Shown piece by piece: positions 1-64,000 of a DNA stretch of 64,000 bases (within the stretch, counting starts at the first letter, position 1; the number at the start of each line of letters is the position of its first letter). This DNA is from Gymnothorax reevesii (lineage: Eukaryota > Chordata > Actinopteri > Anguilliformes > Muraenidae), in assembly GCA_029721435.1 (NCBI GenBank), contig CM056573.1, forward strand, positions 2,746,001 through 2,810,000, written 5' to 3'. The notes under the pieces are model-generated. The model searched no databases. It was given only the letters and a program-made list of their open reading frames with translations, and was not told where the DNA came from. A program made the translations under genes and the position numbers.

Positions 1-1188
1 CGTTACTTTGTCTTAATTAGTTGCATTTCATTTATTTACCTTCTGACTTCACACTACGAGAGAAATGCAATGCCTGCCATGAGGAATGAAAGCCCCAGGT
101 CCATATTGTGTTGATGATGAAGCATTGCAATTAATTGCTGAAAGTTTAACATGTAGACAGATCCAAGTAATTCTAAGATCAATTAATGAGCGAGGATATT
201 TCACACAAGCTTAAATTCCTTATTTTTTCCCACGATATTAACACAAAAAAGGTGTGGGTCATTGTTACTCGCTTTGCCATCAATCTCTTCATTATCTAAT
301 AAATTAATAGATTAAGTGATGTATCAATTATACAAATTTAGAGCCCACTGATTTTTTTTAATACATAATTTCTCCTTTTATCCTGTTGTTTCTCGTATGG
401 CATGATGTGAATATGGAACTTTTATCGTTCAAAGCAAACATAGCTATTTTTGAAAATGTTGCTTAATGGAGAGAAATTGTCCTCATTAATATTCTTGGGT
501 TGCTGTTGTTGTTGCAATGAAAACCAGCTCATGCGCAGTGGCTCCCCAGGACCGAGTTTCAGAACCATTGCCGTATACTGCATGCTGATGCAAACCAGGG
601 TGAAATTTTTGTATTATTATAAGCGGTCATGTTACATGCATTCGAGGACAGATTTGTTTGCACGTGTATCCAACATTTGCCACTTTTTCAGCCAATAGAG
701 ATGAGGAAATGCTTGCAGGTTTGGGAGTCTGTGTCCGTACTTGTATTAAAATGCCTGCAGAACTGGGCCTGCAAACTCAGTGTTTGTGGTTTGATTCTCC
801 GTGAAAACTCCTTCCACAGTTTAACTCAGCCAAATACACAAAGTATTGTGTGCGCGTGTGAATAAAAATCCAGTTTTATGCTGTAAATAGATTCTATGCT
901 GCCCACTTTTTACATCACCGTGCAAACCAGTGAGTGAAATTCCTGTGATATAATAATATGAATTAGTATTTATAATTAAAAATATTTTAAAATATTAGTG
1001 TTTTGAATGAGAAAAAGTCAGATTCTGAGTGAAAAAAATACTGATGAAGTAATCCATTCTGTTGCTTCCACAGCATCGGCCAAACATTTGCACAAAGATA
1101 ATAAATAAATAAATAAATAAACCTCTCATAATAATTGTGCAAGCATAGCATAAATGTGGGAAAAGAGAACTTAAAACAGCGAACTCAC
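1..1188. other. Non-coding stretch without recognised gene
   Basis: AT-rich DNA with no reading frame that resembles a known protein. A short AAAT microsatellite lies near 1100-1121. No transposon ends were recognised. Confidence 0.5.
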
Positions 1189-1221
1189 CTTCGAGGTCAC
1201 CACAGAGCGTGCACTGGGACT
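1189..1221 (-). other. Candidate 33-nt microexon of an unidentified host gene
   Basis: On the minus strand a 33-nt segment lies between two very good splice signals. Upstream is a long pyrimidine tract ending in TTCTCTGTAG, and downstream is AAG|GTGAGT, a full match to the U1 donor consensus. Thirty-three is a multiple of three, so the segment could be included or skipped without changing frame. Two frames are open: one reads SPSARSVVTSK, the other SQCTLCGDLE with split flanking codons and a CxxC pair. I do not recognise the protein, and no neighbouring exon was found in the window. It could be a chance pairing of splice-like motifs. Confidence 0.4.
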
Positions 1222-1294
1222 CTACAGAGAACACACAGGAGAGAAGAGGAGTGTGTTACTGTACATCACTCTCACACCATCACCACAGCAAGTA

Positions 1295-1475
1295 CACTGT
1301 AAAATTTAAAAAGTCAAATCAACTTAAACATGTAAGCCAGCCAGCTGAAAAGCTATTTTAAAGTGGCTCAACTTCAGGTTTTGACTTATTTCAAAACTCA
1401 AACTCAAAAACTCAAGTTGAACAAACTCAAAGATGCTCTGAAGCTGGTTGGCTTTAGATTTAATATTTTACAGTC
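1295..1475. mobile_element. Palindromic MITE, TA target duplication (CACTGTAAAA family)
   Basis: The left end starts CACTGTAAAATTT and the right end finishes with its approximate inverse, AATATTTTACAGTC. Subterminal arms carrying GTAAGCCAGCCAGCT and its inverse (AGCTGGTTGGCTTTA) also pair. Dinucleotide TA flanks both ends (1293-1294 and 1476-1477), as expected for a Tc1/mariner-type insertion. It is about 180 bp and encodes nothing. Confidence 0.65.
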
Positions 1476-1620
1476 TACAGCAGAGTGTGACCTCTGACCT
1501 TGTTCAGCAGCAGCGGCTGTATGAAACATGGAAGGGTTCGGTTTTACATGCTTCTTACAGTCTCAAACTCCATCATTCAGTCCATACAGTGGGGTATTTG
1601 AGGGTTTATGCTGGAGTATA

Positions 1621-1813
1621 CACTGTAAAAAAAAAGTTGTCTCAACTGAAAAAAGTTAGTGTCCAGGCTGCCTTAAAATTTCAAGTAAAGTGAATTGAAG
1701 ATTATAAGTTGAATATTACCTCAACTTGTCATCTCAAGTTCAATGAGCTTAAAATTTTAAGGCAGCCTGGACACTAACTTCTTTCAGTTGAGGCAACTTT
1801 TTTTTTTACAGTG
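1621..1813. mobile_element. Foldback MITE with ~64-bp inverted arms
   Basis: The first ~64 bases, starting CACTGTAAAAAAAAAG, return almost unchanged in inverse at the right end, including a shared GTTAGTGTCCAGGCTGCC block. Only a short AT-rich loop separates the arms. The terminal CACTGTAAAA matches the MITEs at 1295 and 9549. The left flank is TA and the right flank CA, so the target duplication is degraded. No coding capacity. Confidence 0.75.
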
Positions 1814-2443
1814 CACACACCTCTTTCTGTGAATTTAAAGTACCCAGCAATCAGCCTAAAAGCCATTGAAGTACATATGTAGCTATGAGTATGTAGCTAA
1901 GAGAGTAAAGCCACTTCTGCAGGGATCAATACGCCACCGAGTCCACAGCTGTAGTGTTTATATGTCTGATATCCCATTGAAAAACCCCTTTATAAACTCT
2001 GCATGGCTACATGCATCACAGTGGGAGATTATACAGGAAAATCTGCATCATATTCACACAAACATATGATGAAGTGTATAATGTATGGAACTTGAATGTT
2101 CAATGTGAATATTCAGGTGTTCATAAATATTTATCAGAAATTAAATATTTCTTTGCAAACAATTTAATGTTTCTTTCCTGAATTCTACTCTTGCCTTAGC
2201 AGACTATAAGTTGCCTGTTATAGTCCACAAATAATGTACAGGTGGAATTGAGGAACATCTCTGTTTCGAGAATTAAAAAAAGTTAAAAAGGTACCCTGGA
2301 TTATGCGGAATGTGAGTTGTGGGCTAATAATCAAATTTGCACCCAAACAGAGAAAAAATGACTGAACCCCTGGCTACAGGAACAGCGTCATGAGCCGATA
2401 CCTGAGGGGACCTGCTGCGTGACAATGATTCTGCTCCTTAAGG

Positions 2444-2444
<1 letters not shown>
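1814..2444. other. Non-coding stretch, nothing recognised
   Basis: AT-rich unique-looking DNA with no supported gene or repeat. Confidence 0.5.
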
Positions 2445-2479
<35 letters not shown>

Positions 2480-2605
2480 CTCTCTCTCTCTCTATCCCTC
2501 TTTCTGTCTTTCAATCCATCTCTCCCTCTCTCTCTCCCTCCCTATCCCTCTCTCACTGTCTCTCTCTATTGCTCTTTCCCTCACACTCCCTCCCTCCATC
2601 TCTGA
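2445..2605. repeat. (CT)n microsatellite, interrupted
   Basis: About 160 bp of TC dinucleotides with CCCT interruptions. The apparent SLSLS-rich reading frame across it is a product of the repeat. Confidence 0.9.
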
Positions 2606-3054
2606 GAATGAGCAGGAAGCAGGTTGACTGATTGAAGAACGTAGGATCCCCTTTAATTAAAGCTGCATGAACTGTGTGATGTTCGGACATAGAGGAGCAG
2701 GCCTGTAAAATCATTGCAGTGATCTGCCCTGCATGATACTTCATTATTTCTGCATGAAACGTCCCTCTGTTGGTCAGCTGGTTTATCAGTGTGACTCAAC
2801 AGCAGGAGGGTCTCAATCCAAAACACAACCCCAGAAACACTGAAAACGCTTTGGGCTCAAAGGATATGAAATTTATTTAAGATTCCTGATATTACAACTC
2901 ATGACCCAGGCAGTAGTCAGAAATCCTGATTGTAATTAACTTAGAAAAATCTTCTAAACCAGAAGTCACAACAAAATAAGACGGACGTGGAAAATGAAAA
3001 ATCTGTTTCTTATTTCAAGAGCTTAAAAATGTACAACAGTACCTTTCGTGCCCA
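2606..3054. other. Non-coding stretch, nothing recognised
   Basis: No supported gene, transposon end or repeat. Confidence 0.5.
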
Positions 3055-4545
3055 TGTTATGATTCTGCTCTGACTGTCATGGTTCTGATCTGCTTTGCCA
3101 TGTCCCTGATCTGTTTGCCTTGTTTGTATTTGGATCTTTGCTCTGTCGAACTCTGCCTTGGATTATGTATTGTGATTTGGTTACTTAGATTTGTTCATGG
3201 ATTGTCTAGTTTAGTTTTTCCATGTTTTGTATTTTGCCATATTCCATTCCTGCAGTTACATTCCGGTCCATGTTTTTGTTTCTGCCATGCATTGCACTTT
3301 GTCTCCCCCTGTCTGGTCTTCTGTCATGTGTTTGCTCACAGCCCCAGTATTGCGTGCCACTCTGTCGGGTGATTTAATGGTTTCTGGATTTCAATCATTC
3401 CTTCAATTCTCGTTTACTTCCTTCATCTTGCTTTTTCTATATTACTAACCCACACTAACAGTTTGTTGTTTTTGCTAAATTACTAACCAAGACTAACATA
3501 GTACATAGTACTAACTTACTAACGAGCACTAGGGATTGTATAGCTGCACTCTGCTAATTGACTAATGATCCCTCAGCATTCGCCCTGTTCTAGTCTCCAC
3601 CTCTTGCCTTCACTCAATTTACTTTGCTGTGTTTCGTGGAGATTCTCTGCACCTGTTTAATTACTGTTCTGTAATCACTGTTCTGCCACTCACTCTGTGC
3701 GCTTAGAAATCCCTAACTGGATCTGTTTGTTTTGTCTATAGGCTGTCTTGCGATCCCTGTCCGCGCTTTGGCTTTTGCCTTTTTCATGTGATTAGGTACT
3801 TCCTCATGTTCATTCCTTTGTAATTAGTTTGATCCAATTAACCTTTTTTATACCCTCTGCCATCTCAATTCTGTACAGTACAGGTAGCACTATCATTATT
3901 TCAGTTCACACTTTTTTTTTTTTAAATCTTGTTTTATTTTGTTAGGATCGTTGTTGTTGTGTGTTGCTGTTGTTGTTCTGTTTTTTATTGCTACTGCGGC
4001 ACAACTAATCGCCCCATGGGGACAAATAAATATCTTGAATCTTGAATCTTGAATCTTGAACCTGCTCCCTGCATAGCATGTGACCTTCCTCTTGTCTATT
4101 TAAACGGTCTTTTCACTCACAGCTCTTGTCAGAACGTTGATCAGTATTTCATTGTGCCGAGCTCCTCGTATTCCGTGAGTATTGTTTCTCTTTGTCCGAC
4201 CTTCATTCTTGCCATTGCCCTTTTTTGTATCATTTTTGTCTTTCTGGATTTCGACCCATTTTTGTATGACCATGATTTGTGTTTGGATGCCCTGTGTATG
4301 ACCATTGGCTTTGCTCATCGACTACGACTTTTTGCTGATCGTTTTTGTACCTCTGCTCATCTGTCTTACTGGTTCTGACCCCTGCCCTCTAGTCGACACT
4401 GTTTTTGGATTTCGTATTGTGGCTTGGCAATTCCTGTGTTTTTTGGCTTTGACTCGTACTCCAATAAAGGCATACGTTTTTTGGATTACTGTCTCTCGCA
4501 AGTGGTTCCTCACAGCCCCTGCTGAGTAGGAACACCTGGGTTACA
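3055..4545 (+). mobile_element. Sushi-type Ty3/gypsy LTR copy, interrupted
   Basis: Starts TGTTATGATTCTG and ends GGGTTACA. It is colinear with the LTRs at 7008-8077, 20832-21969 and 47494-48765, sharing for example a GGTGATTTA-TGG-TTCTGG block and a block of short ACTAAC repeats. A TATTTAA box at 4097-4103 lies 31 nt before the GTCAGAACGT motif at 4128-4137, the presumed start of R. About 225 bp of foreign sequence (3832-4058) interrupts it. I could not find a matching target duplication, so it may be an old solo LTR or a remnant of a longer copy. Open frames inside are not genes. Confidence 0.7.
3832..4058 (+). mobile_element. Short LINE 3' tail inserted in the LTR
   Basis: Sequence absent from the sister LTRs. 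It ends in CCCCATGGGGACAAATAAA followed by four tandem copies of the 7-mer CTTGAAT. A simple-sequence tail after an AATAAA-like signal is typical of 5'-truncated CR1/L2-type LINE copies. The family is inferred, not recognised with certainty. Confidence 0.5.
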
Positions 4546-7007
4546 GAAAAATCATAAGATAAAACACCAGTGTATTTCTTATTAACTCTACAGAGGAGGT
4601 CATGTTTTCACCCGTGTTTGTCTGTCTGTTAACAGGATAACTCAAAGTTATGAACAGTTCGGCTCGGACTTTGGTAGGATGATCGGTGGAGGTCCAAGGA
4701 AGAGTTGATTAAATTTTGAAAGTGATCTAGAACTTCTTCTGGATTCTGGATCCAGAAGAAGTTAAAATGTACCTGAACAGAATAATTGTCCCTTATGTAA
4801 TTAACAGATTTTCATAAAATTTCAGGATTAAATAAAATCTACTCTACTGTAGAATTGATTATAGTTGCTGGTGTTCTGGATAATATTCTTGAGGATCCAG
4901 AACCAACTAGACAAGTCAGTCACCCGCGACCAATGGGTGTAGCCCTCGATTGACCACATTTGTCACTGTGGCTTATTTTTGAGAAAAATTGTCAATTATT
5001 TAGTGAATCATATTACCATTGTAACCAAAATCAATTGTCCTAATTACTGCCCATATACATACCAAAAGAAAAGAAAAGAAATAGCTCTAAGTTCGTACGT
5101 ATAGAGCGTCCACAAGGAAATCTCTGTTGGCGGTAGTGGACACATAACGAGGCCCAATCCATAGTAGCCCTGACGTCGTCCAGGGGCCACAATAACACGA
5201 AAATATGGCGCAGAGGTATGCGCTCTACCGAGTGACTTTAGAGTTCCCTCCTTTTTTTGTGAAGTCTGGTATTTTTTCTCCTACAGTCGCAACATTACAG
5301 TTCTGGCATCTTTAGTGTATTTCAGTCCATATGGAGCATAATGCTGAGAGTGTTTTGTGCGAGAGAATTTCAGAGCATGAATCATTTTTATTGACTAAAA
5401 TACTTGGTTCAGCCAAAACTTCAGATACATCACAGGTTATTCTCATTGAATAAAGCAGTGAATTGTCAGCACAACACTGTGAACTGTGAAAAACATCATT
5501 CAGTAGAATCTTTCTCTGAAGAAAACATTAGAGGGCCAATGCTGGTACTGCAAGACACAGGATTCACAAATCTAACCAGCAGACATAATAAGAATGTTCC
5601 AGAAATCCAACTGCAAAATATTCATAATGTAAATATTGAACAGCCTTAAACGTTTCATAATTTTTAGTCATTATTTCTGTCGTAAATCAATGCAGCTCGA
5701 TCGTCTAAAGTGGCCATCATTTAACCTTGATTATGAAAGCAATAGTCCACATGACATAAGAGATTACATTTGATATTATATTGATTTTTAATCTCACTGT
5801 AGGTTAGAAGGCAGTTGTTCACGTTTGTGGAAATGAGTTTCGGGAGATGATGAGCGATATGATGAGAAGCTGAAACGTAACAGCAGTAAGTGCGAACTAC
5901 AACTGCAGAATATTACATTTGTCCAGTCTGCGCATCTGAAAGCACAGTGTACTCTGAGATTAACAGGTTTTTCCCATGACACAAACCTTAAACTCCCTCA
6001 TTTTCATGCTCGCAGTGCAGGATGTCCTGCTGAAATGTTCCTGGAAACTTGGGTTGGCTGAGGAAAACTATGAATTGAAGCACCTATTACTAAAACCCCA
6101 TAAGTCACACTTGACCTGACTTGACTTGTGGGGTTTTAGTAATTAGTGCGTCAATTACAGAAAAACTTGCACTGCTTATCAATCATTTGGAACATCATTT
6201 TTTGTTCAGATTCCAGTGCCACAGTATGTCACTGCTGACTAGTGAAAATTAAATACCATTATTGATATTAAAATTATGAATTGCTGCTTGCCAATGATTG
6301 TCAAATAAAAATATGATCTTGTCAGTTATGGAACTATATACTACTAATGAAGGATGTACTGCAGCCACAGTGGAGATTTTCAGTGCTGTACTGTCAGAGG
6401 TATAAAAGTCCAACAGTAACCTCACATTAAAATTCTTATGAGCTCCATAACAGTTTGCATTTATATTCCGTCATCAGGAGAGGAAGGATTTCACAGCGGT
6501 GTTAGAGAGGGGCCGACCGCTGGGGAAATATTACTGTGAGGAAGGGTAGATATGTACGCATTGTGTTACTGCAATAATATTGGATTCATGAAATTACTGA
6601 TAGTTTCAATGTATGTTTTCATCAGGGTATTGATTCATCCCTAAATGCCCTGAAGAAGGCTTTTAGAAAAACATTTGTAATTTTATGAATTAATTATCAT
6701 TGCATCTTGACTAAAAGTGTACGACTGCCCTTTTTAAGATGTAGTCAGCAACCTAACATTAATTTGCTCATTAGCGAAGGCGAACCACAAGAATGGCAGC
6801 CAGTTTGTTTTTACCTGGCATCATCATTCATTATATCACACAGTAATCAGAAATTTTTCAATCCTCAATTATTTTGACTTAAAAAAAATAATCGATTTGT
6901 TTTTTAAAGATTCTGATTTCCTATAATAGACAAAATGGCACATATTTGTTAGCTAGGCTTATAAGTGACTCTATGGCAGTATTCATAATTTGGTATGGTT
7001 AAAAAGA
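4546..7007. other. Long non-coding stretch with one hairpin
   Basis: No supported gene. A 20-bp-arm hairpin lies at 6081-6147 (listed separately). Short open frames near 5404 and 5794 have no recognisable protein features. Confidence 0.5.
6081..6147. repeat. Inverted repeat / hairpin
   Basis: Arm ATTACTAAAACCCCA (6086-6100) is matched by TGGGGTTTTAGTAAT (6129-6143), extended imperfectly by TAAGTCA/TGACTTG. The loop holds short direct repeats of TTGAC. It is probably a relic of a palindromic MITE. Confidence 0.6.
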
Positions 7008-8077
7008 TGTTACTGTGATGTAGCGCTCAGGAACCAGTCGCGAGAACCAAGCAATGCAGTAGGTGGGAATTTTATTAAGCGAGGGGGTAAACCCCTGCAG
7101 GGCAGAAGGCAACAGTACAAAGTCCACAATCCAAAAATCACAATCCACAGGGCAGAATCTGGGTCGAAAACCAGGGCAGCAATCACAGTACTCGTAGTCA
7201 GACAGAAAAGGTTTCAAAAAACAGATGCAGACAGAATTCCAAATCAGAGTAAAAATTGTAAATCAGGGACGGTCCAGTCAGAAAAGAATCACAAAGAAGA
7301 CGAGGCGAAAACAAACGTAGCACAGGCAAACCAAGAGAAACGTTCTGACAAGAAACTGTGGTGAGAAGAGTCCTAATATACACACACGGGGGGTCACATG
7401 CTATACAGAAATCAGGGGTAGAGAATCAGACTAATTACAAAGGAGGAAACATGAGGCAGAACCTAATCACATGAAATAGGCAAAAGCCAAAATGCGGACA
7501 GGGATCACGAGACAGCCAATTGACAAAACATACAGCTCCAGTTAAAGGATTTAACGTGTGCTCAGATAATGAGAGAAAGGACAGCGTGAGCAGGTGCGGA
7601 GGATCCGCTGAAACGCAGCAGAGAAGATTAGGGAGAGACAAGAGGCGGAGACTAGAACAGGGCAAGTGCTGAGAGCTTGTTAATCAATTCGTAAGGTGCA
7701 GCTATACAATCCCTAGTGCTCGTTAGAAAGTTGGTATTATATACAATGTTAGTCTAGGTTAGTAACTTTAACAAAAACAACAAACTGTTAGTTTTGGTTA
7801 GTAATCTAGAAAAGCAAGATGAAGGAAGTAAACGAGACTGGAAGGAATGGTTGAAATCCCAGAAACCATGAAATCACCCGACAGAGTGGCACGCAGTACT
7901 GGGGCAGTGAGTGATCACATGACATGAGACCAGACAGGGGGAGACAAAATGCAATGCAGGGCAGAAGTAAAAACATGGACTGGAATAATAACAGCAGAGC
8001 GGATAATGGCAAAAACAAAAACATGGCCGAAACTAAACTAAGACAAAACACAAACAGAGCCAGACAGAATCATAACA
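7008..8077 (-). mobile_element. Sushi-type Ty3/gypsy LTR copy, inverted
   Basis: Read on the minus strand it starts TGTTATGATTCTGTC (8077 downward) and ends GTAACA at 7008. It aligns over its length with the LTR of the element at 16.5-22.0 kb and the solo LTR at 47.5 kb. A TATATTA box (7380 downward) precedes the GTCAGAACGT motif (7349 downward) by 31 nt. Flanking 5-mers (AAAGA and GTCTC) do not match, so no target duplication is visible. It carries no genes. Confidence 0.7.
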
Positions 8078-9548
8078 GTCTCCCATTTAAAATGCTTTCT
8101 TTTTAACACAGAAAACATTTTGAATAAGATCCAACTTAAAACCTATTACACTGCTGAAAAAAAAGGGATTAAATTCAGAGTAACTTTTGGATTAATGCTT
8201 TAATAGCTTATTATTGCCATCCGTATAATATCAAATGTATCACATTATTGGTGGCCGCTTGGTCATTTTTTCATTAATAATTTCTTAATCATTGTAGGTT
8301 TGTGTATTGACTTTGTTTATTCACTAAATAAGTTGTTTGATTGTTAATCAGACGATCTTAGAAGAAAACAGTTTTAAAGCATCATGCATTAAAAGGTGAG
8401 AGGCTGAGCGTACGGCACTAAAAATATGTCAGAGCATCAGCGGGTGTTCGGGGCGAAGAGGTTAATGCATTTCATTGTCTCAAAAAAGAGAAAGAGCAGT
8501 TTTGAGAAGTAAAGTAACTACAAAAATTATTCTTCCCTTTTTAAGAGACAGACCTTCTGAGGGTTTCATTAAATTGCAAATCTTATTTACCAAATTTAAT
8601 CAGTCTCCAGCTTGACTGAACAAGTGGGACCATTTTGCTCGATGAGGAAAGGTTTTTGAAATCTGTCCACATGCACAGAAGCTACGGCGAGTGAAAGTCA
8701 GAGGCATCCATCTGGATATAATTCATGAGTAAAACCTTTGGATGACATACACAACACTATGTGCCCTCAATTCAGCATTACATCTGACCTTCTTCTCACC
8801 CCACCTGCTGCAGAGGACAGTGTTTGGCAGCGATGCCATGTTGGCTCAACAATGGACTTTAAGAGCCCTGCTTTAGGGAGGCAAACATCAGGAAAAAGGT
8901 TTGAACTTTGGATGAACTGGCACAAGGAGTCATTTCCTCAATCTTGTCATGTGACTGCCACTGTTGACAAAGCTGTCGGCTTCCGGGAAGCACACCTTCA
9001 GAGATATTAAACATGACTGCTGGGACATGTCGGTGCAAACCCTTGTCTAGTCAAAAACTGTGTCTGTGTTTTTGTCTCTACTGATTCTATTCAGTAAAAG
9101 AGATTAAGAGTCTTTGTGCGCTTCCATAGATTTGAATAACAGCAACATGCTTCCAGTATCTCTGTATTCAGACGCATACAACAACACATTTCTGTCTGTA
9201 TCTATCGACAAAAAATCTGACAATAAAGTCCAAGTTAAAGAGAAAATAAAAATAACTATTTGTCTTGTCTCTGTGTCCGTCCGCACCCTTTTTAATGGGC
9301 CTAACTGGGAGGTGTGAAGTCTATAATGACAGAAAATGCTTTTAAAGATGTAAGTACACAAATGTTTAAGGGTTCCTCACTAACACAGAGGTTGTTCTGG
9401 TGTGCACTGGTTCATTGGCAGGTTGTCCTTTTTCCGGGGTTCGACTGTATTTCACAGTAACTAGTGATCCACATAAAGCATCTTTCGCTTAACTGTGGAG
9501 TCAGGCAACCAGTTAGTCACAAATCAATCAATCAGTCAAACTGATGTA
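8078..9548. other. Non-coding stretch, nothing recognised
   Basis: No gene or repeat supported. The 90-codon frame near 8738 shows no domain, signal or repeat. Confidence 0.5.
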
Positions 9549-9803
9549 CACCGTAAAACCAATTTTTTAAGTTCTGAACATATGCAAAAAAAAATTTTTT
9601 ACAATTTTTAAACGTCAAAATGTTTAGATTTAATTTTAAAGTGTATTCAACAAATCTGAAAAAAAAAACTCTATCACAACATTCAATGAAGATAGGAGTT
9701 TTTAATGAGAACACCTATTTACAAAAATAATCACCAGGCATTTAGCTTTTACAAATTGGTGTTTAGATTATGAACATGTCACATGACCCACAGTTTTACA
9801 GCG
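9549..9803. mobile_element. MITE with TA duplication (CACTGTAAAA-like family)
   Basis: The left end CACCGTAAAAC and right end GTTTTACAGCG are near-inverse, and each is flanked by TA (9547-9548, 9804-9805). The interior is very AT-rich. The ends resemble the MITEs at 1295 and 1621. Confidence 0.5.
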
Positions 9804-10830
9804 TACACAACAAGGCCCGATTACAGACCAACACTCAGGAACTGTCCACTCAACACAGAGGTTTTTGAAATCAGAATTTTCAATACATTTCAGTCTTTTG
9901 TCCTCAACCACAGACTGGGAAAATGTAGTTTTTGCTTTGTGATGTCAGGGTAACCAGACCTTATTTCCGTTAGCATATGGCACAATCTCTTGCTTTTTAA
10001 GACATCGACCAAACACTGCTGATGAAGTTTTTGCACGCTAACACATAAAGGTTTACACATAAATTGGTTACTCAATCACCACACTGTGACACGGAGGAGT
10101 CAGAATGCTGTACAGTAGTCACTGCTGCGTAATCTCACTCTCCCACAAAACCCATCCCCTTCCTGCCTGCGCCGATGCCCCGTTCGTGACTTCAATACCT
10201 TCACCTGAGTCGGTCCGGCCTGGCAGCCCAAACTACCGGTTATGGCTATTTTATTTATGACCTGTGATTGGCCAGTATTGTCCTGCATTACATTGAATCA
10301 TCGATGACTGTTAGTTTGGCAGACTGTAGAGCTCTTTACCAGCGTTCTACGTCTGGATGGAGATTTTCACAGAGATGATGGAGAGCGATGGAGGAAGAAC
10401 CCTGTTTTTAAAAATACGCCTGTGTGTGTGTGTGTGTATGTGTGTGTGTGTGTACCCTCAGCCTCAGACACCTGTTCCACGGGAGCTGGAAATGGCCGTT
10501 TCGTCTGAAGGCGTTTATTTCCTGTGGTTCATGAAACCCTGAGAGACCCTCAGAGCCACGGAGAGCTGCAGCCCCCCCAACAGGAGACACCTGAAGCTGA
10601 ACTTACATCACAGAGCTGAGTGTACAAGCACACACTGCAGGCTGTGATTTATGGCTGATCCAGGATCTGCTCACTAGCTTAATAAGGACCTTCTATTCCA
10701 CAGAGTTCCTTTAGCTCCCACTGAATTCTGGGATGTCCCTTCAAAAACACACACACTGCAGGTTTCCACTGCACAGCATGGGCCAGGATCAACAACTGAC
10801 TTCCTATATATTTATTTATTTATTTATTAA
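9804..10830. other. Non-coding stretch with (GT)n at 10421-10453
   Basis: Contains a ~33-bp GT microsatellite and otherwise no supported feature. Confidence 0.5.
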
Positions 10831-11008
10831 CCCTTTCGGTACCAACAGAAGACATACAGTTTGTCCCAACTTTATTGTATCAATTCCTGACAGATCCAGT
10901 ATGACAAGCGATATTGATAAAATTACAGTATGTTTTAATTCACAAAAAAAAACATATGTATCCAATAGATAGCTCTGATTCGTGTTACTGTTTTCAGCAT
11001 TGAAAAGG
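10831..11008. mobile_element. Possible small piggyBac-like MITE
   Basis: TTAA occurs at both edges (10827-10830, 11009-11012). The left end CCCTTTCGGT is only weakly inverse to the right end (CCTTTTCAAT when reversed). TTAA plus a terminal CC(C/T)T fits piggyBac-type ends, but the match is short and could be chance. Confidence 0.3.
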
Positions 11009-11012
11009 TTAA

Positions 11013-11985
11013 AAATGCATTAAAGACATGGTCATCTGTGAGCCACAATTAAACATAACAACTAAATTTTGGAATTTATTCAGGCTCAATAATTTGTTAT
11101 TTTGATATTTTATTTTTGCATGATGATTGAACAGAAGTTCTGTCACTCTGTCTGTCTGCTCCCCTATTTTAATTAGTCATTTTTCACCTGAACTTGATTT
11201 TGGCCATTTTGGCCGATCTCGATGTCATTTGGCTTGTAGGTCACAATGGCCACCACCTCACTAAGGACTGAATAAGTGGTTTCATTAAGCCATGATTTTT
11301 CATTGGATCCCCCTGAAACTTTTGCATAAAAGACTTCTTCTTTCTAAGAGAGGCTTTGAACTTGAAATAACCCACCCAGTGGAGGGAACGTGTTTGAAGT
11401 ACGGCTGACACACAAGACTGTAGCACTTGTGAAAGATCTGTGATTATACACCTTACTAATGAGCAGACTTTTTCTGATGTTACGAAGCTTTTGTGTAGAT
11501 CATAAGTTAAATCCATTATCACTCTTATTCCTTTGCCAGATTATAAGAACAAACACTCAACACTGTGAACATCTGAAAACAGTTTAATTCACTACCTCAG
11601 GCGTTAGAAGTCATGTGACTATAATAAAATAAAAAATTGTTTGGCCTTACTTTCAAAGTAATGCAATATTGGACATGTAAACTTCAACAAAATCAAACTG
11701 AATCATCCTACAGCCTTATTTTTGCATAATCAGGACTCTAATTTGTTTCTGAACGTAACATTTTGATGTTTTAAACGTAACGTTTTGACCAAATGGGACG
11801 GAGCAATACCCTCCGAATCAAGAGGCATTTGACTGAAGTAGCTATTGCCATTTACTGCATGCTCAAATGATAACCCCAGCACTGAAAAATGACAAAATCT
11901 CCATGAAAATGAGTCAAATCACTTTCAGAATTGCAGGTGCACAGGTTTTCCCTGTGATGCTACTGCATGACAAGTTTGAAAACTA
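11013..11985. other. Non-coding stretch, nothing recognised
   Basis: No supported gene or repeat up to the TA flanking the Tc1 element. Confidence 0.5.
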
Positions 11986-13602
11986 CAGGTGCTGGTCTAC
12001 GAATTAGAATAATTTGAAATAGTGCAATCGTAAAATTTTTAAATGCATTTTTTGTGCAGAAAGCAAATCAGGTGTTCACCGCGCCTGTCCTACTTGTTAG
12101 AGTAATCACAGAACTCGCTACCTGTAAAAAATTTGCTCAGCTGAGCTTTCCAAAAGGCCCATTTAGGCCATTTAACTGTGACACTGTTGTTTTATTGAAT
12201 TAGAATAATGGAGAAACCGTTTCACTGAATTAGAATAATTTTTATTATAATTAGAATCATAACTTTCTCAGTATTTTGTGGCTGCCCCCTTGGCTTGTAT
12301 GACTGCCTGAAGTCTCCGCGGCATCGATTTGACCAGCTTGTCGCAAGTTTCTGCACTCACTGCTTCCCAGGCTGTGGCGATGTTCTGCTTCAGTTGGTCC
12401 AGCGTAGTCGGCCTTCTGTCGCGAATTTTCCGCTTGACGATGGCCCAAAGGTTTTCAATGACTTTGAGGTCAGGCGAGTTGGCCGGCCATGCCAAAACTT
12501 CAAGCTGTTTTTCGGCGAACCAATCTTTGGTCGACTTTGGCGCATGAGCCGGTCCAAGATCCTTTTGAAATATGAAGTCTTCTTCGCCGAACTGTCCTTC
12601 AACAGTCGGAATCAGGAACGTTTCCAGAACATGTTGGTATACGGCAGCATTGACAGTCTTCTTGAGGAAGCAGAGTTTCCCTACACCCCGAGCGGACCAT
12701 AACGCTCTGGGGAAACTTGACGGATCTTTTCACGGCCTCGTGGTTGCAGGTTTCGCCACCACAACGCCAGACACGAGGACCTTGGTCACCGAAGGAGATG
12801 CAGAAGCGTGATTCGTCACTGAAGACCACTTTCTGCCAGTCTTCAGCAGGCCACTCGCCGTGTTCTTTGGCCCACTTCAGCCGTTTCTCCATTTGTTTCT
12901 TGTTCAGCATCGGTTTTACTGCTGGAACACGAGATTTGAAGCTGAGTTCGCGCAGACGACGGTAAGTGGTTGATCTCGAGACGTTATTGCTGGTCTGCTC
13001 GTTCCACAAGTCGCTGAGCTCAGAAATGGACTTGAACCGGTTGCTGACTGCGATCTTTCTCAGCTGCTTGTTGTCACGAGCAGAAGTTTTTCGGACGCCG
13101 GAACAGTTGGTGCTCTTGCTGCAGTCTTTCTTGAGAGCCTTGCAGACGAAATACTGGCTGATGCCGACCTGCTCAGCAATTTTAGTTTGGGTCAAGCCTT
13201 GTTGGCGAAGGGTTGAATTTGAGTCACTATTCCCGTTGAGAGGTCGCGCTGCTGACCCATGATTGATTTTACAACTTAGAAATTCTACTCAACCCTGACT
13301 TTATACTGCACAGTGAACACTCTTCACAGAAAACAAAAATTCAAGCACTTATTCTAGTTCAATGAAATGACTTATGAATTATTCTAATTCAGTGAAACAA
13401 CAGTGTCACAGTTAAATGGCCTAAATGGGCCTTTTGGAAAGCTCAGCTGAGCACATTTTTTCCAGGTAGCGAGTTCTGTAATTACTCTAACAAGTAGGAC
13501 AGGCGCGGTGAACACCTGATTTGCTTTCTGCACAAAAAATGCATCAAGAAAATTTAACAATTGCGCTATTTCAAATTCTTCTAATTCGTTGACCAGCACC
13601 TG
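11986..13602 (-). mobile_element. Complete Tc1-like transposon, 1617 bp, IR/DR ends
   Basis: Both ends read CAGGTGCTGGTC inward and each is flanked by TA (11984-11985, 13603-13604), the Tc1/mariner target duplication. The inverted repeats extend about 220 bp with roughly 93% identity by eye. Each arm holds three copies of an AATTAGAATAATT-like motif: one at the tip, and two about 200-230 bp inside, in mirror-image positions. This is the inverted-repeat/direct-repeat arrangement known from Sleeping Beauty-type fish elements, where the motifs bind transposase. The interior carries one transposase gene on the minus strand. Confidence 0.93.
12268..13260 (-). pseudogene. Tc1-family DDE transposase, two frameshifts
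   Basis: Encodes the transposase of the surrounding element. The ATG at 13258-13260 opens MGQQRDLS. The frame is lost between about 13200 and 13230 and resumes at LTQTKIAEQVGISQ, the N-terminal paired-like helix-turn-helix that binds the ends. The first catalytic Asp lies in VVFSDESRF. A second frameshift near 12695 (VMV-to-GVGKLCF) returns the reading to the original frame. There the second Asp (FQKDLGPAHAPKS) and the Glu (SPDLKVIENLW) follow with exactly 34 residues between them, the Tc1 D34E spacing. The stop follows GAATKY. No other stop lies between these lesions, so only two small indels separate the gene from an open frame of about 330 codons, the usual family length. Confidence 0.9.
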
Positions 13603-13604
13603 TA

Positions 13605-14138
13605 TACATTTTATGGTTTATGAATAAAACTGTGCACAAAATGCCCCTAATACAAATGTTTCATCAATGATTATGGAGACATTCTGTCATTTATATCAAG
13701 ATAACAAGATTATTTTTAAATTGTAAATGAAAGCCATACATAAACTTTGCTTTGAAATTTCATTAAAAAAAGACCAGAGTGTGAGATTTGGGGATCTATC
13801 AGCAGAAATAATGAGAGAAACAGAATATCATATTCACGAGAAAGTTTTCATGAGTATTCAATCACCTGAAAATAAGAATCGCATTTTCTTTGCCTTAGAA
13901 TGAGGTCTAGATATTAACTGTGAGCCGGTTATATTGCACAGACATTTTTCTACCCAGAAAGCCCAGACAGGACAAACCAAACCCCGACACGAGAGAAGGC
14001 CGTACATGTTTCTTTATGAGTTTAGTGGTCAGCGCAGGTTCTCTTACGTTTGGGAGAGGAGGGTGTGGGGAAAGTTTACTATCGGTTTCAGTCGGAAAAC
14101 TCACTGCTACAGGAATCAGAAAACAACACACTGACCGT
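13605..14138. other. Non-coding stretch, nothing recognised
   Basis: No supported gene or repeat between the Tc1 element and the piggyBac-like MITE. Confidence 0.5.
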
Positions 14139-14142
14139 TTAA

Positions 14143-14442
14143 CCCTCTATTTACCAAACCCCTTTCCAATTGTGTAAAAATCATTTCCTTCAGCAAATAT
14201 GTTGATTATGGGCCAATATTTGGAAAAATAGTTTTAAAAAAATTTGACCCTTTGGCCCACCTTTCCAAAATGTAGCAGACCTGCTACATTGGGTAATAAT
14301 GCGAATGGAAAAATTAAAGTGACGGACCATTCAAGTTATTCTCAAATGTTTATTTGGCAATAAGAAACAAAACCAGCAGGGTGTCCAGGCTGTTAACCCT
14401 TTCACTTCATGTAGCAGATATGTTACGCTGGTTAATAGAGGG
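14143..14442. mobile_element. piggyBac-like MITE flanked by TTAA
   Basis: TTAA flanks both sides (14139-14142, 14443-14446). The left end CCCTCTATTTACCA is the near-perfect inverse of the right end TGGTTAATAGAGGG. TTAA target sites and CCCT-type termini are the signature of piggyBac elements. At 300 bp it has no transposase and would be non-autonomous. An internal GTAGCAGACCTGCTAC hairpin is also present. Confidence 0.7.
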
Positions 14443-14534
14443 TTAAATAAACTTCATCTCCTGTAGATCATTCACTTACACATTAATAGACGTGATTTAT
14501 TTTAAAACTAAATTCTTTAAAGTAGTGGAATTTC

Positions 14535-14876
14535 TGTCATGGTCTGGCCCTGCAGGCCCTCCCTTCTCCTGGTTGCTCCCCCACCTCAACCAGCCACAGC
14601 TGCTGCTCGTTGAGGTGGAGGTGCTTTGCAAGAGTATATAAGAGCTGCACTGGCAGTTATTCAGTGCAGTGGGATTCTGTAGGCTTTGTCTGTATGTTGG
14701 CTGTTTGATTATGGAGCCCTTTTTGCCGCTGCCCCCCTGGGCATATGTTTGTTGATTTTTAAAATTAAATCTTTATATTTTACTCAGCCTGTGCTCTTGG
14801 GCCCCTCCTTCTTTGGGTACATGGTCCCTGTGCCTGCCGGCTTGTTGCCTTTAGCCGGCGGGACTAAACCATGACA
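14535..14876 (+). mobile_element. Solo LTR with 5-bp target duplication
   Basis: 342 bp bounded by TGTCATGG and CCATGACA, an 8-bp terminal inverted repeat. The direct repeat ATTTC occurs on both sides (14530-14534, 14877-14881). A TATATAA box lies near 14635-14641 and ATTAAA-type signals near 14764. This is a solo LTR left by LTR-LTR recombination. Its sequence differs from the sushi-type and Gmr1-type LTRs here, so it is a third LTR family. Strand is inferred from the TATA box followed by the poly(A)-like signal. Confidence 0.85.
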
Positions 14877-14881
14877 ATTTC

Positions 14882-16287
14882 TCAATTATTTGAATGAATG
14901 TCGCAATGATTCTAAATTCAATTCAGAATTGACCCCAGCCACAAATGTTGCATTGCCAATATTGTATACGTCTGCATTTTTCAGCTGATACAGATACTTT
15001 ATACAATTGTTTAACTTCATCTGCAATCTTTTCGTAAGGCCTTGAACTTGCACCTATTTCCTGAAACCTCTTCAGTGTGGTAACTATCCTAATGAGCACA
15101 GTACAAGTTCAGTGACTGCTACAGAAATTTACTGGTTCAATTAAGTGTCTCAACCTGCTCCAGGAAAGAAGTCAGCAAATTGGCTTCATTATTAATTCCA
15201 CTGGGTTTATATGTAAATAGTGCAAAGGACATCATCAATAAATTCCCTTTTGTGGGCCAATGAATCTAATATTCTGCTGCAGCTGAAGTTGAGGGGACCT
15301 TGGGTTAATGAAGATGTCTGTCTTTAGCAGGCTAAGCAGATAATACATTGAGCTCAGGGGTTGTGTTAGCATTCTTTGCTAACTTACAAGTGGTACTTGC
15401 AATTTAAAACAATAGTAATATGATTCAGAATAGAAAAGAGCCAAATCCTACCACCTTACGACACACAATATTGGTGCGGGTATGTTTCATTGGCTTCAGT
15501 TGCAATATTACATCACACAACCAGCCCAGCACTCCTGCCATACAGTGCTGTGAAAATGAATTTGCCCCCTTCCTGATCTGGAACAATGTTGTGCAACTGA
15601 AGTGCAAATACAGAGGAAATCAACAGGAGGTGAACCTTTAGACTCCTGGCACTGACCCCTCAGCAGTGGCGCACTGAACACACAGAGCACTCTTCAGAGG
15701 ACAGTCAGACCATCCATGAATGTTCAGAGATGGATTCAATTTGATTCCAAACCACTGTGATTCCAGCACCATAATTCAGTAAAAATATCATAAATAAATT
15801 GCCTCAGCCCTATTTTTTTCAGACTTACAGTATAAATACAGCATGTGGATACAGTCAGTGGAAATATGTCAAACACGCCCGAAATTGTCATGCAGCAGCC
15901 TCTGATACTCACACACTCCCACACACAGATTCACACACACTCGCCTGCAGCCGGAACGGGCAGAACTGAACAAATGGAGCCTCGGAAATTACACTGAAGA
16001 TCTCACTGGGATTCACAGAGCACAGAGCACTACTGATATGTATACATACATACATATTACCCTAGCATTTAAATATGTTTCCATTTCTCCACATCTGTTC
16101 TGCACTAAAATCCATCAGAGTACATCACAGTATTTCAGTAAATCAGAATCCCTATTAACATGGACAAGTCTCTTTCACGACTTTTCCAGCTGTGGGGTTG
16201 AACTCAGAACTCAATAAAATTTCTTGACAAAAAAAAGGATCTGGTGTAGTACTGTGGCACTGATAACATCCCTGAAGGTGATATTCT
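14882..16287. other. Non-coding stretch, nothing recognised
   Basis: No gene, transposon end or repeat supported. Confidence 0.5.
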
Positions 16288-16375
16288 CATGAACACATGA
16301 GCCAATCACAAGCAGTGAACTCATGAATGCATGAGCCAATCATGAGCAGTGAACACATGAGCCAATCACGAGCAC
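16288..16375. repeat. Short imperfect tandem repeat, ~3 units
   Basis: Three units containing CATGAGCCAATCA followed by GAGCAGTGAA or a close variant, spaced about 26-34 bp. Directly downstream (element sense) of the decayed sushi element. Confidence 0.65.
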
Positions 16376-16552
16376 TGAAGCACCAGGAGAGCCCATTGTA
16401 TGACTGGGTTGAATATGTCAGTGCTCCTCTATTATCAGGTCTCTACTCTCATTGGCAAAGGTGAAAAAGTGAAATTCCTGCAGCTCATAACCCGACCTCA
16501 GAATCCCAAGGGCCAGATCCTGACCTCTACTGTCCCTGTTGTGATTTACGAA

Positions 16553-16563
16553 CCCCCCTCCCA
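16553..16563 (-). other. Polypurine tract of the sushi-type element
   Basis: Minus strand GGGAGGGGGG, just after the chromodomain coding end, where plus-strand DNA synthesis would be primed. The sequence after it does not begin TGTTATG as the 5' LTR does. Confidence 0.6.
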
Positions 16564-16593
16564 ACGAACGCCTCCTGGCGTTCAACCTGAGAA

Positions 16594-17395
16594 TCAATGG
16601 TGACTGGCATGAAAGTCTCTTATAAGATCCTTGTTCAGAATGTGCCTAGCTGGCACCCAAATGGGATGTTCAGGTTTGTAACCCTCCCAGTCAACGAGGT
16701 ACTGCAGTTCTCTACCTCGTCGACGGGAGTCCAGGAGGGCACGGACCGTGTAGGTTTCGCCTCCGTCGATGATCCGGGCGGGTGGTGGGGGATCAGGTCC
16801 TGATGACAGGTGGTGGGTTATAGCAGGTTTGATTTGTGACATGGAAAGTGGGGTGTATACGTCGCAAGGATAGGGGGAGACGGAGGCGAATGGCGGTGGG
16901 ACTTAGGACCCTCTCAATAGTAAAATGGCCCAGGTATTTGGGGAAAAGCTTACCCCCGTTACCTCTGAGGGGAATGTCCCTTGAAGACAACCAGACCCCC
17001 CACCCAGGTCGGTACGTGGGAGCAGCAGTGCGTTTCTTGTCGGCCTGTTCCTTCATTCAGATCGACCTGAGCAGGGCCTGGCGGGTGGCAATCCAGGTGC
17101 GTCTGCACCTAACGAACTCGCGGGCAGAGGGAACAGCTACCTCCTCCTCCTGGGACGGGAACAAGGGGGGCTGGTAGCCAAGACAGGCTTTGAAGGGGGA
17201 GACGCCAGAGGCTGCAGAGGTGTGACTGTTCAAGGCGTACTCCACCCATGGTAACTGATTGCTCCAGGAGAAGGGGTTCCTAATACACAGACATCTTAAC
17301 ACATTTTCCACACATTGGTTAGCTCGCTCTGTCTGGCCATTAGTCTGAGGATGGAAACCTGATGATAGACCAACTGAAGTGCCAAGAGCCTAAAA
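16594..17395 (-). pseudogene. Integrase C-terminal part and chromodomain, broken
   Basis: Continues the integrase after an in-frame stop at 17390. It carries [13 protein letters not shown], which supplies the catalytic Glu, then [21 protein letters not shown], typical of gypsy integrases. A stop at 17057 follows, then a GPF-type module ([17 protein letters not shown]). After a frameshift near 16830 comes a chromodomain ([19 protein letters not shown]) with the conserved aromatic/WEGY core. In chromoviruses this domain can direct integration to marked chromatin. The frame ends shortly after the chromodomain at 16594. Function is lost. Confidence 0.85.
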
Positions 17396-18574
17396 AAATA
17401 TTTTCCAAAAAAGTGCAATGAACTGAGGGTCGCGATCGGAAGTGATGTCGGTGGGTATTCCATGAAGCCTAATGACATGTTGTATAACAGGCTTGACGGT
17501 GTCTTGAGCGGAGGAGAGTTTAGTGAGGGGAACTAAGTGAACGGCTTTGGAGAATCTATCAACAATAGTGAGAATGGTGGTGTGGTGATTGGATGGGGGA
17601 AGGCCTGTGATAAAATCTAGTGCGATGTGAGACCAGGGACGGTGTGGTGTAGGAAGGGGCTGAGGTAAACCTTGAGGGGGCTGGTGAGAAGTCTTAGCCT
17701 GGGCACAGACCGAGCAAGCAGCTACGAAACCCTGGACATCTTGGGTCAGTTCTGGCCACGAAAACCTCTGAGGGATAAAGTTCTTGGTACGGCGAATCCC
17801 AGGGTGACAGGACAGCCTGGATGAGTGTCTCCATTCCAGGACCTTAGGGCGGAGGGCAGCTGGGACATATAAGCAGTTAGTCAGACAAGCACTGGGGGTA
17901 GCAGCATTGGCTTGGGTATTCCTGACCTCCTTCTCAAAATCTAAACATAGGGCATTGATAAACGCTTCTTGAGGGAGAATGGTATCCTGACTAGGTTCCT
18001 CTTCCTGGATCTCAAAACATCGAGATAGGGCATCAGGCTTGACATTTTTACTTCCCGGTCTATAGGCAATGTGGAAGTTAAAGCGGGAAAAGAATACTGC
18101 CCACCTGGCTTGTCGCGGGTTGAGTCTCTTGGCCGTCTGTAGGTACTCCAAGTTCTTGTGGTCTGTCCAGACAATGAAGGGTACTTTTGAGCCTTCCAGC
18201 CATTGTCTCCACTCCTCCAAGGCTAACTTCACCGCCAACAGCTCCCGATTGCCGATGTCATAATTTCTTTCAGCCGAGCTGAGGCGGCGAGAAAAGAAAG
18301 CACATGGATGGATCTTACCATCCTCCGTGGACCTCTGGGACAGGATGGCTCCAGCTCCAATATTGGAAGCGTCCACTTCAACAATGAACTGGAGTTCTGG
18401 GTTAGAGATGGTGAGAATGGGTGCAGAGGTGAAGCGGGCTTTCAAATCACAAAAGGCATTCTCAGCTTTTTCAGACCATAGGAATCTGGACTTGGAGGAG
18501 GTAAGGGCAGTGAGAGGAGCAGCAACAGAATTATAGTTCCGGATAAACCAGCGATAAAAGTTGGAAAAACCCAA
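17390..18574 (-). pseudogene. RNase H and integrase core of the sushi-type element
   Basis: Open stretch of ~394 codons, starting at the end of the RT thumb. RNase H follows with [23 protein letters not shown] and TDHKNLEYL, and ends PDALSR. The integrase zinc module ([12 protein letters not shown] to CSVCAQAK) and the core follow, with catalytic Asp residues in ALDFITGLP and TSDRDPQF. An in-frame stop at 17390 cuts the core before its Glu. It shares the frame of the RT segment upstream, separated from it only by a stop at 18611-18613. Part of a former single Pol. Confidence 0.88.
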
Positions 18575-18610
18575 AAATCGCTGGAGGGACTTATGGTCCT
18601 CTGGTCTGGG

Positions 18611-19240
18611 CTAATTGGTAACAGCTTCCACCTTTAGGGGGTCCATCCGAATGGTGCCTGGGGAGATGATGTAGCCCAAAAAGGTGGTGGTTTCAACAAA
18701 AAACTCACATTTCTCAGCTTTCAGGAAGAAGTGGTTTTCCAGGAGGCGACGAAGCACTTGGCGTACATGTTTGACATGGGCCTCCTGTATATCTCCATCG
18801 AGATATACAAATACAAACTTATTAATCATATCTCTTAACACATCGTTCACAAGATTTTGGAACACCGCTGGAACATTAGTAAGCCCGAAAGGAAGAACCA
18901 AGTACTCCCAGTGCCCAGTGGGAGTGTTGAAGGCGGTCTTCCATTCGTCCCCCTCTCTGATACGCACCAGGTGATATGCGTTACGCAGGTCGAGTTTGGT
19001 GAATAGCTTGGCTCCTTGCAGGAGATTAAAAGCGGTATTCATGAGTGGGAGTGGGTAGCGGTTCTTCACAGTTATCTCGTTGAGGCCCCGATAGTCAATA
19101 CATGGTCTTCAGGATCCGTCCTTCTTGGACACAGAAAAGAATCCGGCACCAGCAGGGGAAGATGATGGGCGAATAATGCCAGCAGCAAGTGACTCTGAAA
19201 GGTACTCCATGGCTTAGGTTTCTGGTCTGGAGAGGGAATA
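18611..19240 (-). pseudogene. Reverse transcriptase fragment, active site altered
   Basis: Encodes RT palm and fingers: [24 protein letters not shown] (first catalytic Asp), [14 protein letters not shown], and [12 protein letters not shown] where a YLDD box is expected. The second Asp of the YxDD box is displaced by Gly, which should abolish polymerisation. Sequence just upstream (to about 19240) still reads as the RT N-terminus ([11 protein letters not shown], then [10 protein letters not shown]) but with stops. The frame differs from the gag-protease frame, so a frameshift lies around 19070-19270. Confidence 0.87.
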
Positions 19241-19272
19241 GAGTCGGCCTCTAGGGGGCATTGTGCCTGGCT

Positions 19273-20361
19273 TCAGGTCAATGGAGCAGTAATAGGGTCG
19301 GTGAGGTGGTAAACTGGTGGTCCAGGACTTCGAGAACACCTCCTTGAGGTCATGAAACTCAAGGGGGACCTTCTCTTGGTCAGGTATCTCTTCTTGCGAT
19401 GGGCTGGCTTGAGGTTCGAGGGCGTTATGGAGGCACTGCTCAGGGAGCAGTTAGGGCTCCAACCCTTAACCTCATTGTTACGCCAGTCTATGTCAGGGAG
19501 ATGTTTAGCCATCCATGGATGGCCCAGAACAATGGGTGCATGAGGAGAATGTAACAAAAAGAGCTGAATGGTCTCCTGGTGGTTACCTGAGGCTTTGAGC
19601 TTGATGGGGCTGGTAACATGTGTAATCTGGGCTATTTTCTGGCCACTGAGCGAATTGGCCACCCGGTACGGAAAGATCTTTTCCATGGGAATGCCCCAGT
19701 CACGAGCAAGCTCCACATCAATCAGGTTCTCCTCAGCCCCAGTATCAATGAGAGTCATGGTGGATCTGCTCTCTCCTCCCCACTCCAGGATAACTGGGAG
19801 GCACGTACAGCTCTTAGTCTCCCGTACCGGCGTCACCCCAATTATTGCTTCTCTCTGGGCACCAGGGGAACTCTTCATCTTGTTGGGGCACTGAGCAATG
19901 TGGTGTCCCCCCTTGCCGCAGTAAAAGCAGGCCCCTTCTCGTCGGCAACAATCCTTCTCCTCCATAGGAACGCAGGTGCGGCCCAGTTGCATGGGTTCTG
20001 GCTCAGGAGGACTACCGCCAGTAGGGGATGGTAGAGGTGGAGTGCTCTGGAGGAGTGGGTTAGGTCGTTTGCGGGTAGCGAAGCGTCTGCATTCTTCCAA
20101 TCGTGAATCTACGCGAATGGCCAAGTCAACCAAGTCATCCAAATCCTCCGGTAACTCACGGGAAACTAGCTCATCTTTTAAAGATTCGGAAGGGCCGTTA
20201 AAAAAGAAATCATACAAGGCTCTACGTCCCCACCTGCTGCTGGTAGCCAGAGTCTGGAAATGGATGGCGTAGTCGGCCACGGAACGGCCACCTTGTCGAA
20301 TGCGCAGAATTTCTCGTTCCGCCTCATGACCCAGCTTTGTGCAGTGGAAGATACGCCTCAT
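19273..20361 (-). pseudogene. Gag C-terminal part with zinc knuckle, and protease
   Basis: 362 open codons. The first part is the end of the gag capsid region (RELPEDLDDLVDLAIRVDSR). Then come a proline-rich linker, a CCHC knuckle (CFYCGKGGHHIAQC) for RNA binding, and an aspartic protease with the LIDTGAEENLID active site and a VLGHPWM segment. It is in the same frame as the gag start upstream, from which a single stop at 20407-20409 separates it. Confidence 0.87.
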
Positions 20362-20406
20362 CTCCTCACCCAGCAGACCAAACGAATGTACGCAGGATAG
20401 ATCTGC

Positions 20407-20823
20407 TTACCATGCAGCCGTAGCCCACTGCTTGGCCCTTCCCGTCAGTTGCGTGATGATAAATGCAACTCGAGCACGTTCGGAGGGGAATGATGAGGGC
20501 TGTAGGCTGAAGATTAGCTCACACTGGGTCAGGAAAGCAGGACATGCTCCCGGGTTGCCGTCGTTCCTCTCAGGCGGTGGCAGGCGTGGCTCGCAGACCA
20601 GCAGTGATGGAGCGGAGGGAGGAGCAGGCGTGGTGTGGACCGCAGGTTGGGGAGCATGCAGCAGCTGTGAGTCTTGCAGAGAGCGAGTGAGATCCGCCAT
20701 CTGGAGGCTCATTGTCTGCATGTGCTGCATGAGAGCGCGAAGCTGACGCTCCTGGAACTCGAGCTGAATTCCCTGTTCTTTCACTGCCTCCTGCAGTGGC
20801 TGGTTTATCGCTGGCTCCGTCAT
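20407..20823 (-). pseudogene. Gag N-terminal part of the sushi-type element
   Basis: The ATG at 20821-20823 (MTEPAINQPLQ) lies only a few nt after the 5' LTR, within or beside the primer site. It opens a gag with a short coiled-coil region (EFQERQLRALMQHMQTM), a proline-rich stretch, and a capsid segment (AFLTQCELIFSLQPSSFPSE, then TGRAKQWATA). A stop at 20407-20409 interrupts an otherwise continuous frame into the zinc-knuckle part. The layout matches vertebrate sushi Gag, the source of domesticated PEG10/RTL genes. This copy is a transposon, not one of those genes. Confidence 0.85.
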
Positions 20824-20824
20824 G

Positions 20825-20834
20825 GTCAGATCGT
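20825..20834 (-). other. Putative self-priming primer binding site
   Basis: Minus strand ACGATCTGAC, at the LTR/internal junction. It is perfectly complementary over 10 nt to GTCAGATCGT at 21157-21166 in the same LTR, which lies 32 nt after the TATA box and so near the expected RNA 5' end. Tf1 of fission yeast primes with its own RNA 5' end in this way. No tRNA-like TGG primer site is present. Confidence 0.65.
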
Positions 20835-21969
20835 AATGTTGTGATTTACAAATGAACCAATAGCGAAAACCAGATGAATGCAAAAAGGAGGCTTTATTTC
20901 TGAAGGGGGAAACCCCCCAACAGAGCTGGCAACAGTACACTGTCCGCAATCCAAAAATAGTATCCAAAGGGCGAAATCCAGAATCGTAACCAGGGCACAA
21001 ATAAAAAAATCCGTAGTCAGGCAAAAATAAGTCGATACACAGGAATGCGGTACAATACAGGGAATAGGCAAAGCTCGGCAGTCAGGCGGTCCAGTCAGAA
21101 AGATAAATCACTAAGAATCGAGGCGAAAACAAACGTGGCACAGGAAGCTAGGAAGAACGATCTGACAGCTGGAAGTGACTAAACAGACATCTTATATACA
21201 CATCCGGGTGAAACACATGACCAGGGCGAACAGGTGCAATCAATGATACAAACATCTGGAGTGACACATGAGGAATTATCTAATTACATGAATTTGGCTA
21301 CTGCCAAAATGCAGACAGGGATCATGAGACAAACCTACGTACAAACAACAGCTCCGGTCGAGGGGTACTAAAAGCGCAGAGTCTAAAGAAATGGAAAGCA
21401 TGAGATATAAGAGGAAAACTGCAGCAGAGATAATTAGGGATAGGCAAGGAGGCGGAGATTAGAATTGAGCGAATGCTAAGAGGTTGTTAGTCAATTAGTA
21501 TGTGCAGCTGTACAATCCCGAGTGCATGTTAGTAAGTTAGTAAAAATATACAATGTTAATCTTGTTTAGTAATTATCGAAAACAACAAACTGTTAGTATG
21601 GATTAGTAGATAGTAAAAGAGAGGGGAAGGGAGCACACGAGATAATTAAGGAAGATTGAAAACCCAGAAACCAATAAATCACCCGAATGAGTGGCACGCA
21701 AGACAAGGGACCGTGAGCAAAGACCTACACAAGACAAGACAGGGTAAACAAAGTGCAAAGCGAGGCATGGCAGAATAAACATGATCAGGAATCTAGGGTA
21801 CTGAGGCAAAGACAAAATAGTAAAACAGGACATGAAAAATAATAACTCAAGAATCTAACATAATCAAAACACAATACACAGTCCAAGAATAGTCAAGGGG
21901 CAGGCAGTGGTCGCTACGCACTGAAATCAATCAACATGGCTACGCCAGGCACAGAATTTAAACATAACA
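20832..21969 (-). mobile_element. 5' LTR of the sushi-type element
   Basis: Read on the minus strand it runs from TGTTATGTTTAAATTCTG (21969 downward) to about CATTACG at 20832. It aligns with the other three sushi-type LTR copies in this window. The TATATAA box is at 21192-21198 and the presumed R start at 21166. The exact 3' boundary is uncertain by a few bases because the final CA of the family appears as CG. Confidence 0.8.
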
Positions 21970-22880
21970 GGCAGATGACCAAAATTCCAACTGTCCCAGA
22001 GGTTCTTCTGAGTACATAAAAGGAGAATAAGCTCCATTTGTCCACATGTTTTCGTGTTTCTCAGGTAAATGATTCAGTGTTATGTTTATGATTGAAATAC
22101 ATAAAGATCATAATTATTAGGAAAGTGAATTCATGTAATTTTTGCTCCTGTGCTCTGAGAATTACAGCTGTTTTTATATACAGTGACTGTCCAAACACTA
22201 ATGGACATTGGTGTTTTCTACAATACTGATGTAACATCACAAGCAGGCAGAACATCCTCTTATTCACACCCACCCCACGTTCGCCTCTCACCACATCCTT
22301 ACTAAATTCATTTTGTGAACAACACATTCGGATTTTCTTAGTGAAATGGAAATGAATATTCATAAACACATAATCCGGTTGTATTATAGACATTAATTAT
22401 GTTTCTGATGTCCTTCCCAGATTTAATCACTCATTAACAGGAGACCTAAAATAGGAGCTTTTGTGTGCAGCTGTTTTCTGACTGACCCGCACACCTGCAG
22501 CGGTGTTTTCGAGAGGCAGACAATTGCATGTACGACCACTTCACTGATTACAGCAAACGGCTAAAATATTTTCATCTTTCATGAATGAAATTACTGAATT
22601 TCGCAGAAATGCAAACATCAATATCAATCTATGATATGCAGCCCACACTTTTTCATTACCAGGAACATGAGAAATGCAACAAACAACGGAGCCTTTGCAG
22701 TGATTTTGATGAGAGAAACAGTCCAGAAAACCATTTGTCGCAAAAGAGGATGAACACTAATGCAAATAAAACATTCCAAGCAGCCAATCAACATACTGCA
22801 GTTGTGATTCCTCCTTATCAATCATCACAAACCTGTTAGGTACCAGGTATATAGCATAAGCATTAAGCAGAAACACATCA
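21970..22880. other. Non-coding stretch, nothing recognised
   Basis: No supported gene. A piece at about 22179-22208 (CAGTGACTGTCCAAACACTA) is reminiscent of a Tc1 end but too short to call. Confidence 0.45.
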
Positions 22881-23000
22881 TGTCAAAAGTTCACAACAGG
22901 AACATTTAACAACAGGGGTGACCTGTTCAAGCCTGACGGGCTGCACCTGAACCGCAGGGGTACCTTTGCACTGGGCCAGCGTATGTTTAGGGTAGCATAG
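22881..23000 (+). pseudogene. ORF1 C-terminal fragment, SGNH-esterase-like block
   Basis: A 40-codon open stretch ending TAG at 22998-23000 contains GDLFKPDGLHLNRRG followed by ALGQRMF. The D-G-L-H-L signature with following N..G resembles the last catalytic block (Asp and His) of SGNH/GDSL esterases. Many CR1 elements carry such an esterase in ORF1. It lies 60 nt before the first ORF2 ATG, the position expected for the ORF1 end. The serine part is absent, so it is a truncated remnant. Confidence 0.6.
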
Positions 23001-23059
23001 AATTATTTAAACTCGGGACTTGGGGGGCAGGGAGGTTAGTGAGTGTTACACACAGGGAA

Positions 23060-26036
23060 ATGCAGACTGCCCCGATGGAGGCTGACGGCGTTACATGCAC
23101 TACTGATAATATACTTTTAAAGCAACAAAGCGTAGTCGAGGCCTTGAAGCAGCGGCCACATGGGAAATCAAGGGGGAAGAGCAGTAGTAATAACCTGAAA
23201 CGTTTTTACTTAAATGCAAGAAGCATAAAATATAAATTTCCTGAGCTTGAAGCTGTTATAATTAGTGAGGGCTATGACATAGTTGGGATTACGGAGACAT
23301 GGCTAAGTGAAGAGAATGAATATAATATAGAAGGTTATAAGCTCTTTAGGAAGGATAGATGTAATAGGCGAGGAGGGGGCGTAGCAATCTATGTGAATGA
23401 AAACATAAATGTAGAGGAAATTCCCCAAATTGAACATTCCTTGCCCTGTGAAGATATCTGGGCCAGGCTCATTGGCAAGCACGAGACAGGTTTAAACATA
23501 GGTGTATGCTATCAACCATCAGCTTTGGGCAGTACAATCAATGAAATGCTTTTTAGGAGGATTACCCAAGCTTAAAGAGGTGGAGGGACTATTATTATGG
23601 GAGACTTAAATTATCCTGGTATCAATTGGAAAATGGTGAAAGGACAGGGTAGGGGGAAGGAAGAATTTCTAGATGTTATGAATGATCATTTCTTGGTGCA
23701 GTATGTTAATAAACCTACAAAAGAGAAGGCAATTATCGACTTAGTGCTCTGTAATGACCCAGATAGAATTAGCAATGTTGAGGTACTGGAGCCACTTGGG
23801 ACAAGTGATCACCCTGCTGCTAATTTTGATGCTTCATGGGAAGTTAAAAAGGTCTATTCAAAAACAAAAATTTTCAATTTTAGGCCAGCAAAATTTGACA
23901 GGATGTGCTCATATCTAAGTGAAATAAAAAGGGAGACACTCTTGGACTGTGAGTCCGTAAATGAGACGTGGAAAAGATTTAAGGGGGTTTTACTTGAATC
24001 ACAACGCAGATTCATTCCAAAGGTGTCCAAAAGTAAGCTGAAAAAGCAGAATCCTCAGTGGATGACTAGAAGTATTCGTAGGATTTTGAGGGAAAAGAGG
24101 AATCTTTATAAGATTTACATAAAGGATAACAATGAGAATACTAAGGCTGAATACTGTAAAATGCAGGCTGTGGTCAAAAAAGAGCTGAGGAATGCTAGAA
24201 GACTGTATGAAAGACAAATTGCAGAGGGGGCAAAAACTAGCCCTAAGCGCTTCTTTCAGTACTGTAGCAGAAAAAGGAAAGTGTAGGTTAAGTGCATAAA
24301 GAATAAAAACGGATCGCTGCTATATGATAACAAGCATATTGCAGATGCCTTAAACAGTTACTCTTTTGAGAATTTTGCCTCAGAGGGGGTCTTTATTTGG
24401 CCAGAGGGCATGTTTATTGCTCAAGACTATTTAGCAGAAATTGAGGTTCGGAATAACGAAGTATTAGACAAGTTGCATAAACTAAAAGCAGATAAGGCGG
24501 CGGGTCCTGATGGCTTATATCCTAGAGTGCTCAGGGAAGTTGGCGGGATCATCTTTAAGCCGCTATCTACCATCTTCAGGCGGTCTTTAGGAACAGGAGA
24601 AATACCAAATGATTGGAAACAGGGCAATATAATACCAATATACAAGAAAGTGGACCGTACCGAGCCAGGAAATTACAGGCCAGTCAGTTTAACTTTCATT
24701 GCGTGCAAAAAATTGGAATCTATCATAAACGATGAGCTGGACTTATTTCTTGAACAGAACAGTATCTCGAGGGATAGCCAACATGGATTTCGTAAGGTAA
24801 GGTCATGCCTGACAAACATTCTGGAATTTATTGAAGAGGTCACCAGGACTTATGACCAGAGCAGGGCTTATGACATCATATACTTGGATTTTCAGAAAGC
24901 ATTCGATTCAGTACACATAAGAGACTAATTTTTAGTTGAGCTCCATTGGAGTTACAGGAGGTATTCTGGAATGGATTCAAAACTGGTTACAGGAAAGAAC
25001 ACAAAGTTTGGTGGTCAGTGGTATCTCATCTGAGCTGGGTATGGTGGGGAGTGGCGTCCCCCAGGGATCGGTGTTGGGGCCCTTACTGTTCCTCACCTAC
25101 ATTAATGACCTTGATGGGAATATTGAGAGCAGATTGGTTAAAGTTGCAGATGATACTAAATTGGGGGGTTTGGCAAATATTTTAGGGTCCACTAAAGTGA
25201 TTCAGAATGATTTGGATAGAATCCAGAATTGGGCAGAAATGTGGCAAATGAAATTTAATTTAGCAAAATGTAAAGCTGTACATGTAGGTAATAAAAACAT
25301 TAGACGGGATTACTTCATGGGAGGTTAAAAACTGGAATGTGCAGTACATGAGAAAGATCTGGGAGTGATTGTTGACCAAACCCTCACAGGCTCTAGCCAT
25401 TGTGCCGTAGCAGTTAAAAAAGCCAAACAGATGCTGGGATACTTTGCCAAAAGTATTGAGTACAAATCTAAGGAGGTGATTCTTCTTTTGTACAACACGT
25501 TCGTTAGACCACATCTGGAGTATTGTGAACAGTTCTGGGGACCATACTTTAAGAAAGATATAGAGGCTCTAGAGAAAGTTCAGAGAAGAGCCACTAAGCT
25601 TATTCCAGGTATAAAAGATGAAAGCTATGAGAAGAGGCTGAAGATCCTTAATCTCTTTAGTCCAAGGAAAAGGAGACTAAGGAGTGATTTGATTGATGTC
25701 TTTATATATGTTAAAGGGATTAACAAAGTGAATTATGTAGGATTCCTTCGACCAAGTGTTGCGAGTAGAACTCGGGGTCACAAATAGAGGTTGACCGAAA
25801 GTAAATTTAACACTGATATTCGGAAATATTTCTTCACCCAAAGAGTCATTTCAATGTGGAATAGTTTGCCTGACCATATTGTTGAGGCAGAGACCTTGGG
25901 GGTTTTTAAGAGCAGGCTTGACTTAAACCTAGATACCATTGAGTCAGAGTATCTGAAGGGATATATTCACAATAGTTTTTTGCTGACTGGGTTGCAGTCT
26001 GGTGACTGGATCACAGGGACGCAGGTGATATTTTGA
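23060..26036 (+). pseudogene. CR1-like ORF2: endonuclease and reverse transcriptase
   Basis: The first ATG is at 23060-23062 (MQTAPMEADG). Endonuclease motifs follow: LNARSIKYKF, GITETWLSEE (catalytic Glu), GVAIYVNENI, MGDLNYPGINW and TSDHPAANF. The RT runs from KADKAAGPDGL through NYRPVSL, YLDFQKAFDSV and GVPQGSVLGPLL to the active site KVADDTKLGG, with both Asp kept. The C-terminal region is of CR1 type (RTRGHK region, SMWNSLPDHIV). In-frame stops lie at 23573-23575, 24284-24286, 25326-25328 and 25785-25787, and a frameshift near 24928. About 990 codons in total, close to the normal ORF2 size. Not functional, but only lightly decayed. Confidence 0.9.
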
Positions 26037-26682
26037 AAGTGGGGGGGACCAAATAATGCGCTAAATTCCAGATTCCAAAATCAGATTTTCAGATACTGGA
26101 CCACCACTTCTCGCCCACTGTGAGAGCACCATGCACCATCATGTTTTTTACCTTGCCTGAATATTATGAAAATAATATTAATTGTTATTAAAATGAATTA
26201 AGAAGTGTAAATACATTCTTTAAAAGGTGTTTTGATCAAAATTGGCAAAACTGTAAGCTTTTTGTCAGTAACTCACCCACAGACCTGGGATGCTGACAGT
26301 TTATGAAGCCATGGATGAACAAGAGTTCACACTAAACAACATATACACATATGCATGATCAAATGATTAGGTCTGCTTCATTGTCTGGTATGAAATTGCC
26401 AAAGAAACCACATATACAACTTACATTCTCCACAATATGTTTGAAGTTAACATTTATTGATTATAGACTACTGTAATGTTGCAAATTTTGTAAGGAGACA
26501 CTGGTTCTTGACTTGTACCAACTGTATCCAGAACAGTTTAGTTTTAGTACTTTAGTACTTAGTTCTTACCATGAAAAATAACATTTAAACAAAGCACAAA
26601 TGAGAATAAATGTTTTTTTTTTTAATTAAAAAAAAGAAAACTCTGCTGTAAAATAACTGCTTGAGAGACCCTGAATTTGATG
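26037..26682. other. Non-coding stretch, nothing recognised
   Basis: May include the LINE 3' untranslated region at its left edge. A poly(T)/poly(A) run lies near 26609-26637. Nothing else supported. Confidence 0.45.
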
Positions 26683-26975
26683 AGGCCTATCGAAGAAAAT
26701 GGCCAAGCTGTAACAAAAGTTTGTCACGGTCTACCTTTTTCAAACAAAAAGCAACACCAAGTAGAAAACATGCCACATTACCACAAAACTTTGCACCTCA
26801 ACCCTTTGAAGTCCATACATTTTCAGCAGAACCAAACTCCTAAAATCGCACGGCCTGTAACAAACCCAGAGACGTACTAACTGAGTTTTTGATTGTGTTG
26901 CAGGTTCTTTGAAAAAGGACATCTGACATACTTTTGATGCAGCTCGGCCGTTTTCTTTGGTTGGCTTGTCGATTA
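26683..26975. repeat. Foldback repeat, arms ~62-67 bp
   Basis: The left arm (26683-26744) contains GAAAATGGCCAAGCTG and CTTTTTCAAAC. The right arm (26908-26972) contains their inverses, GTTTGAAAAAGG-like and CAGCTCGGCCGTTTTC. Arms match at roughly three quarters of positions. The loop is ~160 bp. Likely a decayed MITE or foldback element. Confidence 0.6.
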
Positions 26976-27443
26976 TGTTCATTAATATGCATGTGTGTTG
27001 CCGATTCATAGGGCTCTAATTTCGTAGACCAGGCACAGGTGTGGCGCAGGCGCGGCAAAAAGGGGTGCGCCGCGCCAACGGGGTGTGTCCAGGCGTATGC
27101 TGCAATTTCGTGCCCGGCGTAGCCTGGCGCAAGTACTCCTCTGTCCCGCCTCTGTCCCTCCTTCCAGCGCAAGTTGGCAAAGAAGGCGTCACAGCCGAGT
27201 CAAATCTTGCTCATTGGGAAGAGAAACGATGGATAGCGTGTTCCTATTATTACAGCCTGTTGCTGCTTAAAATTTTGGGATTAACATGCATGGACAACAA
27301 AGCAAGATACGTTACACATTTATTTTCAATATGTGATCTTAACTCAGTACGACATCATAGCAATCAGGCTGTATTCCTTTCCCCCACTAATAACGATAAT
27401 ACCTAGTAAAAAACCTAGACAATAATAGTAGCCAGTATTAAGC

Positions 27444-28794
27444 CGCTTGCACACTGGACGCGAAACGAATTTTTCGCTCGACAGATTGCGTTGAAAGCAG
27501 TGTCTTGTGTCTGAAAGTCTGACAGGGTTTTAATATATCTCCGTGTCCGATAGTTTATTATTATTTTTAATTTCTTCAAATCTACTGACTCTTTTAGATA
27601 TTAAACATGAATGTTTTGATAAGAGGGCTCAGTTCTTCAAGATGAGTATCGAGAATTTCAATCAATGTTTCTGTTTAAGCTGCTCAATAAAGTGAGTCAT
27701 CAACATTGGCACGGGATATTGTACAATGCCTCTGTGTCTGACAGCCAAAAAAAAAAAAAAAAACGATAAGAACAGATTGATATCAAAATAAAGAATCAAA
27801 AGAAACATTTTAACAACAGAACATCCAACGAACACTGCGATTAATTTATTTGCGGGTCATCTTTTTTGGATGTTCTGTTGGTTGGTGATGTATATGTATT
27901 TTTATTCTTTATTCCGTTATAAATCTGTTCTCATATCAATACTTTTATTTTTGCTGGGTGCCGGACATGGAGTATTTTGCATTTCGTGTCGGACAGTCTT
28001 TTTTTTTTTTTTTTTTTAATAATAAATTTGGCATCTCCAATCCCACCCAAATTTGGAATGCCCAACTGGGGAACTATGTACAAAGCTGCTCGTATACGAC
28101 CCCTTGCTGCCAACTCGGGATAGTGAGACAGTTCACGGCTCTCCTCCGAAGCACGTGCCTGTCTGCCACTGATTCTTATACGCTCATTGGTTGAATCCTC
28201 GTAAGTTCAGAACGAGGGCGGAGGATACCCGGACATGAACCAACCCGGAGTCTTCCTGATGAGCGCCCGTCCGGCCAACAGGAGGCGCTGGAGCAACGAA
28301 CAAAGCTGTTATTATTATATACCCAAATCCGGCAGTCCCTTCCCAATTTGAAACCCTGTAGCGCGATAGCCAATTGTGCGCTACTCTGAAAAAGCTGCCG
28401 ACCCCTGCCGGTGGGTACGTCGGGGCTTGAACTCGTGACATGGTGATCACCTCTGCACTGCGGAGCAGTGCCTTATCCGTGTGAGCCACCCGGCAGCTCC
28501 ACGTCGGACAGTCTTGATCGTGCATGCGATAATTTATTCACACTGTCAATGGTCATGCAAATGATTTGCTCTCTGACTACAAGCACTACTTTATCTCTGC
28601 TGTGGAAATAAAGCATGAATCTGTTCGATCCATCTGACTAATTTCCAAAAGAAAGACTGAATGAAGACTGTTGTCTATCTTCAACGGAAGAAAACAGACG
28701 AATAAAAAGACCAAGAGAAGTCGATGGCTCATTGTATTGACTTTGACTGTGATCAGTCGTGCGATAAATTTGTTTCGCGTCCAGTGTGCAAGCG
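27444..28794. mobile_element. Inner TIR element, non-autonomous
   Basis: The left terminus CGCTTGCACACTGGACGCGA (27444 onward) is the inverse of the right terminus, with about 36 of 39 positions matching. Interior palindromes such as AACAACAGAACATCCAA (27811-27827 region) and TTGGATGTTCTGTTG follow. Three-base flanks TTA and TCA (27438-27440 and 28798-28800) would suit a TWA-type PIF/Harbinger duplication if one is mutated, but this is weak. Without the nested SINE its length is about 836 bp. No transposase. Confidence 0.65.
28001..28502 (-). mobile_element. tRNA-derived SINE with 13-bp target duplication
   Basis: Minus strand: the head carries a pol III A box (TGGCTCACACGG, 28477-28488) and B box (AGTTCAAGCCCC, 28422-28433). 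A ~370-bp unrelated body follows, with an oligo(A) tail at 28001-28017. The 13-mer GTCGGACAGTCTT flanks both sides (27988-28000, 28503-28515), proving a retrotransposed insert. At about 500 bp it is long for a simple tRNA SINE. I do not recognise the family. Confidence 0.85.
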
Positions 28795-29370
28795 TCTTCA
28801 CCGAGCATAGAATTCAAGCATTATATACGCACTAACTGATGCCGAGGCAGTTTGTGGTTGGCTGAGAGAGATGTGAAGTTGTTAATTTGCATCATTGATT
28901 CAGTTGCGTTGATTAAGTCAGGTCGAGTTTCCATCCCGTGCCAACCGCCTTTGATCTGAAAAGAGGACAATCGATATAGATACTATAATTTATGAGCTGA
29001 TTCAGATAATTACATTAAACAGCGGTTGCTGTAATTATTTACTGTATTGAAATGTGCCTGACATTCATGCCTGTGAGGTTTCGGTAACTTTTGGTAACTT
29101 CGATAACGCACTGTGCACCGGTCAGCTAAATTATCACTGCACAGAAAGTGAACCAGGTTGTAGCCGGCAAGCTTTCTGCGCAACTGCAGCGAAGACTTTT
29201 CTACAAAATTGTCACTGCGTCTTGATGAATAAGTGACACCTCCCCCTACTACTCCGCCACACTCATCTCGGCACACGTTCGTCTACGCACTGTGTTGCAC
29301 CTCATGAAATTACCACTGCGTGGGCTGCGCCACGCTACGCCACCTGCGCTGCGCCAGGAAATTAGAGCCC

Positions 29371-30061
29371 AAAGACTTAAGACCCATCATATTTCTTATT
29401 AGGATCTGTTGATATCCCCTCGCTGACAGCGAAAACCAATGCACTAACTGCAAAGCAAATCACTTAGGCTAACTAATGCATCCCCAGCTCCACAGGGCAG
29501 GCAGGGGCTCCTCATCGATAGTGTTATCGACTGGAGATCACAAGTGTCCTCATAACAACAACTCCGATAACTTACATGAATTACCTGAGTATTTTGTGGC
29601 CACGACCTGCTGGCGTTGAATAAATCAGATATTGGAGAATTTGAGATTATTCTCTCTTTTGGCTATTTGTGCGAAAACTCATTCATATTCCCGTATGGAT
29701 TTTGCTTAAAAGTACGCACTTCCGAGCTTAGGTTGCTCAGCATATTTATCTGCATCATGTTGCTAAAAGATATTTGAAATAAATTTTTTAGAAAGTGAGT
29801 AATTAATAGTCTATTTAATCATCCCAAGGCCATTAGTAAAAATGAGTTAGGTATTAGCAGGACCAGTTCAGCTGGTTGATAGTTCACATTATTCAACGTG
29901 ACAAACAGAGGCGAATAGTCTAGTGCGTGATTGTTTTCAAACAATGCAAAAGGATCAAACAATTTAGATATAATGTTATTAGCTGAGCGAATGCTTGATA
30001 ATGTCATCTCTTTACATGACTATGGCTAGGAGGGATCTGATCAGTTTATCAAAGGTCTTAT
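29371..30061. other. Non-coding stretch, nothing recognised
   Basis: No supported gene or repeat. Confidence 0.5.
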
Positions 30062-30172
30062 TCATTTGCCATGTCGTCGGTGGTCTGCAAGACGTGAATC
30101 AACACGAATGGCCAGGGAGATGAGTCAATCCAGGTCCTCGGGCAAATCTCTCATCATTAGTTTGTCTTTGTG
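30062..30172 (-). pseudogene. Gag scrap of a sushi-type element
   Basis: Minus-strand translation reads KDKLMMRDLPEDLD, a stop, then LISLAIRVDSRLADHRR. It matches KDELVSRELPEDLDDLVDLAIRVDSRLEECRR in the gag of the element at 16.5-22.0 kb. Only ~110 bp survives, next to a GT microsatellite. An isolated relic. Confidence 0.75.
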
Positions 30173-30184
30173 TCTGTGTACATA

Positions 30185-30189
30185 TGTGT

Positions 30190-30224
<35 letters not shown>
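30185..30224. repeat. (GT)n microsatellite
   Basis: About 40 bp of GT repeats directly after the gag scrap. Confidence 0.9.
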
Positions 30225-30225
<1 letters not shown>

Positions 30226-30227
<2 letters not shown>

Positions 30228-32229
30228 GCTTCACAGGGGTCAGCAGAACTGACTCAGTGTCTCAGATCACACACTCTCTAAAATACCCGCTCTGCTTCAC
30301 CCGTATATAAGCCCCTCCCCCTTCCGCAGGTCTGGGCTCATAAAGCCTAAAATCTATTTCCCATCAGCACCCAGGGATTTACGCTTCTCTCCAATGGCTG
30401 CGTTTGTCACCTCAAGGGGAGCTAAGCACACTGGCCAGGTCGAGTGTGTCGTTGGGAATATTGAGCTCATTCGCAGGTTGGCTTCAGAGGAGAAAGTGCG
30501 GACAGAGCCATTATTAATGACCCCTTTCACGCCCCGACGCTCTTATTGGAGCATTTATCAGTGCCTGGTCCAGCCCTCTCGCTCATGTACACACACACAC
30601 ACACACACACAGACGAGCACTTTAGTGCGTTCAGGTCCTCTCGCACACGCTAACGCACTGATACTGTACTCGCTGACACACCCATGCTATTGTGCACATA
30701 CATGCTCAAGAAATCCTCATGCAAAATAATATATGTAACTGTGCACCCACATGCACAGAAAAACGGAGGAATATGTTTAATTGCAGACTTTGTGGCATGG
30801 GAAGATTCACACTATCAAATTGATATACATACCATTAGCCATTATACTTTTCTGCAGAAGGTGACAGAGGACGGCACATTCAAGTGTGACACTTATCTGG
30901 TGAATTTCAATCCTCAGCTTCTTCAACCAATGAAGTTGATTAGAGGTCAAATATTCAAACATGTCTGCTTGCTCATCTATTTGTCTGTTTGTCTAGACAA
31001 TATTGCTCAAATTTCTCAATAAATTTCAGTAATATTTTGTGGAAGAGTGGGCCACAGCACAAAGACCAATCTAGAAGATTTTGCTGTTGATCTAGATCAC
31101 TGTCCGATCACTATTTTCTCTTTTTTAAAGGTTTCCACATCATTGTGGGTTTGCAAAATGGAAATAATAAATGGCATACTTCTTAAAGTTTGCTCGATGG
31201 AAGTAAAGTTTCAAAAATTAGCTCTCCCTGAGTGCTTTTTAGTTCTAACTACAGTTCAGTCAGGTAAACTCGTGTATTAGGACTGAACAAATTTAATGAC
31301 ATATAGATGTAATGACACTTTAGTTTAGTGGAAGGTTCTGGTCTGGAGGTGCTCTCTGCCATGGCATAGCAAGAACATATTGAACAACTATCAACGTCGG
31401 TGGGGAGCAGATCCCCCCCTCGTCAGACTGAGCAGAACCAAACAGGTGGAGGCTGGGGTGGGGGTGGAAAGCAAAGCACATTTCTCACCTCACAGGTGAG
31501 GCGTCAGATTAAAGAGCAATGGTGGTTTATGCTGATTGTGCTTAAATAGACCAACGTAAAAGGTTATTTGCTGTTGCCGCTCTGTGATTGGTGCACCCTT
31601 GCTGATGCTCACAGCCGCATCAGGTGATGTACTGTGACTCCAGTTTCCTGCCTGAACCAGTTCCACGTATTAGCGGCATTACAGCAACATTTTGTGCCCT
31701 ATAATTTGTGCTGCACATTGAACGCTACCACAGACAAATGTAAACCCAGCACATCTAATCACGCAGCGATGAGAGATTGATACATTATAAAATCAAAACT
31801 TATTTTCTTTTGTACCCAGGCTCATTGATCAATAAAACAATAATGAACAGTACACACAATAAAACTATATTAATACAAGATTTAATTTGTTCCATATATG
31901 AGTAGTGAAGTACACTCTCACAAACAGACATGCAATGTTTTGGTTATTTGTTTTGTTCATATTCATGTATGCATCGCATTAAAAATTCATTTCCTTTTTA
32001 ATAAGGCTTGTAAATCATGTAACAATAAACATTGGTAAAGATGGTCGATTCCTTACCATGGAATACACACTAAGAGTACCATACATCTAGAACACTTTCT
32101 CCATATTGCTTGTTCAAACTTTACTGGAATAATGATAATCTGCTGAGACACTGCACTGCTATAATGCATGAATATAATCTTTTGAGCCTCAACAGCAGCC
32201 TCTTGCTGTTCACCTGATGAACAGTTGGC
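30226..32229. other. Non-coding stretch with short (AC)n at 30589-30610
   Basis: No supported gene. Short frames near 30394 and 30684 lack any recognisable domain. Confidence 0.5.
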
Positions 32230-32354
32230 GCGCGCACACACGCACACACACACACACACACACGCACACACACACACACACTCATGCACACACACACACG
32301 CACACACGCACACACACACACACACTCATGCACACACACACACACACACACGCG

Positions 32355-32389
<35 letters not shown>

Positions 32390-32438
32390 ACGCACATGCA
32401 CACACGCACACACACACACACACGCACACACACGCACG

Positions 32439-32499
<61 letters not shown>

Positions 32500-32500
32500 A
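32230..32500. repeat. Long (AC)n tract with CG interruptions
   Basis: About 270 bp of nearly pure CA with scattered CGCACA and CTCATGCACA interruptions. All overlapping frames of His-Thr or Cys-Val repeats are artefacts of this tract. Confidence 0.95.
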
Positions 32501-33833
32501 TGCACACATGCTCACAGTGAGGACTTTGTTAATCATATTGCTGCCACCACTTTGCGTACTCCTGTACTCTGAATGAGAACCAGCCGCCACCCTCAACATC
32601 CCCTTCTCCCCTCTCTTGAGCTGAGAGAAAATCTCTCAGAGCAGCAGCACAGCCCGAGCGGGTGGGTCTGTGGGTTTGTACGCGCTGGAGGTGCATACTG
32701 ATTCTCTGCGGGAAAAACGTAATGATCCAGAACTTACAAATATCACATCAGCATCCCAGTGTCTTCTCAAAGAGGCCTTTAGTATTGTGTTCAGTTATCA
32801 GAACAAATCTTAAAATGCCAATTGATCAGGTAAAGGTACTTGGTAAAGCTTTATCTGTGTTAAATATTCAAAAGTACAATCACTGCCTGTGCATCCTTAG
32901 AAGCATTTTCAAATTTGTCAAGTTATGATTATGAAAAGCAAAGCTCTGAAATGTCATACTAATTGCTGTTCATCAACGTTGATTTAATGCATGAATGCAG
33001 ACCAGCTACAGTTCCAGTTCTAGCAGAAGCACCCTGATACTGTGAGCTCTTGCCTGAGTAAAATGCGCTTCAGGGCAGCTGAGTTTTAGCTGGACAATCT
33101 GTCGTACGTTAATATTATTACTGGTGTGCAGTGAGGTCATGATAAATTGTGCAAGTTCCTCACTACCAATGCATACATCTGAAGACTTTGTATATTGACA
33201 GGAAACAAGGCAGTTTTAATGGAAACACGCATTACAATTTAATGATTGAATAAATCATTCTCCATATGGTAACAGTGAAACGCCCATGATTAGGATGTCG
33301 GTTAATAACAGGCGACGGAACGCGAGTGAGTGATGGTTTGATGATGACTGCTTCCCTTCGTAACTTAGCAACAGTCTGCAGAGCAGCTCTGTGCAGTGCA
33401 GTGCAGATGAGGGCAGCCCTTCAGTCAGCTGTGAGGGAAGGGAATAGCAGCTTATAACTGCAGCATGGAGACATGCAGAGGAATAACCAGCCAGTCAGAG
33501 ACCACAGAGACCCCCGTCACAGGAAACAGACAATCCAGCCAACCAACATAAGCAGTTCTGGAAGGACACCGTCAACAGTTTTGGAGCACGTTTGGGAAAT
33601 GATGAAAGTCATTGTGGAAAAATCAGAGGTCAGAGGTCACAAAAAATGAACAGATATGGAGCATTGGTAAAGGTCATAAAGTCGGTGCTATATGGCAAAG
33701 CCGCTGCGAATAGTGCTAAAGCAATGGATACGTATGGGCGCGTGTACATGTGCACGGACTGATGCAGCCTAAATCCATGGTGCCGCGTATCAATGGGCCC
33801 TTTGGGCAGTGGGTGTGCAGGCTTCAGCCAATC
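32501..33833. other. Non-coding stretch, nothing recognised
   Basis: Contains short GTGCA repeats near 33391-33405. No gene supported. Confidence 0.5.
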
Positions 33834-33838
33834 ACAGG

Positions 33839-34346
33839 TGTTATGGCCCCAATTTGTTATTACATTTATAACACAACAGCAACAGCAAGGGACGACAAAC
33901 ACAGTTTCAACAACTAAAACACATTTAATTTTTAACAAAGACCAAGACTAATAACAACCTACAACTAAAGACCAAGATTGATAAATAAGAAAAAAACAGA
34001 AATAATTACAGTCCCTTCTTGGTGGCGTGGCTTGGTGATGTCCTGGATGAAGAAAATGCTCAAACACAGGCAAAGAAATCCACAAAAGAAACTACACAGG
34101 TCTTGAACAGAAATGACAGGTCTGGTCACACGTATCCTTCTTCTTGCAATTTCTCCTACTCCTTTACTGTCTCAATTCTTTTCCTTATATACTCTCTTTC
34201 AGACCCCACCCACATTTAGACCTCTTTTTTTTAACTTTCTGAGACTTGCCCCAGACATGTTCAGGACATGTCTAAACATGACTCCAGTCTGAGCTTTACA
34301 AAAAAAAGGTAAATACTGCCATCTAGTGGCCTATATTCACATTACA
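33839..34346 (-). mobile_element. 3' LTR of the Gmr1-like element
   Basis: 508 bp, bounded on the plus strand by TGTTATGG and CATTACA. Contains a TATATAA box (34185-34191 on the minus strand) and ATTAAA in the downstream part. Nearly identical to the 5' LTR. Open frames within it are spurious. Confidence 0.95.
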
Positions 34347-34366
34347 CCTCCATTCCAAAAGGGAAA
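34347..34366 (-). other. Polypurine tract of the Gmr1-like element
   Basis: Minus strand sequence ending TTTTGGAATGGAGG abuts the 3' LTR (which begins TGTAATG). It is the expected place for plus-strand priming, though less pure in purines than usual. Confidence 0.6.
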
Positions 34367-34473
34367 AATTTTGACTCATAAAGGCAAAATTTTTCTTTTC
34401 AATACAAAATGGTGAAGTGAACACTTGTCTATATATACATATCATACAATATTCCAACACATGATATATACAT

Positions 34474-37400
34474 TCAAACACGGGATAAGCAATCAGCAAT
34501 TACATTGTCTGTACCCTTCACATGCTTAATTTCCAAGTCAAACTCCTGTAAAATCAAACTCCAATTCAACAATCTCCGATTCTTGTTTTTCATCTTACTC
34601 AAAAACATTAACGGATTGTGGTCAGTGTACACAATCATTGGCTTTTGTTCTGAACAAACATAAACCTCAAAGTGTTGTAAAGAAAGGACCAGAGCCAACA
34701 GCTCCTTCTCTATTGTGGAATAGTTCCTTTGGTGGCGATTGAACTTCCTGGAGAAGTATGCCACGGGATGCTCAATGTCATCAGAGTCACTTCTCTGTAG
34801 GAGCACAGATCCACAAGCTTGGTCGCTAGCATCGACCGCGATGGAGAACGGTTTGTTGAAGTCAGGAGATTTGAGCACGGGGAAGTGACACAGCAGAGAC
34901 TTCAGGCGATCGAAGACTCTCTGGCATGCATCATCCCAAGTGAACTTTACACCTTTCTTCAGTTGGTTAGTTAGACTGAGAGCAATCTCAGCAAAGTTCT
35001 TGCAGAACTTGCGGTAGTACCCGATCATTCCAAGGAAGCGGCGCAAAGCTTTTTTGTTGTCAGGAACGGGAAAGTCCATGATGGCTTGGACTTTAGCATT
35101 TATGGGTGCCACCTTACCCTGGCCTATGACGTAGCCAAGATAGGTGACAGTAGCACAACCAAAGTCACTCTTGTTCAGGTGAACAGTCAGGTTAGCCTGT
35201 GTCAGGCGCTGGAACAACGTCTCTACATCTTTTAGATGTTCTTCCCAGGAGTCACTCCATGTGATCAGGTCATCGATGTACGCACCCGTGTGTGGCAATC
35301 CGGCGATTGTAGACTGTATCATCCTTTGGAACGTGGCTGGGGCATTTTTCATGCCAAAGGGTAGGACTTCATACTGGTACAATCCAGATGGTGTGGCAAA
35401 AGCAGAGATGCTCTTGGCCCTCTCAGTTAAAGGCACACACCAATAACCCTTCAATAAATCAATCTTGGTCAGAAACTTTGCTTGCCCTACACTATCAATA
35501 CAATCATCAATCCTAGGTATTGGAAACACATCAGTTCTAGTTACAGCATTGACTTTGCGATAATCTGTACAGAATCTAGTACTTCCATCAGGTTTTGGAA
35601 CTAGCACACAGGGTGAACTCCAATCTGAGTTGGAGGGTCTGATAATATCATGTTTTAACATGTACTCAACCTCTTTCTCAGCAATCTTTCTCTTTTCAGG
35701 ATTCATCCGGTATGGATGCTGTTTTATTGGTTTGGCATCACCAACATCTACATCATGAGAGGCTATAGTAACTCTCTTTGGAACATCAGGAAACAAATCC
35801 TCATATTTCTTGATCAACCTTTCAAACTGATCTCTCTGTGAGGGTTCTAAGTGCTGGAGTTTTACATCAAGATTTTGCAACACTTCAGAATTTGACAATT
35901 TACATGAAAGAACTTCAGCTTTAATTCTTGGTTCATCATCTTGAAACTCCCCCTCATCTTCACACGTTTCGACCATTGGAGAATCTGAAGTGACAGCTGC
36001 AACCCTAGCATTTCTGTCATGATAAGGCTTTAGCATGTTAATATGACACAATTGTTTTAGTTTTCTCCTATCTGGAGTCTTCACAATGTAATTGAGATCA
36101 TTGAGTTTTGTCAGAATTTCATAAGGACCATGAAATCTAGCCTGCAATGGATTGGACTGCAAGGGAAACAACACAAGGACCTTGTCTCCTGGTTTAAACT
36201 CACGGCTTCTAGCCTTATGATCATACCAAGTTTTCATTTTTCCCTGACTTGATTTCAAGTTATCTTTGGCAAGGTCACAAGCTGCACGCAATCTTTCCTT
36301 GAACTTGCTAACATAGTCTAACAGACTGATTTGCGGCTCTTCCTCTTGCCATTGTTCACTCAATAATAGCAAAGGTCCTCTCACTTCATGACCAAACACT
36401 AGCTCAAATGGACTGAATCCAGTAGACTCCTGCACTGCTTCTCTAGCTGCAAACAACAGCAAATGAACCCCTTCATCCCAGTCTCTCTCATGGTCATAAC
36501 AATAAGTCCTCATCATTGTCTTGAGAGTGGAATGAAACCGCTCTAAGGCACCCTGACTTTCTGGATGATAGGCACTAGAAAGAATCTGTTTTGCACCTAG
36601 TTCATACACAACCTGCTGAAACAATCCTGAAGTGAAATTGCTACCTTGGTCTGACTGAATTTCCCTGGGAAGACCAAACAACGTGAAGAACTTTATCAAA
36701 GCCTTCGAGATTGCAGTTGCCTTGATGTTACGTAGAGGTATGGCTTCGGGGAATCTGGTAGATGCACACATGATTGTCAACAAATACTGATTTCCAGATC
36801 TAGTCTTGGGTAATGGACCAACGCAATCAACAATGACCCTAGAGAATGGCTCCCCAAATGCTGGGATAGGCTGCAATGGAGCTACAGGTGAGTCTAACTG
36901 GTGTTTTCCAACTACCTGACAAGTGTGACAGGTTTTGCAAAAGTTGGAAACGTCTTTCCGAAGCCCAGGCCAAAAGAAGTGTTTCATGATCTTATCAACA
37001 GTCTTGTTAACACCAAGATGACCTCCTAAAGGTAGACTATGAGCCATTGTTAAGATCTCATTCCTGTAGACCTTCGGAACAACAATTTGCCTGACCACTG
37101 CCCAATCTGCATTGGCAGGGATATCAGGAGGGCGCCACTTCCGCATCAACACACCATCCTTGAGATAATACCCAACTGGAACTGCGTCTATTTCTTTATC
37201 AGGAAGGGCTCTCCTCTTTAGTACACAAATTTCAGGATCATTAGTTTGCTCCTCAATCAACCGCTTTCTGGACAGAGACAAGTCTCCAGACACATCAGAA
37301 TCACCAGACCCATCCGGCTGGCTGAATAGAGAACTGATAAAAGTATCTGTTAAGTCCTCAAACGGAGAAACCATAGTAGGCCAATCAGAGTCATGAGGCG

Positions 37401-39225
37401 AACCACCTGAGTCCTGACTATTCAATGTACTGGACGGCACCACAACATCATCTTCTTTAGCCTTCTTGGCCATAGCACGAGTCACTGCGCAAGAAGGATA
37501 CAGAGATGGGTCCTCATCCCCATTTTCAGTGCTCGGCTGTGAAGTAAGATGTACAGGGGGAACTACTTTGCCCCCAGCCAGGTCATTGCCTAGCAACAGA
37601 GAAACACCTTTGATAGGTAGACTTGACATAAGTCCCACCTTTACCTGTCCTGTAACTAAATCTGACTTCAAGAATATAGAGCGCAGGGGTACAGATACAG
37701 TCCTCCCTTCAATACCTTGTACAAGTATGAAATCCCCTGAAGCGGTCTCATCACGTAACTCCAAGGAGTCCATCAACAAAAGTGACTGAGAAGCTCCGGT
37801 ATCCCTTAGGATATATATGGGGACAGGAGTAGTATGCTCATTCAGAGCCACAAATCCCTCTGACACAAATGGAAGAAATTCCTCCCTCACAAAGTCAGCT
37901 GTATTAGGCTTTTTAGCCCCACAAGAAGCAGGCAATTTAGCAGATTGGTTATCTACTACAGGGGTTTCTAACCTTGTTTTCACAAAGGCATTTGGTTTGG
38001 CATCCTTTTCTTTTTCTTTCTTAGCTTTAAGGAACCAACAGTTAGTTGTAACATGACCAGATTTCTTGCAATAACTGCAAACTATACCACTTTTGTCACT
38101 GTCAGCTTTCACACTTTGATCAGACCTGTTACTGGATTTCTGAGCATCATCACCAGATTCGTCTTTGTCTTTGGGTGAGGAATCTTGGGTATCACCGTAA
38201 CCCTTTTTCTGAAATTGGGACCATTTATTGTTACTGCTAGACTGAAATTTGGACTTATGAGTGAGAACATATTCATCTGCAAATTTGGCAGCTGATTGCA
38301 AGTTCAGTGCTTGCTTCTCATTAAGGTAGGTCTTAACATCATCCTTAACACAGTTCTTGAATTCTTCAACTAACACCATCTCTTTTAGTGAGTTGAAATC
38401 ATCCTTGACCTCCATAGAAGTACACCAGCGCTCAAAGCAAACCTGCTTTTCATTAGCAAATTCAACATAAGTCTGATTTTCAGATTTCTTCAGACCTCTG
38501 AATTTCTGTCGGTAAGCCTCTGGAACCAACTCATAAGCTCTCATAATAACCTTTTTGACAACCTCATAATCAGAGGAATCATCTGCAGACAAAGCCGAAT
38601 AGGCTTGTTGAGCTTTACCCTTGAGGACAGTTTGCAACATCAGAGGCCAGTGTTCCTTTGGCCACTGGCAACTCTTTGCTACCTTTTCAAAACACTGGAA
38701 ATAGTTGTCAACATCCTTTTCCGAAAATGGAGGCACCAGTTTTACCTCCTGGCTAGCCCGAAATTTATTTTCAGTTTGAATTTTTATTTTTAGTTGCTCC
38801 ATTTGGAGTCTTTCTTCTCTATCGAATTTCTCTAATTCAAAATCTCTCTGTCTTGCAAATTTTTCTAACTCAAATTCTCTTTGTTTTTCTTCTCTTGCTA
38901 ATTTTTCTAACTCAAACTGCCTTTGTTTTTCGTTTTCTTCCCTCTCAAATTCCCTTTCTTTTTCTCTTTCCTCCCTTTCAATCTCTAGCATTTTTAATTT
39001 AAGTTCCATTTCTATATTTGGATTTTCCACTGGAAACTGTTCCAGATCTCCTGGTGCAAACACATTTTCATCAATGTAATATTCAACTATCTCTCTAGCC
39101 AGTCTTGCTTTTCGCATGGCTGGTTTTACCTCTGTCAACTCCAACTGTCTGCAAATTTCTAGCAGTTCTGTCTTTTTAAAAGACTTCAAAACCCCTACGG
39201 TTGGTGATGCCAAGAAATCATCCAT
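34474..39225 (-). CDS. gag-pol: Intact Gag-PR-IN-RT-RNaseH polyprotein, Gmr1-like
   Basis: 1583 codons without a stop. The ATG at 39225 has a strong context (GCAATGG); a further upstream in-frame GTG is less likely. Order by residue: N-terminal helical domain 1-60; charged coiled coil 70-155 (repeated EREE/FELEK); capsid domain ~165-325, whose second half resembles SCAN domains; CCHC knuckle C383-C396; protease D475-T-G-A; integrase zinc module ~729-769 and core D800, D859, E895 (35 residues between the last two); GPY module ~1032; RT D1256 and YIDD 1316-1319; RNase H D1465, E1508, D1535, D1578. All these catalytic residues are present. It drives copying of the element: Gag forms particles, protease cleaves, RT/RNase H make cDNA and integrase inserts it. 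Gag and Pol share one frame, so another way of setting their ratio is implied. No env. Confidence 0.95.
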   Translation of the reverse strand: MDDFLASPTVGVLKSFKKTELLEICRQLELTEVKPAMRKARLAREIVEYYIDENVFAPGDLEQFPVENPNIEMELKLKMLEIEREEREKEREFEREENEKQRQFELEKLAREEKQREFELEKFARQRDFELEKFDREERLQMEQLKIKIQTENKFRASQEVKLVPPFSEKDVDNYFQCFEKVAKSCQWPKEHWPLMLQTVLKGKAQQAYSALSADDSSDYEVVKKVIMRAYELVPEAYRQKFRGLKKSENQTYVEFANEKQVCFERWCTSMEVKDDFNSLKEMVLVEEFKNCVKDDVKTYLNEKQALNLQSAAKFADEYVLTHKSKFQSSSNNKWSQFQKKGYGDTQDSSPKDKDESGDDAQKSSNRSDQSVKADSDKSGIVCSYCKKSGHVTTNCWFLKAKKEKEKDAKPNAFVKTRLETPVVDNQSAKLPASCGAKKPNTADFVREEFLPFVSEGFVALNEHTTPVPIYILRDTGASQSLLLMDSLELRDETASGDFILVQGIEGRTVSVPLRSIFLKSDLVTGQVKVGLMSSLPIKGVSLLLGNDLAGGKVVPPVHLTSQPSTENGDEDPSLYPSCAVTRAMAKKAKEDDVVVPSSTLNSQDSGGSPHDSDWPTMVSPFEDLTDTFISSLFSQPDGSGDSDVSGDLSLSRKRLIEEQTNDPEICVLKRRALPDKEIDAVPVGYYLKDGVLMRKWRPPDIPANADWAVVRQIVVPKVYRNEILTMAHSLPLGGHLGVNKTVDKIMKHFFWPGLRKDVSNFCKTCHTCQVVGKHQLDSPVAPLQPIPAFGEPFSRVIVDCVGPLPKTRSGNQYLLTIMCASTRFPEAIPLRNIKATAISKALIKFFTLFGLPREIQSDQGSNFTSGLFQQVVYELGAKQILSSAYHPESQGALERFHSTLKTMMRTYCYDHERDWDEGVHLLLFAAREAVQESTGFSPFELVFGHEVRGPLLLLSEQWQEEEPQISLLDYVSKFKERLRAACDLAKDNLKSSQGKMKTWYDHKARSREFKPGDKVLVLFPLQSNPLQARFHGPYEILTKLNDLNYIVKTPDRRKLKQLCHINMLKPYHDRNARVAAVTSDSPMVETCEDEGEFQDDEPRIKAEVLSCKLSNSEVLQNLDVKLQHLEPSQRDQFERLIKKYEDLFPDVPKRVTIASHDVDVGDAKPIKQHPYRMNPEKRKIAEKEVEYMLKHDIIRPSNSDWSSPCVLVPKPDGSTRFCTDYRKVNAVTRTDVFPIPRIDDCIDSVGQAKFLTKIDLLKGYWCVPLTERAKSISAFATPSGLYQYEVLPFGMKNAPATFQRMIQSTIAGLPHTGAYIDDLITWSDSWEEHLKDVETLFQRLTQANLTVHLNKSDFGCATVTYLGYVIGQGKVAPINAKVQAIMDFPVPDNKKALRRFLGMIGYYRKFCKNFAEIALSLTNQLKKGVKFTWDDACQRVFDRLKSLLCHFPVLKSPDFNKPFSIAVDASDQACGSVLLQRSDSDDIEHPVAYFSRKFNRHQRNYSTIEKELLALVLSLQHFEVYVCSEQKPMIVYTDHNPLMFLSKMKNKNRRLLNWSLILQEFDLEIKHVKGTDNVIADCLSRV

Positions 39226-39317
39226 TGCTGTTGTCAATATATATCTAGGAAAATTCACAAAAACAATTTCACAATTTGGAATGTTAGATTTTCAATAAAT
39301 TACTCACACAATGGTCT

Positions 39318-39335
39318 ATCCCGGACGAGCCCCCA
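39318..39335 (-). other. Primer binding site, tRNA-Pro type
   Basis: Minus strand TGGGGGCTCGTCCGGGAT, 18 nt, three nt after the 5' LTR. It equals the well-known tRNA-Pro primer site of murine gammaretroviruses and is complementary to the vertebrate tRNA-Pro 3' end. Confidence 0.92.
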
Positions 39336-39338
39336 ATT

Positions 39339-39846
39339 TGTTATGGCCCCAATTTGTTATTACATTTATAACACAACAGCAACAGCAAGGGACGACAAAC
39401 ACAGTTTCAACAACTAAAACACATTTAATTTTTAACAAAGACCAAGACTAATAACAACCTACAACTAAAGACCAAGATTGATAAATAAGAAAAAAACAGA
39501 AATAATTACAGTCCCTTCTTGGTGGGGTGGCTTGGTGATGTCCTGGATGAAGAAAATGCTCAAACACAGGCAAAGAAATCCACAAAAGAAACTACACAGG
39601 TCTTGAACAGAAATGACAGGTCTGGTCACACGTATCCTTCTTCTTGCAATTTCTCCTACTCCTTTACTGTCTCAATTCTTTTCCTTATATACTCTCTTTC
39701 AGACCCCACCCACATTTAGACCTCTTTTTTTTAACTTTCTGAGACTTGCCCCAGACATGTTCAGGACATGTCTAAACATGACTCCAGTCTGAGCTTTACA
39801 AAAAAAAGGTAAATACTGCCATCTAGTGGCCTATATTCACATTACA
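39339..39846 (-). mobile_element. 5' LTR of the Gmr1-like element
   Basis: 508 bp, the promoter LTR for the minus-strand element, with TATATAA at 39685-39691. Differs from the 3' LTR at one position by eye (G at 39526 versus C at 34026). Confidence 0.95.
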
Positions 39847-39850
39847 CAGG

Positions 39851-40150
39851 GCACAGGGTGTGAGGGTGGGGCTCAGCAAAAGTTTGGCGAACCAGGATCA
39901 AAAGAAAGAATGGGGAATTCTGGATAATGGATGATTTATACATTTATGCTGGCATGTTTTTTTTCTTCGTCTTCTCAACATGGCAAAACTGCTACAGCAA
40001 TGTGGTTTTATACAGCACTGATCTAGAACAACAATACAAAGTCATTTTGAGGAAATTGGATAAAGTTTCAATTGCGCAGGGTACCGAAAATTTTGACCGA
40101 ACGATGGTGTGTATCTGGCTCAGAGCACCGCTCGAAATTGTCGCAGATGC
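39851..40150. other. Non-coding flank, nothing recognised
   Basis: Unique-looking DNA between the Gmr1-like element and a GC-rich patch. Confidence 0.45.
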
Positions 40151-40260
40151 GCTGTCCGCGGTCCTGAATCCGGTGCTGCTGCAGCGCGGGTCTCAATCCC
40201 GGCCGCTGTCCGCGGTCCTGAAAGGCAAAGTCGGCAAAGGAGGACCGCGGTCCGTGGCAA
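40151..40260. repeat. GC-rich patch with 18-bp direct repeat
   Basis: GCTGTCCGCGGTCCTGAA occurs at 40151-40168 and 40205-40222. The palindrome GGACCGCGGTCC follows at about 40242. CpG-rich against an AT-rich background. No gene is evident. Confidence 0.6.
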
Positions 40261-41394
40261 AAAAATGCAATTAAAACCGCGTGAGGAACGTGGCTTCGCC
40301 TCCTACTCACAATCCTTTGCTATTTAACGGGTTGTGGGTTTTATCCCGGTGCTGCTTACTCCTCAGTGTCCTCTCTTTCCTTTTCACCGGTCCCGTTGGT
40401 TATTACTTTTCTGTTTTGTATGCTGGCTCGGATTCTGGTGGATAAAAACGCTTGTCCCGTTTTTCTGCCTAAGAGAAATACAATAAGTAGAGTGCACTTC
40501 TGATGTAGATGGCCAACAGAGAAGGGGTCAGTTTGATAGTAGTGTTTACAAACAGCAGTGATGAGCTCCTCTCACTATACCTTCAGACAATGACATTGAA
40601 CAGCGTTCGTGTGCCATAGTTTTTTTTTCACCTCTTTGTTTGTGGCAGCCATAGTCATTGTTGACTTGTGCTGTTCAGATTTTGTTCCTGCTAGATACCT
40701 CAGTACTAAAATGGAAAAAGGCTTGCATATTCACTTAATGCTCCAAAATAGCCTAATTTCCCATTTTAATTATTTGCTTGTTGGAGCTTTAAGTGAATGT
40801 CCAAGCCCTTTTGCTTTTGTGAGTCATATTTCTCCATAATCTGTTATTCCTCTGTGGTGAAATAGATTGGTCTTTGCCAGGTTTATTTTGTTTGGCTGAT
40901 AGCAGCACATGGTATGTGCATAAGACTGATCCCATATAACCTGTACATAACCAGTATGGTGAACACACTTAATGCTGGTGACATTTGTGTGATTTAGTGA
41001 CGCAGAGAGTTAGTTGATAGCCTGGGTACGGTAAATGGGGTCACATCTCCGACCTGTGCGCCATCGGACGGTACCCAGGGCACAATTCAATGTATAGAAA
41101 TGCACCTCAGTTCCAGGAATGTCTGTTGAGTTGTACCCCAGTTTCATATATCAAATTGCACCCTGGGTACCGCTCAATGGTGCCAAGGTCAAACATGACC
41201 CTTAAAGCCTAAGTATGTTAAACAAGTTTTATACAAAAGAAAAAAAAAATAAACATTTTTGATTTAAAGGTAATATGTCCCATTAATATTATTTCACAAA
41301 TGGCATGTCATACCCCACCCCTTGCAGTGATTTAATTTGGTTTTGTTTGTGACTATTATTGTTTTGGTGTCCTGAGCTCCTCAGTAAAATTGTG

Positions 41395-41399
<5 letters not shown>
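40261..41399. other. Non-coding stretch, nothing recognised
   Basis: CTGGGTAC-type words recur at 41024, 41072 (inverted) and 41162, but no clear element could be bounded. Confidence 0.45.
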
Positions 41400-41437
<38 letters not shown>

Positions 41438-41510
41438 CGTGCGTGTGTGCGTGTGTGTGCGTGCGTGCGTGGGTGTGTGTGTGTGCGTGTGTGCGCGCGT
41501 GTGTGTCCAC
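41400..41510. repeat. (GT)n microsatellite with GC variants
   Basis: About 110 bp of GT with GCGT interruptions. Confidence 0.95.
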
Positions 41511-42104
41511 ATGTGACAGATTGTTTGATTGATTGTTGAGTGGGCGTTTATGAGTCTCCTTAGTATGGCACCTTCGTATTTGAATTGTCAGGCACAATGC
41601 TTTGCGGCTGGTGTGCAGTGATCAGCTGCCCATCGCTCAGATGCTCACGCATCACACATTAACCGGGGCTGTTTAATTGGGAGGCGACAAAACAGGTGCA
41701 TGTTAGTGTCAATTAACACTTACAAACAACAGGAACAAGTCACGTAATGTTATTCTTGACTCAATATCTAGCCTGACATATAAAACCTGGGCAAACAGTT
41801 GAAATATTCAGTTTTCTGGTAGAAGATTCCTCTCCTCCTCTATAAGAGACCTTAACAGTTTCTCCGAAGAAATTATAGTGGTTGTGTGGCTACTAATGAC
41901 ACGATCATGGATAGAAGGCTGTGTGGACGCAAAATAGCGTGAATACATTGATTCTGATTTCTTCTATTCTTGCTAATTTATCGATTTTAAATATTTCAAA
42001 TCATTAAACTACTTTAAATAAAGACAACATGAGTGATACAACTTGCAGCTTTTTACATTTTTTTAAATGTTTTCCAAAAAGTTCAACTTAAGCCTCATTA
42101 AAAC
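41511..42104. other. Non-coding stretch, nothing recognised
   Basis: No supported gene or repeat. Confidence 0.5.
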
Positions 42105-42525
42105 GTTTTTGATGGGCTTTTGTGTTCTGCAGCTCTCTCATGGATGTCGTTTTTGCCGAGTCTCTTTCTCAGTGTGAAACCATGAACACTGACCCGCGGA
42201 GAGTGTGACCTGAGGTTCTTCAGATGTTAGTTTGGGTTTCGCTGTGACCCCCTGGATGAGTTTTTGGTGTGTCGTGGAGCAGTTTTGGTCGGCTGCGAGG
42301 AAGGTTCACAGCTACTCCAGGTGCTGTCCATTTGTAAATAACGGCTCTCACTCTGGTTGGCTGGAGTCCCAGAGCCTTAGAAATGGCTCTGTAAGCCTCT
42401 CCAGAGTGACAGGTGTCAACAACTTTGTTTCTCAGCTGTTGTTGGTCATGTGTCATGCGCTGGTTCTGTCCTGCTTCGCACAGCCACACCTCACAGCTCA
42501 GGTCAGTGATGTTCAGATTCAATAG
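42105..42525 (-). pseudogene. Tc1-like transposase N-terminal relic
   Basis: Minus-strand translation includes QQLRNKVVDTCHSGEAYRAI followed by SKALGLQPTRVRAVIYKW and VNLPRSRPK. This is the paired-like DNA-binding domain of a common fish Tc1 transposase (family pattern KAISKALGL...VRAIIHKW...VNLPRSGRP). A stretch with stops after ~42235 still resembles the next part (KTHPGGHSETQTNI onward). Catalytic domain absent. Flanking DNA to about 42800 may hold more of this element's ends. Confidence 0.7.
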
Positions 42526-42530
42526 GGCTG

Positions 42531-43104
42531 CCAGTAATCATGCCTAAGTGTGTCTAGTAAAATTGAATCAAATATTTAAGGGATTTTTTAATTGTTTGAT
42601 CTAGTAACTTAGGGGGCAAATACTTTTTACACATAGGACCAGGTGCCATTAGATAGCTTTTTTTCCTCCAGGAAATTAAATCATCATTTTAAACATGCAT
42701 TTTCAGTTTGCTTGGGTTATTATTAAAATGAGTCTGGTGATCTTTAAGACACGACTGATATGGAAAAAAAAAAGAAATTGGTCAGGAGGCAAAGATTTTT
42801 TTCTCACAGGAATGTGTTAAACGAACTGTATTAGTAACCTAAGCGTAACCCCTGTAACTCAAATTGGAGGTTGTAATTTTGGTAACTCCAGCGCAATGTG
42901 CACAACACATTACACACCACATTACAACAAGCCTGTGCCAGCTGCCCTAGAGCAGGTTTCACCCGACAATCACACAGCTCACACAGTTCTGTCAGTTAAG
43001 TATCATTTACTGTTATTCTTGTGAATAACCTGGAATTTAAACATAAAAAGAACAGATACTCTGGCATTAGTGTTTGGTTGAAGTATAACCAGGCATTGAT
43101 CTGG
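42531..43104. other. Non-coding stretch, possibly Tc1 flank
   Basis: AGGGGGCAAATACTTTTTACACA at 42612 onward resembles the terminal part of common fish Tc1 relics. No gene. Confidence 0.4.
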
Positions 43105-43288
43105 CGAGACGCAGAAACAGGTGCTACAGTGACGACCTTTTAGCCAAACGGTTTTGAGTAATGAGGGCTTGTTAACACGTGTAAGGAGATCCTGCGGAGC
43201 TGTGTGTCGGAACATCTTTAATCCATCACATTAGGGTGACATGAATGACTTTGATAACCTGCAGCATCCTGCACACTTGGGCAACAGA
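43105..43288 (+). repeat. Copy A of a ~190-bp direct duplication
   Basis: Shares GAGACGCAGAAA, GTGACGACCTTTTAGCCAAA, GTTTTGAGTAATGAGGGCTT and CATCTTTAATCCATCA with copy B at 45208-45399, in the same order and orientation. Not a family I recognise. Confidence 0.75.
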
Positions 43289-43385
43289 ACAGATCGTGGC
43301 AAAGATGAGGATTCCATTATATAATAAAACCTTTTGATTTACAGGAATTTTCCCTGATGAATAAATATGACTTTATTGCTGTTAA

Positions 43386-43388
<3 letters not shown>

Positions 43389-43421
<33 letters not shown>

Positions 43422-43432
43422 TATTATTATTA
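43389..43432. repeat. (ATT)n microsatellite
   Basis: About 44 bp of TTA repeats with one ACTA interruption. Confidence 0.95.
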
Positions 43433-44335
43433 GTGCATTGCCATTTCTAAACACACAAACTATGAGCCTTTTTCATCAAGCATTTTTTTTTGCTCAGGGG
43501 TTGGAAGCACTGCATCAGTTTCATGATCGTTTACATTGTTTAAATGAAATAATTGGAAGCAATGGATTTGCATAAAGACATTTCAAATGATCTTATAATT
43601 TAAAGGATAATGAAACACAAACATAAGATTCCAACCCCTTCGTAAACAAAAGCATGAGAAGTTCAGAGTCATATCGGTTTTTACTAGAGGTGAAACGCAC
43701 CATAACGCATGTGAATTTGATAAACCTCCCTGCACAAGGACTTCAATCCCACGCGAGAGTCTCTTACACATGCGCTGATTGATTAGTTGCTGACTACAGC
43801 AGGGGAACGTACATATGCCACTAAAACTCACGCAGAAGGCATGAGAGTTGACAGGTGTGCGTTATTAATGAAAAATGGCCTCACCTGATAATGTTGAGAG
43901 TTTTCGAAGTTTCTGTATTGGTAATTTAAATGAATAAAAAATCACTTCCTTGATGGCACGTTCAATTCACACACATTTTGGTTCGCAGCATCTTCAGACA
44001 AACATCTTAAAATAACCAATAAGCAAAGTTGCAGGTTAAACCAGATGCTGCAGTAAGGAAATTAGTCTTAAATGAATTTGATGACGCAGATGGAGCTAAC
44101 AGTCAGTAAAACCATGTCTGCTTTTAAACTGTCTTCAGAAAAATGATTTTTCTAAAAATGTAAATGGTAGCTGAATTCCATTCTGAAGTTCTCCCCATCA
44201 AGGAAAAATAAAACCTAATCACAACAGAAAGTACATTTTCCTTCCAACCAAGCGAACATAAGAATAAACACATCATCTCTCTCCTCATTCTTCTCCATTA
44301 TAATAGGCCTGCAGCCTTCTTTTCTGCTTACAGGT
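43433..44335. other. Non-coding stretch, nothing recognised
   Basis: No supported gene or repeat. Confidence 0.5.
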
Positions 44336-44358
44336 ATCATCATCATCATCATCATCAT
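44336..44358. repeat. (ATC)n microsatellite
   Basis: About seven ATC units. Confidence 0.9.
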
Positions 44359-45207
44359 TATACGTTTATTCTAAACTTTCAATAAGAAATTAAAAATGCA
44401 AGTGAATGAAGTGAATTGAATTGAATTGATGCTTAATCAGGAAATGTGCTGTGGGCACAGGAGTCTGTTGTAAAAACGGGAGCTCGGGCTCATTTCTCTT
44501 GCAGTGTTTTCCTGCGGTTCTTCAGAGGTCAGGTGAGGTAAACCGATAACACAGCTGATCGTCTCTGGACTCTCGCAGACCAAACCCTGATCGAATGCCT
44601 TACAGGGCGCAGTTAGCACAGGACTGCGAGCTCTAGAGCTCAGAACCCAAAGAGCTGTTAGGGAAGAGAATTAACATTCCTGCATCAGGGTTTGGCTGCA
44701 GTATAAGCAGGCGTTGATGCGATCAGAACATCTTCGCCTCTTTCTGTACTCAGCAACATCGACTCGGACCTCGATGGCAGGACTCCAAGAGAGGAATATT
44801 CCCCCCCAATCAGACGGGGCCTGACGGACGTACAAAAGCACGACGAAGGATTCAAACTGAGAGGAAAATGGCTCCAACTTCTGTACAGTTTTATTCCTAA
44901 CAGTACCACATAAATTATGCATGTTTGGACATGTACCAGCAAAATACATAAATACTAAATGATCTGAGTGTTAATGCTGAAAAAAATAAAGCGAGGAAAA
45001 CTCTGGCAATGAATCATGAACAAATCACCAGGAAATGTCACAGTTATAAACCTTGAAAGCTGCGCCTGGTGTGAGTTCGCAGCCCAACAAAACCAACGAC
45101 ACCGAGAAAAGTTTTTTTTTTCTTTTCTTTTCAAAAGGCATCCCCAGTTACGGTGGCACAGAGTCTGTTGCAGTGACGGCTGGTTGTTATGATTGGCACT
45201 GACATGA
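44359..45207. other. Non-coding stretch, partial relation to the duplication
   Basis: GTTTGGCTGCAGTATAAGCA at 44688 resembles GTTTGGTTGAAGTATAACCA at 43072, just before copy A, so part of this stretch may belong to the same repeat. No gene. Confidence 0.4.
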
Positions 45208-45399
45208 TGAGACGCAGAAATAGGTGCTAAAGTGACGACCTTTTAGCCAAACTGTTTTGAGTAATGAGGGCTTGTTAACTTTTGTATCCTGTGGAGCTGT
45301 GTGTGAACAGTTGCAAGGAAAACATCTTTAATCCATCAAATCAGGGCGACGTGTACGACATTGAAAGCCTCCAGCATACTGCGCACTTGGACAACAGAC
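45208..45399 (+). repeat. Copy B of a ~190-bp direct duplication
   Basis: Second copy of the 43105-43288 sequence, about 2.1 kb away, with small indels. Identity looks to be around 80%. It runs directly into the dispersed repeat at 45418. Confidence 0.75.
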
Positions 45400-45417
45400 T
45401 GGTGTGTGTTCGTCTGT

Positions 45418-45757
45418 TCATCACGCTATACCACTTCTCCCTCACTGGGGTCGCAGGGGTGCTGGAGTCTATCCCAGCTGACTCCGGGCGAAAGGCAGGG
45501 ACCCACCCTGTACAGCTCACCCATCATCACAGGGCAACGCACCATTCACACACCATTCACTCTCACACTCATACCTGTGGGCAATTTACCGTCTCTAATT
45601 AGTCTGACATGCATGTCTTTAGACTGTGGGGGAAACCGGAGAACCGCAGGAAACCCACACAAACACGGGTATAACATGCAAACTCCACACAGAAAGGCCC
45701 CAGGGCGGATTCAAACCCACAACCATCCTGCTGTGAGGCAGCTATGCCACCCAAGCA
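45418..45757 (-). repeat. Dispersed fish repeat (ATGGATGGA-tailed type), minus
   Basis: Contains the widely dispersed fish sequence with TCTATCCCAGCTGACTCCGG, GACATGCATGTCTTTAGACTG and ATGCAAACTCCACACAGAAA. Related copies occur at 51300-51556 and 55133-55290 in the opposite orientation. Probably derived from the 3' part of a non-LTR element; the parent family is not certain. Confidence 0.75.
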
Positions 45758-47488
45758 ATTGAAACAAAATAAAAATGTAATTGAACTGGATTTGAATTCA
45801 ATTTAATTGATTCTCAAAAAGGCAATTACTGTGTCCAAAGGACTGCATGATTAAGATGGCGGCAGATGCTCACCTCTCCTTTCATGTTTCTCTCTCAGAA
45901 TCACATGACCTTTATCAGTGAGGACCGGAGCCCTTGAATGTCAAATGCAGCCAGTTTCCTGTGCGCTGATTTACTGGAGCCGAGTCGGACTGGGAACATC
46001 CATTACGAAAACAAGCAGAACGCCAGCCTAACTGATGACTGTGAACTTCTGGGAATCCACTGCTATTTGTCAAAGCGAACAATGCAAAGCGTCAGTGGAA
46101 GAAAACATACTGTATGTTTTCAAATGAAATGTACTTGGACAAAAAGTGTCTATACCAGTGCTGGTGTAAACCAGCTGAATACTCAGAGTTAAAATAACTT
46201 GAAGTGAATCTGACACATGAATGAAAGTCACCAGTAAGACCGTTTCATACATGAGACCCTGACATTTGAGAAAAGCCGGTTACTGCACTACATATGCAGT
46301 AAAAGTGACCGCAATCAGAAATTTCTAGTCTGATTACCCAGTGAGTCAAAAGATGAATTTGAGTCTGATTCTCGGTTTCTGACTAATATGCAGGACGGAG
46401 AAACAAAATATTAGTCACACATCAGTTCTCCAATGCTATTTCAAGGTCCAATTGTTCCTGGAAATGTTTGTCTGAAACTGCAGTGCAGTTTTGGTGAATA
46501 ACACATTGGAGAGTGAGTAATTCTAGGTGCATGCTGGGAAGGCGCAAGCCTGCGGAGATTCCATTTTCTTAACAGGTCAAATGCCGAGTGACTATTCAAA
46601 TTTTAAAAGCCCCTCAGTTGATGACTAGTGTTTTTTGGCTGGTGTGTAAAGCAAATTTACCGGCCAGTTGAACATTTTACAGGCATTTGGCTGGTGGCTA
46701 ATTTTGGTTCCAGGTTGCATTGGCTATTAAAACCGAATTCCAACTGATGTAAGCAACGTGTTCAAAAGTTAGCATCAGTCACGGTGTGCAGCTGCAGAAT
46801 TGGATGAGTAACTTCAGAAGGCCCATGTGATGCTGAAAGGGTACATGAACATTCCGGAACACATGGTGCCTCGTGGATTCGTTCAGCCAAGGCCAGTCTT
46901 CCATTGAACACATGGGACTGATTGTGGATACAAATGACAATGATGGAGACCCAGATCTGCTGATGAAGTGAAGTCCTTTATCAGGCAAAAAAGGGAACTA
47001 ATACCTCTTTTGAACACCAACAGATTGTCTTCAGTCCCAGAACAAATACTGAACATGTAATCTCCTTCTTACAGGTCAAATCCCTTCAATGGAATCATGC
47101 ATTCAGAGAACATTCTGGTGCGTTTGATATATTCATCGGAGGCTTGTTCAGGGAACTCAAACTGCAGCTATTGTTCACCTGTTATAAATACGTTCGGTGA
47201 ATCTTCGAGTTTCCGTAAGCACTGCGATAGCGAGAAACATGACAGCAGAACTGTGAGACTGAGTCCAAGGTAAAATTGTGATTCTTAGCGAAGATGGACC
47301 TTCACTTCATCAAATCGTGGTTACAGTGAGGGTTTCTAAGAGGCTAGGGCACGGCTCTCTAAACTGAACGGCAGAAACTGCAGCATTGAATCCAAAGTAC
47401 AATCAGACAGACTAAAAGTGCTCGAGCCATCAGAAGATAAACACAAACAGCTTCTTTCACTGAGAGAGAGAAAAGTAACTTCATCACA
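45758..47488. other. Non-coding stretch, nothing recognised
   Basis: No supported gene or repeat in about 1.7 kb. Confidence 0.5.
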
Positions 47489-47493
47489 GATAC

Positions 47494-48765
47494 TGTTGTG
47501 ATTCTGCTGTTTGCTCATGTTCTGTTCTGCATTGACCATTTAATGCCTTGCATATTCTGACTGACCTGTGTTTCTGAATTATTGCTCTTGTCTGACTATC
47601 CTTTGTACTATGTATTGTGTACTGGTTACCTTGATTTGTCATGTTTTATCTTAGATTACTTTTCCATGTTTTACATTTTGCCCCGATCAAATTCCGGTTC
47701 ATGTTTTCCATTTTGCTTTGCACTTTGTCTCCCCCGTCTGGTCTCATGTCTTGTCATTGCACTCAGCCCCAGTCTTGTGTTTCACTCTTCGGGTGATTTA
47801 TTGGATTCTGGTTTTCAATCTTCCTTCCGATCTCGTTTGCTGGCTTCACTCTTCTTTTCTATCTACTAACAACACTAACAGTTTATTATTTTCTCCTGAG
47901 ATTACTAACAACAACTAACCTTGTATATAATACTAACTTACTAACGAGCACCAAGGATTTGTAAAGTTGCACTTACTAATTAATTAACAATCTCTCAGCA
48001 CTCGCCCTGTTCTAGTCTCCGCCTCTTGTCTCTCCCTGATTACCTTTGCTGCATTTTCTGTGAAAGCTCACACCTGATCGCGCTGTCCTGTTTCTCATTA
48101 ATCTATGCACGTTAGAAACTCTGTGACTGGAGTCGTATGTTTATTCATAGGAATGTCTCGTGTTCCCTGTCCGCGTTTTGGCTTTGACCAATTTTATGTG
48201 ATTAGGTTCTCCCTCATGTGCCTTCCCCTGTAATCAGTCTGACTCTCTGCACCTGTGATTTTCCCCATGTGATCTTCCCAGAAGTGTATATTAGGTGTCT
48301 TTTCACAGCCACTCTCTGTCTGATCGTTTTCCTCAGTCTTCTTGTGCCATGTTTCATTTTGCCTTGATTATTCAGTGTTTATCTTTCTGACCGGACCCCC
48401 TTACTCGATTTTTGCCTTTGTGATTTTGGATTATTGTTGCATCTGTGTGTTTTGACCTTTTTCTGTCCGACCACGAGATCTCTGTTTGCTGCCCTGGTAA
48501 CGATTCGGATTACGTCCATTGGATTCTGGCTTTGCTTCTCTGTTATACCTATTCCTGTAAACCAGACCCATTTCTGTCCGACTACGATTACTGTGATTGC
48601 TGCCCTGGTTTTTGATCCTATTTTTGCCCAAGTGGATTTTGATTTTTGGATTGTGAACTCTGTACTTTTTGCTTCTGCCCTGCGGGGGTCCTCCCCCTTT
48701 ATTAATAAAACAAGTTCTACTGCATTTCCTGGTTCTCGTGACTGATTCCTGATTGCATCATTACA
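47494..48765 (+). mobile_element. Solo LTR of the sushi-type family
   Basis: 1272 bp from TGTTGTGATTCTG to GCATCATTACA, flanked by GATAC on both sides (47489-47493, 48766-48770), which proves a clean insertion. The TATATTA box (48287-48293) lies 31 nt before GTCTGATCGT (48318 onward). It is colinear with the 5' LTR at 20832-21969. Left behind by LTR-LTR recombination. Internal open frames are not genes. Confidence 0.92.
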
Positions 48766-48954
48766 GATACAGAATTTGCCAAATAAATACTACTAAACTG
48801 CAGTTGGCAAAAGTGCTTTCATAAAGAGAGCTACCGAGCAAAGCGCCCAGAGGTCGAGTGGCAGTTTTTAAAACTACGATTCAGGAAGAGAATCAAGGCC
48901 AAATGCATCTCATGGGTTGAGACATACCAGTATTTCACAGTGGATCCCTGTTAA

Positions 48955-49400
48955 AAAAAAAGTCTAATTTGAAACTGATGGTAGTAACACAAGACTGTAT
49001 TCATGGATATGAGGGGGGGGGGGGGTGCCAACACAGTGTATCAGGAAACAGTAAAACACAGTGGTGGGAATATTCATGTTTGGAGGTGCTTTGCCTTCTC
49101 TGGAATTTGACACCTTCACCTCATCAACTACATCCTGATAAGGGAGAGGTATTATTCCAGTCTTCAGAGACACGCGGTACCTTCTTGTTTGCATCTTTGG
49201 GGAAGGATTCGTACTGCAGCAGGATGATGACCTGAAACATCTCAAAGCTTTGCAACAACTACTTGAAAAGCAAAGAATATTAAGGAGTGCTGTCATGTGC
49301 TTTCATCCAAAGTCACCTGACCTCAACCCTCCTGAACATTTAAAGAGCACTTGAAGAGTAATAAAGCCAAGGATCTGTGACATCACAGGAAGCTCTGTCT
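48955..49400 (+). pseudogene. Decayed Tc1/mariner transposase relic
   Basis: Out-of-frame pieces resemble the Tc1 catalytic domain: GNIHVWRCFAFSG (pattern VMVWGCFS), a decayed DDDLKHLKALQ where QDNDPKHTAK is expected, and HPKSPDLNPPEHLK (pattern SPDLNPIEHLW). Many stops. A run of 13 G lies at about 49012-49024. Termini not identified. Confidence 0.55.
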
Positions 49401-50106
49401 GGAATAACATGAGTCATCAGGTCTCACACAAAGTGAGTGAGTCCACATGAGCTTGAGTACATTCTGTTATAACAGCAGAGGAACACAACAAATTCTGATT
49501 TATTCTGAAATCCATGTCCATTTATTAAAGATTCAGCTTTTCACTCTGTTCAGACCTGCATGGGAAAAGCACTGAGCTGAAAATGTAATAGAAAGAAATT
49601 CTCCTTTCAATAAACTCAAGCCTGGGTCTCACACACGTCAAGACAAACTGAGGTTATTTTGGCCAAGCAATGCTACATGCTAAGGTTAAATCAAAAAATA
49701 ATGTGAAATAACTTGAAGTACATCATCTCATTTGGAAGATACTTTGATTGGGAGCAAATGGACAACATAAAACACATGTGAGGGTCCAGAGGCTGTTGAG
49801 CACCCTGGAGGGAAGTAACATTTAAAATACCAGAAGTGCCTTTGCGCTGAAGAATACCTGTGGAAAAATACATCAATAAAACAATTCCTTTAACCATTTA
49901 CCCTAATAAAAATAGCTTAAGGCCCATACCTTGTACCAGTTTGGGGTGGGTCTGCAAGCTGGATATGTAAGTGCTCAGTGTCTCTGCGTGTGTGTGGGGG
50001 GGGGGGTCATTCCACCGTGACACAGCCAAAGCAGACCAGAGACACAGCAGAGCAGAAATTAAAAGCATTGATACTGGCCAAACTGAGTATCGAGTGTATG
50101 TGCTAA
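49401..50106. other. Non-coding stretch, nothing recognised
   Basis: A G-run follows a short TGTGTG stretch near 49990-50006. No gene. Confidence 0.5.
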
Positions 50107-51774
50107 CACTATCAGGTCCATAAACGTTTGGGCGTTTGACAATTCTGTACCATATTGGATATGGGATTAAATAGTGGGGGTTAGCGGAAAATGCAAACTT
50201 TCAAATTACGGAACTTTTTCGTTTCCCTCCTTCTGAATGTAATTGGACATGTGGAGTTGAATTAAAGTCAGGCATTTGCATTTGGAATCTGAAGCTGTTC
50301 ACAGTCCATGGGAATTTTAAAAAATATCTGCTACTGCCAGTGAAGTAAACCATCATTAGGTTGAGCAATCAATTAAAAAACCCTCACAAAATGGCAAAAA
50401 ACAACAGTAGCCAAATCAGCCATTCTGTTCATTCTTAAAAATTTACAATACTCCAGTGAGCACAGGAACACCAAGCGGCCTTGAAACTTACAAATAGCAA
50501 CAGTGCTGGATGGCAAGAAAATTCTATGTCAGGTGAAGAAAATCTTTTCACAACAATTGGCCAGATCAAGACCGCTCTCCCGGAGGTATGCGAGCGTCAA
50601 TATCAACAACCGAGAGCAGAGACATACAGAGGATTTTACTGCAAGAATTAAAACGCTGAGAAGTCTCAAAATCAAGAATTTTCAAAAATCATATGAAAAA
50701 CCATGGCACAATATCCTTGGCAAGTGAAACAAAGATGACCTTGTCCCAGAATAATGGGAAGCGTAGAGTTTGGAGAAGGGAAAAGACTGCTAATGATTCA
50801 AAGCATACCATTTAATCTGTGGCAGATGCTCATCGTGGTCATGCGTGGGCATGTATGGCCGCCACTGAAGCTGAATCTGTTGTAATTATTGATTATTTTA
50901 AAGCTGGCATAAGCTGCAACACAAATTCTTCATTCTATGTGGCTGTATGTTGCGTCATAACTCATTTCATGGTGCTTCCCAGTGCAGATGGACAATATCT
51001 TAAAGCACTAAAGAAACTAACCCCCCAATTTTTTTGAGCCAAAGTGAAATTTTCTACAATTTTTAAGTCAATTAACTGTTCTGAATCCAAAGGGTCGTCC
51101 CTTCCATGTGCTGAAGCATGATGCCCAAGAAAAGACAGGACCTGAGGAGCCCTGCAGTGAGGCCCGGCAGAGCATCGACAGAGAGGAAGCCCAGTATGTG
51201 GTGATGTGTATGAGTTCCAGGCTTCAGGCACTCATTGACTGCAAAAAGATTGCCAAAGAGTATTAAAAATGAGAATGTAATTTATTTTGATGTCTGTCGG
51301 TTTGCATGGGTTTCCCTGAGGAAATTCTGTTTCCTCCCACAGTCCAGAGACATGCAGTCAGGCTAACTGGAGGCTGTAAATTGCCCACCGGTATGAGTGT
51401 GAGAGTGAATGGTGTGTGAATGGTGTGTTGCCCTCTGATGATGGGTGAGCTGTACAGGGTGGGTCCCTGCCTGTCGCCCAGAGTCAGCTGGGATAGGCTC
51501 CAGCTCCCATGTGACCCCAGTGAGGAAGAGGTGGTTTAGATAATGGATGGATGAATTCTGTTAGCTTGCCTAAATAATTGGAACCCTTAAGACTGAAGGG
51601 ACCATGTATAAAATTGGTTGGAATTCCCACATGATAAATACAATGCAAAACTCCTTGAAGGAAACCTCTTTAACCGCACCTGATCGATTAATTTCAAATC
51701 TACTGAGATGACATACAGAAACAAAATCACGAAAATACATATTGCCAGTGTCCAAATACTTACTGACATAAGTG
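50107..51774 (+). mobile_element. Decayed Tc1-like transposon with nested repeat
   Basis: The left end CACTATCAGGTCCATAAACG and right end (CCAAATACTTACTGACATAAGTG) are degraded inverse versions of the common fish Tc1 terminus (CAGTCAGGTCCATAAATATT type). TA follows on the right. Transposase pieces are readable between: VKKIFSQQLARSRPLSRRY and QRHTEDFTARIKTLRSLK near 50530-50690, and ARQSIDREEAQYVVMCMS followed by SRLQALIDCKKIAKEY near 51170-51265. A dispersed repeat is inserted at 51300-51556. Confidence 0.75.
51300..51556 (+). repeat. Dispersed fish repeat (ATGGATGGA-tailed) nested in Tc1
   Basis: Starts GGTTTGCATGGGTTTCC, includes TTTCCTCCCACAGTCCAGAG and GGGATAGGCTCCAG, and ends GATAATGGATGGATGA. 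It interrupts the 3' untranslated part of the older Tc1 element. This orientation shows the simple ATGG tail at the 3' end. Confidence 0.75.
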
Positions 51775-51775
51775 T

Positions 51776-52698
51776 ATATATACAGTCTGTATTTCTATAT
51801 TTCTCAGATGGAGAGCAGCACGGAAATGCAGTAAGAGCTCCAGGCCTCAGGCGATGGTGAAAAACAGACCTTTAATGCTCCTGTAGCGGAGCACTCATGT
51901 CCTGCTCAGGAGCAGCGCTTACATTAGGCCGACAGCAGTATCCATACAGACATGCGGCTCAGTGGGGTCCTATCCTGCCTGCCAGCCCTAATGACTCTCC
52001 CGTTTATTTCCCAGCATGCAGCTGGCAGCTGCCACAGAAGACCCATGGCTGTCTGAGTACAGGTGAACTGCGTACGCGCAAAATCTTATTTAATGCCCTC
52101 AACAACGGACCAAAGCACTGCTGAAGGCATAAGTCAGGATGACAGAATGACAATCAACGACATGGGAAAACGTTGACAGGTTGACCTTGGAGGGGTTTCA
52201 GTGTGGCAACATTATTTAGGGGGCGTAAAGAAAGTGATAAACCAGCCAACATGACTTACAGACCGTGATCTCCAGCACAGCCCCCTTGTTAACTTCTCTC
52301 CACAGAAAGCTCATCTCTGAAGCCCTAAATTGGCCCTTAAGCACATGTATAAAATCTAGTCTCTGCCAGAGGACCATTCCCTGTCGCAAAAAATAGACCA
52401 CTAGGCTAGACAATCCTGTGAATGAAAACAAGTATACTATGGCTCAGAATGAAATTTGTTCATGAGGTCTGAGATATCGTAGTACACTACACTGATCAGG
52501 AAACCGCTCTGCTATGACCATCAAGTGATCCGATCTTCGGCATTGTGCACTTTTATCTGTTTACTATTCTCAAATCAATTTTGCAGCTCTAACAAATTCA
52601 GTTTTTAGTCAGAGATAACCTGACTGAACTCCAAATCCAGTTTTTAAATGATGATTCCATTTATTGAAGGAAAAAAGCGACCCAGCCTTACCTGACCT
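51776..52698. other. Non-coding stretch, nothing recognised
   Basis: No supported gene or repeat. Confidence 0.5.
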
Positions 52699-52867
52699 GG
52701 GGGTATTCCACAAAGCGGGGTAACTTAGTAAGCCCGGCTTTTTCACAAAGCGAAACCTGAAAACTATTCAAATCTGGAAGATGGACTGAAAAAAATACAG
52801 CTCTCCGGGTTTTACTTTGTCCAAAAGCCAGGCTTACTCAGTTACCCAGCTTTGTGGAATACCCCCC
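52699..52867. mobile_element. Palindromic MITE, GGGGGTATTCC termini
   Basis: Begins GGGGGTATTCCACAAAGC and ends with the inverse, GCTTTGTGGAATACCCCCC. The arms continue through GGGTAACTTAGTAAGCC and its near-inverse (GGCTTACTCAGTTACCC), about 45 bp. Similar GGGGTATTCC-ended MITEs are common in fish. No clear target duplication and no coding capacity. Confidence 0.75.
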
Positions 52868-53206
52868 GATATTAAAAAAATAACAATGACTAAATCAACC
52901 AATTAAATGCTTTTACTCTCACTCCCTGGCATGACCACTACCAGCCCTGTTGAATCTAACCATCACATAACCCCTGTTTGTTGTTTTTAAACTAGGCGCC
53001 ATTTTGTGACGCGATCACATGACCCGCTCTTCCCTCCAGAGGCTAATCACAGACCACACATTCAATAACAGGCTTTATTTTGATCTCAATTGCACACCTG
53101 TAGAATTTCGTGACTGACAGATATATAAACATCTGGAAAATTCTCAATGTCGATTATGTGGTAGTTAACCCCAACAATAATCATCTTAGGGCCGCATTTT
53201 GCCATG

Positions 53207-53217
53207 ACACACACACA

Positions 53218-53258
<41 letters not shown>
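53207..53258. repeat. (AC)n microsatellite
   Basis: About 52 bp, adjoining the CCCTAA-like repeat element. Confidence 0.95.
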
Positions 53259-53260
<2 letters not shown>

Positions 53261-53277
53261 CAACACACACAAATAGA

Positions 53278-53565
53278 TATGTTGGGTTTTCATGTCTTTT
53301 GGGGACATGCCATGGACTTGCATTTGTTCCCTAACTCCATACCCTGACCTTAACTCTCAGCAGTACATACCTAACCTTAACTGTATCCCAACCCTAACCT
53401 TAGCCTCAAACCCAGATCTTACTTTATCCGTAACCTTATCCCAACCCTAACCTTAACCTCTAATCCTAACCTTAACCTCACCCTAAACTTAACCTCTAAC
53501 CCTAAAATAGCTCAATTTCCTCATGGGGACCTGAAAAAGTCCCCATAAGGATGAATTTTCATTGC
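53278..53565 (+). repeat. Dispersed repeat with degenerate CCCTAA-like core
   Basis: A core (53340-53510) of irregular CCTAACCTTAAC units is framed by TTTTGGGGACATGCCATGGA on the left and CCTCATGGGGACC on the right. The right part holds the hairpin GGGGAC...GTCCCC (53525-53544). The framing words are shared with a known class of dispersed fish repeats, so this is not simply a telomere remnant. Confidence 0.65.
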
Positions 53566-55132
53566 ACTTCTACAGATGTTTCTAACATGAAAATCAGATC
53601 ATGAGATTGATACTGAACAAGCCCACTTCACCTTTATTTCTACCCAAGGAGCCCCTGATTGAGTCGTCCTCTGCGCTCAGCCCTGTAGGCTGCTGCTCTT
53701 CATGGCCAATTTATATGAATATTATACCTGAAATATTCAGCAATCATCAATTCACTATTCATCCGCATAACTCCTGATCAAGGTCATGGGGAGCGAAACC
53801 TCTCACTCACAGGGACGCAGGACTATGGGAAATTTAGACTTAAGAGTTTGCCTGGAAAGTCCTTGGAATGCGAAAGAAAACATGAGTTTGAAAAAACCCA
53901 CAGAAGCAGGAGAGTAATAGCTGGCCAGACCAGATTTAAAAAGCTCTTGCTGAGGGGAGAAAACGCTACCGACTGTGCAGCACCGTGCCAATCCAAAATC
54001 CCACTCCAAAATTATCGCAAATAATATGGAATCGGCCAACCTTCACTGCCATAACAGTCTCCAGGCATCTGAAAGACTTTCAATTAGGTGCTGAAAACGA
54101 CCATCCCATAATCACCCTCACCATCAATTGTCACGTCACCTCCTCACTCTGCTCTGGTAAAACTCTAGATGGCACTTCAGACCCCTCACTTACAGCACGG
54201 ACTTCCAGCTTCCATTTCAGGTGCTGCATTTTAAATCTGTTCTCACATTAGGATTTTGAAGCGCTTAGTACTGCCCGTCGCCCCTCCCTTACTGAAGGCT
54301 CCATTGGAAATAACTGCAGTAGTGAGAATGTAAATAAAGCACATGCAGGAGGGATAACACTTTCCACATCATGGAGCAGAACTGAATTAAAAATACCCTA
54401 AAAACAGCTGAAATTCTGTCCTGTAGCCCATATTTTATACATCACTTTTAGAGTATGTTATATACAGCCTATGCAAGCTTAAAATGATTCTTCATAAATA
54501 GACAATATTCCAGGTGAAACATGCAGAAGATGCATTAAATGTGGCTCATTCACTCTGTGCCTTCGCTCATTCTAACGCAAATGTCCCAGTTTAATCAAGA
54601 TATTCACTCAGTGTCACTCAGAGCTCTGTCTCCAGACTCAGTCAACATATACTTATCCTGAACAAATATGAAAGAGTCTAACTGAACTCAAAAGGCTGAT
54701 GTGGTACATTTCAGATGCTAAAAACTTAATTTCAAAAAGAGCTGGACATTCTTTTCCGCCCATCACTAATTGCTGGATTTAAAATGAATGGATTACAACC
54801 AACCAGATGGGCAGAGCTAAACTGTTGAAGATCACCTGTACAAGATCAGGCACAAGCAGGACCAAAAACACCGGAAATCACTGCCATTTAACACAAAGCC
54901 AATGTGTTGTTTCCCCACAAAACACCAGAATGGATGGAGTATGAGGTGATGTTGAACACAGAACTGACGCTCCTGAAACCAAATACAAACCCCAGAGTTG
55001 GAATGATTGGAGAGCAAGAGCTGACCCTCTGGTTTGCCTGTAGAACCTGTGCTGTGACTCAGAGGTTCTCCAATGACTGAATGACTGTAATAACGGGACC
55101 GCAGGGCATCTTTCATTACACCGATCGCCTGC
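53566..55132. other. Non-coding stretch, nothing recognised
   Basis: No supported gene or repeat in about 1.5 kb. Confidence 0.5.
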
Positions 55133-55290
55133 AGGGGGGTGAGAGTGTGAGTGAACGGTGTGTGACCCCTGAGATGTACTGACGCACTGTCCTGGGTGTG
55201 TTCCCGCCTCTGCCCCAGAGCATGCTGGGATAGGCTCCACCTCTCTGTGAGCCTGACCCAGAATACGTGAGTTAAATGAGAGATGGATGG
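55133..55290 (+). repeat. Dispersed fish repeat (ATGGATGGA-tailed), short copy
   Basis: Contains GTGAGAGTGTGAGTGAACGG and GCTGGGATAGGCTCCACC and ends GAGAGATGGATGGA. Same family and orientation as 51300-51556. Confidence 0.7.
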
Positions 55291-55499
55291 ACCTGGAGGA
55301 TGCTGAACTCAGGTAAAGCTCACAGCATCTGTATTTCGCTCATTAAGGCTGCCTTTGCTTAGCTGTGAAACACACAGACCGTCCCAATGGCCGACCGGTA
55401 TCACAGAGATCACTCCAGAACATTCCATTACTCTGGCTCCAGTGGTACTACAGATACTTACAACAAGGTCAGTTCACCTAGCTGCTGATGCGAAAAGGG

Positions 55500-55959
55500 T
55501 CCCCTTTTCAGTACTGTGGGGCCATTCAGGCTGCATATTTACTGCGTCAGGGCCCATCAGCCATCTGGATTCAAAGCATCCATAACCTCAGGACACATCA
55601 TGGCTTCTGACCAGCTGATTACTGCAGTCAAGACCTGGCAGAGCATCTTAAGGGAAACAGTTCAGCATCTGGTGTTGAGATCCATATTTCCAGCAGTCAT
55701 TGACCGCAAACGATTTTCTGCCAAATGTTAGTTTGTCCAAATACTTTCGAGCCCTGAAATTTGGGGTTACTTTGTATAAAATGGTTGTAATTCCTAAAAG
55801 ATACATACAATATTTTAAGAAAAAGCACTAAAATTAAACCTGAAAGTGTACCCTTCAAGCACACCTTGATTGGTTCTTTTCAAATCCATTTTTGAGGCAT
55901 TGAGAGTCAAAATGATGAAATTTCTGTCACTGTCCAAGTACTTATGGACCTGACTGTGT
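55500..55959 (+). pseudogene. Tc1-like transposon 3' relic with transposase C-terminus
   Basis: A reading frame ending at 55731 gives AVKTWQSILRETVQHLVLRS followed by IFPAVIDRKRFSAKC, the C-terminal tail of a fish Tc1 transposase (pattern AWQSITRDETQRLVMSM...IDCKGFATKY). A right terminus TCCAAGTACTTATGGACCTG then ACTGTGTA ends near 55959. The 5' part of the element was not found. Confidence 0.65.
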
Positions 55960-58900
55960 AAATTCATGAAAATATTGGTTCCATTAGCGTGTTGACCTGA
56001 CTGAAATGTCCCGTCATTAAAACCAACTGAAGAGCGCACACACATTTCGAAGAAAGGACATCCATTTTCATAACATTGTACTGAAGTGAATACTAAACCG
56101 TGACTCACTAAATGATCTGGTTGCTTTTTCCCCACCACACAAAGGTCCTCACTCTATTAACACAGTGATGCACCAGTGGGAATGCCGGCTAAAATTTCTG
56201 CTGCGCTCGCCTCTCGTCCGCCTTGCGTGCTGGAAGCCCATTTTCTTTTCAAAGTGGCAGTAAAAATACGCATCAGTTAATTATTCAGACTGTTGTCAGA
56301 TGTGGCAGATGCTGAGATGTCGCTGTTTTGGCTGAAAAAAATGAGGCAGATGCCTGTAAGTGGTGCCGCCCTTGAGAAACACAAACATTACACTCTCAGA
56401 AACAGGCAAACAGGCTGCGGCACTCAAGCAGTCTTCAGGCGACCCGTGCGTACACGCCGGCTCTGTTTCGCTCGCAGCCGCTCCTCGCGCGCGCTAATAA
56501 ACACACCCCCTTACGCCCACAGACACATGCAGTCATCTGGAGAGTCCAGGGATGTGACTGCCTTTGGAGCATTACAGAGTGGGTGGGGGGCAACGGCTCC
56601 TGCGTCTCCATGGAAACAGGAAGGGAGGGCAGCCCACAATGCAATGCAAAAAAGCAAAGGCATTTAAACCTCAGCAGAGAGCCTGAGGACAACAAACACC
56701 AAACAATTTTTCAAATAATTTAATTGTAAAAATAAGGCATCTCAGATTGTCCCAGCCTCTTAGATTTCAAGTGCATCTATCTAGTACACTATTAATGCAC
56801 AGCTGATCGCCCATTCATTCATTCATTCGTGCAATCTGTCAATCACTGACTCACCCATTCAATCATCAGATAACCACGCTTGAGAGCTTTAAATTTCCCA
56901 CTCCTGGAACAGAGGGACACGTGTCATGCTATGTAATGCTCAGATAAGCCCTGAAACTCTTTCCAAAGCCTTATTTTAGCACAGAGAATTTAATTTCAAA
57001 ATGAAAATGACCAGGATTCACTTGCATGTAAACCTTTCACAACAATGTGTGCTTCTCACATTCTCATTAAAAAATACTTTCAATATTTTGCAAAATTGAA
57101 TATTGTAGAACATTAATATTCCTTAATCGCTAGTCTGTGATCTAGTTTGCTACTGATCAGAGCTGAACTCAGATCATGTATACCTTAGAAGTAAAATGAG
57201 GGGGTTAAACTGGTCCTATTGCGACCTCCAGTCTCTAATGTTCCGCTAGTCCCTGAATAACAATACGGCTTCAATTTTTTGTACAACCACGATTTTCTCA
57301 CAAACACACTTGTGGAGCCGGGAGGTGGGGTGGGTGGGGCATGGAGGAGATTGGAGTTCAGTTCACCTCATTGAAGGAAGGTCAAGCAAAACAGATTTCA
57401 GGATGGGTGCAGCAATGGAGAATTCATGCAAAATGAAAGCCAGTCAGCAGGAGAGGCCAAGCAGAGAGGGTAGGGTAACCAGCCAATAAGAGGGTCTGAA
57501 AAATGGATCGGTCCCTCAGGGCTATTCTCAACGAGTAGTGAGAGTTAGCTGGATGGATCAAAGATCATCGATGACAACATAAACATGCATCTTAGCCACT
57601 GCAGTCCCAATAAACCTACACCATCTTTTCTTATGCAAGGTTTCCATCTTCATTTTGGGGTGAGGAACCTGAATTTCTTATACAGAATATTCAAGTCCTA
57701 GGAGATTTATTATTTTGCAATGCCACATTCCTCACAGCCTGAGATATGGCAGATCTCAAAGGCTGACTTAGCAAATTTGCTAATTACATAACATGCTGGA
57801 TTCCAGGCCACTGTACATGTGTGACTTTAATCCCATTCCGTGTTTTAACTTCAGATGGATTCCTGCTCTAAATCCTGACAGTGCTGTTCACTAAAATGCC
57901 AACAAGCTTTTCATCACGAGCCGGATCGGTAAAGGTTTTACATAATTCACTGCCTCACTGTCAGACTGAAGCTGTTTAAGCTTTTTGTGACATGGGCTTT
58001 ACCCCACAGCGCTGGGATCACATGTTCTTATTTTGTAAACTTTCAGAAGCTCCATCTCAGTTTGTTTCACTAAAAGCCAAAGATGCTGCTTGCAGTACGC
58101 TGAGAGGTCTTTTTGCTTTTTTGACGACAATTTACTATTTTAACACATTTTTCTCAAAGACCAACCACCAGAGCTATTTATTGTCAATGTCGTCGCAGCA
58201 CCAAAAAAGCCTATTTTTTTCCAACTGTAACCGCAGTGTGTGCATGTAATTATGAGATTATGTGTATAAGTGCCCCTTTATATGTTAGTTATGTAAGCGT
58301 TTCTGCTACATGTCGTTAGTTACATGTGCGCACATTTGTTTTGATTTTATGCAAGGATTTACAGTACTCTACATGAGTGAGTGTTTATGAGTGTGACACA
58401 GGGATGGGGTGCCAAAGAAAACTATCATGTGAATATAAAATTAATGTTCTCTGACCCCTATACACCCAGGATATATTATTCATAAGGAGTCCAGCTGATA
58501 TGTCAACAAGCCAAAGAGGTGAACTACAGGTAGGATTCTAATACACGTACACTTCTTACAGCCTGTCGATATTGTTATATTGCTCAACCATGAAATATTC
58601 ATGTCTGAAGTGTAAAGTTATCTCAGGATTAAAGCTAAGCAGAAGGTGACAGTTTAACTGCGCAGTGATTAAAGCTCTTCATGTATAAACTCAAATTCAC
58701 AGGCCCCACCCATCATTACACTCAATCAGAGATAAGAGTCATTCAGAGGGGAGAGCATGGACACCCCAAAATGTTGCACTAATGTGCCGAATTTTCAAAA
58801 CTGAGATGTTAGTTTTAATGTAATAATTGTATTTCATACTACAAAAGGTCAAAAATCAATCAAATCTGGGAGGTATTGATGCATGGACTTAATGTAGGCT

Positions 58901-59242
58901 CTTAATGTTGCACCGAAACATAATTCAAGCATCTCTATGGGACGGCAGCTGTGCCTTACTAACACCATAGATGAGTAAGTAAGAATATTTCATAAGGGAG
59001 GAAGACTTTTCTCATAATTTTCAAAGGAATGTCATCTGTACCCTCACTAAAGCAGTTGATTTGTGTGCTTCACTGTTTTTTTGTTTTTTTGATATATAGT
59101 GTTACATTTCACACAGTTATTTACATTGAAAATATTTTAGAAATTTTCTAATGTTGACATGAAATAAGAATTATGTTTGCAGGCTGATAAGAGTTGACTG
59201 GGAGGTTCAGTCTTTCTTGCTTAAAAGCTTAAAGGACTTCAG
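55960..59242. other. Long non-coding stretch, nothing recognised
   Basis: About 3.3 kb with no supported gene. A short CATT microsatellite lies near 56813-56829 and a CpG-rich patch at 56440-56495. Confidence 0.5.
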
Positions 59243-59302
59243 CGAGAGGCGCCAGCACCTCGGGTGAGATGGCGGACAGCAGTATCCATGCGGAGGGGGC
59301 AG
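59243..59302 (+). other. Candidate 60-nt exon, or first exon with ATG
   Basis: GC-rich 60-nt segment preceded by ...GGACTTCAG and followed by a good donor, GGGGCAG|GTAAGC. It contains an ATG (59269-59271) in strong context opening MADSSIHAEGAG, so it could be a first coding exon or an internal exon. The opposite strand also reads openly. No matching neighbouring exon was found. Confidence 0.25.
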
Positions 59303-59569
59303 GTAAGCAGGTGTTATCGACGGTCCTGTGCACATTCGCAATTACGGTAAGCAGTGAAGCACATGAAAGGGGCAGTAATCTCAGGAAGTGCCCCCTCTGC
59401 CTTTCCAAAATCACCAAAATGTCAGAGCAGCCAAACTCCGCTCCAAACCTGCACATGTGCACTGAGGAAACCGGAAACACAGTATTATCCAGTAACACAT
59501 ATGATGCTGATGATGATTATTATTATTAGAAGTAGTAGTTTTAGTATTAGTATTTAATCATGTAAAACC

Positions 59570-60760
59570 CCAAGTCCAAAAAAAGTTGGAACTGTATAGA
59601 AAATGCAAATAAAATCAGACAGGAAAATTCTGAGGAGTTGATTCTCCCACTACCATATTGAAAACACTTCAACACCACATTATTTGATGCTTGAACTGGA
59701 ATTAAATTTTTAATTGAAAATAGTACATACTTGTTTTAATTTGCATCCTGCAACAAACTCCAAAAAGTTTGGCGCAGAGGTGATTTAGGATAAATAATGA
59801 TGAGACTAGTTGCAATGAGGTGATGTAAAACAGGATGTTAAAAAGGTGAGTGAAGATGATAAACAATTGTTAAACAGATGTTGTTTTACAAAAGAAGCTT
59901 CAAAAAAAGGCCTTACCCCTCAAGATGAAAGATGAGTCGAGGTGCGCCTTGGTCATTGTCAGACCAGTTGACGTTAGTTGCGCCCCCTCAATCACGACAA
60001 AAGTTCAGCATTGCTTTGGCTAAAGTAACGTAGCACTCAAAGTTTGCCATTTTCCCAGCAGATGCTTCAGCCTTTAATCCACCAATGTGAGGTCATGTTT
60101 TTCCCAAAGATAAATTAGTAGGATTTTGGGTGTTAAACTATTGAAAGATGGAAAGAATTCAGTTGATTCTTGGTGCATAAAGGGCAATGCAAAAACCACC
60201 TCTGAATGTGCATAATCTCTTATGCTAGAAACTGCATGGTCTTGAGAACTGTCCTGGAACTGGAATGGATATCATAACATGGACTTGGAAAGACTTTGTC
60301 AAACCTTTTTCAGTCAACAACATTTGCTGCCTCACCACAGATGCAAGCTTTTCTATGCAAAGCTGAAGCCCAACATCAATACTGTTCAAAAAAGCCGCTG
60401 ACTTCTCTGGGCTCAATGTCCTCTGGGAAAGAAAAATAGCTCAGAGAAGGCCTATTTCTTGGTTTGAGGAGTAACTATGTTTGTGTTGAATTTGCAGTGC
60501 TCTCCAGACCCAAGATGACAACGACAAGCATAAGCTACCAAAGCCAATATCTGTCAGGATATCGGGCAGCATGGTATGGAGCAGTGGAACTTTTGCAATG
60601 GCACATTTATGGCGAAATGATATGTATTAATTTTGGAGCAAAATATGCAGCCATCTTGATGTTGTCTGCTCTAGGGACATCCCGACATTTTCAGTGGAAC
60701 AACATCAAACCACTTTCTGCTTGCAAGACTTGACCAACTGTTGCCGTCAGTGTCAAAATG
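59570..60760 (+). mobile_element. Decayed Tc1/mariner-superfamily element
   Basis: The left part resembles the terminus of a common fish element with the AAAAAAGTTGG(G/A)AC motif (CCAAAAAAAGTTGGAACTGT at 59577 onward), and AAAAAGTTTGGCGCAGAGG follows at 59762. Transposase-derived words persist: near 60350 TTTCTATGCAAAGCTGAAGC, translating with shifts to FYAKLKPNINTVQKS. At 60590-60680 there is sequence similar to the following catalytic region. Stops and indels throughout, and no right terminus identified. Confidence 0.55.
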
Positions 60761-63120
60761 CCTGATGATTGCGATGAAAAGGCATATTGACATTAAACAA
60801 TAGTAAACAGACCACTGCAAAAACTTTTTTAGAGTCTGTTGCTGTTAGTCACATCACATATTTTCAGGTAATGCAGCTGAGAGACAATTCCACAAGTGTG
60901 AAGATCTACAATGATAGAAGTATATTTAATTTAGCAAATTAATATGATCAACAATTTACATTCTATGTTGTACAAAATGCCCCTAAAACTGCTGTTTAAT
61001 TGCACTTCAAGTCCAGTTTCCCCAGTTTATCACACATGGTGTGATAATATGGCAAAAAAGTTTGTATTAAGTCCTCAGGTAATTGATTAAATACTTTTGT
61101 GCAATTACTTTAAAAGTTCCTGTCTGGGGGAACTGGTACATGTAATTGAATCAAACAACAGGTATATAACATGAAAATATTATGCAAACACTGTTTGAAA
61201 GAAAACAGCACCCCTGAAATGAAGTATAACTGGCGGCAGAAAGCAACATGGCCTCTCAGGATTGTCGATGCGAGAGTCAGGAACTGACGAAAACTTGGTG
61301 CCCATGTGTGTAACTACAGCGTACTGAGGAACTACGACGCTGCGTATTGAGTATAAAATTGGATAAATCACTTAACATGACTTACAGGTGCGGTAACTGG
61401 TCTAACATTAGTGACAGGACCAGCATAGATGTTTAAGTTGCTTTTTTTGTGAAATGATGCTACAGGAAGTAGGTGAGGTGCATTTACTCTAATCGTTTCT
61501 GCACTCGAGGAGAACTCCTCTCCCTCTCCGGACACAACATGAAAGAAAAGGCTACTTTAGCTCAGAAAACAAAATCCTCTTCGCCTTGTGGAATCAATGG
61601 ATCATTCTGCCCCTTTCATGTCTCGCACTGGAACTGTAATAACATGCAGCTCTGTGACGTTCCTTCTCGTGTTGTGCTGTTTTAACTCCAGTGCATCCCC
61701 AATCACTCATACGTTTCTGTAATCTAGCGGGGAAAAAAAAAAATTTTGCATGTTTTTCATGCTCACTGTCGCAAATGATGCTAATTTATAAGTATAGGAG
61801 ATCAAACTACATGCAGCTCCCTTCAACCAATTGCAATTTTGAAATCAGTTATTCCTGCTTGAGCGCTCAATATCATAAATGCAGTTTGGCTGATTGCCAT
61901 CCTCTAGATATTTTCTCTCAGTTTCCAACCAAATAAATCAGTTTCCGAAGGTAATACTACATTCTGTAGATTCACCATGAGCCCTTCCACAGGTATTGTC
62001 CAGTACTTGGAAGGTTTTATGTGAATAATGATTAAATAAAGAGGAAAATATAGTTAGTATTGCAAATATGTCATTGTTCAAAACACCCATGTTGTCATCT
62101 AGAGCAGAGCCTCACTCCCTCAGGCATGGCTGCGACCTGAAGCTGTGGAGCGGACTGTTCCTGTGCCAGTTACTTGAGGCTGGAGTGACTCTTTTACCTC
62201 TCAGTTTCCATGTTTTAAAGTACAAATGTTGCCGATTGTATAATCTCACAATAAGCGTCAGCAACAGTCCCCACTGAAGTGACTCAAGCTCTCTTTACGC
62301 AGTCACTTCCTTTTCGCCAAGGGCACAGCACAGTGACCTCATCAAAGCCCGATCCTTTCTATTGAACACCTCTGATTCAGCCTCTTCTGTAAGGGTGACC
62401 ACAGCAATACACTCCCTGATCATCGCCAGTCTTACAGAAGGATAATATCCTTTGGTAGTCAGACACAATAGTATGCTATATTAAGTACAGAGGTTTGATA
62501 TTATACATAGCAGGGGTGAGTTTCAATAAAATAACACTGAGTTGGGTGCACCTCGGACCTTTATAGCAGCTTTGAAAAATAATGATCAGGGGAATTAGCA
62601 TACCAGTACCATCGTTATGAAAGGTGACCCTCTATAATATTGTTACTAATAAAATGCTGGCAACTTATGAGGAAAAAAGGTGGAAATATAGTACTAAAGC
62701 ACTAACATTACTCAATTTAAAATAACTGTAATGATACCTATCAAAAATTTATGTTTAAAATCAGCTCTGGACCAATGGACCCCTCTACTTTTTATATTCT
62801 GCATTTAATTCTTCTTTGTGTTTGAAATTAGACAATGAGGTCTTTGTTACGTGGAACAAAGTGGAATCAGTCTTTTCATAACCTCCAAAGGTAAGATCTT
62901 TGAAGAAATAGTTTGCTATTACTTTGATGAATAATCCATCCCCAACTGCCTTGGATGTACTGAGCATTGCATTGTTTGTTTGTTTTCTCAACAAGCTGTA
63001 TTCACACCCAAACCACCATTCTGGTCGGTGGCTGGATTACAGTCAGTAAAATGAGCACTGCACCTTCCAAACCAATGGTTTAGAAAACATTGTGGCATCT
63101 GCAAAAGTTGCTACTTCCTA
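60761..63120. other. Long non-coding stretch, nothing recognised
   Basis: About 2.4 kb with no supported gene or repeat. Confidence 0.5.
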
Positions 63121-63200
63121 ATGGTTAAGGTTAATGTTTAGGTTTGGGTTTAGGTTAAGTTTAAGTTAAGGTTAGGGTTCAGGGTTAGGACAAGGTAATC
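63121..63200 (-). repeat. Degenerate TTAGGG/TTAAGG-like tract
   Basis: About 75 bp of irregular GGTTAAGGTTA, GGTTTAGG and GGTTAGGGTT units, resembling in inverse the core of the repeat at 53340-53510. Confidence 0.6.
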
Positions 63201-63715
63201 ATGGTTTTTAGAAGTTTGTCATGACTCACACTTGCAAGTGTTACAGTCGCAGTTCAAGCGCCGTTCTCCCGAGGGAAGGTTGGCTGTTAGGTTGGCCCAA
63301 CCTCCTCTCTACATGGACTTTTTCACTTTATAAAAACATCATCTGATTTTCTGTTCCTCTGTCACTTAAACATTAATACAGCTCGTTTTGAGTCTTGCGC
63401 TTATCTGGTTGTTCTCTCAGAGGACGGACTCCTTTGTTTTAGAGTCATTGCCTGTAGGGCAGAGAGAGAGACCTGCAAACATAACAGGCAGCTGATTACT
63501 ATCCACAGCATCTGTCTCCTGCATTACGTTCCACAGCACTCACACACCACACAAAATGGTGGCCATTATCGCTTCATTTATTGCTATGGAAAGAAAAGAA
63601 AATATAGTACCATCAGTCCCCTGCTACAAATGGTAAATATGGCCATACAGAGGCTAACTTCATTTATTTAAAATAAAAAACAGTATCCGGAGGAAACATA
63701 CACATGATGGGTGTG
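63201..63715. other. Non-coding stretch, nothing recognised
   Basis: No supported gene or repeat. Confidence 0.5.
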
Positions 63716-63870
63716 ATGTACGTTGGGGATCAGAAGGTTGGTGGTTCAAACCCCAGCATTGCTGCATTAAGATTTGCAGCTGTGTGGCCGGAAAGGCATG
63801 GCCTACATCTCCCAAGGGGAGCATTGGTTCTGTCTAATCAACTCTCCAGGATAAATATGGCAACTAAACA
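63716..63870 (+). repeat. Possible tRNA-related SINE fragment
   Basis: GGTGGTTCAAACCCCAGC (63740 onward) matches the pol III B-box consensus GGTTCRANNCC, and AGAAGGTTG precedes it. A recognisable A box and a tail are lacking, so this is only a candidate. Confidence 0.3.
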
Positions 63871-64000
63871 ACTATAGTGTAATATATGTAACATATAGGT
63901 GCCAGGCCAAGAAGAAAGGTTTATGGGCAAAGTTTTTTGTTTTTTTTTCAATCAATCCTGTACTCTTTTTCAATACCTGTACTCTCAGGGAAATTGTTCA

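What the first reader, a model, noticed from the sequence alone, without database searches (positions are those of the whole stretch)
34474..39225. Gypsy retrotransposon with integrase upstream of reverse transcriptase
The single frame runs Gag, protease, integrase (D800, D859, E895), then RT (YIDD 1316-1319) and RNase H. Ordinary Ty3/gypsy elements have RT and RNase H before integrase; integrase-first is the Ty1/copia order. This is known for the Gmr1-like clade of deuterostome gypsy elements. A complete copy with every catalytic residue present is a good reference for the clade and for how its polyprotein is processed.
Basis: partly seen in the sequence, partly recalled or inferred. Interest (0 to 1): 0.8.

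Follow-up and report, generated by a model that had tools for sequence, protein, structure and literature searches.

The report
Gmr1-like gypsy element, rewritten primer site
This is a young, complete jumping element of a known family whose enzymes sit in an unusual order; most sampled sister copies carry a three-letter insert in the site where host tRNA starts copying, which seems to be repeatedly erased by copying from the tRNA.

Summary
One open frame (34474-39225, minus strand, 1583 codons) encodes Gag, protease, integrase, RT and RNase H in that order, between 508-bp LTRs (39339-39846, 33839-34346; 1 mismatch), with a 4-bp target duplication and a tRNA-Pro primer site. RT and integrase trees both give one integrase-first clade inside Ty3/gypsy, apart from copia; 116 of 120 listed homologues share the order. 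This is the known Gmr1-like kind; the order itself is ordinary.

The new part lies in the family. The window copy has the exact 18-nt tRNA-Pro site, but 47 of 57 readable copies from the same genome carry a 3-nt insert in its middle. Genome-wide, 4,479 sites have three extra bases and 1,514 the exact 18-mer. Insert-free sites are scattered over the copy tree (9 changes; one clade rejected), without a linked haplotype. The best reading is repeated rewriting of the site from the tRNA primer, as in retroviruses; a review read here says Ty1 and Ty3 do not do this. Why the insert stays common is open.

The parts
39339..39846 (-). 5' LTR, 508 bp, TG...CA
   Evidence: one mismatch to the 3' LTR
33839..34346 (-). 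3' LTR, 508 bp
39847..39850 (-). target site duplication CCTG, 5' side
33835..33838 (-). target site duplication CCTG, 3' side
39318..39335 (-). primer binding site TGGGGGCTCGTCCGGGAT (exact tRNA-Pro form), 3 nt after the LTR
   Evidence: the same 18-mer occurs in a murine leukaemia virus paper that also holds 'proline' and 'primer binding site' (search listing only); host tRNA-Pro-like 3' arms match it
34474..39225 (-). single Gag-Pol frame, 1583 aa
38818..38964 (-). 33/42-nt repeats in the charged coiled-coil-like part of Gag
   Evidence: length differs among copies
38251..38523 (-). SCAN-like capsid C-terminal domain of Gag
   Evidence: Pfam PF02023, E 1.2e-11
38038..38079 (-). CCHC zinc knuckle, aa 383-396
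   Evidence: motif
37531..37893 (-). aspartic protease region, DTGA at aa 475-478
36910..37080 (-). integrase zinc-binding domain H2C2
   Evidence: PF17921, E 1.6e-21
36562..36849 (-). integrase core as matched by Pfam; D800 and D859 lie inside it, E895 (36541-36543) just beyond
   Evidence: PF00665, E 4.8e-11; residues
36025..36129 (-). integrase C-terminal GPY/F-type module
   Evidence: PF22938, E 1.4e-11; GPY motif (the name GPY/F is recalled)
35125..35601 (-). reverse transcriptase, YIDD 1316-1319
   Evidence: PF00078, E 1e-30; PDB matches
34540..34863 (-). RNase H
   Evidence: PF17917, E 1.2e-35
34347..34356 (-). purine-rich stretch GGAATGGAGG next to the 3' LTR, likely polypurine tract
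   Evidence: read; inference

Best explanation
The window holds a recently inserted, complete Gmr1-like Ty3/gypsy LTR retrotransposon. Shown by sequence: two LTRs identical at 507 of 508 bases; one frame encoding Gag (SCAN-type capsid, zinc knuckle), protease, a gypsy-type integrase, RT and RNase H; a 4-bp target duplication; a primer site complementary to tRNA-Pro. Inferred: the integrase moved once, in the ancestor of the clade, from behind RNase H to before RT, with no copia donor. Also inferred: during plus-strand synthesis the RT copies the 3' end of the tRNA into the new primer site, as retroviruses do. Most sampled copies in this genome carry a 3-nt insert in the middle of the site, which should still pair as 9 + 9 bp around a bulge. 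Copying of the tRNA tail then yields an insert-free site in a minority of new copies, the window copy among them.
For: Order and domains. Gypsy-type, not copia-type, integrase: Pfam H2C2 and p58_C match, while none of the modules PF13976, PF25597 or PF22936 seen in copia rows was matched at E 0.1; integrase tree 100/99, RT tree 97/100. Insertion marks: of 20 copies fetched whole, 18 gave two full LTRs and 16 of these a 4-bp duplication; 10 of 18 had no LTR mismatch. Primer site: 47 of 57 readable copies (61 examined, 4 unreadable) have the insert, 10 do not. On a careful gag-protease tree with the site left out (55 copies) the 10 insert-free copies need 9 changes, all 9 forced by starred branches, and one clade is rejected (AU p 1e-125); the earlier quick tree of 57 copies also needed 9, of which 4 were forced. 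On a quick tree of flanks only, 9 changes (4 forced) against 9.0 in shuffles, and one set of identical flanks spans both states. Separate gains of the same insert at the same place are less likely than one insert lost repeatedly to the exact tRNA complement. One insert-free copy (L041) ends GGGAG instead of GGGAT, which fits another host tRNA-Pro-like form, TTCAACTCCCGG (the unseen base before CCA is taken as C from recall). Predicted pairing: -40.9 kcal/mol exact, -35.3 with the insert.
Against: Only 10 of 57 are insert-free, fewer than the half that simple strand segregation predicts (p 7.5e-7, copies not independent); genome-wide at most 1,514 exact 18-mers beside 4,479 sites with three extra bases (other elements with this site would be counted too). 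Two insert-free copies are sisters (95/91), so such copies can leave offspring. Short-tract template switching between co-packaged RNAs is not excluded. At three leader positions (+30, +38, +46 from the site's start) the minor base occurs only in insert copies (9, 7 and 8 of 47 against 0 of 10), a weak hint of linkage. The isodecoder clue is one copy. Whether the host has a tRNA gene with the insert was asked and never answered. Most conventional-order rows of the trees come from one pseudoscorpion; the branches that nest the clade within gypsy have moderate support.
Confidence: 0.85

Rival explanations
1. The scatter of insert-free primer sites comes from recombination between co-packaged RNAs or gene conversion between copies, not from copying the tRNA.
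For: Copies are much alike and numerous, so exchange is easy; recombination would also scatter the two states. Three leader positions have a minor base only in insert copies.
Against: In the last 400 nt of the LTR and about 180 nt behind the site, no variable column differs in frequency by more than 0.5 between the two states, apart from the insert itself and an end artefact of fixed-length cutting; the flank tree shows no clustering. Tracts would have to be very short each time.
Confidence: 0.15
2. The element is a chimera that took integrase from a Ty1/copia element.
For: Copia elements have integrase before RT.
Against: Integrase has the gypsy-type modules, its best PDB match is Ty3, and the integrase tree separates it from the two copia rows (copia side 100/100).
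Confidence: 0.02
3. The order arose by rearrangement in this copy alone.
For: None found.
Against: 116 of 120 listed homologues have integrase first. In the same genome 127 of 127 scored matches cover the whole RT query, and the 18 copies that could be measured span 5.9-6.1 kb.
Confidence: 0.01
4. The insert is kept by selection because it weakens targeting by tRNA fragments or other factors that read the exact site.
For: The review PMC7472051 argues this for mouse ETn, MusD and IAP, whose commonest sites also depart from the perfect one (section 4.3); here sites with three extra bases outnumber exact ones about 3 to 1.
Against: A single successful insert-bearing master lineage plus a low rewriting rate explains the same counts; tip lengths of insert-free and insert copies do not differ (median 0.0050 vs 0.0054, p 0.44). 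No small-RNA data.
Confidence: 0.3

Closest known systems
Gmr1-like Ty3/gypsy clade (Goodwin and Poulter 2002; seen here only as a reference in PMC2774666)
   Same: Integrase before RT within a gypsy lineage; SCAN domain in Gag (PMC4131045 reports it in over 50% of Gmr elements only); fused Gag-Pol of 1506-1634 aa in four Gmr families of Tetraodontiformes (PMC11117352)
   Different: A large family in which most sampled copies have a 3-nt insert in the primer site; the listings showed no such report (most of those papers were not read)
Mouse ETn/MusD and IAP retroelements (PMC7472051)
   Same: Commonest primer site is imperfect; for ETn and MusD perfect sites lie across the whole tree and reversion by copying of the tRNA is proposed
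   Different: Those are placed in Retroviridae, ETn and MusD using tRNA-Lys; this is a gypsy element with a tRNA-Pro site and an insert
Ty3 of yeast
   Same: Best PDB match of the integrase (7q5b) and second of RT-RNase H; the first there, 4ol8, has nearly the same letters
   Different: RT before integrase; PMC7472051 states that Ty1 and Ty3 strictly inherit their primer site
Ty1/copia
   Same: Integrase-RT-RNase H order
   Different: RT and integrase sequences fall elsewhere

Membership tests
Gmr1-like clade | Integrase upstream of RT and RNase H in one pol | tested here: met
Gmr1-like clade | RT and integrase belong to Ty3/gypsy | tested here: met
Gmr1-like clade | Clusters with other integrase-first elements | tested here: met
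   97/100 for RT, 100/99 for integrase; 14 homologues plus the window after thinning from 108
Gmr1-like clade | RT groups with the named Gmr1 element of cod | not tested
   no named Gmr1 sequence was at hand
Gmr1-like clade | SCAN-related capsid domain in Gag | tested here: met
   PF02023 E 1.2e-11
Ty1/copia | copia-type RT (PF07727) and integrase modules | tested here: not met
Retrovirus | env gene | tested here: not met
   no further frame of 150 aa or more in the element; 127 nt between frame end and 3' LTR
Retrovirus-like inheritance of the primer site | New copies acquire the tRNA sequence | tested here: inconclusive
   scattered insert-free copies and one isodecoder match support it; no direct assay

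The most novel reading that the evidence does not exclude
A Ty3/gypsy family has spread thousands of copies with a split primer site that it inherits through its RNA, while its RT copies the host tRNA-Pro tail and repeatedly restores the exact site; the split form prevails because it escapes host factors that read the exact site. It would be a gypsy case of the priming-versus-silencing conflict proposed for mouse retroviruses.
Probability: 0.25. Interest if true: 0.7.

Novelty: new variant of a known kind. Interest (0 to 1): 0.5.

Why it matters
The domain order is known, so this copy mainly adds a clean, dated example. The primer-site polymorphism matters more: thousands of sites in one genome may record how often the tRNA primer is copied into new DNA by a gypsy RT, a point on which yeast elements and retroviruses are said to differ. 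The counts can also test whether an imperfect site is favoured.

Tried and rejected
Relatives in viral contigs: none confirmed. Rfam and tRNA scans of the window: nothing. Gag by sequence against the PDB: nothing at E 0.001. Copia chimera and one-copy rearrangement: rejected. A Gag search for shorter relatives was not used further. Four of 61 copies were dropped before the primer-site count (L043 no gag match; L024, L030, L038 no LTR end found), two more short rows before the careful tree, and L017 and L024 before the LTR comparison. The nearest-copy distances are inflated by about 3 between insert-free and insert copies because of fixed-length cutting; avoids this. One of the 116 integrase-first homologues, P0015, has only a 27-residue integrase match. 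Of the conventional set (119 new proteins, named Cordylochernes scorpioides in the listing) I used 160 RT-RNase H-integrase units, 23 after thinning, and did not count exceptions. An earlier count said that six insert-free copies have a single insert-bearing sister; the right number is five.

Full report
What is there. The frame 34474-39225 on the minus strand is open from ATG to stop for 1583 codons. Scanned as five separate pieces, it gives SCAN (Gag), Integrase_H2C2, rve, Integrase_p58_C, RVT_1 and RT_RNaseH in that order. Catalytic residues are in place: D800, D859, E895 in integrase and YIDD 1316-1319 in RT; RNase H residues D1465, E1506 and D1535 are judged by eye from the Ty3-type alignment. 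The protease has no Pfam match. It carries DTGA at 475-478, invariant R-D-T-G and L-G-N-D columns among 15 aligned rows, and a predicted fold of modest confidence (mean pLDDT 71). Nearly all of the 50 listed Foldseek PDB matches are named aspartic proteases, HIV-1, simian foamy virus and EIAV proteases among them; the best E-value is 2.7e-3 and none of 519 reaches 0.001.

Element ends. Two 508-bp LTRs differ at one base. They start TG, end CA, and are flanked by a 4-bp duplication CCTG. The primer site lies 3 nt behind the 5' LTR. With 127 nt between the frame's end and the 3' LTR, no second integrase and no env fits there.

Kinship. Ty3 is the best PDB match of the integrase and the second of RT-RNase H, the first being an RT chain with nearly the same letters. 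Of 120 listed homologues, 116 have integrase before RT (one of them by a 27-residue match only), three have no integrase match and one is a pseudoscorpion fusion with RT first. After thinning, 14 homologues and the window form one clade in the RT tree (97/100) and in the integrase tree (100/99). Conventional-order elements, Ty3 (RT tree only), the window's own second gypsy element and two copia rows lie outside it. Agreement of the two trees argues for one relocation of the lineage's own integrase rather than capture from copia. This is what the literature calls Gmr1-like. PMC2774666 speaks of the Ty1/Copia-like integrase order of the Gmr1 lineage (passages). PMC3587641 and PMC8220671 describe the same order and report crustacean and annelid members (passages). 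The SCAN link is known too: PMC3424704, PMC4592553 and PMC4131045 (passages).

The family in this genome. The RT piece finds 127 scored matches at 99-100% identity in a 2.17-Gb assembly, a lower bound. Of 20 copies fetched whole, 18 gave two full LTRs: 10 with no mismatch, 4 with one, 1 with two, 2 with four, 1 with 14 plus gaps; two were partial. A 4-bp duplication was seen in 16 of 18; the other two gave 2 bp and a 6-bp AT run. So these copies are mostly young.

Primer site. The window copy has TGGGGGCTCGTCCGGGAT. Of 61 copies examined (window plus L009-L068), 57 were readable: 47 carry three extra bases after the ninth (46 AAG, 1 TAG) and 10 do not, 9 of them with the exact 18-mer and L041 with another last base. 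Exact-pattern counts in the whole assembly are 4,479 with three extra bases and 1,514 without, with none for the reversed patterns; both counts would include other elements that use the same tRNA. Among the roughly 100 rows listed all but two read AAG; the two others read GTC.

Are the insert-free sites a lineage or repeated events? On a careful tree of 55 copies from gag to protease, site excluded, the 10 insert-free copies need 9 changes, all 9 forced by starred branches; shuffled labels need 9.4 on average, and holding them as one clade is rejected (the bootstrap had not fully settled). The quick tree of 57 also needed 9, of which 4 were forced. On a quick tree of about 300 nt before the site plus the leader behind it, again 9 changes (4 forced) against 9.0, with one set of identical flanks spanning both states. 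Five insert-free copies have a single insert-bearing sister and two are sisters of each other. Three leader positions have a minor base only in insert copies (9, 7 and 8 of 47 against 0 of 10); I read these as marks of insert sublineages, but they are the nearest thing to linkage in the data. The change is otherwise confined to the site and recurs. Host tRNA-Pro-like 3' arms of three forms (TTCAAAT, TTCAACT, TTCAATT before CCCGGACGAGCC) are among the listed rows of 372 matches, most of the listed ones in a tandem array on contig C20. L041 ends GGGAG, as the TTCAACT form predicts. I infer that the tRNA tail is copied into new DNA and that mixed ends are resolved either way.

How this sits with the literature. 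[quoted passage not shown] The present family looks like the mouse elements although it is a gypsy element. The insert-free fraction (10 of 57, interval 0.10-0.29) is below one half. This may mean biased repair of the bulge, incomplete copying, or poorer success of insert-free copies; the data here do not decide. The listings of searches for such an insert or for tRNA copying in gypsy elements showed none, within an open-licence library and with most listed papers unread.

What is shown and what is inferred. Shown: domain order, ends, kinship, mostly young copies, two site forms, their scatter and the lack of clear linkage. Inferred: tRNA copying, single origin of the insert, one relocation of integrase. 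Open: why the insert prevails, whether a host tRNA carries it, and how the polyprotein is cut.

Noticed in passing
17390-21024, minus strand: A second gypsy element, in broken frames, with the ordinary order: DUF4939-type Gag, protease, RT, RNase H, integrase. It served as a control in the trees.
   Followed up: partly
12599-13195, minus strand: Tc1/mariner-type transposase piece (HTH_Tnp_Tc3_2).
   Followed up: no
23039-24928, plus strand: LINE-like endonuclease and RT pieces (Exo_endo_phos, Exo_endo_phos_2, RVT_1).
   Followed up: no
38818-38964 and the same part of L009-L068: Repeats in the charged part of Gag; the start of the conserved VPPF motif ranges from residue 160 to 200 in the 47 of 57 copies whose frame is open up to it.
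   Followed up: partly
G000:C11:1210194-1249609: Four copies 9-17 kb apart, frames of 1475, 1475, 1315 and 1475 aa, probably a local duplication; the first (L020) has TAG in place of AAG in the primer site.
   Followed up: no
G000:C20:29.87-29.97 Mb: Dense tandem array of tRNA-Pro-like 3' arms.
   Followed up: no
P0072, P0101: Records named Campylobacter sp. and Candidatus Thiodiazotropha hold integrase-first, SCAN-Gag polyproteins, most likely animal DNA in bacterial assemblies.
   Followed up: no
G000:C1:45626130 and 45631622: Primer sites with GTC as the three extra bases instead of AAG, 5.5 kb apart.
   Followed up: no
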